From the NCBI GenBank assembly GCA_026708565.1, contig JAPOUR010000036.1, forward strand, positions 1 to 41,499: a stretch of 41,499 nucleotides of DNA, written 5' to 3'. Under the pieces are notes generated by a model. It did not search any database. It had not been told where the DNA came from and saw nothing but the letters and a program-made list of their open reading frames with translations. The translations under genes were made by a program, and so were the position numbers. Positions 1 to 41,499 of the stretch are shown in pieces (positions within the stretch are counted from its first letter, which is position 1; every line of letters starts with the position of its first letter). The stretch is from Candidatus Dadabacteria bacterium. Its GTDB lineage: Bacteria; Desulfobacterota_D; UBA1144; Nemesobacterales; Mycalebacteriaceae.

Positions 1-701
1 GGATCAAAGAACGGTTCTACATCCACAACCGTAATGTGGAAAGGCCACGATGTCTGATCCCCATCTTCATCCGTTGCAGTCAGGGTATATTGGGTCTTTT
101 CTAACACAGCGGGGAAAAAATGGTCAAAGGGATTAGGACTGTAAAAGACAAGAGAAGGAGAAGAACCGCTTCGTCCGGAGCTATAAGTCAATCCCAAAGG
201 CAGAGCAGGGGTCGGGATTAATGCATAGGTTAAATTCCCGTTGCCACCCTCCGCTTGGGGCAATCTTAATCCACTACGGGGTGTACTGTCAGGAGTGAAT
301 GTATAATCAATCCGGGTTGCGGAACTAAAGTCCGGAACTGTGTTTATTTCAACTTTAATGTAGAAATCATAAGTCGCCGTGCTGTCGCTACCCGTTGCTG
401 TCATGGTGTACCGGGTCCTGTCTTTCGCAGTAACTGGAGTTCCGCTAATGTGGCGTGTGGTGACATCAAAAGACAACCCTGCAGGCAGATCGCCAAAGGT
501 TATTTCGTAAGTAAATTCCCCGTCACCGACTGCTGCAGGCAACTCCAAGGTGTCAGTCTTGCCGGTAACAAACAGCTTCTCAACTGGACTGTAGGGAAAG
601 TGGGGACCCGTCTGCCCCCTCGCCTCCTGCACCCCCGCCCCTGCAACAACCGAAAGCAGTAAGGCAACAATGAGACACCGCGATAAAGTGAAAAAACCCA
701 A
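1..701 (-). CDS. Secreted protein with putative Ig/cadherin-like repeats (partial, runs off left edge)
   Basis: The minus-strand frame is open from 770 to base 1, so the 3' end lies outside the window. The likely start is TTG at 701, preceded by GGGAGCGAGGAC. The first residues form a signal peptide: basic start, hydrophobic run LIVALLLSVVAGAG, cleavage near ARG-QTG. After it come at least two repeats of the putative-Ig (He_PIG-like) type. The first contains LPAGLSFDVTTRHISGTP and YTMTATGSDSTATYDF; the second contains GNLTYALIPTPALPLGLTY and YTLTATDEDGDQTS. Such domains are known in exported adhesins and surface proteins. The N-terminal 230 or so residues are visible; ligand and anchoring cannot be judged without the missing C-terminus. 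Its GC is somewhat lower than that of the core genes. Confidence 0.72.
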   Translation of the reverse strand, partial: MGFFTLSRCLIVALLLSVVAGAGVQEARGQTGPHFPYSPVEKLFVTGKTDTLELPAAVGDGEFTYEITFGDLPAGLSFDVTTRHISGTPVTAKDRTRYTMTATGSDSTATYDFYIKVEINTVPDFSSATRIDYTFTPDSTPRSGLRLPQAEGGNGNLTYALIPTPALPLGLTYSSGRSGSSPSLVFYSPNPFDHFFPAVLEKTQYTLTATDEDGDQTSWPFHITVVDVEPFFD

Positions 702-772
702 GTCCTCGCTCCCAGACCCATTGGACAAAAGGCACAACGGGAAGCCGTGCCCCCGCCTAAGGGAATACCCCT

Positions 773-802
773 ATTCTATCGGCGTTTCAACGCCCCTGTC
801 AA
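773..802 (-). promoter_or_regulatory. Sigma70-type promoter for the secreted Ig-repeat gene
   Basis: On the minus strand a perfect -35 box TTGACA (797-802) is followed by an 18-base spacer and TAGAAT (773-778), a 5/6 match to the -10 consensus. Transcription would begin near 766, leaving a leader of about 65 bases before the TTG start at 701. It lies in the gap after the gtrA-like gene, so the Ig-repeat gene is probably its own unit. Confidence 0.6.
781..794. promoter_or_regulatory. Palindrome in the promoter spacer, candidate operator
   Basis: GGCGTT-TC-AACGCC is a perfect inverted repeat with 6-base arms. It lies wholly between the -35 and -10 boxes of the promoter at 773-802. A regulator bound here would block RNA polymerase. 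No regulator gene is adjacent, so the operator role is inference from position and symmetry only. Confidence 0.35.
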
Positions 803-886
803 TTGCCGCCCCCTTCTGTGGACACTGTGAATGGAGCGGACTTTATAGGCAAACACGGACAGGCGCAGAGACCTCCCCCGCCCCGC

Positions 887-1384
887 CTAATAATCCCCAA
901 ACGCGTAGTATTTCGTCAGAACAAAATTCACCAGAAACCCGATGCCGATGGCAAAGGCGTTTGCGAGAAAAACGCCGTCAAACGGAATGACCGGCAGGTC
1001 GCTTATCTCCCCCAGATGGACCGCCTCAACAAGCGTAATCAAAACGGCGAGATTCACGGCGAGAGCCACAATGCCGGAGACGAGCTTCCGCCACGACGCA
1101 GTCGCAAGCGAGCGCCCCCTCAGATTGAAGACAAACAAAACACAGAGAAAAAAGTTGATGGTGGTTCCTATCGCAAAAGAGCAAATTTTCGCCACCGTAT
1201 ATTCGGCTTCAAACCCATGACCGAAAACAGTTATGTGGCCGCCTATCTCAACAAATTCCCTTATGGCCTGAAAGACGGACAAATCCACCGCCGCAGACAC
1301 CGCGCCCACAAACATGTATTGAATAAAGTGAAGCATCCACGGAGACGGACGGTTTGCAGGTTGCGATTCCACAGTGGCCTTCAT
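887..1384 (-). CDS. GtrA-like small membrane protein
   Basis: This 165-residue protein has four predicted membrane segments, at about residues 17-40, 65-90, 100-120 and 137-158. It ends in NFVLTKYYAFGDY, which fits the GtrA family signature (N-F-x-x-x-K-x-x-x-F). GtrA-family proteins are thought to move polyprenyl-phosphate-linked sugars across the inner membrane for surface glycan modification. The start ATG has GGAAAG seven bases upstream. It lies 38 bases after trpB on the same strand and may be co-transcribed with it, but no glycosyltransferase partner is nearby, so the actual substrate is unknown. Confidence 0.8.
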   Translation of the reverse strand: MKATVESQPANRPSPWMLHFIQYMFVGAVSAAVDLSVFQAIREFVEIGGHITVFGHGFEAEYTVAKICSFAIGTTINFFLCVLFVFNLRGRSLATASWRKLVSGIVALAVNLAVLITLVEAVHLGEISDLPVIPFDGVFLANAFAIGIGFLVNFVLTKYYAFGDY

Positions 1385-1422
1385 TTGAAACTTTCCGCAG
1401 GAGCGGACGGGAAAGGTTATAC

Positions 1423-2607
1423 CTATCCCCTGTGTTCCGCAACTATCCCCATATCTTTGTCACCCCTGCCGGACAGGCAAACCACCAGACTTGAGTCCTT
1501 AGGCATGTCTCCGGCGACTTTCATCACGTATGCCACGGCATGGGCGGATTCAAGGGCGGGGATTATGCCCTCGGTTTGCGAAAGGAAATAAAAAGCGTCA
1601 AGCGCTTCGGTGTCCGAGACCGATGTGTATGTGGCAAGACCGGCGGCTCTGAAAAATGAATGCTCCGGCCCGACGCCGGGGTAGTCAAGCCCCGGAGCTA
1701 TTGAATGCGCCTCCTCTATCTGCCCGTCCGCATCCTGCAGAACAAAAGTCCTGCTCCCGTGGAGAATCCCCTCCGAACCCGCGGTTATCGTGGCGGAGTT
1801 GTTTCCCGGACCGGGCCCCCCGCCGCCCGCCTCAACGCCGGTTTTTGACACTTCGGGGTCATCCATAAAAGGGGCGAACAACCCCGCCGCATTTGAGCCG
1901 CCGCCCACGCACGCCACCAGAAGGTCCGGCTTCGGGACGCCGAGAGCGCGAACCTGCTCTTTCACTTCATCGCCGATCACAGACTGAAAATCCCTCACCA
2001 TCGTGGGATACGGATGAGGGCCCGCAACACTGCCGATAACATAAAAGGTGTCCGCCACGTTTGTTATCCAGTCTCTCATTGCCTCATTGAGAGCGTCTTT
2101 CAGAGTGGCGGAACCGGTGTCAACGGGGTGAACCTTCGCGCCAAGCGCCTCCATTCTCAGAAGGTTTGCCCTCTGCCTGACCGTGTCCCTACGCCCCATG
2201 TAAACCTCGCACTTCTTGCCAAGCAGCGCGCAAACGGTGGCGGTGGCGACCCCGTGCTGACCGGCTCCGGTTTCGGCAATTATCCTGTTCTTTCCCATAC
2301 GGTCTGCAAGCATCACCTGGCCGACCGTGTTGTTTATCTTGTGCGCGCCCGTGTGGGTAAGGTCTTCGCGCTTGAGGTAGATTTGCGCGCCGCCGAGTTC
2401 CCCGGTCATCCGGCGGGCGAAATACAGGGGCGTGGGCCTGCCGACATAATTTTTCAGACAGCGGCTCACTTCTTCGGAAAACCCCCTGTCGGCGCGGGCT
2501 TCGGCGTAGGCGCGCTCAAGTTCAAGAAGCGGAGGCATCAGGGTCTCCGAGACGAAACGCCCGCCGAAATCGCCGAAAAACCCCTCTCTATCGCTCTCCG
2601 TCGGCAA
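1423..2607 (-). CDS. trpB: Tryptophan synthase beta chain
   Basis: TrpB joins indole and L-serine to give L-tryptophan, using pyridoxal phosphate. The 394-residue length is normal. The PLP lysine is Lys90 in [14 protein letters not shown]. The catalytic glutamate is Glu112 in [13 protein letters not shown], and the PLP-phosphate loop GGGSNAAG follows. The C-terminal part contains [20 protein letters not shown]. The start lies inside the end of trpF (20-base overlap), so the two are translationally coupled. No trpA follows: the next gene is gtrA-like, so the alpha subunit must be encoded elsewhere. Confidence 0.97.
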
Positions 2608-3214
2608 AACGCACCTCCTCCATAAACCGTTTCACTTTGTCCGGATCTTTAATGCCGGTTTTCTTTTCAACGCCGGAGCACACATCAACCGCATAAGGGC
2701 GGACGGCGCGGACGGCGTCCGCAACATTGCCCGGATTCAGCCCGCCGGAAAGAAACAGCCGCCTGCCCCCCAAATCAAAACCGCGCAACAACCCCCAGTC
2801 AAAAGACTCCCCCGTTCCCCCGAACCTTCTTTCGGAAAAAGTGTCAAGCAGAACAAACTCCGAATCATACATATCAACCTGCGCCAAGCTTTCAGAACCC
2901 TTCACCCGCACCGCCCTCATATACTTTCCCGGAATTTCCCGGCAGAACTGCGGCGTCTCGTCCCCGTGAACCTGAACGATGTCAAGCCCCGCCTCATCCA
3001 CCGCGCGGCGCACAAAATCTATGTCCTGATTGACGAAAACTCCCGCCTTCATCACGCCCGGCGGCAACTCCCGCGCAATGGCGGCGGCGGCGGCGGGTTC
3101 AACATGCCTGCCGCTTCCGGGGAAAAAGATAAATCCGAGAACGGACGCGCCCGCATCCGCCGCCATAAGGGCGTCATCGGTGTTTGTTATTCCGCAAACC
3201 TTAACCTCGGTCAT
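2588..3214 (-). CDS. trpF: Phosphoribosylanthranilate isomerase
   Basis: TrpF converts N-(5-phosphoribosyl)anthranilate to CdRP, the third step of tryptophan synthesis. From the ATG at 3214 it has 208 residues, normal for the family. The N-terminal beta strand carries catalytic Cys7 in KVCGIT, and the catalytic aspartate is Asp124 in LLDT, before the phosphate-binding region GGTGESFDW. The frame stays open upstream to 3304, but that extension overlaps gltA and is basic and unlike the family, so 3214 is preferred. It starts 19 bases after gltA stops and overlaps trpB by 20 bases. Confidence 0.95.
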
Positions 3215-3233
3215 GGAGACCCAAACCGCCGCG

Positions 3234-4544
3234 CTACTTCTTCTTTTTCTTCGCGGATGACCTGCGCGCCATGGGAACAAAACTCCTCTTGCCCTTGCCG
3301 ACATACACCTGCCGGGGACGCGCTATCTTGGTTTCCGGATTCGTTATCATCTCCTCCCACTGCGCGAGCCAGCCGGCCGTTCTCGCTATCGCGAACAGAA
3401 CGGTGAACATGCTCACCGGAAGGCCGAGGCTCTGGTAAATGAGCCCGGAGTAGAAGTCCACATTGGGATACAGTTTGCGCTTGACGAAGTAGTCATCCTC
3501 AAGGGCTATCCGCTCAAGTTCAAGGGCGATGTCCAGAAGGGGGTTTTTGCCGACCTTCTTGAAAACCTGATGGGCTGTGCCCTTGATTATGGCGGCGCGC
3601 GGGTCATACGCCTTGTAAACCCTGTGCCCGAATCCCATAAGGCGGAACTCTCCGTTTTTCGCCCTTTTGATGTATTCGGGGATGCGTTTTTTGTCGCCGA
3701 TTTCGGCAAGCATTTTGAGCACCGCCTCGTTTGCCCCTCCGTGTAGGGGGCCGTAAAGGGCGCTTACCGCCGCCGCAGTGGCGCAGTAGGGGTCGGGAAG
3801 GCTGCTTCCCGCGTCTCTCATGACGCTTGTGCTGCAATTCTGCTCATGGTCGGCGTGAAGGATGAAAAGCACATCAATCGCCCTCTCCACAACGGGGTCG
3901 GGCTTGTAATCCTTTTCGTTTATCCTGAACATCATTCTCAGAAAGTTTCCGGTGTAACTGAGTTCGTTGTCGGGGTAAACATAGGGCAAACCGGTCGCGT
4001 GCCTGTATGAAAATGCGGCTATGGTCGGCATCTTGGCGATGAGCCGGTACATCTGGAGCATCCTGTTGTCCGCATCCTCTATGTTCTTTGATTCCGGGTA
4101 AAAGGTGGAGAGCGCCCCGACGGTGCTCATCATCATCCCCATGGGGTGGGCGTCATAGCGGTAGCCGTCCATGAATTTTTTGATGTTCTCATGCAAGTAG
4201 GTGTGGTGCATGATCTCGTAAACCCATTCGTCGTGCTGTTTTTTGTTCGGCAACTCGCCGAAAATCAGCAGATAGGCGACCTCAAGAAAGGAGCTCTTTT
4301 GCGCGAGTTCCTCAATGGGGTATCCCCTGTAGCGGAGAATTCCCTTCTCGCCGTCAATAAAAGTTACCGCGCTCCGGCATGAGGCGGTGTTGGTGAACGC
4401 CGGGTCGTAACTCATCATTCCGAAATCGTTCGGTTTGACCTTGATTTGCCGCAGGTCGGCGGCCTTTATGGTGTCGCTCTCAACGGGAACATCGTATTTC
4501 TTCCCCGTCCTGTTGTCGGTAATTGTAAGAGTGTTTTCAGGCAT
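3234..4544 (-). CDS. gltA: Citrate synthase (type II, GltA-like)
   Basis: It condenses acetyl-CoA and oxaloacetate to citrate at the entry of the TCA cycle. The 436 residues match the hexameric bacterial type. Active-site residues seen are His230 (LHADHEQNCST), His268 (GPLHGGANEAV), His307 (GFGHRVYKAYDPRA) and Asp363 (YPNVDFYSG). The C-terminus carries an unusual lysine tail (five lysines before the stop). A strong Shine-Dalgarno AAGGAGGG precedes the ATG. It heads the gltA-trpF-trpB-gtrA run, an uncommon pairing of TCA and tryptophan genes. Confidence 0.97.
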   Translation of the reverse strand: MPENTLTITDNRTGKKYDVPVESDTIKAADLRQIKVKPNDFGMMSYDPAFTNTASCRSAVTFIDGEKGILRYRGYPIEELAQKSSFLEVAYLLIFGELPNKKQHDEWVYEIMHHTYLHENIKKFMDGYRYDAHPMGMMMSTVGALSTFYPESKNIEDADNRMLQMYRLIAKMPTIAAFSYRHATGLPYVYPDNELSYTGNFLRMMFRINEKDYKPDPVVERAIDVLFILHADHEQNCSTSVMRDAGSSLPDPYCATAAAVSALYGPLHGGANEAVLKMLAEIGDKKRIPEYIKRAKNGEFRLMGFGHRVYKAYDPRAAIIKGTAHQVFKKVGKNPLLDIALELERIALEDDYFVKRKLYPNVDFYSGLIYQSLGLPVSMFTVLFAIARTAGWLAQWEEMITNPETKIARPRQVYVGKGKRSFVPMARRSSAKKKKK

Positions 4545-4585
4545 TTGTTTATCCCTCCTTCGTCAAAACTTCAGGCGAAACCCGT

Positions 4586-4614
4586 TTTGTATTCGCCGTT
4601 AGTCAGTTTAACAA
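4586..4614 (-). promoter_or_regulatory. gltA: Possible promoter of the gltA-trpF-trpB run
   Basis: On the minus strand TTGTTA (4609-4614), a 17-base spacer and TACAAA (4586-4591) each match four of six consensus positions. They sit 40-70 bases upstream of the gltA start. The spacing is ideal but the boxes are weak, so this is a candidate only. Confidence 0.33.
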
Positions 4615-4620
4615 TAAACC

Positions 4621-4643
4621 GGCTCGTTATCAAGAAACGAACC
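4621..4643 (-). terminator. Hairpin directly after ptsP, possible weak terminator
   Basis: On the minus strand GGTTCGTT and AACGAGCC form an 8-base stem (one G-U pair) around a 7-base loop, one base after the ptsP stop. The following bases, GGTTTATTGTT, are T-rich but not a true U-tract, so termination may be partial. It could also act as a processing or stability element. Confidence 0.35.
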
Positions 4644-4644
4644 C

Positions 4645-6942
4645 TCAACCCACTTCCATAAGTGCCGGGTCCATCTCCTCAAGATGGTCGGCGAGAAGCC
4701 GCTCAATGTCCGCCTCATTCCTGCAAACCATAAGTTGTTTCCGCAAATCCGAAAGCGCGGCGCGGGAGACGCGGTTTAATATGAATTTGACCACCGGAAT
4801 CCTGTGGGGAGAAACGCTGATGTTCCTGTATCCGAGGGCAAAGATAAGTAGCGCCCCCTTTGGAGAACCGGCCATTTCGCCGCAGATGGAAACCTCAAGA
4901 TCGTTTTTGTCCGCGCTTTTGCGTATGGAGTCCAGAACGCGAAGAACCGCCGGATGAAAAGATGTGTAAAGATGCCCCACCGCCGTTGAGTTTCTGTCCA
5001 CCGCAAGCAAATACTGCACAAGGTCGTTTGTGCCCACCGATATGAAATCAACTATCTCCGAGTATTCGTCAATCAGCGGCACAAGCGCGGGAACTTCAAG
5101 CATTACGCCCAGTTGCGGAATGTCTTTGAGCCCCATACCGGCGGCAATGTCATCCATTATCTGCCGCGCGGTCTCAACCTCCCAGATATTGGAGACCATG
5201 GGAAGGAGAATTCTCAGCCGCGCGCCGCGCGAGGCGGCAAGCAGTATGGACCGTATCTGCTCCCTGAACAGGTCAAGATACTCCATTGAAAACCGTATCG
5301 CCCTGAGCCCCAGAAGCGGGTTTTCCTCCTCCGGTATGTTGAAATACGGCAGAATCTTGTCCGCGCCCATATCAAGGGTTCTGACCGTTACGCAGCCGCG
5401 AAAATGCTCCGATATGTCGCAGTATATTGCCGTCTGCTCGTCAACGCCGGGCGGCTTTTCAAAACGGGTGAATGCAAACTCCGTCCTGAACAGCCCCACA
5501 TCCTCAACGCCCTGAGCCGCGGCGGTTTCCACATCATCAGGAAAACCTATGTTCGCCGTGACGGAGACCCCGACGGGGTTGCGCCCGGCGGTTTCATCGG
5601 TCTCAAACAGGTGGCGAATCTCCTCAATTCTCTTGCCGCTGCTCTCATACTCGCGTATCAGGGTTTCGTCCGGATTGACAAAAACAAACCCCGTCCGCCC
5701 GTCAACGATTACACTGTCGCCCGATGACACAAGGTCGCAAATGTTGTCTATGCTTATAACCACCGGAATGCCGAGCGATTTGGCTATGATGACCGCATGG
5801 GATGTTTGTCCGCCGCGTTCCGTTATCACGCCCGAAACCCGTTTTTTGCCGAGCATGGAGACAAACGAGGGGCCTATGTCCTGAGCGACCAGCACGGTGG
5901 AGCCCTCCGGGTCTTCGGCAACCTCGCCGCCCCCGGCTTGAAGCCCGAGCAGTTCGTGCAGCAGTTTTTCGCCTATGTCCCTGAAGTCCTGCGCTTTTTC
6001 ACGCACATAGCGGTCGGGATGGTGCTCAAACCTTGCCGCTATGGACTCAATGCCCTGAACCACCGCCGTTTCGGCGGAGACGCCGCCGCTTTCCAGCCGG
6101 GCGAGAAGCACCCCGCGAACCGAGTCCGGGCTCTCGCTTGAAAGAAGCATGTGGTGCGCCTCAAAAATTTCAATGTCGCTTTTGGAAAGAACATTGTCCT
6201 TGCCGAGGACTGATATGAAGTCTTTCATATCCTTTTGAACTCTGGAAAACGCCTCAAGCAGGCGCTTTCTTTCCTCCTCCGGCGGGCGCGGCGGAGACGC
6301 CGCGACCCCGGCGCGCCCGAAAAGCCCCCTGACGAGAAAAACCTTCCCGACCGCCACCCCCGGAGACGCGCCCGTGCCCTGGTAGGTTCTGGTTCTGTGC
6401 TCCAGAATGGACGGCGTGTGAAGGCGGTCAAGCGTGTCGGCCACCTCAAGTAGCCCCGCAAGACGCGAGGAAATTATCTCAAACAGCGTCTGCTCCGCCG
6501 GTGTGATGTGCCTTTTCTCGCTGGTCTGCCCCACAAGGACGCCCACGGGGCGGTTGTTGAGAACTATGGGCACGCCCAGATAGCAGTCGTATTTTTCCTC
6601 TTCGGCGATGTCTGAAACCGGCCTGTATTGCGGATGGCCGGACACGTTCATTGACACAAACGGGCGCATGGTCTGAAATATCATTCCCGCAATGCCCTCG
6701 CCTGCGGGCAAAGTAACATTCGCCGCCGGTTTGTCCGCAAGGGCGGTGCTTGCCATAAGGCGGAGGTTTCCACTCTCCCTGTCGGTGATGTATATTGACA
6801 CGATTCCGAAATGGAGAGACTCGCTTATTTTGCTGACCACGCCCTTGAGGATGGTGTCCAGTCCCGTGGATTTGTTTACAAAATCGCTTATTTCCTGAAC
6901 TATTTTCAGGTGAAGGTGTTCTCTGTCCACAGCGCGCGGCAT
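4645..6942 (-). CDS. ptsP: PtsP-like GAF-domain phosphoenolpyruvate-protein phosphotransferase (EI-Ntr)
   Basis: This 765-residue protein combines an N-terminal GAF sensor domain (about 10-170) with a full enzyme I module. The swivelling domain carries the phospho-accepting His382 in GGQTSHAVIIAKSLGIPVV. The TIM-barrel PEP-binding domain has GLFRTEFAF, FISVGTNDLVQY and catalytic Cys687 in SICGEMAG. In the known PTS-Ntr system it takes phosphate from PEP and passes it to HPr/NPr to signal nitrogen or carbon status. No HPr or EIIA gene lies in this window. The start ATG has GGAG about seven bases upstream and a TATAAT box at 6958-6963, with no clear -35. It faces away from the reductase gene at 6999. 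Confidence 0.93.
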   Translation of the reverse strand: MPRAVDREHLHLKIVQEISDFVNKSTGLDTILKGVVSKISESLHFGIVSIYITDRESGNLRLMASTALADKPAANVTLPAGEGIAGMIFQTMRPFVSMNVSGHPQYRPVSDIAEEEKYDCYLGVPIVLNNRPVGVLVGQTSEKRHITPAEQTLFEIISSRLAGLLEVADTLDRLHTPSILEHRTRTYQGTGASPGVAVGKVFLVRGLFGRAGVAASPPRPPEEERKRLLEAFSRVQKDMKDFISVLGKDNVLSKSDIEIFEAHHMLLSSESPDSVRGVLLARLESGGVSAETAVVQGIESIAARFEHHPDRYVREKAQDFRDIGEKLLHELLGLQAGGGEVAEDPEGSTVLVAQDIGPSFVSMLGKKRVSGVITERGGQTSHAVIIAKSLGIPVVISIDNICDLVSSGDSVIVDGRTGFVFVNPDETLIREYESSGKRIEEIRHLFETDETAGRNPVGVSVTANIGFPDDVETAAAQGVEDVGLFRTEFAFTRFEKPPGVDEQTAIYCDISEHFRGCVTVRTLDMGADKILPYFNIPEEENPLLGLRAIRFSMEYLDLFREQIRSILLAASRGARLRILLPMVSNIWEVETARQIMDDIAAGMGLKDIPQLGVMLEVPALVPLIDEYSEIVDFISVGTNDLVQYLLAVDRNSTAVGHLYTSFHPAVLRVLDSIRKSADKNDLEVSICGEMAGSPKGALLIFALGYRNISVSPHRIPVVKFILNRVSRAALSDLRKQLMVCRNEADIERLLADHLEEMDPALMEVG

Positions 6943-6998
6943 ATAAATCTCCGCCTCATTATACAGGCAAAACGGCGCGGAGGCGGTTTCAGGCGGCC

Positions 6999-8387
6999 AT
7001 GAGCACTCCGGAAGGCAGACTTCGCGCGGCCGTCATAGGCTCCGGGCCGGCGGGCTTCTACACGGCGGACAGGCTTCTCAAAAAAAGCCCGGGCGTGGCG
7101 GTGGACATGTTTGACCTGCTTCCCACGCCGCACGGTCTTGTGAGGCACGGAGTCGCCCCCGACCACCAGAAAATCAAATCTGTCTCAAGAATCTACGACA
7201 AAATAGCGGAAAGTCCGGACTTCCGCTTCTTCGGGTTTGTGGAGTTTGGCAAAGACCTGTTTCTGGAAGACCTTAAAAGCCGCTATCACCAGATAGTTTT
7301 TGCGACCGGAGCGCAGACCGACAAAAGAATTGCAATCCCCGGCGAGGACATGCCCGGAAGCCACACCGCAACCGAGTTTGTCGCGTGGTATAACGGACAC
7401 CCCTACAAATCAGACCTTGATTTTGATATGTCGCGCGAGCGCGCCGTAATCATCGGCATTGGCAATGTGGCGGTGGACGTGGCGAGGATTCTCTGCCTGT
7501 CGCCCGAAGAACTGGCAAAGACCGACATGGCGGACTACGCCGTGGAGAAACTCTCCCGCAGCAACATCAGGGAGGTGTTCATGGTCGGAAGGCGGGGTCC
7601 CGCTCAGGCGGCGTTTACCAATCCCGAACTGAAGGAGCTTTGCAATCTTGAACAGGCCGATGCCCTGACGCGCCCCGAAGAGACGGAACTTGACGATTTG
7701 ACGCTTGAGTTTCTTGAGAACAACCCCAGCGCGGCGACCCGGAAGAAGATTGAAATCCTGAAAAGTCTTTCAGGGGCGGCGACCGGCAAAAAGAAAAAAC
7801 TGCATATCCGGTTTCTGCTTTCACCGGCGGGCATTAACGACGGGGCGGACGGGCGCGTCTGTTCGGTAACTTTTGAGAAGAACAAACTTGCGGCGAGTGA
7901 TGACGGAAGCATAAGGGCCGTCTCCGGCGGCGGAACGGAAACACTTGAGGCGGGCATTGTGTTTCGCTCCATCGGCTACAGGGGCGTGGCTCTCAGGGAT
8001 GTTCCGTTTGACGAAAAGGCCGGAGTGATTCCAAACTCCGCAGGCAGAGTGCTTGACAAACCCGGCGGACGCGCGCAAACGGGTCTTTACACGGCGGGCT
8101 GGATAAAAAGGGGGGCGTCCGGGGTCATCGGCACAAACAAGACCGATTCGGCGGAAACGGTTGACAGCATGCTTGAGGATTTCGCGGCGGGCTCGCACCT
8201 GCGCCCCGACAAACCCGAAGAGTTCATAACCAAACTGCTTGAGCGGAGAAAGCCCGAGCATGTGAGTTACCGGGAATGGAAAAAAATAGACGAAGAGGAA
8301 AAAGAAACCGGCAAAAGCCGGGGGCGTCCGAGGGTCAAATACACCAGCGTTGACGAGATTTTGAAATCGCTGGGGAAGAAACCCTGA
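6999..8387 (+). CDS. Adrenodoxin reductase-type ferredoxin-NADP+ reductase (FprA-like)
   Basis: A 462-residue two-dinucleotide-binding flavoprotein. The FAD motif GSGPAG is at residues 14-19 and is followed by LPTPHGLVRHGVAPDH, typical of adrenodoxin reductase and mycobacterial FprA. The NADP-binding motif GIGNVAVDVARIL starts at residue 153, with the NADP 2'-phosphate region VGRRGPAQAAFT after it. The C-terminal FAD contact GWIKRGASGVIGTNKTDS is present. The family moves electrons between NADPH and ferredoxin. The partner ferredoxin is not in this window. The gene diverges from ptsP and converges on the RNB gene with five bases between stops. Confidence 0.93.
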   Translation: MSTPEGRLRAAVIGSGPAGFYTADRLLKKSPGVAVDMFDLLPTPHGLVRHGVAPDHQKIKSVSRIYDKIAESPDFRFFGFVEFGKDLFLEDLKSRYHQIVFATGAQTDKRIAIPGEDMPGSHTATEFVAWYNGHPYKSDLDFDMSRERAVIIGIGNVAVDVARILCLSPEELAKTDMADYAVEKLSRSNIREVFMVGRRGPAQAAFTNPELKELCNLEQADALTRPEETELDDLTLEFLENNPSAATRKKIEILKSLSGAATGKKKKLHIRFLLSPAGINDGADGRVCSVTFEKNKLAASDDGSIRAVSGGGTETLEAGIVFRSIGYRGVALRDVPFDEKAGVIPNSAGRVLDKPGGRAQTGLYTAGWIKRGASGVIGTNKTDSAETVDSMLEDFAAGSHLRPDKPEEFITKLLERRKPEHVSYREWKKIDEEEKETGKSRGRPRVKYTSVDEILKSLGKKP

Positions 8388-8392
8388 AAAAA

Positions 8393-10429
8393 CTACACCG
8401 CTTTCAGTTTCAGTTTGCGCCTCACGGGGTCAAGATGGCGGACGGCAAGGGTTACTTCCTGCCCCTCTTTGAGGTTTCCCGTGTCAACCCCGATGGAAAA
8501 CTCCGTCAAATAGTCGGGCAAATACGCGAAAACCCTGCCATCCCAGATGCGCGAGACTATGGCGCGGAAGCGCACATCGGAGCCCAAACGCCTGAAATGC
8601 TCAAGCAACCAGAACCTTCTTCTGCTTCTCTGGGCGGTCCTTCTGCGGGCGATAGGCTCGTCCGTCCGCGTGATAAGGTCAAGCACTGCCTGCTCGCCCA
8701 GCGCGGGGCTTCCCGTTATCTCGGCTAAAATCTGCCTCTGCACCACAAGGTCTCTGTATCTTCTTATGGGCGAGGTCGCCTGCGCGTAGCAGTCAACTCC
8801 AAGAGCGCGGTGGGCGCCGGGCGCGGTGTCTATTTTTGACGGCTTCATCAGGCGTCCCACCCGCGCGGGGAAAAGAGGGTCTGCGCGGTCAAGCGCGCGC
8901 GCTTCGGGCGAAACCTTTGAGAGTTGCAAGCGAAAAATTGCGGCAGTCCCCCTGTCTTTGAGAAAGGAGGCGCAAATCGCGTTGGCGGTTATCATCATTT
9001 CGGAAACAATTCCGTGCGCGGCTCCGGGCTCATCTTCGTGTGCGACTTTCAATCCGCCTTCTGCGTCAGCCTTTATAACAAGGCCGGGAATCTGAACTGA
9101 AACCGCCCCCCGTTTTTCTCTCGCCTCCTTCAGGTTCGCGCATATTCGCGCCAGACGCCCCCACTCCGGAGAGGATTCAATCATGGCGTCCGCCTCCGCA
9201 TAAGAGAGGTTTTTCCTCACCACTATCTTTGATGAGACAAAGCGGAAACTCTTCACCTCGCGCGCCTCTTCGTCAAAGTCCATCAGGAGAGAAAGCGCCG
9301 CGCGCGGCTCGCCCCCGGCGAGGCTGAGCCGCCCCTTTATAAGTTCGGGGGGAAAGATGTCCGCCCGGCGTTCGGGCAGATACACGGTCTCGGCGGTCTC
9401 CACTGCGGCGCGGTCAAGCGGGCTTTCCGGCTTTATACACAGCGCGACATTGGCTATGTGGACTCCCACCCGCGCGCCCGCGCCGGTCAGTTCAACGGAA
9501 ATGGCGTCATCTATGTCTTCGGTGGTCTCGTCATCAACGGAAAACGCCTCAAGGCCCGTAAGGTCTTCAAGGTCCCCGAAATTGACATCTCCGGAGAGCA
9601 ACCGCGCCGCCTGCTCCATGGCTTCGGAACTGAATCCTTTGTCAATGCCCGCCTTTATTATCGCCGGGTCCGAGCCTTCGGGCAGGTCTCCGGTTTCAAT
9701 GAGAAACCGGACGGCCAGGGCGGGGTCGCTCAGGCCGGTTTTCGTCAGTATGGCGCGCGCGTCCTTGAAGGCAGGAAGGTGTTCCGCATTTTCAATATAC
9801 GCCATGAGGGCGGCCACGCACGCGGCGCGGTCAAAGCCGCCGGGTTCAGTCGGTTCGCCGTCCTGAACGGACTTTATCCACCGGACGGCGTACTGCTGCT
9901 GCTGTTCTTTTTCAGCGTGTCTTTTCAGCCGCGCAAGAGTCTTCTCAACATCTTCGGGGGGCAGGGGAACGTAGCCGCCCGACTGTCTGCGGAAGTAAAC
10001 GGCGTCTTTGTCAACCGCCCAGAAAAGTTTCAATGTCTCTTCGGGAGACAGGGCGCCGGGGAAACAGTGGGCTGCGTATTCAAAACTTACCGCGCCCTGC
10101 CCGTCCAATTCAAGCCAGAGGGGTTTCAGGTCAAAATCCCCCCTTGCCTTTTCAAGGCTTTTTCTGAGTTTCCTCATCTCCATTGTCATCTCGCGCGGAG
10201 AGAGGCCGTCTTTAACCTTGATTCCGGTAAGGAAGGCGACTTTTTCCTCAGGGAAGGAGAGTTGTTTCCCCTCTTCGGAGACCACCGTCAGCTTTCCGGC
10301 GGAGGATGAGAGAAAGACGCCGCAGGAGGGCTCCTGTCTTTTCCTGAAAATTACAATTTCGCCGGAAGCGGGTGTTTTGTCCGGAGTTGAACTCAAAGCG
10401 GGAAGTTTATCCCTGTTTTGAGGCGTCAA
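8393..10429 (-). CDS. RNB-domain exoribonuclease (RNase II/R family)
   Basis: This 678-residue enzyme should degrade RNA 3' to 5'. The RNB catalytic core spans about residues 290-590. The acidic metal site is DDETTEDIDDAIS (about 299-310). Further motifs are FPPELIKGRLSLAGGEPRAALS and SPIRRYRDLVVQRQ. The N-terminal 290 residues lack clear cold-shock motifs and resemble the Zam/plant-organelle RNase II type more than E. coli Rnb, by my reading. The last 80 residues look like an S1-like fold. The start is TTG at 10429 with no strong Shine-Dalgarno. It follows pyrG by 46 bases. Confidence 0.88.
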   Translation of the reverse strand: MTPQNRDKLPALSSTPDKTPASGEIVIFRKRQEPSCGVFLSSSAGKLTVVSEEGKQLSFPEEKVAFLTGIKVKDGLSPREMTMEMRKLRKSLEKARGDFDLKPLWLELDGQGAVSFEYAAHCFPGALSPEETLKLFWAVDKDAVYFRRQSGGYVPLPPEDVEKTLARLKRHAEKEQQQQYAVRWIKSVQDGEPTEPGGFDRAACVAALMAYIENAEHLPAFKDARAILTKTGLSDPALAVRFLIETGDLPEGSDPAIIKAGIDKGFSSEAMEQAARLLSGDVNFGDLEDLTGLEAFSVDDETTEDIDDAISVELTGAGARVGVHIANVALCIKPESPLDRAAVETAETVYLPERRADIFPPELIKGRLSLAGGEPRAALSLLMDFDEEAREVKSFRFVSSKIVVRKNLSYAEADAMIESSPEWGRLARICANLKEAREKRGAVSVQIPGLVIKADAEGGLKVAHEDEPGAAHGIVSEMMITANAICASFLKDRGTAAIFRLQLSKVSPEARALDRADPLFPARVGRLMKPSKIDTAPGAHRALGVDCYAQATSPIRRYRDLVVQRQILAEITGSPALGEQAVLDLITRTDEPIARRRTAQRSRRRFWLLEHFRRLGSDVRFRAIVSRIWDGRVFAYLPDYLTEFSIGVDTGNLKEGQEVTLAVRHLDPVRRKLKLKAV

Positions 10430-10475
10430 GTCAAAAACTCAGGTCTGTTCCGGTTTTGGAAGGGAAAAACAAATC

Positions 10476-12110
10476 TCATTTGGATTTGCCGGACTTCAAA
10501 GCCGCCGCTATGAAATCACGGAACAAGGGATGAGGTGAAAGCGGCGTGGAAAGGAATTCGGGATGAAACTGGCAACCCACAAACCACGGGTGGCCGGCCA
10601 CTTCCACAATCTCAACCAGAGAGGAATCCGGCGAGCGGCCGCTGATTATCAGACCGGCGGAAACAAGCCGCTCCTCATAATTGTTGTTGAACTCAAGCCG
10701 GTGCCTGTGCCGTTCCGATATTCGCGCCTTGCCGTATGCCTTGCGCGCAAATGTGCCGGAGGAGACAACGCACGGATAAGCGCCGACCCTCATGGTGCCG
10801 CCCATCTTTTTGATGTTTTTCTGCTCCTCCATAAAGTCAATCACAAGGTGCGGGGAATCTGGGGCAAACTCTCCCGTGTTTGCCTTTTTCATCCCGCACA
10901 CATTTCGCGCGAACTCCACAACCGCCATCTGCATTCCAAGACATATTCCGAAAAACGGTATCCCCCTCTTCCTCGCCCGCGCCGCCGCCTTTATCTTGCC
11001 TTCACAACCCCTTTCTCCGAAACCGCCCGGAATCAGAACACCGTCCGCGCCTTTGAGGAGCGCGGAATCCTCGCTTTTGATGTTTTCGGAATCAACATAC
11101 CTTATGTCCGCCTTGCAGCGGTTTGCCATCGCGGCGTGAACAAGCGCCTCGTGGAGGCTTTTATACGCATCGCTGTGCCCCACGTATTTCCCCACAACCG
11201 CTATGGTAACGGTTGTCCGCGCCCGGTTAATACTCTCAAACATCTTGCGCCAGCGCGACAGGTTGGGCTTTCCCGTCCAGATGTTCAGGTGGGAAACCAC
11301 CATTTCGTCAAGCCCCTCGTTGTGAAGGATGAGCGGGACCTCGTATATGGAATCCGCGTCCCTGCCCGATATGACCGAAGCGGTTTCCACATTGCAGAAA
11401 AGCGCTATCCGCTCCTTAACATTGTCCGGTATCAGGCTCCGGGTGCGGCAGATAAGCAGGTCGGGCTGAATTCCTATCTTCAGCATCTCCTTGACGCTGT
11501 GCTGGGTGGGCTTTGTCTTGAACTCTCCCGCGGCGGACGCATAGGGAACGTAAGTCAGGTGAATGAATATGCAGTTTTCCCTTCCCACTTCCGACCTTAT
11601 CTGGCGAACCGCCTCAAGGAAGGGAAGGCTCTCAATGTCTCCCACTGTGCCGCCTATCTCAACTATCACCACATCACTGCCGCTCTCTCCGAGCGCCTTG
11701 ATTCTGGACTTTATCTCGTCCGTTATGTGCGGAATCACCTGAACGGTCTTGCCGAGAAATTTGCCCTCTCTCTCCTTGCTGATAACCGAATCGTAAACGG
11801 TTCCCGATGTGAAGTTGCTCGCCCGCGTGAGAACGGCCTTGGTGAACCTCTGGTAGTGTCCGAGGTCAAGGTCGGTCTCGGCGCCGTCATCGGTAACGAA
11901 AACCTCCCCGTGCTCATAAGGGTTCATAGTTCCCGGATCAACATTGATATACGGGTCAAGTTTCTGCACGGCGATGGAAAGCCCCCTGCTTTCAAGCAGA
12001 AGCCCCAGAGACGCCGCCGCTATCCCCTTGCCGAGAGACGACATGACGCCGCCGGTAACAAACACATACTTGACGGACCTGGCCTGCCGTTTGTTTCGCG
12101 CCCGGTTCAT
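10476..12110 (-). CDS. pyrG: CTP synthase
   Basis: PyrG aminates UTP to CTP using ATP and glutamine, the last step of de novo CTP synthesis. The 544 residues match the family. The synthetase domain (about 13-280) begins with [20 protein letters not shown]; the glutamine amidotransferase domain (about 300-540) has nucleophile Cys390 in [10 protein letters not shown] and the His-Glu pair in CQFHPEF. The first 12 residues ([12 protein letters not shown]) are a short basic extension. Its ATG overlaps the rdgB stop as ATGA, so translation is coupled. Confidence 0.97.
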
Positions 12111-12715
12111 TTTGCAAGCGCGCGCACTTGCGCCGCTATCTCCCGCGCAGCCTTGCCTCTGTGGCTGATACTGTTTTTATGTTCCGGGCGGAGTTCGGCC
12201 ATTGTCCTGCCGAGACCGGGAAGGAAAAAGACAGGGTCATAACCAAAGCCGCCCTCCCCTCTTTCATCGGTGGTAATTTCACCTTCGCACCGCCCTTCGG
12301 CGGTGAGTTCGCCGCCGTCGGGAAGCGCCATGGTCAGGTGGCATACAAAACGCGCTCTTCTGTCTTTCACTCCAATAATCTCGGACATTAACTTATCGGT
12401 ATTTTCCCGGTCTGTCGCATTTTCTCCCGCATAGCGCGCGGAGCGGACGCCCGGCCTGCCGCCCAGCCCGTCCACCTCAAGCCCGGAATCATCCGCGAGA
12501 ACCGCCCTGCCCGGCTTTGTCCCTATTGCCTCAAAAACTGCCCGCGCCTTGATGCGCGAGTTTTCCGCAAACGTTGCCCCCGTTTCCTCCGGCATAACAA
12601 CGGAGGGAAATTCACCGAGAAAGGAGACTTTTTTGAAGAGGCCGCCAAACATGGCGCCGAATTCACGCGCTTTCCCTTCGTTGCCGGTTGCTATTACGAT
12701 TTCATTTAATTTCAA
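12107..12715 (-). CDS. rdgB: dITP/XTP pyrophosphatase (HAM1/RdgB)
   Basis: RdgB hydrolyses ITP, dITP and XTP to monophosphates and keeps deaminated purines out of DNA and RNA. The 202-residue protein shows the family landmarks: [12 protein letters not shown] at the N-terminus, catalytic [19 protein letters not shown] and SHRGKA near the end. The frame opens with TTG at 12715; the nearby ATG at 12705 is out of frame. It lies 19 bases after the tmRNA 3' end with no visible terminator between, so read-through from ssrA is plausible. It overlaps pyrG by four bases. Confidence 0.95.
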
Positions 12716-12734
12716 AAGGTTTTCCCTGAAACAG

Positions 12735-13085
12735 TGGTGGAGGCGGCGGGAATTGAACCCGCGTCCGCAAAAGAGACCCGCCCAGCTTCTACATGCTTGT
12801 CCCGCCGTTGTTTAACGAAAAAAGTTGCCGACGGGCAAACGCTTTTTCCGCTGTCCCGACTGTTTTCTCGCCGTTCGCGCGCCGGGCGACGCGGGCGGCA
12901 GAGCCTGCTGAATGCCGCCTCACAAAGCCCGCAGGCGCTGCCCTGTGAAGCGTTGCGGCGTTAATCAGGCCGCAAGTGCGTTAATTGGTTCGCCGTTTAA
13001 TAAGCGACGGGTCAGTTTAACGAGTTAGCCCGGCTCGGCATGCGGCATGAGCTGTCTTCAAATACGTCGAAGCCAGTTCGCCCCC
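12735..13085 (-). ncRNA. ssrA: tmRNA (transfer-messenger RNA)
   Basis: tmRNA rescues stalled ribosomes together with SmpB. The 5' end GGGGGCG (13079-13085) pairs over seven bases with CGCCTCC before the discriminator A and an encoded CCA (12735-12737). The T arm reads GCGGGTTCAATTCCCGC. The 5' part GGCTTCGACG is conserved in tmRNAs. The reading frame ending at 12965 encodes ...NGEPINALAA followed by TGA, the expected tag ending in ALAA. The resume codon is not certain: codons upstream of AAC are TTA-TTA, with no usual GCN. The length of 351 bases is normal. smpB lies directly upstream. Confidence 0.95.
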
Positions 13086-13098
13086 TGTCGGGAAACGG

Positions 13099-13126
13099 AT
13101 AATAACAGATGCGGCGGATATTTCAA
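13099..13126 (-). promoter_or_regulatory. ssrA: Promoter of ssrA
   Basis: On the minus strand TTGAAA (13121-13126), a 16-base spacer and TATTAT (13099-13104, 5/6 match) stand just before the mature 5' end at 13085. A start about seven bases after the -10 gives a precursor with a few extra 5' bases, to be trimmed by RNase P. So ssrA has its own promoter although it follows smpB. Confidence 0.55.
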
Positions 13127-13139
13127 GAAGAACGTTGCG

Positions 13140-13595
13140 TTACCGCCTTCTTGCCCCCCGCTTCATCGCCCTCTCCATCTCCCTGTCCGCCTCGCGCCTC
13201 TTTATGTCGCCGCGCTTGTCGTAGAGTTTTTTCCCCTTCACAAGCGCAATCTCCGCCTTCGCAAAACCGCCCCTGAAATATATGGCGGTCGGAACGAGAG
13301 TGTATCCCTTCATTTGAGTTTTCCCGATGAGTTTGTTTATCTCGCGCTTTTTAAGAAGCAGTTTTCTTGAGCGGCCGGGGTCTTGTTCAAGCGCGGACGC
13401 CGCCTCGTAGGGGGCGATGTAACTGCCCACAAGAACCACCTCTCCGGCGCGCGCAATGGCGTAGCTTTCCTTTATGCTCGCCTTGCCCGCCCGCAGGGAT
13501 TTGACCTCCGGGCCCGTCAGCACAAGACCGGCCTCAAATTTCTCCTCTATATGATAGTCCCGATTAACGGTGGGATGTGTGCATACCCTCTTCAT
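13140..13595 (-). CDS. smpB: SsrA-binding protein SmpB
   Basis: SmpB binds the tRNA-like part of tmRNA and carries it into stalled ribosomes. From ATG at 13595 it has 151 residues. An in-frame GTG at 13604 is an alternative; neither has a clear Shine-Dalgarno. Family features are NRDYHIEEKFEAGLVLTGPEVKSLR (written here in part: RDYHIEEKFEAG), the beta-barrel core, KGYTLVPTAIYFRGG and the basic C-terminal helix KRGDIKRREADREMERAM. It sits next to ssrA, as in many bacteria, about 36 bases after mlaD. Confidence 0.95.
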   Translation of the reverse strand: MKRVCTHPTVNRDYHIEEKFEAGLVLTGPEVKSLRAGKASIKESYAIARAGEVVLVGSYIAPYEAASALEQDPGRSRKLLLKKREINKLIGKTQMKGYTLVPTAIYFRGGFAKAEIALVKGKKLYDKRGDIKRREADREMERAMKRGARRR

Positions 13596-13631
13596 CACAA
13601 CCACGGCGAAGCCGCGCGCACGCGCGGGAAA

Positions 13632-14288
13632 TCAGTAGAAGGTGCCCGCCACCCCGATAACGGTGGCAATGAAACTTACGGGCGCAAGGTCTTCAATGGT
13701 GTCCAGACTTGTGTTGGCTTTGATGATGGTGTCCTTTGCGGCATCATAGAGGTCTTCATCATTGACCAGTTTCCCGATTGAGCCGCGCCCCTCGTCAACC
13801 TTGGTGAGTATGGAATCAAGCCGGGCGGCGGCGTCAGACGCGGAACTGAGAAACTTCCCCGCGCTTTGGATTATTTTGTCAAAATCGTGAGGAGAACTGC
13901 CTTGCAGGGCCGCGTCGGGAGGAAGCGGCTCTCCGCCGGAGGAATCAAGGGAAAGGTTGATGTAGCCGGTTCCGAGTAAACTGCCGAGCCGTATGGTCGC
14001 CTCGGTGTTTTCAGTCAGGGGAATATCCTTTTGAACCCGCGCGGAAACTTTGATTTTTGAGCCGTCCTCGGAAAATCCTATATCTGTAACATTCCCCACC
14101 CGGACGCCTTCCATTTTGACAAACGCGCCTCTCTCAAGGCCGGGGGCGGAATCAAAGTATATGCCCAGTTGCCTGTAGTCCGAAAGAAACGGCAGCGACC
14201 CGGCAAACTCAAGCACGACAAGAACGGCAACAACCCCCGCGAGGAAAAACGCCCCGATCTTCAAGTCTCTTTTTCTGTTGTCTCTCAA
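13632..14288 (-). CDS. mlaD: MCE-domain lipid-transport protein MlaD
   Basis: This 218-residue protein has one N-terminal membrane helix (about residues 11-29) and one MCE domain (about 38-115, with VKMEGVRVGNVTDIGF). In the known Mla system MlaD hexamers sit on the inner-membrane MlaE-MlaF transporter and pass phospholipids to or from the outer membrane. The last 100 residues have heptad-like helices (about 130-200) that could form a periplasmic tube or stalk. Its start overlaps the mlaF stop by four bases. No mlaB or mlaC homologue is seen nearby. Confidence 0.92.
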   Translation of the reverse strand: MRDNRKRDLKIGAFFLAGVVAVLVVLEFAGSLPFLSDYRQLGIYFDSAPGLERGAFVKMEGVRVGNVTDIGFSEDGSKIKVSARVQKDIPLTENTEATIRLGSLLGTGYINLSLDSSGGEPLPPDAALQGSSPHDFDKIIQSAGKFLSSASDAAARLDSILTKVDEGRGSIGKLVNDEDLYDAAKDTIIKANTSLDTIEDLAPVSFIATVIGVAGTFY

Positions 14289-15055
14289 CCTTCCTCCACC
14301 CGGTCTCCTCTGAGAAACCGGCTCACAAGCGGGCTGGCGCCGGATGAAACCTCTTCGGGCGTTCCCGTCTCCGCTATGCGCCCGCCGTGCATAATAGATA
14401 ACCTTCCGGCAATGGAAAAAGCAAGTTGTATGTCATGGGTAACAACCAGCTGCGTTATTCCGACCTTGTCCCTTATGGTGAGAATTATTTCCTCAACCGA
14501 CTTTTTTGTCGCCGGGTCAAGCCCCGTTGTCGGCTCGTCGTAAAGCAGAAGGTCGGGATTTGTGAGAAGCGCCCGCGCTATGGCGACCCGCCTTTTCATT
14601 CCGCCGCTGAGTTCGGAGGGAAGCGCGGAGCCCCTGCCCTGAATTCCCACAACGGAGAGAGCCGCTTCGGACACCTCCGCCAGCTCCGCCTCGTCTTTTA
14701 CAAGGCCGTGCTCCCTCGCAAACAGTTCAACATTTTCCGCAACGGTCATTGAGTTGAAAAGCGCGGATGACTGAAAAACAAGGGAAACCCTCGCCGTTGT
14801 TTCGGAGACGGAAAGGGAGTCAACCAGAACCTCCCCCTCATCGGCTTCCTCAAGCCCCGCCATGTGGCGGAGGAGAACCGTTTTGCCCGAGCCGCTTCCG
14901 CCTATAAGCACCATCACCTCTCCGGGCTCCGCCTTCAGGTTGACGCCTCTGAGAACCTCGCGGGAGCCGAACGATTTTTTCAAATTCCTCACCTCAAGCG
15001 GCACGGGGCGGCCGTTAAGGCGGGAAAGCAGAATTTCAAGGTTTGTTTTTTCCAT
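14285..15055 (-). CDS. mlaF: Phospholipid ABC transporter ATP-binding protein MlaF
   Basis: From ATG at 15055, two bases after mlaE, the protein has 256 residues. Walker A GGSGSGKT is at 52-59, followed by the Q-loop VFQSSALFNSMTV. The signature is LSGGMKRRVAIARAL, Walker B plus D-loop is LLLYDEPTTGLDP, and the H-loop is VVTHD. It should power lipid movement through MlaE at the inner membrane. The frame is open up to 15106, but the extra 17 residues overlap mlaE and do not look like the family. It overlaps mlaD by four bases. Confidence 0.94.
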   Translation of the reverse strand: MEKTNLEILLSRLNGRPVPLEVRNLKKSFGSREVLRGVNLKAEPGEVMVLIGGSGSGKTVLLRHMAGLEEADEGEVLVDSLSVSETTARVSLVFQSSALFNSMTVAENVELFAREHGLVKDEAELAEVSEAALSVVGIQGRGSALPSELSGGMKRRVAIARALLTNPDLLLYDEPTTGLDPATKKSVEEIILTIRDKVGITQLVVTHDIQLAFSIAGRLSIMHGGRIAETGTPEEVSSGASPLVSRFLRGDRVEEG

Positions 15056-15057
15056 CG

Positions 15058-15831
15058 TTAAACTATCCCGAAAACCAGCAGGATTTTTGAAATGAAGTAG
15101 TCGCACACGAGTATCATAACGATTGAGGAAACAACCGCGCGTGTTACGGAAACACCGATTTGCCTCGGCCCCCCGCTTGTCTCAAGGCCGATCTTGCAAC
15201 ATATCATCAGTGTTATGACGCCGAACACAAGCGCCTTTATAACGCCGTTCAAAACGGTTGAGAAGGTTACAAAATCTCCGAGATTGTTGAAGTATGTGGC
15301 GGACGAAAGCGATATTGCCGGATTGGTCGCCCCCACTATGGCGCCGCCCGCCCAGCCGGTAACGATTATGAAAAGCACAAGCACCGGCATGGAAATGACA
15401 AACGCTATCAGGCGCGGCATTACAAGAAACTTGACGGGGTCTATCTTCATCGTTACAAGCGCGTCAATCTCGTCGTAAACCCTCATGGACGCTATCTCCG
15501 CCGTTATGGCGGAGCCCAGCCGCCCGGCCACCAGTATTGAGCACATCACGGGGCCTATCTCCCTTGAAACCGCTATCCCGATTAGCCCGCCGAGCGTCTC
15601 CTGAATTCCGAAGTCCGCAAGCAGGGGGCCGGTCTGAAGGGCGAGAACAGCCCCGCCGGAAAACCCTATCGCGGCGGCGACAAGCAGCGTGTCCGCGCCG
15701 ATGATTGATATCTGGCGGAAAATTTTGTCGCGGTTTGCCCCCGCATCCTTGCACCAGTAAACGGACTCAATAAAGATCTTAAGCGCCCCTCCCGTGAAGG
15801 ATGCAAAACGTTCTGCGATTCCCGTTATCAT
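15058..15831 (-). CDS. mlaE: Phospholipid ABC transporter permease MlaE
   Basis: The 257-residue protein has the MlaE/YrbE fold: an amphipathic N-terminal part and about five membrane segments. The conserved cytoplasmic region is REIGPVMCSILVAGRLGSAI then TAEIASMRVYDEIDAL, and it ends in hydrophobic ILLVFGIV. It forms the inner-membrane channel of the Mla lipid transporter with MlaF and MlaD. The ATG at 15831 overlaps the TGA of the upstream repeat-protein gene as ATGA. A TTG nine bases earlier is possible but less likely. Confidence 0.94.
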   Translation of the reverse strand: MITGIAERFASFTGGALKIFIESVYWCKDAGANRDKIFRQISIIGADTLLVAAAIGFSGGAVLALQTGPLLADFGIQETLGGLIGIAVSREIGPVMCSILVAGRLGSAITAEIASMRVYDEIDALVTMKIDPVKFLVMPRLIAFVISMPVLVLFIIVTGWAGGAIVGATNPAISLSSATYFNNLGDFVTFSTVLNGVIKALVFGVITLMICCKIGLETSGGPRQIGVSVTRAVVSSIVMILVCDYFISKILLVFGIV

Positions 15832-17183
15832 GCCACGCAACTCCCGGCGTCTTCCACCGGCCCCCCGATTTTAACAGGAATAAACAGAAATCTTATTCTC
15901 CGCCCTTCGGCGTCCGAGGAATAACCGAACATTTTCGGCACGATATAAAACGACTTTTCCCCGCACGACCTTCTGTAACCGACCGCTCCGAACAGGGCGG
16001 AAACCGAAAACCGCCCGGGCGCGCGGCGCGTCTCAAACACCCTCCACAGAAAAGCGTAGTTTCTGTATATCTTCCGGCTTTCCCCCATGACGGATTCAAG
16101 CGGCGAAAACATGTGGAAGTGGGAGTTTCCGGCCCCGTCCTTCGCATAGGAAAAAACGGGCCAGAAATCAATCCGCAACGCCGGGTCCGGTGTGCCGCCA
16201 AACGGTTTTTTGCGCCGTATTTTCAGAGCGAGCAGAACCCTGTCCTGCTTGTATTCGTATGTTTCCAGTTTCGCCCTTGACGAGCCGTAAAGGGGCCAGA
16301 GAAAAAACCGCGCCTTTTTCACCCCGTATATTTCGGATGTTCCGAAAAACGGAAAAAACCTGATCCTTTTGCCCTCATCGCTCCGTTTGAAATTTACAAG
16401 GGGCCACGGCATGTGCCACGACCTCAGGTTTGTCGCTGGGTCAACGCTTTTCTGAAAAAGCGGCCACAAAAATATCCTGTGCGACTGCGTTCCGTAGTCA
16501 AACCTGTAGTAAAAGGGAAACAGTGACTTGAAAAACCTGTATGAGGGCCCGCTTCCTTTTTTCTGCTCAAAATAAAACGGCCACAGGGCAAAACGCGTGT
16601 GAGAGTCTCCCTGACGGTGAGAGCCGAAAAGCGGCCACAGGCGGAAGCCCTCCCGGTCTCCCGAATAAAAAGCGAGAATCGGCCACATTATGTTTGTGGC
16701 AGAGCCGCGTTCCGATTCGGTGCGGAAGTAAAGGGGAAGCATGTAAAACTTTGTTGAGTTTCCGAAATTCCCGTAAAAAGGGGCAACCGCAAACACCCGC
16801 CGCTTGGGAAGGAGCGAGGAGCGGTAAAATATCAGGGGATAAAGTCTGAAATCGGTCTCCGGGCCCTCCGAGCGGGCTTCGGGCCCTCTGCCGAATGAGA
16901 TTGCGTTAAACAAAAACCCCGCCCTGTAGCCCTGCCGGGCTCTTTTGTAATGGAAAAACGGATACAGAATGTCCGTCTCAACCGTCTCCGTCTTCGGGTC
17001 TTTTTTCACATAGAAAAGGGGCCTGACGCCGAACTCGTCATCACTTTTGAGAAACGGGCCGAAGGAGTATGCGCTGTCAAAACCCTCCTGACCGTGAAAG
17101 ATAAAAGCCCGCGCGGGATGCGCCCCGGCAAGGCACAAAAAAAACAACGCGCCCGCAAGCAGCGCTCTTGCCGCCGCTTTCAT
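15828..17183 (-). CDS. Secreted (W/Y/F)P-repeat protein of the Mla operon, function unknown
   Basis: I do not recognise a named family. The 451-residue protein starts with a signal peptide (basic start, LLAGALFFLCLAGA, cleavage near ARA-F at about 26). It then repeats a short hydrophobic strand with an aromatic-proline pair about a dozen times, for example LYPFFHY, MLPLYF, MWPILAF, LWPLFGS, LWPFYFE, LFPFYYR, LWPLFQK, FFPFFGT, LWPLYGS and FWPVFSY. The spacing is mostly 13-30 residues, with polar, charged linkers. Alternating aromatic strands suggest a beta-rich outer-membrane or periplasmic protein. It overlaps alr upstream and mlaE downstream by four bases each, which argues for a role with the Mla transporter or envelope building. 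Assignment to lipid transport is inference. Confidence 0.85.
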   Translation of the reverse strand: MKAAARALLAGALFFLCLAGAHPARAFIFHGQEGFDSAYSFGPFLKSDDEFGVRPLFYVKKDPKTETVETDILYPFFHYKRARQGYRAGFLFNAISFGRGPEARSEGPETDFRLYPLIFYRSSLLPKRRVFAVAPFYGNFGNSTKFYMLPLYFRTESERGSATNIMWPILAFYSGDREGFRLWPLFGSHRQGDSHTRFALWPFYFEQKKGSGPSYRFFKSLFPFYYRFDYGTQSHRIFLWPLFQKSVDPATNLRSWHMPWPLVNFKRSDEGKRIRFFPFFGTSEIYGVKKARFFLWPLYGSSRAKLETYEYKQDRVLLALKIRRKKPFGGTPDPALRIDFWPVFSYAKDGAGNSHFHMFSPLESVMGESRKIYRNYAFLWRVFETRRAPGRFSVSALFGAVGYRRSCGEKSFYIVPKMFGYSSDAEGRRIRFLFIPVKIGGPVEDAGSCVA

Positions 17184-18274
17184 AACGACTCCGGCGCCTT
17201 CTTGCGGGCCATGCCTCCGGCAACGGTCATTACCTCGTAGGGAATAGTCCGCGCCCAGCCCGCCACATCTCCGGCGCTCACAACGCCGTCTCCGAACAGA
17301 ACCGCCTCGTCTCCCGCCTTCACTTCCCCGGCGTCCGTTATGTCAATCGTTGTAAAGTCCATGCACACCTCGCCCACCACGGGGGCCGCCGCCCCGCCCA
17401 CCGAAACCTTTGCGCGACCGGAAAGCGCTCTGAAATATCCGTCCTTGTATCCCACGGGAACGGTCGCCAGAAGGGTCGGCCTTTTGGTCACAAAAGTCCC
17501 GCCGTATCCCACCGGCATTCCGGCGGGCATTTTTCTTATTCTGACAATGGAGGTTTTAACTTTCATAACCGGAGCAAGGCCGGACGGGTCAAACGATGAG
17601 CCGTAAAGCATAATTCCGGGTCTCACCATGTTGCCGAAAGACCCGGGAAACCGCTGAACCGCCGCGCTGTTTGCAATATGCCTGAGGCGGGGCGGCATTC
17701 CCGCGCGGGCGAGTTCGGAAACCGCCGATTCAAAACGCTCCACCTGTGTTAAAGTCCGTTCGGCGGGTCCCGAAGAGTCGGCAAGGTGGGTGAACACGCC
17801 TTCAAAATGCAGGTTTTTGGCGGCCCGCGCCTTTTCCATAATGGCCGCCACATTCTCCGGCTCCGCGCCGAGACGCCCCATTCCGGTGTCAACTTTCAGG
17901 TGGAAGGAGACCTGTTTTCCGGTCTCTGCGGCGGCTGAGGAAAGGCGGCTGACGCATTCTTCGGTAAAAACTGAAAAAGTGAGGCCCGCGCGCGCGGCGT
18001 CCGCCGCCATGCCTTCGGGGGCGACCCCCATAACCAGAATGGGAGCGGAAACGCCGGATTCCCTTAACTCAAAGCCCTCTTCAACGGAAGAGACGCCCAG
18101 CATTTTGACTGGCGGCATTTTCTCAAGGGCGCGGGAAATCGTGACCGCGCCGTGCCCGTAGGCGTCGGCTTTGACCACCGCTAAAATTCCAACATTGTTT
18201 CCAACTGTCCGCGCCGCCGTGTTCACATTGTTTTTCAGCGCGTTCAAGTCAATTTCAGCCCATAAGCGGTTCAT
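17180..18274 (-). CDS. alr: Alanine racemase
   Basis: Alr interconverts L- and D-alanine for peptidoglycan, using pyridoxal phosphate. The 364 residues match the family. The PLP lysine is Lys35 in VVKADAYGHG, the phosphate-binding region includes RPGIMLYG, and the second catalytic base is the tyrosine in VPVGYKDGY. The segment GEVCMDFTTID is also conserved. Its stop overlaps the start of the (W/Y/F)P-repeat gene. It is the first gene of the alr-to-mlaD run. The 207-base gap upstream holds a repeat element and a weak TATCAT box near the gene. Confidence 0.96.
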   Translation of the reverse strand: MNRLWAEIDLNALKNNVNTAARTVGNNVGILAVVKADAYGHGAVTISRALEKMPPVKMLGVSSVEEGFELRESGVSAPILVMGVAPEGMAADAARAGLTFSVFTEECVSRLSSAAAETGKQVSFHLKVDTGMGRLGAEPENVAAIMEKARAAKNLHFEGVFTHLADSSGPAERTLTQVERFESAVSELARAGMPPRLRHIANSAAVQRFPGSFGNMVRPGIMLYGSSFDPSGLAPVMKVKTSIVRIRKMPAGMPVGYGGTFVTKRPTLLATVPVGYKDGYFRALSGRAKVSVGGAAAPVVGEVCMDFTTIDITDAGEVKAGDEAVLFGDGVVSAGDVAGWARTIPYEVMTVAGGMARKKAPESL

Positions 18275-18361
18275 GAAGCAAAGGTCGCAGAGAGGGGAAA
18301 GCCCTGAAGTTATGATAAGTCAACGGGTCTGGGAAAGCAACAGGGATGAGTGGGGGATTTC

Positions 18362-18404
18362 TGTCATTCCGTGCTACGACACGGAATCCAGAGGGGGTGG
18401 GGAG
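18362..18404 (-). repeat. Palindromic repeat, copy 1 (inverted orientation)
   Basis: The core ATTCCGTG-CTACGA-CACGGAAT (18366-18387) is a perfect 8-base stem with a 6-base loop. The flank, read on the minus strand, is CCCCACCCCCTCTGG before the core and GACAG after it, as in the other copies. The element resembles intergenic hairpin repeats such as dRS3-like or Wolbachia/Rickettsia types, but I cannot assign it to a named family. Confidence 0.85.
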
Positions 18405-18481
18405 GTGTTTCGTTGCAGAAACGGGGGGCTGTCTTTAGAATGCTTGCTGTTCAGTGAGACAATGACGGGAGGAGTTGAGAA

Positions 18482-18988
18482 ATGGAAAGAGTAAATGAAG
18501 ATGACATAACGGTCCTGATGGAGGCAACAAGCGAAGGCGACATCGAAACAATACGCGAATTGCTGAAAGAGGGAGCGGATGTAAACGCAAAGGATAATTA
18601 CGGCAGTACAGCCCTGATGGAGGCGGTGCGCCACGGAGATACCGAAGCAATAAGGGAATTACTGAAAGCGGGAGCGGATGTAAATGCAAGGGATAATCAC
18701 GGCGGGACGGCTCTGATGGACGCGGCGGGTTTAGGAGACACTGAGGCAATAGGGGATTTGCTAGAAGCGGGGGCGGATGTAAACGCAATGAATAATGACG
18801 GTGTGACAGCCCTGATGGAGGCAACGGGTTGGGAGCAGACCGAAGCAATAAGGGAATTGCTGAATGCAAGCGCGGATGTAAATGCAAAAAATAACAAAGG
18901 CCAGATGGCGTATGACCTTTGGAAAAGAAACCGTAAAGATGATCCGCAAGTTGCTGAAAGCGGGAGTAGATATAGGAGCATTGGATAA
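18482..18988 (+). CDS. Ankyrin-repeat protein, upstream ORF
   Basis: A 168-residue cytosolic-type protein (no signal peptide) made of four ankyrin repeats of about 33 residues, each close to TALMEA-x(5)-TEAIRELLKAGADVNA-x-DN. It ends in a cap KGQMAYDLWKRN...DDPQVAE like the cap at the end of the next ORF (TAFDLWYES...KIAELLKP). After VAE the frame reads SGSRYRSIG and stops, where the alternate frame reads LLKAG. So the natural end looks replaced. A good Shine-Dalgarno GGGAGGAG precedes the ATG. GC is lower than in the core genes. Ankyrin repeats bind proteins; such genes are common in host-associated bacteria, and the partner is unknown. Confidence 0.8.
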   Translation: MERVNEDDITVLMEATSEGDIETIRELLKEGADVNAKDNYGSTALMEAVRHGDTEAIRELLKAGADVNARDNHGGTALMDAAGLGDTEAIGDLLEAGADVNAMNNDGVTALMEATGWEQTEAIRELLNASADVNAKNNKGQMAYDLWKRNRKDDPQVAESGSRYRSIG

Positions 18989-20102
18989 TAAAGGCAGGAC
19001 ACCTCTGATGGTGGCAGCGGGCAACGGACATACCGAAGTAATAAGGGAACTGTTGAAAGTGGGAGCAGATATAGAGGCATGGGATAATGAAGGCTGGACA
19101 CCCTTGATGTTGGCAGCGAATAGAGGACAAACGGAAGCAATACAAGTGTTACTGAAAGCAGGTGCAGATATAGAAGCAAGGGATGAATATAAACTGCGGT
19201 CTCTTACGCCTCTGATGGCGGCGGCAGGTAAGGGGCATACCGAAGCAATAAGGTTGCTGCTGAAAGCGGGAGCGGATGTAAACGCAAGTAACTATGTCAG
19301 CAAGACGGCTTTAATATGTGCAACGGAAAACGGAAATACTGAAGCAATAAGAGAATTGCTAAAAGCGGGAGCGGACGTAAGTGACGATAGGGCTCTGATA
19401 AGGGCGGCAGAAAACGGAAATACCGAAGCAATAAGAGAATTGCTAAAAGCGGGAGCGGACGTAAACGCAAGGGAGAATGATGGCGATACATCTCTGATGA
19501 GGGCGGCGGAAAATGGAAATACCGAAGCAATAAGAGTGTTGCTAAAAGCGGGGGCGGATATAGAGGCAAGGGGTGATGAAGGCCGTTTTATAAGCGAAGG
19601 ATGGGGTAGTCCGGGCTGGACACCTCTGATGCATGCAGCGGGCAACGGACGTATCAAAGCAATAAGGGAATTGCTGAATGCAGGAGCGAACATAGAGGCA
19701 AGAGGCAGTAATGGAGACGGAACGGCTCTTATAGTAGCAGCGGGCAACGGATATACCGAAGCAATAAGAGTGTTGCTGAAAGCGGGAGCGGATGTCGACG
19801 CAAGGCATAATGGCGGCAAGACGGCTCTGATGAAGGCAGCGATGGAAGGGCAGACTGAAGTAATAAGGGAGTTGTTGAAAACGGGGGTGGGTACAGAGAC
19901 AAGGGATTCCGTATATGGCCGGACGGCCCTAATGTGGGCAACGGTCAACGGGCAAACCAAAGCAACAAAGGAATTGCTAAGAGCGGGGGCTAATACAGAA
20001 GCAAAAGATAATTGGAACCGGACAGCTTTTGACTTGTGGTACGAAAGCGGAGCAAAAAACCATCCTGATTTTCACAAAATCGCGGAGTTGCTGAAACCTT
20101 AA
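18882..20102 (+). CDS. Ankyrin-repeat protein, downstream ORF (start uncertain, possibly 5'-truncated)
   Basis: The frame carries about ten ankyrin repeats with consensus TPLM-x-AAGNG-x-TEAIRELLKAGADVNA and a C-terminal cap TAFDLW...HKIAELLKP. It overlaps the upstream ORF by 107 bases in another frame. The first clear repeat starts at ETVKMIRKLLKAGVDIGALD; residues before it are the out-of-frame reading of the previous cap and are probably not natural. ATG at 18882 has no Shine-Dalgarno; later in-frame ATGs exist near 18910 and 18937. It may be a fused 5'-truncated gene or the second half of a frameshifted 15-repeat protein. Repeats at 19320-19560 are nearly identical at DNA level. Confidence 0.72.
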   Translation: MQKITKARWRMTFGKETVKMIRKLLKAGVDIGALDNKGRTPLMVAAGNGHTEVIRELLKVGADIEAWDNEGWTPLMLAANRGQTEAIQVLLKAGADIEARDEYKLRSLTPLMAAAGKGHTEAIRLLLKAGADVNASNYVSKTALICATENGNTEAIRELLKAGADVSDDRALIRAAENGNTEAIRELLKAGADVNARENDGDTSLMRAAENGNTEAIRVLLKAGADIEARGDEGRFISEGWGSPGWTPLMHAAGNGRIKAIRELLNAGANIEARGSNGDGTALIVAAGNGYTEAIRVLLKAGADVDARHNGGKTALMKAAMEGQTEVIRELLKTGVGTETRDSVYGRTALMWATVNGQTKATKELLRAGANTEAKDNWNRTAFDLWYESGAKNHPDFHKIAELLKP

Positions 20103-20140
20103 AGGGGTTCTACCAATCTGGATGTTGGTTCTCGCCCAAC

Positions 20141-20171
20141 AAAAAGCCCCGCCGAGTGGCAGGGCTTTTTT
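20141..20171. terminator. Bidirectional Rho-independent terminator
   Basis: AAAAAGCCC-C-GCC-GAGT-GGC-A-GGGCTTTTTT forms a long hairpin with one C/A mismatch and an oligo-T end on both strands. It serves the ankyrin gene (plus, 39 bases after its stop) and the small ORF on the minus strand (8 bases after its stop). Confidence 0.85.
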
Positions 20172-20179
20172 CATCACCT

Positions 20180-20323
20180 TTATACTCCCATAAAGATGTC
20201 TATTATTTGCAAAATTGCTTTAATGGCTTCTTTCATAGTTTTAATGACTTTCTGCCATTTTGTTGGCTTTTCTACTTCGCCAACTTGAATGTTGATGTTG
20301 ATGATGCGGATGTCTATTTTCAA
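20180..20323 (-). CDS. Possible small protein of 47 residues
   Basis: On the minus strand TTG at 20323 opens a 47-codon frame: KIDIRIININIQVGEVEKP, then TKWQKVIKTMKEAIKAILQI and IDIFMGV. The second half could form an amphipathic helix. The TTG overlaps the stop of an eight-residue frame (TTGA) that has the strong Shine-Dalgarno. The unit has a promoter, a leader hairpin and a terminator, which supports expression. No family recognised. A one-base frame break between the two pieces is also possible, giving MENERIVD joined to KIDIRII. Confidence 0.4.
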   Translation of the reverse strand: MKIDIRIININIQVGEVEKPTKWQKVIKTMKEAIKAILQIIDIFMGV

Positions 20324-20346
20324 TCCACAATCCTTTCATTTTCCAT
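20320..20346 (-). CDS. Eight-residue leader ORF (MENERIVD)
   Basis: ATG at 20346 is preceded by AAGGAGG (20357-20363) with a 10-base spacing, the best ribosome site in the island. The frame stops after eight codons, overlapping the TTG of the next frame. It may be a coupling leader, or the true N-terminus of the 47-residue protein if a base was lost. Confidence 0.3.
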   Translation of the reverse strand: MENERIVD

Positions 20347-20369
20347 AAATTTTATACCTCCTTATTAAA

Positions 20370-20400
20370 GGAGAGGCGAGGCTTCCCCGACGCCCTCTCC
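20370..20400 (-). promoter_or_regulatory. Leader hairpin before the small ORF
   Basis: GGAGAGGGCG (20391-20400) pairs with CGCCTCTCC (20370-20378) with one bulged G on the minus strand. It ends seven bases before AAGGAGG and is followed by TTTAAT. It could be an attenuator, an RNA stability element or part of a small RNA. Confidence 0.4.
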
Positions 20401-20456
20401 GTCTTTATTCACTTTTACCTGCCACACAACAGTAGCCGACAAAAGATTAACCTCGC

Positions 20457-20485
20457 ACTTTACACACTCACAATGAGGTTGTCAA
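20457..20485 (-). promoter_or_regulatory. Promoter of the small transcription unit
   Basis: A perfect -35 TTGACA (20480-20485), a 17-base spacer and TAAAGT (20457-20462, 4/6) on the minus strand. Initiation near 20450 gives a transcript of about 300 bases ending at the terminator at 20141-20171. Confidence 0.5.
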
Positions 20486-20493
20486 GTTTCTTT

Positions 20494-20524
20494 CTGGATC
20501 CGTGCCGCAGCACGGAATGACGGG
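20494..20524 (+). repeat. Palindromic repeat, copy 2
   Basis: CTGGATCCGTG-CCGCAG-CACGGAATGACGGG has the same core as the other copies with one T missing in the left arm. It lies just upstream of the phd-like antitoxin ORF and supplies the GGGAGG that precedes it. Confidence 0.75.
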
Positions 20525-20543
20525 AGGCAAACAATAGCGGAAG

Positions 20544-20789
20544 ATGACCATAGACACGACCATAGTCAAAATGTATAGTGAAACAGCAGAAAGGAGTGAA
20601 GAAGGCGTGATAACCAAAAATGGCAAACCTGTGTCAAAGTTAGTTCCGTTTCGGGCGGGGCAAGAAAGCAAGGGTCCCTTCTTCGGCAGAGGCAAAGGCA
20701 GAATTAAGATACTTGGCAACGTAGTTTCCCCGGTTACGGATGAGGGAAATGCGGAGAAAGGGTTTGTGGTTAACAGGGAAGACGGTTGA
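20544..20789 (+). CDS. Phd/YefM-type antitoxin, N-terminus degenerate
   Basis: The 81-residue ORF has the family's middle and end: GVITKNGKPVSKLVPFR and then GRGKGRIKILGNVVSPVTDE, close to antitoxins of the prevent-host-death family that pair with VapC-like PIN toxins. The expected N-terminal helix (EAKTxLSxLL) is missing: residues 1-20 read MTIDTTIVKMYSETAERSEE. It is directly followed, with a TTGA overlap, by the first codons of a PIN toxin. The antitoxin may still fold in part, but the pair is no longer whole. Confidence 0.65.
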   Translation: MTIDTTIVKMYSETAERSEEGVITKNGKPVSKLVPFRAGQESKGPFFGRGKGRIKILGNVVSPVTDEGNAEKGFVVNREDG

Positions 20790-20830
20790 TACTCCTTGAT
20801 ACGCACAGTTCCCGAACTGCTTTCGCTTAA
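20786..20830 (+). pseudogene. Remnant of a VapC-like PIN toxin (5' end only)
   Basis: TTG at 20786 overlaps the antitoxin stop and reads MILLDTH, the classic first strand of VapC PIN domains, including the first catalytic aspartate. After it the frame reads SSRTAFA and stops at 20830. No other PIN motif is found before 20874. The start position and TTGA coupling show that an intact phd-vapC operon stood here before a deletion. Confidence 0.6.
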
Positions 20831-20873
20831 CGGAAACGGCGAGAACCGCTTTTTGTGATTGTCCGCCGGAGAA

Positions 20874-21161
20874 TCATTCAAACCTCATCGGCTCAGCAAG
20901 TTTTTTGTTCTTTGCGATCTCCTGTTTCAATGCGGTGAATTCATCATCAGTTAAGCCGACCTCTCCCCATATCATTGCAAGAGCGTCTCCCATAAGAAGA
21001 CCGTCCTCCGGCTTTGCCACCTTCGGAGAACCATCAGGCAACTTACAAGATTTGCGTTTCGTAGTCAGAATAATGGAATGATACCCCCTACAACCGGACT
21101 GCAAACCCCGCCCCACCCCTCTGGATTCCGTGTCGTAGCACGGAATGACGGGCAAAGACAT
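20874..21161 (-). CDS. Hypothetical small protein, N-terminus partly repeat-derived
   Basis: The 95-codon frame is unlike any family I know. Its first 17 or so residues (LPVIPCYDTESRG) are a translation of repeat copy 3, so the original start is probably later: TTG at 21041 (before PDGSPKVAKPEDG) or ATG at 20993 (MGDALAMIWGEVG). The C-terminal part GLTDDEFTALKQEIAKNKK looks like a real soluble helical segment. It may be a truncated gene that gained a new 5' end from the repeat. Confidence 0.4.
   Translation of the reverse strand: MSLPVIPCYDTESRGVGRGLQSGCRGYHSIILTTKRKSCKLPDGSPKVAKPEDGLLMGDALAMIWGEVGLTDDEFTALKQEIAKNKKLAEPMRFE
21111..21155 (+). repeat. Palindromic repeat, copy 3
   Basis: CCCCACCCCT then CTGGATTCCGTG-TCGTAG-CACGGAATGACGGGC. 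The stem is perfect, as in copy 1, and the flank is shared. It lies in the 5' end of the hypothetical ORF at 20874-21161. Confidence 0.85.
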
Positions 21162-21198
21162 CTCTCTTTCGGAAGAGACTCTCTATTCAACCCAACTC

Positions 21199-21471
21199 TC
21201 ACCTATACACTTCTTTTCTGTGTCCAATCTTGATTATTCTGATTGTGTCTTCCCTGTCATCTATTGAATAGATAATCCTGTAATCGCCCTGTCTTATTCT
21301 GTAATTTTTCACACCCTTTCCGCCGCCCGCCATCTTTTCCACTCCCGCCATTCTTGGATTGCCGGAAAGAAGCGCAATTTTGCTTATGATTTGCTGTCTG
21401 GTTCTCTTGTCGCCGACTGAAAGCAACTCCTTTTCTGCAGACGGCTTGAAGGAGAGTTTATATCTTCCCAC
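21199..21471 (-). CDS. RelE/ParE-family toxin
   Basis: A 90-residue basic protein with the RelE fold pattern: start YKLSFKPSAEKELLSV, helix RTRQQIISKIALL, then the C-terminal strands YRIRQGDYRIIYSID and IRIIKIGHRKEVYR. RelE toxins cut mRNA on the ribosome; ParE members poison gyrase. The GDYRIIY and IGHRKEVY motifs favour the RelE type. The gene overlaps its antitoxin by 14 bases, and all key segments are present, so the pair looks functional. Confidence 0.88.
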   Translation of the reverse strand: MGRYKLSFKPSAEKELLSVGDKRTRQQIISKIALLSGNPRMAGVEKMAGGGKGVKNYRIRQGDYRIIYSIDDREDTIRIIKIGHRKEVYR

Positions 21472-21700
21472 TTTTCTTCAGTCTCGCCACAACTTCATCA
21501 AACGGAATATCCGGCTCGCTTTTGCGTTTTTCAATGTCCGCATAGTCTTCCGCATCTTCCGCAAGAGAAAGTTTAAGCGCCTGATTTACGAGGGATGAAA
21601 CGGAAGTGTCAGTCCCGGTCGCCTTCTTGCGAACCGCGCGGGCGACCTTCTCCTCAAGATAAACTGTCGTCTTGTGTGTTTCAGTTGCCTTCCGCATCAT
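21458..21700 (-). CDS. Ribbon-helix-helix antitoxin partner of RelE
   Basis: From ATG at 21700 the protein has 80 residues. TKTTVYLEEKVARAVRKKA-type strand and helices (here HKTTVYLEEKVARAVRKKA) followed by TDTSVSSLVNQALKLSL fit a RHH DNA-binding domain. The C-terminal part PDIPFDEVVARLKKSGKI would bind the toxin. The open frame continues to 21841, but that part (LSFRAATRNPEGVGF) is a reading of repeat copy 4 and is not likely translated. Such antitoxins repress their own operon. Confidence 0.8.
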   Translation of the reverse strand: MMRKATETHKTTVYLEEKVARAVRKKATGTDTSVSSLVNQALKLSLAEDAEDYADIEKRKSEPDIPFDEVVARLKKSGKI

Positions 21701-21736
21701 TTCAGCAATGTATCTCCGTGCCTGTGTAGTGTCAAA

Positions 21737-21779
21737 CCCCACCCCCTCTGGATTCCTTGTCGCAGCACGGAATGACAGG
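21737..21779 (+). repeat. Palindromic repeat, copy 4
   Basis: CCCCACCCCCTCTG then GATTCCTTG-TCGCAG-CACGGAATGACAGG. One mismatch lies in the left arm. It sits upstream of the relB-relE pair. Confidence 0.82.
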
Positions 21780-21907
21780 TAGGCGGCTCTGCCGCCCCCG
21801 AACACGGACGGATACAGACAAACACGGACTGACCGCCGCAAATGGGCGGCGAAACCGCCTCCGGTTTCCGTGATAAACTAACCCCTCAAGAGGCGCAACC
21901 ACCCACA

Positions 21908-23074
21908 ATGAACCCCACCGAAATCAGAGCAACCGGAATAATCGGAACAATACTCGCCGCCCGGCTTTTGGGCATCTTCCTAATCCTGCCCGTTTTCAGT
22001 TCCTACGCCCTGCTCTATCCGGGCTCATCCCACTTCCTCGCGGGCATTGCCTTCGGCATATACGCGCTCACTCAAGCCGTATTACAAATCCCCTTCGGGC
22101 GGGCAAGCGACCGCTTCGGCAGAAAACCCGTCATCATCGCCGGGCTTGTCCTCTTTTGCGCGGGCAGCGTTGCGTGCGGCCTTGCGGACAGTATATGGGA
22201 ACTGATAGCGGCAAGAGCCATTCAAGGAAGCGGAGCGGTCGGCTCAGTCGCCATTGCCGCGCTTGGAGACTTCACAAGGCCCGAAGTGCGCGGACAGTCT
22301 TTTGCGGCGGTGGGCATTATCATCGGGGCGGCGTTTATCGCCGCCACAGCCGCAGGTCCCGCAGTGGCGGCTTGGCTTGGATTTGAAACCGTCTTTTACA
22401 TCCTCGCGGCAATGGGCGCGGCGGCAATGGCGACAACGATTCTCTTGTTCCCCGGCGCAAAAGGGCAACCGGAAACGGGAAAAACTGTCGGTCTTCTATC
22501 CGCCCTCCGCAAGGCGGACATCCGGAAAATTATGGCAAGCGCATTCATACTTTCCACCGCGCTCAACATATTTCTGTTTGTCTATCCGCTCAACTGGCAG
22601 GACGCGGGCGGCGACATATCGCGGATTTGGAAGGCGTATCTTATTGTCCTTCTCCCCTCGGCGGTTCTCTCCTACCCCTTCCTCAAGGCGATGGAGAGGC
22701 GGAAAACGATGAACATCCCCGGCATGGCGGCGTTTGCCCTGCTTGCGGCGGGAGTGGCGACCATTGCTTTCGGCGGCAGCAAAACGGGCATGATAGTCGC
22801 GGGCGCGATGTTTTTTCTCGGACACTCCATATTTCAGCCGCTGCTTCCGGCGTTTCTCACTCAGGCGACTCCGGGCGAATCACGGGGAAGCGCGGCGGGG
22901 TTTCTTAACCTTTCAACCTTTCTGGGGGCGTTTGCGGGAAGTCTGGCGGGCGGGGTTTTCTACGCCGCCGGCGCGAGGGCGGCGCTTATGGCATGCCTTG
23001 CGCTCGTTGTCGCGTGGGCGGCTGTCGGCATTCCCAAAGCGCCCCGCGCGGGCGGGGGAACGGAGCGGACATGA
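21908..23074 (+). CDS. YajR-like major facilitator superfamily transporter
   Basis: From ATG at 21908 the protein has 388 residues and about 12 membrane helices. The MFS motif A is GRASDRFGRKPVI, and the segment EIRATGIIGTILAARLLG with LPVFSSYALLYPGSSHFLAGIA matches the YajR group of proton-driven efflux pumps by my recollection. The cytosolic C-terminal YAM domain of E. coli YajR is absent. The frame is open from 21842, but upstream codons are not family-like. It ends with ATGA overlapping metF. The substrate is unknown. Confidence 0.85.
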   Translation: MNPTEIRATGIIGTILAARLLGIFLILPVFSSYALLYPGSSHFLAGIAFGIYALTQAVLQIPFGRASDRFGRKPVIIAGLVLFCAGSVACGLADSIWELIAARAIQGSGAVGSVAIAALGDFTRPEVRGQSFAAVGIIIGAAFIAATAAGPAVAAWLGFETVFYILAAMGAAAMATTILLFPGAKGQPETGKTVGLLSALRKADIRKIMASAFILSTALNIFLFVYPLNWQDAGGDISRIWKAYLIVLLPSAVLSYPFLKAMERRKTMNIPGMAAFALLAAGVATIAFGGSKTGMIVAGAMFFLGHSIFQPLLPAFLTQATPGESRGSAAGFLNLSTFLGAFAGSLAGGVFYAAGARAALMACLALVVAWAAVGIPKAPRAGGGTERT

Positions 23075-23946
23075 CCTTCGGGGAACTTTACAGGGACGGC
23101 TCAAAGCCGGTTATATCGTTTGAAATTTTTCCTCCCAAAACCCCGGAGGGAAAAAGCAAACTGATGCGGACGCTTGAGGAACTTGCGGAGATGCGCCCGG
23201 CGTTTATCTCCGTTACCTACGGGGCGATGGGAACGACACGGGAGGGCAGTTTTGAGATAGCGTCCCGCATTAAAAGCATGGGCGTTGAGACCGCGAGCCA
23301 TCTTACTTGCGTGGGCTCTTCGGGAGCGGAAATAGACGGGATTTTGACGGATCTCGGAGAGCGCGGAATTGAAAATATAGTCGCGCTTCGGGGCGACCCG
23401 CCCGCCGGGAAACAGTTTGTTGCGGCGGAGGGCGGATACGGGCACGCAAACGAACTTGTGGAGCACATCAGAAGATTTGAAAAACAAAACGGCGGGCGTT
23501 TCGGCGTTGCAGTCGCCGGGTATCCGGAAAAGCATGTTGAAGCCGAATCAATGGAAAAAGACATGGAAAATCTGGCGCAAAAAGTCCGCGCGGGGGCGGA
23601 CGCCGTTATCACCCAACTGTTTTACGACAACTCGCGCTACTTTGATTTTTTGGACATGGCGCGCGGCGCGGGTGTGCAAACCCCGATTGTGCCCGGACTG
23701 ATGCCCATACTCTCAAGCCGTCAGGTTGTGAAAATAACCTCAATGTGCGGGAGTTCCGTGCCGCCCGATATTATGAAACGGCTTGAGCGGTGCGAGAGCA
23801 AAGGCGGCGACCCCGCCGGGGTGGGAGTGGACGTCTGCGCGCGGCAGGCGGAGGAACTGCTCAAGGCGGGAGCGCCGGGCATACATTTTTACGTCCTGAA
23901 CAGGGCGTCTCATGTGAAATCGGTTCTGAAACGGCTGGGGCTGTAG
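23071..23946 (+). CDS. metF: 5,10-methylenetetrahydrofolate reductase
   Basis: MetF reduces methylene-THF to methyl-THF for methionine synthesis, using FAD. From ATG at 23071 it has 291 residues. Catalytic Glu18 lies in SFEIFPPKTPEGK, and ALRGDPP, GVAVAGYPEKH and DAVITQLFYDN are family motifs. The end VPGLMPILSSRQV and GIHFYVLNRA are also typical. It overlaps the MFS gene by four bases and abuts the pdxH stop on the other strand with no gap. Confidence 0.95.
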   Translation: MTFGELYRDGSKPVISFEIFPPKTPEGKSKLMRTLEELAEMRPAFISVTYGAMGTTREGSFEIASRIKSMGVETASHLTCVGSSGAEIDGILTDLGERGIENIVALRGDPPAGKQFVAAEGGYGHANELVEHIRRFEKQNGGRFGVAVAGYPEKHVEAESMEKDMENLAQKVRAGADAVITQLFYDNSRYFDFLDMARGAGVQTPIVPGLMPILSSRQVVKITSMCGSSVPPDIMKRLERCESKGGDPAGVGVDVCARQAEELLKAGAPGIHFYVLNRASHVKSVLKRLGL

Positions 23947-24582
23947 TCAGGGGGCAAGGCGCTCAATTATCCAGCGGCCGTTTTTGTCCAAACGGTGGCG
24001 AATTCTGTCGTGCATGCGGTTTTCCCTTCCCTGCCAGAACTCAAACACGGACGGCGTTATTCTGTATCCCTTCCAGTGCGGGGGGCGGGGAATCTGCGGC
24101 AAGCCGCTAAAACGGTCTTCGCAACTCCTGAAACTTTCCTCCAGTTCCCCCCTGTCGCTCACAACCCTCCCCTGCGGAGACGCCCACGCCCCCAACTGAC
24201 TCGCGCGGGGCCTTGACGCAAAATAATCATCAGCCTCCTTTTCAGAAACCTCCCCAACCGCGCCCTCTATTCTCACCTGCCTCTCAAAGGCACTCCAGAA
24301 AAAACACGCCGAAACGCGCGAATTTTCCGCCATCTCCAAGCCCTTTCTGCTCATTGAATTGGTGTAAAAGACAAACCCGCGCCCGTCCGCCTCTTTGAGA
24401 AGAAGCATCCTGCAAGACGGCTTCCCGCCGTCCGAAACCGTGGAAAGCGCAAACGCATTTGGAAGGTCAACGCCGGACTTGACGGCTTCCTCATACCACA
24501 GGGAAAACTGCTTGAACGGGTCGGGCGAGACCGTCTGTTCGTCAAGCCTCATAAGCGTGTATTGCCTGTCCGTCCTACCCAC
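23947..24582 (-). CDS. pdxH: Pyridoxamine 5'-phosphate oxidase
   Basis: PdxH oxidises pyridoxamine or pyridoxine phosphate to PLP with FMN. I choose GTG at 24582: GGAGG lies eight bases upstream and the frame then aligns with the E. coli N-terminus at RQYTL. This gives 211 residues. Motifs are RMLLLKEADGRGFVFYTN, SRKGLEMAEN, ERQVRIEGAV, SRPRASQLGAWASPQ and FWQGRENRMHDR. The start overlaps the epimerase stop by eight bases. Upstream extension to 24636 is not family-like. Confidence 0.93.
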   Translation of the reverse strand: MGRTDRQYTLMRLDEQTVSPDPFKQFSLWYEEAVKSGVDLPNAFALSTVSDGGKPSCRMLLLKEADGRGFVFYTNSMSRKGLEMAENSRVSACFFWSAFERQVRIEGAVGEVSEKEADDYFASRPRASQLGAWASPQGRVVSDRGELEESFRSCEDRFSGLPQIPRPPHWKGYRITPSVFEFWQGRENRMHDRIRHRLDKNGRWIIERLAP

Positions 24583-25459
24583 GCCGCCCGCCTCCAATCT
24601 CCGAACGGAGAAACGTTTCAAGGTCTTCATCTTCAAAGCGGAAACCCGCCTTTATCAGTTTTTGGGGAACAACCTTCGCGCCGCCGAGGATAATCTCTTC
24701 ACCCATTTCACCCAGAACGAGTTTTATTACCCGCTTCGGAACAGTAAAGAAAACGGGGCGCTTCAGCACGCTGCCAACGGTTCGGGAGAAATCCCCGCTT
24801 TGGACGGGAGAAGGTGAAACGATATTCACGGAGCCCGAAATCCCGCCGTTGTTAATCAAAAACCGCATCGCCCTGACCGCATCGGCAAGGGATATCCAAC
24901 TGAACCACGCGCTTCCGTCTCCCGCTTTCGCGCCGAGACCGAGGGAAAAAACGGCCCTTGCCGCGCGGAGCATGGCGGCGCGGTTTGAGAGGACAACCCC
25001 GAACCGGAGGCGGGCGACCCTTGTTGCCGGAGATGCGGCGCAGTCCGCCGCATCCTCCCACCGGCGGGCGACATCGGCAAGAAAGCCCTCCCCGGCGGCG
25101 CTTTCCTCCGTGAGCAACTCATCGCCCCTGCTTCCGTAAAACCCCGTTGCGGAAGCGCAGAGAAACACCTTCGGCGGACGGGAAAGACCTGAAAACATGT
25201 CGGCGAAAAACTCCGCGCTTTCAACCCTGCTTCGCTCAATCTCTTTCTTTGCGGCGGCCGTCCACCTGCGCATTATTCCAAGTCCGCACAGATTCACGGC
25301 GGCGTCCGCGCCTTCAAAGTCACCGGGGGCGGCGTCAAAGAAAGCCCCCCCGGCGCGGCGGGACCGCCTGAGACGCACAACGCCGTGGCCGTCCGCCTCA
25401 AGGGAGGCGGCAAGAGCGGAGCCGATAAGACCGCTTGAACCGGATATTAAAACTTTCAC
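24575..25459 (-). CDS. TIGR01777-family NAD-dependent epimerase/SDR
   Basis: A 294-residue protein with Rossmann motif GSSGLIGSALA at residues 7-17, catalytic-site region SATGFYGSRGDELLTEE, RFGVVLS, and the C-terminal DUF1731-like end KRVIKLVLGEMGEEIILGGAKVVP and GFRFEDEDLETFL. This is the YfcH/SulA-like family, whose substrate is not known. It stands between the LLM oxidoreductase and pdxH on the same strand. Confidence 0.9.
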   Translation of the reverse strand: MKVLISGSSGLIGSALAASLEADGHGVVRLRRSRRAGGAFFDAAPGDFEGADAAVNLCGLGIMRRWTAAAKKEIERSRVESAEFFADMFSGLSRPPKVFLCASATGFYGSRGDELLTEESAAGEGFLADVARRWEDAADCAASPATRVARLRFGVVLSNRAAMLRAARAVFSLGLGAKAGDGSAWFSWISLADAVRAMRFLINNGGISGSVNIVSPSPVQSGDFSRTVGSVLKRPVFFTVPKRVIKLVLGEMGEEIILGGAKVVPQKLIKAGFRFEDEDLETFLRSEIGGGRRG

Positions 25460-25506
25460 GGTATAAAATAGTGTTTGACGGAGCGGGAAAAAACAACCCG
25501 GCGGCC

Positions 25507-26532
25507 TCAGGAACCAAACGCCTCAACTATTCTGTTCTGATACATGGCGACCTGGTCGGGGTCAAGAAAGTAGTGGGGGGCGCTTAAGATCGGCAGGTCA
25601 AGAAAGTCGGCGCAACTCTCAATTTTCTTTCTGCACAGGTCTGTGGGGCCGACAACGGCGAAGGTCTCAAGCATGTCATCGCTCACATTTTCCACCATGC
25701 CGTCAACATCCCCTTTGAAGTAGGCGTCCCGTATCTTCTGAATCTGCTCCGTGAAGCCGTGCAGAATGAAGGGTTTCCAGTATGTCTTTACCGTGGCGTA
25801 AAACGCGACAGTTGCTTTTGCCGCTCTGCGGACTTCCGGCAGGTCGTCCGCGCCGCAGACCGCGCAAATGAATATGGAAGAGACACAAAAATCACTCCGC
25901 TCCCGTCCGGACCGAGCAAGCCCGTCCCGAAGGGAGGGAAGCACACTTTCTTCAATGTATTTCCTTGAACAGACTATGTGTCCTATGTAGCCGTCCGCAG
26001 ACTGTCCCGCCGCGCGCGCCATGTTCTCCCCCACCGCGGCGAGGAACACCGGGACGGACCGGCGGACCGGCGCAAACGGCCTCCTGAAACCCTTCATATT
26101 GATGTCGTAATGCTCTCCCCCGTAAACCACGTCTTCCCCCGTGTGCGAGACGGAAATCACCCGCCTTACTATGTCAACGCACTCCCTGATTCTGGCAACG
26201 GGTTTGCCGTGAGGCTGGCCGTGCCACATCTCGTTTGTGCGCCGGGCTCCGGAGCCGAGCCCTAAAATGAGCCGCCCGCCGGACGCCTCGTCCACGTCCA
26301 TGGCGCTCACGGCGGTTATCAGGGGACTCCTCGCAAACGCCAGAGAGACGGCAGTGCCGAGTTTGATTGTTGATGTGCGCGGGGCTATCGCCGCAAGCTG
26401 CTGAAACGCCGTTCTGTAAAGTTCCGTCGCCCAAACGGAATGAAAACCCGCCGCTTCGGCCAATCTTGAAACCTCCACTATCCCGTCAAGGGAGTGGGAG
26501 TCAACTATCAATCCGAGCGGGGCCGCCTTCAT
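25507..26532 (-). CDS. LLM-class (luciferase-like) flavin/F420-dependent oxidoreductase
   Basis: The 341-residue protein has the bacterial luciferase-like TIM barrel: SRLAEAAGFHSVWATELYR, IKLGTAVSLAFARSPL, the conserved GGRLILGLGSGARRTNE and FLAAVGENMARAAGQSADGYI. Members use F420 or FMN to reduce or oxidise small molecules. Cofactor choice cannot be read here, and no F420 synthesis gene lies in the window. It starts 17 bases after rplQ without a terminator, so it may share the ribosomal transcript. Confidence 0.88.
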   Translation of the reverse strand: MKAAPLGLIVDSHSLDGIVEVSRLAEAAGFHSVWATELYRTAFQQLAAIAPRTSTIKLGTAVSLAFARSPLITAVSAMDVDEASGGRLILGLGSGARRTNEMWHGQPHGKPVARIRECVDIVRRVISVSHTGEDVVYGGEHYDINMKGFRRPFAPVRRSVPVFLAAVGENMARAAGQSADGYIGHIVCSRKYIEESVLPSLRDGLARSGRERSDFCVSSIFICAVCGADDLPEVRRAAKATVAFYATVKTYWKPFILHGFTEQIQKIRDAYFKGDVDGMVENVSDDMLETFAVVGPTDLCRKKIESCADFLDLPILSAPHYFLDPDQVAMYQNRIVEAFGS

Positions 26533-26549
26533 TGCGGGAGAAAACCGGT

Positions 26550-27203
26550 TCAGTTTTCCGGTTTCGTCTCCGGTTCAGGTTCGGCGGCGGCTTCGGCCTG
26601 TTTCTCCGGCGCGGCTTCGGCGGGAGCATCGGGAGATTCGCCCGCGCTCTCCGGCGCGGCTGCGGAAGGTTCGGGAGGCGTTTTCGGCGCGTTTTCCTCC
26701 GTTACGGCGGAATCGGTTTCGGGCAACGCCTCCTCTTTCTCCTTTTTCGCCTCATCTTCCGGAGAAGGCGGCAACGGCAGGTTTGATTTCTTTTGCGTCT
26801 TCTTTTTTGAGGACGGCTTGTATTCCTCGGTTACAAGTTCTATACGCGAAACGGGCGTCCGGTCTCCCCTGCGAAATCCGAGGCGGACTATCCTTGAGTA
26901 TCCGCCGGGACGCTCTTTGTGCATTCCGGCAATTTCAGTGAACACCTTTCTTGCCACTTCCTTGTCGTTTATGTAGCCGAAGATGCGCCTTTTATAGGAA
27001 AGCCCCCCGTCCGGCGCGTCCTCTCCGGCGCTGTTCTTTGCAAGGGTGATTATCTTGTCCGCAACGCGCTTCAGTTCTTTGGCTCTGGCGTCAGTGGTTT
27101 GTATGCCGCCGTGCCTGAAAAGCTCCGTTGCCATGTTGCGGAACATCGCCTTTCTGTGCTTGGTCTTTACGCCAAGTTTTCTTCCCAGCCTTCTGTTTCT
27201 CAT
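26550..27203 (-). CDS. rplQ: 50S ribosomal protein L17 with long acidic tail
   Basis: The first 128 residues are L17 (RNRRLGRKLGVKTKHRKAMF, TTDARAKELKRVADKIITLAK, IVRLGFRRGDRTPVSRIELV). Then about 90 residues of low complexity follow, rich in Glu, Ala and Pro (SKKKTQKKSN, then EAAPEKQAEAAAEPEPETKPEN). L17 is usually 115-135 residues, so the tail is a clear extension. It is the last ribosomal gene of the run, 36 bases after rpoA. Confidence 0.95.
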   Translation of the reverse strand: MRNRRLGRKLGVKTKHRKAMFRNMATELFRHGGIQTTDARAKELKRVADKIITLAKNSAGEDAPDGGLSYKRRIFGYINDKEVARKVFTEIAGMHKERPGGYSRIVRLGFRRGDRTPVSRIELVTEEYKPSSKKKTQKKSNLPLPPSPEDEAKKEKEEALPETDSAVTEENAPKTPPEPSAAAPESAGESPDAPAEAAPEKQAEAAAEPEPETKPEN

Positions 27204-27239
27204 CGCTCAAACTTCCCGAAAACACAAACACTCCGGCGC

Positions 27240-28265
27240 TCAGGGTTTTGCCCTGCTCTCTTTGACCCGGTTGTATATCTCCTGATTGATATTCATATCA
27301 AGAGACATCTGCGGCGAGAGGGTCTTCAGTTTCTTGAGCACATCCTCAAGGGAGCTCTTGCCAAAACTGGGCAGGTTAAGCAACTCGCTCTCACTCTTTT
27401 GAACAAGGTCTCCGACATACTCCATATTGGCGCTGGTCAGGCAGTTAAGGGAGCGGACGGAGAAGTCCACCTCGTCAAGCGGAGTGAACAGAATTTCCTC
27501 GTCCCCTTTTATCGTATAGGTCTCCTCGCTCTCTTCCTGATCAACCCCCTGGTCGCTGAAGTTTATAAACCGCTTGAGTTGGTGAGTGATAATCTTCGCC
27601 GCATACGCCAGCGCGTCTTCGGGAACCACGGAGCCCTTTGTCCATATCTCAAGCACGAGATTTTCATAGTCGGTCTTCCTCCCGACGCGGGCGTTCTTTA
27701 TGGAGTAGTTCACCTTGGTCACCGGCGAGAAAAAGGCGTCCACCGGAAGGTATTCCTCTCCCATTGAGCGCGGGGCCTCTCTCTCTTCAACCGGCTGGTA
27801 GCCCCTGCCGGTCTCAACCACCAGACTCATCTCAACTTTGGTCTTGGTTGAAACGGTCGCTATGTAATGGTCGCCGTTCAGAACCTGCATATTGTTTGTT
27901 GATTGGATGTCCGAGGCTTTGATCTCGCCGGGACCCTGAAAAGACAGTTCCAAAACCTGCATATCCGGCGTGTTCGCCTTGAAGTTGACCCCTTTGAAGT
28001 TCATCAGTATCTCCGAAACATCTTCGGCAACACCGGAGATGGAGGAAAATTCGTGAAGAACGCCCCCTATCTTCACCGCCGTAATGGCGGGTCCCTGAAG
28101 GGAGGAGAGCAGAACCCTCCTCATCGCATTTCCGACCGTAACGCCGTAGCCCCTCTCAAGAGGCTCAAAGTTGAACTTTGAATAAAAAGGCGTCACGGTC
28201 TTTTCGTCCTTGACGACCTTTTTCGGCCTTACGAGTGTTGTCCAGTTGCTCTGAAAATCTTTCAA
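27240..28265 (-). CDS. rpoA: RNA polymerase alpha subunit
   Basis: The alpha dimer nucleates RNA polymerase assembly. The 341 residues have the N-terminal dimer domain (about 20-240, with EPLERGYGVTVGNAMRRVLLSSLQGPAI in parts) and the C-terminal DNA- and activator-binding domain (about 262-325: VDFSVRSLNCLTSANMEYVGDL, SFGKSSLEDVLKKL). The N-terminus is somewhat longer than in E. coli. It lies 42 bases after rpsD and 36 bases before rplQ. Confidence 0.97.
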   Translation of the reverse strand: MKDFQSNWTTLVRPKKVVKDEKTVTPFYSKFNFEPLERGYGVTVGNAMRRVLLSSLQGPAITAVKIGGVLHEFSSISGVAEDVSEILMNFKGVNFKANTPDMQVLELSFQGPGEIKASDIQSTNNMQVLNGDHYIATVSTKTKVEMSLVVETGRGYQPVEEREAPRSMGEEYLPVDAFFSPVTKVNYSIKNARVGRKTDYENLVLEIWTKGSVVPEDALAYAAKIITHQLKRFINFSDQGVDQEESEETYTIKGDEEILFTPLDEVDFSVRSLNCLTSANMEYVGDLVQKSESELLNLPSFGKSSLEDVLKKLKTLSPQMSLDMNINQEIYNRVKESRAKP

Positions 28266-28307
28266 ACTTGCTTCCTCCTATTTAATCATTCAAAAGGGGC
28301 CGTGCGA

Positions 28308-28940
28308 CTACACCCTTGAATAAAACTCAACAATCAGGTTCTCACTGATGGGAACCTGAATGTCCTCCCTTTGCGGAGTCCTTACCACCTTCCCCCTGTA
28401 TTTTTCCCTTTCCAGAGCGAGCCACCCGGGAAGGCTCTTTTTCTCCGACAGCCCCAGAGAGCGGTTGATGCCCGGCATCTTCCTGCTTGCTTCCCGCACC
28501 TCAACAACATTGCCCGCCTTCACCCTGCATGAAGGCACGTCAACGCGCGCGCCGTCAACGGACACATGCCCCAGATTGACAAGCTGGCGCGCCTCATTGC
28601 GCGAAGACGCAAAACCCAGACGAAACACCACATTGTCAAGGCGCGTCTCAATCAGGGAGAGAAGAAGCGAACCGGTAACCCCCTTGGTTCTTACCGCCTC
28701 TCTGAAATAAATTTTGAACTGGCGCTCGGTCACTCCGTATATGCCTCTGGCTTTCTGCTTCTCCCTCAACCGCAACCCGTATTCAGTGCTCCTTCTGCGT
28801 ATCCTCTTGCCCTGCAAGCCGGGAGGATAGGGCTTCCTCTCAACGGCGCACTTGGGGGTTGAGCACCTCTCGCCTTTGAGAAACAGCTTCTCTCCCTCTC
28901 TCCTGCAAATTTTGCAAACCGGACCCGTGTATCTTGCCAT
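28308..28940 (-). CDS. rpsD: 30S ribosomal protein S4
   Basis: The 210-residue S4 begins with MARYTGPVCKICRREGEKLFLKGERC; four cysteines (CKIC and later C) fit the zinc-binding form. The S4 RNA-binding domain (about 98-160) has RLDNVVFRLGFASSRNEARQLVNLGHVSV in parts. S4 is a primary 16S rRNA binder and in some bacteria represses its own operon. It is 13 bases after rpsK. Confidence 0.97.
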   Translation of the reverse strand: MARYTGPVCKICRREGEKLFLKGERCSTPKCAVERKPYPPGLQGKRIRRRSTEYGLRLREKQKARGIYGVTERQFKIYFREAVRTKGVTGSLLLSLIETRLDNVVFRLGFASSRNEARQLVNLGHVSVDGARVDVPSCRVKAGNVVEVREASRKMPGINRSLGLSEKKSLPGWLALEREKYRGKVVRTPQREDIQVPISENLIVEFYSRV

Positions 28941-28953
28941 TATACTTTCCGCC

Positions 28954-29337
28954 TCACACTCTTCTTCTGCCGCGCGGCCTGCACCCGTTGTGCGGTATGG
29001 GCGTTACGTCCCTGATGGAAGACACCCTGAGACCCGCCGCCTGAATTGACCTTATGGCGGCTTCACGCCCCGGACCCGGCCCCTTGACATACACCCGCGC
29101 GGATTTCATTCCGGAACCCATTGCCCTCTTTGCCACATCCTCGGCCGCCACCTGAGCGGCGAACGGAGTTCCCTTCCTTGTGCCCCTGAATCCTCTGGCT
29201 CCGCCGCTTGACCACGCAATAACATCGCCCTGAGGGTGGGACACGGTGATAACGGTGTTGCTGAAGGTGGCGTGTATGTGCACGACGCCCTCGTCAACAG
29301 ACCTCTTTATCTTCTTTTTTGATCCCTTGGTTGCCAT
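28954..29337 (-). CDS. rpsK: 30S ribosomal protein S11
   Basis: The 127-residue S11 has [20 protein letters not shown] and the conserved end [20 protein letters not shown]. It forms part of the 30S platform with S6, S18 and S21. It is nine bases after rpsM. Confidence 0.97.
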
Positions 29338-29346
29338 GATTCGCCG

Positions 29347-29727
29347 TTACTTGCCCGCCTTTTTCTTCTTCGCTATCGCCGTGCCCCGCGGGCCTTTCCT
29401 TGTTCTCGCGTTCGCCTTGGTTTTCTGCCCGCGCACCGGAAGACCGGTGCGATGCCTTATGCCCCTGTAGCACCCTATCTCAACCAAGCGTTTGATGTTC
29501 ATCTGCACATCTTTCCTGAGGTCTCCCTCAACAACGCAGTTGCGCTCTATGTATTGCCGTATGTCCGCCACCTCTTTCTCACTGAGGTCTTTTGACCGTT
29601 TGGCGGAGTCTATGTTCAAAGCGCCCACTATGCCCGAGGCCGTGGCTCTGCCTATGCCGTATATGTAGGTCAAGGCAAACTCAACTCTCTTCTCAAGGGG
29701 TATGTCAACACCGGCTATTCTCGGCAT
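29347..29727 (-). CDS. rpsM: 30S ribosomal protein S13
   Basis: The 126-residue S13 has [26 protein letters not shown] and the end [19 protein letters not shown]. It contacts the P-site tRNA and the head of the 30S subunit. It is followed by the lysine-rich tail AKKKKAGK. Confidence 0.97.
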
Positions 29728-29731
29728 AATG

Positions 29732-29845
29732 TTATCCCTGCCTCTGCTTGCAGCGTTTGTTTGAGCAAATCACCCTCACTACGCCCCTGCGCTTGATAAT
29801 CCTGCACTTGTTGCAAATCTTCTTTACCGACGACCTTACTTTCAA
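29732..29845 (-). CDS. rpmJ: 50S ribosomal protein L36
   Basis: A 37-codon gene from TTG at 29845 to TAA at 29732: [20 protein letters not shown] followed by [16 protein letters not shown]. It is the zinc-binding L36; here the fourth metal ligand is Cys (KRCKQRQG), where most have His (KHKQRQG), so the site is C4. GGAG lies six bases before the TTG, and TTG overlaps the infA stop as TTGA. It lies in the expected place between infA and rpsM. Confidence 0.93.
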
Positions 29846-30084
29846 TTTACTCTCTCCGGCTTCATCCTGTATGTGATTCTCCCCCTTGACAGGTCGTAGG
29901 GAGACATCTCTATCTTCACCTTGTCCCCGGGGACTATCCTCACAAACCTTGACCTTGTTCTTCTCATTTTACCTGAAACATAGGCAAGAACCCTTGAACC
30001 GTTCTCCATCTCAACCCTGAACATGGCGTTGGGAAGCGCCTCAACCACCGTTCCTTCAAACTCAACCGTTTCGTTCTTTGACAT
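29842..30084 (-). CDS. infA: Translation initiation factor IF-1
   Basis: The 80-residue IF-1 has the OB-fold sequence [54 protein letters not shown]. Compared with E. coli it has a short insert (RTRSRFVRI region) and a five-residue tail. It blocks the ribosomal A site during initiation. It lies between map (24 bases) and rpmJ (overlap). Confidence 0.95.
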
Positions 30085-30108
30085 ACGCCTCCGCGTCCGC
30101 GCTCCTCA

Positions 30109-30870
30109 TCAGTTAAACCCCGTGAGCACCTCGGGGCCGTTCTCAGTTATCGCCACCGTGTGCTCAAAATGAGCGGACATTTTACCATCACTTGTAACAA
30201 CAGTCCACTTATCGGGCAAAGTTTTTATCTCCGCCGAGCCTTCATTCACCATCGGTTCTATGGCAAGAGCCATGCCCGGACGCAAAACAGGACCCCCGCT
30301 TGCGCCGCCGGGCGGAACAAAATTGGGCACTTGCGGCTTCTCGTGAAGTTCCCTTCCTATGCCGTGCCCCACAAACGCCCTTACCACTGAAAACCCTTTG
30401 CTTTCAACATATTTCTGTATGGTTTCGGACACTTCGTAGAGCCGCGCGCCGGGGGCGGCTTTCTCTATGCCGCGCTCAAGCGACCGCCGCGCAATTTCCA
30501 GCAGACGCTCTTTTGCGGGGGTAACCGCGCCCACGGGAATGGTTACGGCGGAGTCGCCGTAAAACCCGGCTTTGTAGGCGCCGAAATCCACTCCCACTAT
30601 GTCGCCCTCGCAAAGCACCCTGTCTTTTGACGGTATGCCGTGCACCACCTCATCGTTCACCGATACGCATATTGAGCACGGGAAATCCATGTAACCCTTG
30701 AATGCGGGCCTTGCCGACCGCCTGTCCGCCACTTGTTCCGCCACACGGTTGAGTTCCCATGTGGACACGCCTTCACGGGCGGCCCCGCTGAGTTTTTCAA
30801 GAACCTCCGCCACAACGGAGCACACCGTCCTCATGCCCTCAAACTTCTCTTTTATCTCCGCAACCGTCAT
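30109..30870 (-). CDS. map: Methionine aminopeptidase, type I
   Basis: Map removes the initiator methionine. The 253 residues show the five metal ligands in context: GVDFGAYKAGFYGDSAVT (two aspartates), GHGIGRELHEKP (histidine), AIEPMVNEG (glutamate) and HFEHTVAIT (glutamate). The ATG overlaps the adk stop by four bases. The order adk-map-infA is typical outside the enterobacteria. Confidence 0.97.
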   Translation of the reverse strand: MTVAEIKEKFEGMRTVCSVVAEVLEKLSGAAREGVSTWELNRVAEQVADRRSARPAFKGYMDFPCSICVSVNDEVVHGIPSKDRVLCEGDIVGVDFGAYKAGFYGDSAVTIPVGAVTPAKERLLEIARRSLERGIEKAAPGARLYEVSETIQKYVESKGFSVVRAFVGHGIGRELHEKPQVPNFVPPGGASGGPVLRPGMALAIEPMVNEGSAEIKTLPDKWTVVTSDGKMSAHFEHTVAITENGPEVLTGFN

Positions 30871-31439
30871 GCCTTTTCCGGCGGGGATACTTCAGAATGT
30901 ATCCTCCCCCTAACCTCGTCAATCGTCCCGGTTCCGTCTATGGCGCGGAAGACGCCCCTGTTACCGTAGTATTCGGCAAGCGGCAAAGTCTGCCGCCGGT
31001 AAACATTCATTCTTTCCCTTATGACGGCCTCGTTGTCATCCGCCCTGCCCTCTGTTTCCGCCCTGAGCAGAAGCCGTTTTACAATTTCCTCCTCGTCCAC
31101 CTCAAGAGACAAAACCGCGTCTATGGCTTCGCGGCGGCTCTCAAGCATGCCGTCCAGAGCGCGCGCCTGTTCGGCGGTTCTGGGAAAACCGTCCAGAAGA
31201 AAACCCGCGCCGCCGAGGTTCTCTATCTTCTGTCTTATTATCTCTATGACCACCTCGTCGGGAACGAGTTTGCCCGCATCCATATAACTTTTCGCAAGAA
31301 GGCCCGTTTCGGTCTCATTCTTCACGGCTTCCCTGAGCATATCTCCGGTGGATATGTGCGCCACTCCGAAAGATGCGGAGATGAACTCCGCCTGAGTTCC
31401 CTTCCCCGCTCCGGGGGGTCCGAATATAATCAAATTCAT
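30867..31439 (-). CDS. adk: Adenylate kinase (short-lid form)
   Basis: Adk interconverts ATP plus AMP with two ADP. From ATG at 31439, with GAGGTG seven bases upstream, it has 190 residues; a GTG at 31448 is an alternative. The P-loop is GPPGAGKGTQAEFIS, then STGDMLREAV, and GFPRTAEQA follows. The lid is short (RAETEGRADDNEAVIRERM), lacking the zinc-binding insert. The gene lies 17 bases after secY and overlaps map. Confidence 0.97.
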   Translation of the reverse strand: MNLIIFGPPGAGKGTQAEFISASFGVAHISTGDMLREAVKNETETGLLAKSYMDAGKLVPDEVVIEIIRQKIENLGGAGFLLDGFPRTAEQARALDGMLESRREAIDAVLSLEVDEEEIVKRLLLRAETEGRADDNEAVIRERMNVYRRQTLPLAEYYGNRGVFRAIDGTGTIDEVRGRIHSEVSPPEKA

Positions 31440-31456
31440 GATTGACACCTCAGGTT

Positions 31457-32764
31457 TTAGAACCTTCTCCTCCTGCGCGGCGGGCGGGGGGCGCCCGGAG
31501 TGGAGAAAGACTCGTAATTCCGGGTTATCACAAAAGACTGAACACGTTGCATGAAATCAAGTGTTACACCGATGATAATCAGAAGCGAAGTGCCCCCGAA
31601 GTAAAAGGGCAGGTTGAACGGGTCTCTCTGAAGAAAACTGGGAAGAACGCATACGGCCACAAGATAAATTGAGCCGATGAGCGTTATCCGGTTCAGAATG
31701 GAGCCTATGTAGTCCGCCGTTTTCACTCCGGGCCTTATGCCGGGAATGTTTGCGCCGCTGTTTTTTATGTTGTCCGAAAGGTCCGCCGGGTCGTAAACGA
31801 TGCCCGTATAAAAGAAAGAGAAAAACACTATGAGAACCGCGAAAATGGTGTTGTAGAAAAACGGATTCTGGACAACGCCCTCGGAAATCATCCGGACAAA
31901 GGGGCTGTCCGTCACAACCATGATGGTCGCGGGAAAGATGAGCAGTGAGGAGGCGAAAATGGGAGGGATAACTCCGGACGGGTTTATCTTCAGCGGAAGG
32001 TGGGTGGACTGCCCTTCAATCATCTTTCTGCCGACAACTTTTCGCGGATGCTGAATGGGTATCTTTCTTGAAGCGGTCTCAACAAACACGATGACCCCCA
32101 TCACAAGGATGAGAAAGGCAAGTATGAGCCCCATGCCCAGCACCGTTATATCACCCGCGCTCACAAGCCGCCCCATGTTGAACAGCGCGGACGGAATTCC
32201 GGCGAGTATGGACATGGTGATTATCAGGGAGACGCCGTTTCCAATGCCCTTTTCGGATATCTGCTCTCCCAGCCACATGACAAGCATGGAGCCCGAAGTC
32301 AGGGTAAGAATGGTGGTAAGGCGGAACGCCAGCCCCGCCTCTCCGGACGCGCCGGACTCAAGGGCGAGGGTAAACACGGTCGCCTGAATCACCGATATGG
32401 GAACAGTAAGATAGCGGGAATACTGGTTGATTTTCCTTCTTCCCGCCTGCCCTTCCTCCTTCTGGAGAGCCTCAAGCGAGGGAATCGCCTTAACCATCAG
32501 AGACATGAGAATGGAGGCGGTTATGTAGGGAATTACTCCGAGGGCGAAGATTGACGCCTGCTCAAGCGCGCCGCCGGAGAATGCGTTGAACAGGTCAAAA
32601 ACGGTCCCGCTCGTGCGCTCAAACAGCCGGGATATTTCGGCCGGGGAAATGCCCGGGACCGGGATAAAAACCCCGAGCCTGTAAATCAGCAGTATAAATA
32701 AGGTGATGAGCAGCCTTTTGTTCAGCTCGGAGATTCCGGAGGTTCCCGAAGAGGGCGAACTCAT
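31457..32764 (-). CDS. secY: Protein translocase subunit SecY
   Basis: SecY forms the membrane channel for protein export. The 435-residue protein has ten predicted membrane helices, with the conserved GVFIPVPGIS, ALGVIPYITASI, QHPRKVVGRKM cytosolic loop and PFYFGGTSLLIIIGVTLD. The C-terminus ends in a run of arginines (RRRRRF). Its start overlaps rplO by four bases. Confidence 0.97.
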   Translation of the reverse strand: MSSPSSGTSGISELNKRLLITLFILLIYRLGVFIPVPGISPAEISRLFERTSGTVFDLFNAFSGGALEQASIFALGVIPYITASILMSLMVKAIPSLEALQKEEGQAGRRKINQYSRYLTVPISVIQATVFTLALESGASGEAGLAFRLTTILTLTSGSMLVMWLGEQISEKGIGNGVSLIITMSILAGIPSALFNMGRLVSAGDITVLGMGLILAFLILVMGVIVFVETASRKIPIQHPRKVVGRKMIEGQSTHLPLKINPSGVIPPIFASSLLIFPATIMVVTDSPFVRMISEGVVQNPFFYNTIFAVLIVFFSFFYTGIVYDPADLSDNIKNSGANIPGIRPGVKTADYIGSILNRITLIGSIYLVAVCVLPSFLQRDPFNLPFYFGGTSLLIIIGVTLDFMQRVQSFVITRNYESFSTPGAPRPPRRRRRF

Positions 32765-33192
32765 ACAAACTCCACCTTGCCGCCGGACTTCTCTATCTTT
32801 TCAACGGATGAGCCGGTTGCGGCGTCAACTCTCAGAGTCAGTTTTTTTTCAACGGCTCCGCCGCCCAGAATTTTTACCGGATTTTTTCCGCTCACCAGCC
32901 CGCTTTCAACAAGCGCCGCGCGGTCAACTGTGGAGCCGTCCTCAAAACGCTCCAGCGCGCTCAGGTTGACCGTGTCGTAAACCTTCCTGAACCTGTTTTT
33001 GAACCCTCTCTTGGGAATCCTCATCTTGAGCGGGGTCTGTCCGCCTTCAAACCAGCGCGACACCCCTCTCCCCGATCTGGAGCCCTGCCCTTTCTGTCCG
33101 CGCCCGGAAGTCTTGCCCTTTGAACCGGCCCCCCGGCCCACTCTCTGGCGCGATTTTGCCGAACCCGCCGGTTTTGGAAATCTGTCAAGCAT
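32761..33192 (-). CDS. rplO: 50S ribosomal protein L15
   Basis: The 143-residue L15 has GRGAGSKGKTSGRGQKGQG and PKRGFKNRFRK, and the end VEKIEKSGGKVEFV. It binds 23S rRNA late in assembly. rpsE lies only 14 bases upstream, so there is no room for rpmD (L30), which stands here in most bacteria. Confidence 0.96.
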   Translation of the reverse strand: MLDRFPKPAGSAKSRQRVGRGAGSKGKTSGRGQKGQGSRSGRGVSRWFEGGQTPLKMRIPKRGFKNRFRKVYDTVNLSALERFEDGSTVDRAALVESGLVSGKNPVKILGGGAVEKKLTLRVDAATGSSVEKIEKSGGKVEFV

Positions 33193-33206
33193 TGCGGATA
33201 AAACCT

Positions 33207-33761
33207 CTAAATCCTGTAATAGGGCGGAAGGTCAAGGTCGGAGACCTCTTTGTGCCGCGTGAGCGCAACGGCCTCCGGCGGGGAAAGGAGGGAAAGAGCC
33301 TTCATAACCGCCGCCACTACATTGAGCGGATTTCTTGAGCCCACAACCTTGGAAAGGATGTCGTGAATGCCCGCAAGGTCTGCCACGGCGCGCACGGCGC
33401 CGCCCGAAATAACGCCCGTTCCGGGAGCGGCGGGCAGAAGCACAACACGGCTTGATGAACTTTCACAACAAACCTCATGCGGTATGGTGGAACCCTTAAG
33501 GGGAACTTGTATGAGGTTTTTGCGGGCTTTGTCCGCCCCTTTCTTGATGGCGCCCGGAACCTCGTTTGATTTGCCAAGCCCGTAGCCCACAACACCGCTT
33601 CCGTTGCCGACAACCACCATCGCGGTGAAGTGAAACCGCTTTCCGCCCTTGGTAACCTTCGCCACGCGCCGGATGTCAACAACCTTTTCTTCCAGCTCAA
33701 GCCCGGCGGAGTCAACATACCGCGGATTTGTGTAACCGGTTGCGTTTTTATTAGAACTCAA
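33207..33761 (-). CDS. rpsE: 30S ribosomal protein S5
   Basis: From TTG at 33761 the protein has 184 residues; GGAG lies seven bases upstream, inside the end of rplR. The core shows EEKVVDIRRVAKVTKGGKRF, VVGYGLGKSNEVPGAIKKG and GVISGGAVRAVADLAGIHD. The frame is open to 33788, but those extra residues are not S5-like. S5 takes part in decoding accuracy and mRNA unwinding. Confidence 0.95.
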   Translation of the reverse strand: MSSNKNATGYTNPRYVDSAGLELEEKVVDIRRVAKVTKGGKRFHFTAMVVVGNGSGVVGYGLGKSNEVPGAIKKGADKARKNLIQVPLKGSTIPHEVCCESSSSRVVLLPAAPGTGVISGGAVRAVADLAGIHDILSKVVGSRNPLNVVAAVMKALSLLSPPEAVALTRHKEVSDLDLPPYYRI

Positions 33762-34116
33762 GTCCCTTCTCCCTGAGGCCGCCCGCAAGAGATTTCACCC
33801 TTCCGTGAAACGGATAGCCGCCCCTGTCAAACACCACTTTTTTGAGGCCGCCCGCAACTGACACGCCCCCCAGATACTCGCCCACGGCCCTTGCCTGGTC
33901 AATCTTGGAGTCATCACCGGAGATGTTTTTTCTTATCTCCGGAGTGAGTGAGGAAGCCGCAAACAGAGTGCTTCCCGCCACATCGTCAACAATTTGCGCA
34001 TATATGTGCCTTGACGACTTGAAAACGCACAACCGGGGCACGGACGCGGTTCCGGAGATTTTCCTCCGTATCCTTCTGTGCCTGCTGTTTCTCAGATCTT
34101 TTCTGCTTTTCTTCAT
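33751..34116 (-). CDS. rplR: 50S ribosomal protein L18
   Basis: The 121-residue L18 has the basic N-terminus RHRRIRRKISGT, then PRLCVFKSSRHIYAQIVDDV, and the end VVFDRGGYPFHGRVKSLAGG in parts. It binds 5S rRNA. It overlaps rplF (4 bases) and rpsE (11 bases). Confidence 0.97.
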   Translation of the reverse strand: MKKSRKDLRNSRHRRIRRKISGTASVPRLCVFKSSRHIYAQIVDDVAGSTLFAASSLTPEIRKNISGDDSKIDQARAVGEYLGGVSVAGGLKKVVFDRGGYPFHGRVKSLAGGLREKGLEF

Positions 34117-34667
34117 CCCTTTGCCGCTCCGCCTGACTTGCCGGGTTTGAGCCGTATGCGCTCGGTGGAAAACCTCACCCCTTTGCCCTTGTAGGAGTCC
34201 GGAGCGCGAAGTTTCCTTATGTTCGCCGCCGTCTCGCCTATCACCTGCTTGTCAATTCCCTCCAGAGTGAGCCGGGTCCCCCGCGCCTCAACCGTGGCTT
34301 TAACGCCTTCGGGAAGAGGAAACTCTATCGGGTGGGAATAGCCGAGAGACATCTTAAGAGCGTCTTTGCCCGCCAGTTCCGCCTTGTATCCGGTTCCCAC
34401 AATTTCAAGTGTTCTGGCAAATCCCTCCGTAACACCCTGAATGGAGTTTGCTATAAGCATCCTCACAAGGCCGTGCGACGCCTTGACACCCTTGCCGGAC
34501 TGCTCCGCTTTAACAGTCACAAATCCGTCCGCCACTTCAACATTCAGCCCGCCCGCAACAGCAACCTCAAGTTCGCCGCGGGGACCCTTGACCTTAAGGG
34601 TGTCTCCCGACTGGGCGATCTCCACCTTGTCGGGAACAGGTATCGGTTTGTTTCCTATCCTTGACAT
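34113..34667 (-). CDS. rplF: 50S ribosomal protein L6
   Basis: The 184-residue L6 starts SRIGNKPIPVPDKVEI and ends with the conserved RAPDSYKGKGVRFSTERIRL. It sits near the factor-binding site of the 50S subunit. It is eight bases after rpsH. Confidence 0.97.
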   Translation of the reverse strand: MSRIGNKPIPVPDKVEIAQSGDTLKVKGPRGELEVAVAGGLNVEVADGFVTVKAEQSGKGVKASHGLVRMLIANSIQGVTEGFARTLEIVGTGYKAELAGKDALKMSLGYSHPIEFPLPEGVKATVEARGTRLTLEGIDKQVIGETAANIRKLRAPDSYKGKGVRFSTERIRLKPGKSGGAAKG

Positions 34668-34675
34668 AATTCAAC

Positions 34676-35071
34676 TCAGACCACAGTGCAGAGAACCTCG
34701 CCGCCTATGCCGACGATTCTGGCGCTCCGTCCCGTCATTATCCCTTTTGAGGTGGAAAGTATAGCCGTTCCAATGCCCGTAACAACACGGGGAATTTCAC
34801 CCCTGCCTATGTAAACCCTGACGCTGGGCTTGCTCACTCTTTTGATTTCCCTTATGGCAGGCGCCCCTTCGGGAGAGTATTTGAGGGCTACAACTATATC
34901 CCTTTTGGGGCCGTCCCCCTCGGAGATACTGAAGCCTTCCACATAGCCCTCGTCCTTTAGAACCCTGCATATCTCCAACTTGATGCCGGAGTGAGGAATC
35001 GCCACATCTTCGTGGCCGACCATCAGCGCGTTCCTGATTCTTGAAAGCATGTCCGCTATAGGATCCGTCAT
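34676..35071 (-). CDS. rpsH: 30S ribosomal protein S8
   Basis: From ATG at 35071, with GGAAG just upstream, S8 has 131 residues: DPIADMLSRIRNALM at the start and RVVTGIGTAILSTSKGIMTG near the end. S8 binds 16S rRNA and, in E. coli, its own spc mRNA. The open frame up to 35206 overlaps rpsN and is not part of S8. Confidence 0.97.
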   Translation of the reverse strand: MTDPIADMLSRIRNALMVGHEDVAIPHSGIKLEICRVLKDEGYVEGFSISEGDGPKRDIVVALKYSPEGAPAIREIKRVSKPSVRVYIGRGEIPRVVTGIGTAILSTSKGIMTGRSARIVGIGGEVLCTVV

Positions 35072-35088
35072 ATCTTCCTTCCCGCCGT

Positions 35089-35274
35089 TTAGAAACTGGC
35101 TTTTCTGACTCCCACAATTTCTCCGCGGCTCGCAAGTTCGCGGAAGCAGAGGCGGCAGATGCCGAACTGCCTTATAAAACCCCTCGGCCTCCCGCAGAGC
35201 GAGCACCGGTTAACTTTCCTCACCGGGTATTTCGGCTTCCTTAAAGATCTTTCCCAAAGCGCTTTTCTTGCCAT
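35089..35274 (-). CDS. rpsN: 30S ribosomal protein S14, zinc-binding (type Z)
   Basis: The 61-residue short S14 has the zinc motif [21 protein letters not shown] (in parts CSLC and CRLC) and ends VGVRKASF. The zinc form is typical of many bacteria that lack the longer, zinc-free S14. It is three bases after rplE. Confidence 0.97.
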
Positions 35275-35277
35275 TTC

Positions 35278-35847
35278 TCACACTCCTCCTTTTGCAAAAG
35301 GCACACCCATCTCCTCAAGAAGCATTCTTGCCTCCGCATCATCGTCCGCAGTCGTAACAAAAGTGATGTTGAGCCCCTTCACCCTCGCAACCTTGCTGTA
35401 GTCAATTTCCGGAAATATGATGTGCTCTCTTATTCCGAGCGTGTAATTGCCGTTGCCGTCAAACGAGGAGACGCTCACCCCCTTGAAATCCCTCACTCTC
35501 GGAAGGGCGAGATTGACAAGGCGGTCAAAAAACTCATACATCATCGTCCCCCTCAGGGTAACGGCGCAACCGATTGGCATGCCGTCGCGGAGTTTGAAAC
35601 CGGCTATGGATTTCCTGCTCATTTTCACGGCGGGCTTCTGCCCGGCGATAAGCGCAAGTTCGGCGACCGCATCGTCAATGACGGACTTGTTGCGCCCCGC
35701 CTCGCTGAGGCGACCCAGCCCCATGTTGAGAACTATGCGCTCAAGGCGCGGAACTTTCATGGGATTGGAGTAGGAACTCTTCTCCATAATGGCGGGGATT
35801 ACCCGCTCATTGAATATTTTTTTCATTCTCGGTTGCGCGGATGTCAT
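35278..35847 (-). CDS. rplE: 50S ribosomal protein L5
   Basis: The 189-residue L5 has [33 protein letters not shown] and [17 protein letters not shown]. It binds 5S rRNA and contacts P-site tRNA. Its ATG overlaps the rplX stop by four bases. Confidence 0.97.
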
Positions 35848-36167
35848 ATCTGTTTGCCCGTCTTTCTGTTCACTCTGACCTTTTTGCCGTCTTCAATTCT
35901 GTGTCCGGCTTTGAAGGGAGTCGCCTCTTTTGAGTCATAAAGCATCAGGTTTGACAAGTGCAGGCTCGCCTCCTTGTCAACTATGCCGCCGGACGGATTG
36001 TCGCGTGTGGGGCGCGTGTTGCGTTTGACCATGTTGAGTTTCTCCACTATCGCCCTTCCCTTTTCCGTAAGCACACGGGAAACAGTGCCGGTTTTGCCCT
36101 TCTCTCTGCCGGTGAGCACGATGACTTCGTCGCCCTTCCTGATGTGATATTTCACCGACACCGTCAA
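35844..36167 (-). CDS. rplX: 50S ribosomal protein L24
   Basis: The 107-residue L24 has the KOW motif [19 protein letters not shown] and [19 protein letters not shown]. It starts 23S rRNA assembly near the exit tunnel. It overlaps rplN and rplE by four bases each. Confidence 0.97.
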
Positions 36168-36532
36168 ACCACCTCCGGAGCAAGAGAGATTATCTTCATA
36201 AATCCTTTGAACCTGAGCTCGCGCGCGATGGGTCCGAAAACCCTTGTGCCAATGGGCTCTTTGTCTTCATTGATGATCACTGCGGCGTTGCTGTCAAAGC
36301 GCACGTAGGTTCCGTCCGGTCGCCTGCTCTCCTTGGTAACGCGCACCACGACCGCCTTGCACACATCACCCTTTGACACCTTTGAGTTGGGCATCGCCTC
36401 CTTTACGGAAACCACAACCACATCGCCCAGCCGCGCAAACCTTCTGCGCGAGCCGCCGAGAACCTTGATACAGTAAAGTCTCTTGGCGCCCGTATTGTCC
36501 GCAGACTCCAGATATGAACTGGACTGAATCAC
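36164..36532 (-). CDS. rplN: 50S ribosomal protein L14
   Basis: The 122-residue L14 has [33 protein letters not shown] and [20 protein letters not shown]. It lies at the subunit interface. It overlaps rpsQ and rplX by four bases. Confidence 0.97.
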
Positions 36533-36825
36533 CTTTCCGCTCCCTCTCCGGAAACTGCGGGGGCTTTCTCAACAATTTTGCCGACCCGCCACCTCTTGGT
36601 TTTGCTTATGGGCTTTGAGGCGTATATAAGCGCCTTGTCGCCCGCCGCGCACTGGTTTTTGCTGTCGTGAACGATGTAGCGCACCCGCCTGCTGATTGAC
36701 CTGTTGTAAACAACATGCTTCTTTGTGGTTATCACATCCACAACCGCCGTCTTGTCGCCGCTGCTCCTCACAACCGTCCCCACAAACGAGGTCAGCCGCC
36801 CTCTTTTTTCGTTTCTGTCAGCCAT
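36529..36825 (-). CDS. rpsQ: 30S ribosomal protein S17
   Basis: The 98-residue S17 has the OB-fold core [18 protein letters not shown] and [20 protein letters not shown]. The end ([13 protein letters not shown]) is a short tail beyond the usual core. It overlaps rpmC by eight bases. Confidence 0.96.
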
Positions 36826-37048
36826 TTTCTTCCTTCACCTGCTCCTGTCCGCCCCGGCTTTCAATCTCCCGCCTCACGGTCTTTACTCTGGCAATGTCCC
36901 GCCGGAGAGACTTTATCCGCGCAAACGAGGCTGTCTGTTTGGTGGCAACCCGCATACGGAGATTGAAAAGAGAGGACATAAGTTCGCGCTCCTTCCTGTT
37001 CAGGTCGCCCGTGGTAAGTTCTCTGAGTTTAGCCGGTTTTTCAGCCAT
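36818..37048 (-). CDS. rpmC: 50S ribosomal protein L29
   Basis: The 76-residue L29 has LRELTTGDLNRKERELMSSL and RRDIARVKTVRREIES, with a short acidic tail. It stands at the exit tunnel, where chaperones and SRP dock. Its ATG shares one base with the rplP stop (TAATG). Confidence 0.95.
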   Translation of the reverse strand: MAEKPAKLRELTTGDLNRKERELMSSLFNLRMRVATKQTASFARIKSLRRDIARVKTVRREIESRGGQEQVKEENG

Positions 37049-37467
37049 TATACAATCTCCTCGCTCCGCTCAACCGCGCGGGTTTTCACGGGCAGTTTGT
37101 GGGACGCAAGCCGGAACGCCTCCTTTGCAAGAGGCGAGGGAACTCCGCTTAACTCGTAAAGTATCTGCCCGCGCCGTATCGGAGCCACGTATTCCGCCAC
37201 ATCGCCCTTGCCCTTCCCCATTCTTGTTTCGGCGGGCTTTTTGGTAACGGGCTTGTCCGGGAAAATCCTTATCCACAGTTTCGCCCCCCTTCTCACATGG
37301 CGCGTTATGGCGATCCTTGCGGACTCTATCTGCCTTGAGGTCAGCCGCCCGTTTTCAAGAGTCCGGAGACCGAACCGCCCGAAGTCAATGTCAGTCCCCC
37401 GGCTCGCAACCCCCCTTATGCGCCCCTTGCGCGCCTTGCGGTATTTTGTCTTTTTAGGTTGAAGCAT
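37048..37467 (-). CDS. rplP: 50S ribosomal protein L16
   Basis: The 139-residue L16 has [39 protein letters not shown] and the end [16 protein letters not shown]. It helps place A-site tRNA. It is ten bases after rpsC. Confidence 0.97.
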
Positions 37468-37477
37468 ACGGTTTTCC

Positions 37478-38131
37478 TCAAGTCGGCGGGGCAGCCCTCT
37501 TCTCTATGACATCTCCCTTGAATATCCATGTCTTGATGCCGATGATCCCGTATTTGGTTTTTGCCTCGGCAAAGCCGTAGTCAATGTCCGCCCTGAGTTT
37601 TGCCAGCGGAACACTGCCTTCCTTATACCACTCTCTTCTGGCAATCTCCGCGCCCGCAAGCCGCCCGGAAGCCATTATCTTTATTCCCAGCGCGCCCGTC
37701 CTCATGGCGGACGCAATCGCCTGTTTCATCGCTCTCTTGTAGGCAACTCTGCGTTCTATCTGAAGGGCGACATTCTCCGCCACCATCTGGGCGTCGGTTT
37801 CCGAACGACGCACCTCCTTGATGTCCACGACAATCTCCTTGCCCGTCTGTTTCTGAAGGTCTCTCCTTATTTTCTCTATCTCCTGACCGTTGCGCCCTAT
37901 GACAATTCCGGGACGCAAGGCGTGAATGACCACCCTGACCTTCTTCCTGATAACCCGCTCTATCTCAATTTTGGAGATTCCCGCCTGATAAAAATCCTTT
38001 TTCAGAAATCTTCGTATTCTCACGTCCTCGCCCAACATGGCGGTAAAATCCGCCTTCTCGGCATACCATTTGGAATGCCACGTGCGGGTAATGCCTATTC
38101 TCACCCCTATCGGATTTACTTTCTGACCCAT
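37478..38131 (-). CDS. rpsC: 30S ribosomal protein S3
   Basis: The 217-residue S3 has [20 protein letters not shown], the KH domain with [18 protein letters not shown], and GTLGIKI-type [20 protein letters not shown]. It helps unwind mRNA at the entry channel. It is two bases after rplV. Confidence 0.97.
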
Positions 38132-38133
38132 GA

Positions 38134-38472
38134 TTACAGTCCCTTCCTCTCAAGCACTATGGTGATGTGGCTTGACCTTTTCTTGCGCTGAAAAGCCCTG
38201 CCCATTGCTCTCGCTCTGACCCTTTTGAGCACAACGCCCTCATCGGCAAACGCCTCTTTCACATACAACTCGTCCGGTTCAGGGTAGCCCTTTTCAGACG
38301 CATTTGCCACCGCAGACTTAAGCAATTTCGCAATCACCGGCGCAGACCTCTTGTGTGTCAGGTGGAGAATGCTGAACGCCTCTTCAACGCCCTTGCCCTT
38401 TATGAGAGGGAGAACAAGGCGAACCTTGTAAGGCGATATTCTGAAGTGTCTTAAAACTGAACGCGAAACCAT
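38134..38472 (-). CDS. rplV: 50S ribosomal protein L22
   Basis: The 112-residue L22 has [20 protein letters not shown] and the tunnel loop region [23 protein letters not shown] in parts, ending with SHITIVLER. It lines the exit tunnel. It is five bases after rpsS. Confidence 0.96.
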
Positions 38473-38477
38473 TTCAT

Positions 38478-38765
38478 CTACCCCATCTTGGACTTTTTGT
38501 CACCGCCCGCATGCCCGTGAAAATTTCTTGTCGGAGAAAACTCTCCCAGTTTGTGCCCTATCATGTGCTCGTTGACGGAGACGGGGATAAACCTCTTGCC
38601 GTTGTGAACCGCTATGGTCAGCCCTATCATCTCCGGTATTACCATTGATGAGCGCGACCATGTTTTGATGTAAACATCGCTCTTTCCCGCCGCTCCTTTC
38701 ACCGCCATGACCTTCTTCAGAAGTTTCTCATGAACAAAGGGCTGTTTTTTCGTTTTTTCCGCCAT
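38478..38765 (-). CDS. rpsS: 30S ribosomal protein S19
   Basis: The 95-residue S19 has [40 protein letters not shown] and [14 protein letters not shown]. It is in the 30S head. It is six bases after rplB. Confidence 0.97.
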
Positions 38766-38771
38766 TTCCTG

Positions 38772-39614
38772 TCAGTCCATCCCGTAGCCGACCCTTCTGG
38801 GCCTTACTATGTATTTGTCCGTTCTCTTGTTCCGCCTTGTCTTGTATCCGATGGTTATCCAGCCCCACGGGGAAACCGGATGAGGGTTTCCTTTGGTTGC
38901 CTTGCCCTCTCCGCCGCCGTGCGGATGGTCAACCGGATTCATTGCCACTCCCCTTACATTCGGCCTCCTGCCCCTGTGCCTGTTTCTTCCCGCCTTGCCC
39001 ATGCTCACAAGTTCATGCTCGGAATTGCCCACCCTGCCCACGGTCGCCATGCACTCAATTCCCACCATTCGTATCTCACCGGAGGGAAGTTTGAGGAGGG
39101 CGTGGCTTCCCTCTTTGGCGGTTACCTGCACGGAACTGCCCGCCGAGCGGGCTATCTTTGCCCCGCCGCCCGGACGAAGTTCAACATTGTGCACAAAAAC
39201 GCCCGTGGGAATGTCTTTCAATTTCAGAGAGTTGCCCGGCGAAACCTCCGGCTGCCCTCCGGAGAAAACGGTATCGCCCACAGAAAGCCCCTCACAGGCG
39301 ATGATGTATCTCTTCTCCCCGTCCGCATAGTGCACAAGGGCTATCCTCGCAGACCTGTGGGGGTCGTATTCTATGGTCGCGACCGTGCCGGGAACTCCCG
39401 CCTTGTTCCTTTTGAAGTCCACCATTCTGTAACGCCTTTTGTGCCCGCCGCCGCGATTGTAGGACGATATTCTGCCGCCCGCCCCTCTGCCCGCCTTGCG
39501 GGGAGACGGAGATGTAAGCGGCTTGTGCGGAGAGGACGAGGTAACTTCCGAGAAATCCTCTCCCGTTCTGAAACGCGTTCCCGGAGATGTGGGGTTAAAC
39601 TTTCTTATTCCCAT
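38772..39614 (-). CDS. rplB: 50S ribosomal protein L2
   Basis: The 280-residue L2 has [32 protein letters not shown] and the conserved end [15 protein letters not shown] with the histidine important near the peptidyl transferase centre. It shares one base with the rplW stop. Confidence 0.97.
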
Positions 39615-39901
39615 TACAGTCCCTCAAAAATTTCTATGGTTCCCTCAACCACTTTCACATACGCCTTCTTGATGCCGGGCCTTCTTCCCGCAAGACGCCC
39701 CGCGCGTTTGACCGTCTTGCCGGGCATCGTGGAGGTTCGCACCCCGCCCACTTTCACGCCGAACACTTTCTCAACGGCGTCCTTGATCTGGTGTTTCTTT
39801 GACCTCTCGTCAACGGAAAACACATACCACCCCTTATCACGGAGGGAAAAACTCTTCTCCGTAACAACCGGCGCTTTGAGTATGCTGTGCGCGCTGTTCA
39901 A
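39614..39901 (-). CDS. rplW: 50S ribosomal protein L23
   Basis: The 95-residue L23 has [14 protein letters not shown] and the end [20 protein letters not shown]. It is at the exit tunnel and docks trigger factor. It overlaps rplD by four bases. Confidence 0.96.
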
Positions 39902-40527
39902 TGGACAAGCGCCTCCTGCACCGATTTGACCGCCTCAACGGTAAGTATCAGGGATTCAAACCCAAGCGTGTCGTAAACATTGACGCCGGACGCCGAAAGC
40001 ATCTTCACTCCGGGAATGTTGTTTGCCGACTTCGCAAAATTCTCCCAGTCCGCCCCCGGAACGTCTATAAAAAGGGCGCCGGTAACGCCGAATGCGGAAA
40101 GCATATCGGCAACCTGCCGCGTCTTTATCTCCGGAAGGCTCAATTCCTGAACAACCTTTATGCCCCCGTCTCCGAGGCGAGCCGAAAGCGCCGACCTGAG
40201 CGCCTGTTTTCTGACTTTGCGCGGAACATTGAAAGACCAGTCTTTGGGCTTGGGCCCGAATGTAACCCCGCCCTTTCTCCAAATGGGCGAACGTATTGAA
40301 CCGTGCCGGGCGCGTCCGGAATGCTTCTGCCTCCACGGCTTGGAGCCGCCGCCCCTAACTTCGCTGCGGGTCTTGGTTGAGGCGGTGCCGCTTCTCGCCG
40401 CCGCCAGTTGCCACCTGACGACAACCTGCATGAGGTCCTCCCTGACGGGAGACTCAAAAACCTCGCTCATCAACTCAAGCGAACCGGATTTGTTTCCGGC
40501 AATGTCGTAAACTTCAACCGTCGGCAC
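39898..40527 (-). CDS. rplD: 50S ribosomal protein L4
   Basis: The 209-residue L4 has GTASTKTRSEVRGGGSKPWR, QKHSGRARHGSIRSPIWRKG and GGVTFGPKPKDWSFNVPRKV. It lines the tunnel and in E. coli represses the S10 operon. It overlaps rplC by 14 bases. Confidence 0.97.
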   Translation of the reverse strand: MPTVEVYDIAGNKSGSLELMSEVFESPVREDLMQVVVRWQLAAARSGTASTKTRSEVRGGGSKPWRQKHSGRARHGSIRSPIWRKGGVTFGPKPKDWSFNVPRKVRKQALRSALSARLGDGGIKVVQELSLPEIKTRQVADMLSAFGVTGALFIDVPGADWENFAKSANNIPGVKMLSASGVNVYDTLGFESLILTVEAVKSVQEALVH

Positions 40528-41140
40528 GCTGACCGCCCCCCTTGACCGAATATCTTATAAACACACCCGCGCCGCGCGGACCCGGAACAGAGCCTTTCAC
40601 CGCCACGAGGTTTTTCTCCGCATCAACCGAAACCACCCTCAAGCCCTGAGAGGTAATGCGGCCTCCGCCGGACCTTCCCGCCATCTTGATTCCCTTCCAT
40701 ACTCGCGCCGGGTATGACGCCTGCCCGATTGAGCCGGGCCTCCTGTGCGCCTTGCCGCCGTGTGATGCGGGCTGTCCGGAAAATCCGTGCCTTTTCATTG
40801 CTCCCGTAAACCCCTTTCCTTTGCCCGTCCCTATGACGTCCACCTTGTCGCCTTCCTTGAAGATGCCCGCGGTGAAGATGTCTCCGGGTTTTACGCTGTC
40901 ATCACAACCGGTCTCAACTATTCTTTTCATTGCCGGAAGACCCGCCGCCGCGCAGTGCCCCGCCGCCGCTTTTGTCGGGGAAAAATCCTCTTCGTATCCT
41001 ATCTGCGCCGAGGAAGAGCCGTCATCCTTGCGAACCACATAACAGGGGCCTACCTCAAGCAACGTTACGGGCACAAGCACGGAGCCGCCCTCAAACAGTT
41101 GGGTCATTGCCAGTTTCTTTCCCATAAGTCCGCCTATCAT
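40514..41140 (-). CDS. rplC: 50S ribosomal protein L3
   Basis: The 208-residue L3 starts MIGGLMGKKLAMTQLF; ATG at 41140 with GGAG nine bases upstream is preferred to the ATG five codons later. Further motifs are GKGFTGAMKRHGFSGQPASH and HRRPGSIGQASYPARVWKG. L3 starts 50S assembly near the peptidyl transferase centre. It is 13 bases after rpsJ. Confidence 0.97.
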   Translation of the reverse strand: MIGGLMGKKLAMTQLFEGGSVLVPVTLLEVGPCYVVRKDDGSSSAQIGYEEDFSPTKAAAGHCAAAGLPAMKRIVETGCDDSVKPGDIFTAGIFKEGDKVDVIGTGKGKGFTGAMKRHGFSGQPASHGGKAHRRPGSIGQASYPARVWKGIKMAGRSGGGRITSQGLRVVSVDAEKNLVAVKGSVPGPRGAGVFIRYSVKGGGQRADG

Positions 41141-41153
41141 TGCCGTTGCTCCG

Positions 41154-41468
41154 TCAAGTCAGTTTTATATCCACATCAACACCGGACGCCAAATCCAGTT
41201 TCATAAGTTCGTCAACCGTCTGGTTGTTGGGCTCAAGGATGTAAACCAGCCGCTTGTGAGTCCTTATCTCAAAATGCTCCCTTGAATTCTTGTTCACATG
41301 CGGAGACCTGAGAACGCAGAATCTGCGTATGCGGGTGGGAAGCGGCAGGGGACCCGATATGCGCGCCCCGGTGCGCTTTGCCGTTTCCGCTATCTCAAAC
41401 GCCGACTTGTCAAGAAGACGATGATCAAACGACTTGATCTTTATCCGTATTTTTGAGGCAAGGTTCAT
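41154..41468 (-). CDS. rpsJ: 30S ribosomal protein S10
   Basis: The 104-residue S10 has [40 protein letters not shown] and [15 protein letters not shown]. It is the first gene of the ribosomal run inside the window; in other bacteria it also acts in transcription antitermination with NusB. A probable tuf ends 10 bases before it. Confidence 0.97.
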
Positions 41469-41478
41469 GGCTTAACGT

Positions 41479-41499
41479 TCACTCAATAATCCCCGTAAC
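41479..41499 (-). CDS. tuf: 3' end of a probable elongation factor Tu gene
   Basis: The last bases read VTGIIE and then TGA at 41479-41481 on the minus strand. Many EF-Tu proteins end in GVVTxIIE, and tuf often precedes rpsJ. Only six codons are visible, so the call depends mainly on context. Confidence 0.55.
   Translation of the reverse strand, partial: VTGIIE

Follow-up and report, generated by a model that had tools for sequence, protein, structure and literature searches.

In Veillonella parvula, the Mla lipid transporter consists of MlaEFD, with an elongated MlaD that bears a C-terminal outer-membrane β-barrel of ~10 strands (Grasekamp et al. 2023, PMC10665443). Such a barrel is predicted in only ~10% of MlaD proteins and in none from the PVC and FCB groups, and unidentified helper proteins have been raised (PMC10665443). 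How MlaEFD without MlaA, MlaC or an MlaD barrel reaches the outer membrane is an open question in the literature (PMC10665443). A further arrangement is PqiABC, which combines the PqiB needle with the outer-membrane lipoprotein PqiC (PMC10897342).

With this in mind, we analysed a stretch of 41,499 nucleotides, referred to as the window, in which MlaE, MlaF and MlaD are encoded together (PF02405, PF00005 and PF02470), as in Mla/MCE lipid transporters, and share an operon with an exported protein that we call X. The features of the operon are, in the order of reading:

17180..18274, minus strand: alr, alanine racemase, upstream of X with a 4-base overlap; ORF named by sequence and orthologue synteny.
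15828..17183, minus strand: gene X, exported aromatic-proline repeat protein; ORF of 451 aa, ATG start at 17183.
17106..17183, minus strand: Sec signal peptide of X, residues 1-26, cleavage after ARA; from sequence, the hydrophobic N-terminus being kept in homologues.
15864..17069, minus strand: repeat region of X, units of 17-23 aa with the core L-(W/F)-P-(L/F/I)-(F/Y) and charged flanks; from motif counts and alignment.
15058..15831, minus strand: mlaE, lipid ABC transporter permease, 4-base overlap with X; PF02405, E=3.7e-67.
14285..15055, minus strand: mlaF, ATPase, proposed ATG start at 15055; PF00005, E=2.6e-32 on a longer ORF.
13632..14288, minus strand: mlaD, MCE protein of 218 aa without a β-barrel domain; PF02470, E=1.1e-18, residues 40-113.
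13635..13691, minus strand: hydrophobic C-terminal tail of MlaD (DLAPVSFIATVIGVAGTFY), conserved in MlaD encoded beside X.

Both junctions of X are ATGA overlaps, with alr at ...GTTATGAAAGC and with mlaE at ...GGCATGATAAC, where mlaE starts at the ATG at 15831 (an upstream alternative is the TTG at 15840). Downstream of X the order is mlaE, mlaF, mlaD and then smpB. As in V. parvula, whose MlaD is thought to bridge the envelope, the system comprises MlaEFD only, with neither MlaA nor MlaC; it differs in its short or barrel-less MlaD, 218 aa long in the window and in relatives mostly 324-335 aa, and in the separate exported repeat protein encoded alongside. It shares homologues of MlaE, MlaF and MlaD with the E. 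coli system (MlaFEDB, MlaC, MlaA-OmpC), but the six-component set is not present in the source genome: MlaA and MlaC (PF04333, PF05494) are absent from this genome of 96% completeness, in which control profiles were found, and X matches neither family. The layout of PqiABC, an MCE needle with a separate outer-membrane partner, is analogous (PMC10897342); X differs in being repetitive, in having no Pfam match and in that only one examined family member (L045) carries a lipobox. Altogether, we propose that X belongs, as a dedicated exported component, to an MlaEFD (MCE-type) lipid transporter without MlaA, MlaC or an MlaD β-barrel, and probably acts at the outer-membrane end of this transporter, a reading to which we assign a probability of roughly 0.6.

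By inspection, the N-terminus of X, with MKAAARALLAGALFFLCLAGAHPARA before the cleavage site and FIFHG after it, reads as a standard Sec signal peptide. Nearly all complete homologues examined begin with a comparable hydrophobic segment; the exceptions are L060, whose start codon is probably misassigned, and L052, for which a weaker segment was picked in the scan. None of these complete homologues has a further transmembrane helix, the 19-residue hydropathy past residue 60 peaking at 1.13. For X and the members of two alignments, searches of Pfam, NCBIfam, PHROGs and PDB sequences gave nothing meaningful, and X thus matched no profile of MlaA, MlaC or any other curated family in these libraries.

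The protein is built from repeats. A strict motif, hydrophobic-hydrophobic-Pro-hydrophobic-hydrophobic, occurs 12 times (FGPFL, LYPFF, LYPLI, MLPLY, MWPIL, LWPLF, LWPFY, LFPFY, LWPLF, FFPFF, LWPLY and FWPVF), whereas 20,000 shuffled sequences average 1.03 and never exceed 7. The spacing is regular: with looser units included, ~24 units per family member are found at median spacings of 17-23 residues in an alignment of 49 sequences, and ~22 can be counted by eye in the window protein. The averaged unit reads F-x-L-(W/F)-P-(L/F/I)-(F/Y)-(G/S)-Y, with charged residues ~6 positions to either side. The first-pass annotation of this DNA had described the gene by its coordinates and length, by four-base overlaps with both neighbours, by a signal peptide and by about a dozen aromatic-proline repeats, and in all these respects it was correct, the gene lying on the minus strand.

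Judged from sequence, X is best viewed as a predicted all-β repeat protein with strand centres that are hydrophobic on both faces, a property that would suit a barrel or groove that is hydrophobic inside, or else a repeat of the solenoid kind. Set against the hallmarks of outer-membrane β-barrels, X has the Sec signal peptide and likely strands, yet these are centred on proline in nearly every case and hydrophobic on both faces, unlike those of a typical water-filled porin. In an alternative, X is not inserted into the outer membrane but forms a periplasmic β-repeat scaffold or sleeve, a solenoid-like structure in which the proline splits each unit into a pair of short strands; it would brace or surround the MlaD needle, or else form a hydrophobic lipid slide. 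The mid-unit position of the proline in most units and the hydrophobicity of both strand faces agree with it. So do single-unit insertions such as that in L052, which suit a modular repeat and because of which a strict antiparallel barrel is somewhat disfavoured. In an AlphaFold2 model of a 179-residue fragment, each unit likewise comes out as a pair of short strands with the break at the proline, but this model, built from one sequence, is unreliable (pLDDT 51) and gave no significant Foldseek match in the PDB (best E 0.66). Moreover, a centre of ~9 hydrophobic residues between charged flanks, as predicted for the strands, also fits a membrane strand. We regard the scaffold as possible but rather doubtful. 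That X acts at the outer-membrane end of the transporter we hold to be somewhat better than an even bet. The model of whole X from the window and L002 sequences is unreliable as well (pLDDT 30). A likeness of the fragment to a phage tail fibre (Foldseek against viral models, best E 4.8e-3) was dismissed as meaningless at this model quality. Covariation between neighbouring units, which would distinguish antiparallel from parallel packing, gave no signal in 49 sequences, and unit-to-unit profile similarity revealed no clear two-unit period.

The connection of X to the transporter is seen most clearly in its gene neighbourhoods. Besides the window, 36 loci from the phylum of the source genome were examined, and in every one the mla gene closest to X is mlaE; where the contig reaches, alr precedes and mlaF and mlaD follow. 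Outside the phylum, an mla gene is immediately adjacent to X in 17 of the 20 loci examined (L002, L099, L101-L112, L114, L115 and L162); of the others, L113 is cut by the contig end, L100 has X 4.8 kb from mlaD, and L156 has no mla genes within ~6 kb. Three gene orders occur, X-E-F-D (e.g. L107, L114), F-X-E-D (L101, L102, L104) and E-F-D-X (L103, L105, L106, L109, L110), and the linkage to mla therefore survives rearrangement. Furthermore, all 56 genomes with a strong X homologue encode MlaE, compared with 263 of 331 others (P=1.3e-5, not corrected for relatedness). Two additional genes separate mlaE from mlaF in one phylum (L109:3329-4789, L103:10631-12141), one matching an IstB-like ATPase (E=2.6e-20) and the other without a Pfam match.

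X could also be a mere passenger of the operon: its gene would be co-transcribed with mlaEFD (and alr) for the sake of common regulation, while the exported protein would serve another envelope process. Indeed, alr adjoins in many loci, and the homologue without mla neighbours (L156:7044-8879), a distant one of 612 codons in a genome with four MlaE, would fit such a role; it may reflect functional divergence within the family. However, X shifts its position around mlaE, mlaF and mlaD yet stays in the cluster, in some out-of-phylum loci even without alr nearby. It also tracks one MlaE clade and appears to have been lost with that clade, as described below, and a passenger role is accordingly improbable.

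Genomes of the source phylum often carry two or three MlaE, and X tracks a particular MlaE clade, which separates from the paralogous MlaE that these genomes also encode. In a tree built from 60 MlaE sequences, the labels X-linked and non-X require 3 changes, compared with a mean of 12 for shuffled labels and none of 500 shuffles as low, and the phylum's other MlaE type forms a separate clade (support 100); the tree was built quickly and has several long branches, which makes its deep placements uncertain. L139, a non-X row, is placed within the X-linked part; it comes from genome G365, where X is unlinked, and its placement fits G365 keeping the MlaE that matches X elsewhere in the genome. 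X is missing from 14 genomes of a single genus, each with just one MlaE, which in the two inspected (G006 and G014) is of the other type. These two of 14 genomes suggest that X and its transporter were lost jointly. We consider it very probable that X is a functional component of the MlaEFD transporter. The phylum's other MlaE type is preceded by a small gene for a lipoprotein-like product of ~180-196 aa with Cys behind its signal segment (L140-L148, e.g. L141:5763-7090); the two tested had no Pfam match, and the product is possibly another undescribed MCE partner.

A possible point of contact is offered by MlaD. In the phylum, X-linked MlaD is mostly 324-335 aa long, the 218 aa of the window being shared by the sister genome G001. 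The common C-terminus is of the type KGEGTLGKLVND..LY...P-h-S..G...G..F and includes a hydrophobic tail of ~16-19 residues, which, judged from length and sequence, leaves no room for a ten-strand barrel of the V. parvula type. The one non-X MlaD compared, L153, ends in HPKKYIKFSIF, unlike the X-linked tail, and at n=1 is only a lead. The conserved tail is a possible docking element in X-linked systems. We envisage that MlaF would hydrolyse ATP and MlaE move lipid at the inner membrane, while an MlaD hexamer would extend a helical needle across the periplasm. Its six conserved hydrophobic C-terminal tails would then meet X at or in the outer membrane, where X, as a predicted all-β repeat protein with hydrophobic strand centres, might transfer lipid between this membrane and the tip of the needle; the contact with MlaD, the outer-membrane placement, the handling of lipid and any direction of transport we infer from the features above. 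In its most specific form, which we put forward tentatively, X would be the first member of a so far undescribed but widespread family whose proteins make up the outer-membrane terminus of barrel-less MlaEFD, its β-repeat with a hydrophobic interior serving as a lipid conduit docked by the MlaD tails.

The X family is widespread in many unrelated bacteria of several phyla. X-like genes are present in 39 of 58 genomes of the source phylum (all those in the collection), and outside it we found 17 strong cases in ~11 families among ~329 genomes. Two small phyla, each sampled in full within the collection, have X in every genome (3 of 3 and 4 of 4), and a homologue lies on a Verrucomicrobia contig (L002); our scans of viral contigs returned no relatives. 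The first-pass annotation had suggested that X may be a lineage-specific outer-membrane or periplasmic partner of MlaEFD in place of MlaA and MlaC. The partner reading gains support from the linkage of X to mla genes across distant bacteria and different gene orders, with distant L156 as the sole scattered homologue, but "lineage-specific" is wrong. As to the replacement, the absence of MlaA and MlaC extends to the whole source genome, whereas X and MlaA are not significantly exclusive: MlaA is found in 3 of 56 genomes with X and 31 of 331 without (387-genome sample, P = 0.45), a test blurred by the fact that several MCE systems can share one genome. A replacement of MlaA by X is plausible.

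Altogether, this is a known transporter with an undescribed component, and the functional association between the two is strong. We found no earlier description of such an X-like partner in the open-access papers searched. Conserved, separately encoded, exported and present in the same operon in several phyla, X is a concrete candidate for the missing outer part of barrel-less MlaEFD and, if this holds true, would represent a third solution for the outer-membrane terminus beside MlaA-MlaC and the MlaD β-barrel. Its sequence profile offers a way to recognise such transporters, as none of the family libraries searched has a model for X.

The window holds further features near the operon. Just upstream of alr, on the opposite strand, two overlapping ankyrin-repeat ORFs in different frames (18482-20102) are perhaps one frameshifted gene. 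They are flanked by a short repeated DNA element (18171-18494 and 20874-21161) whose translation reads VIPCYDTESRG, which suggests a dispersed intergenic repeat. Two small adjacent ORFs at 21199-21841 resemble a toxin-antitoxin pair, the upstream one with a weak, below-cut-off match to ribbon-helix-helix proteins.
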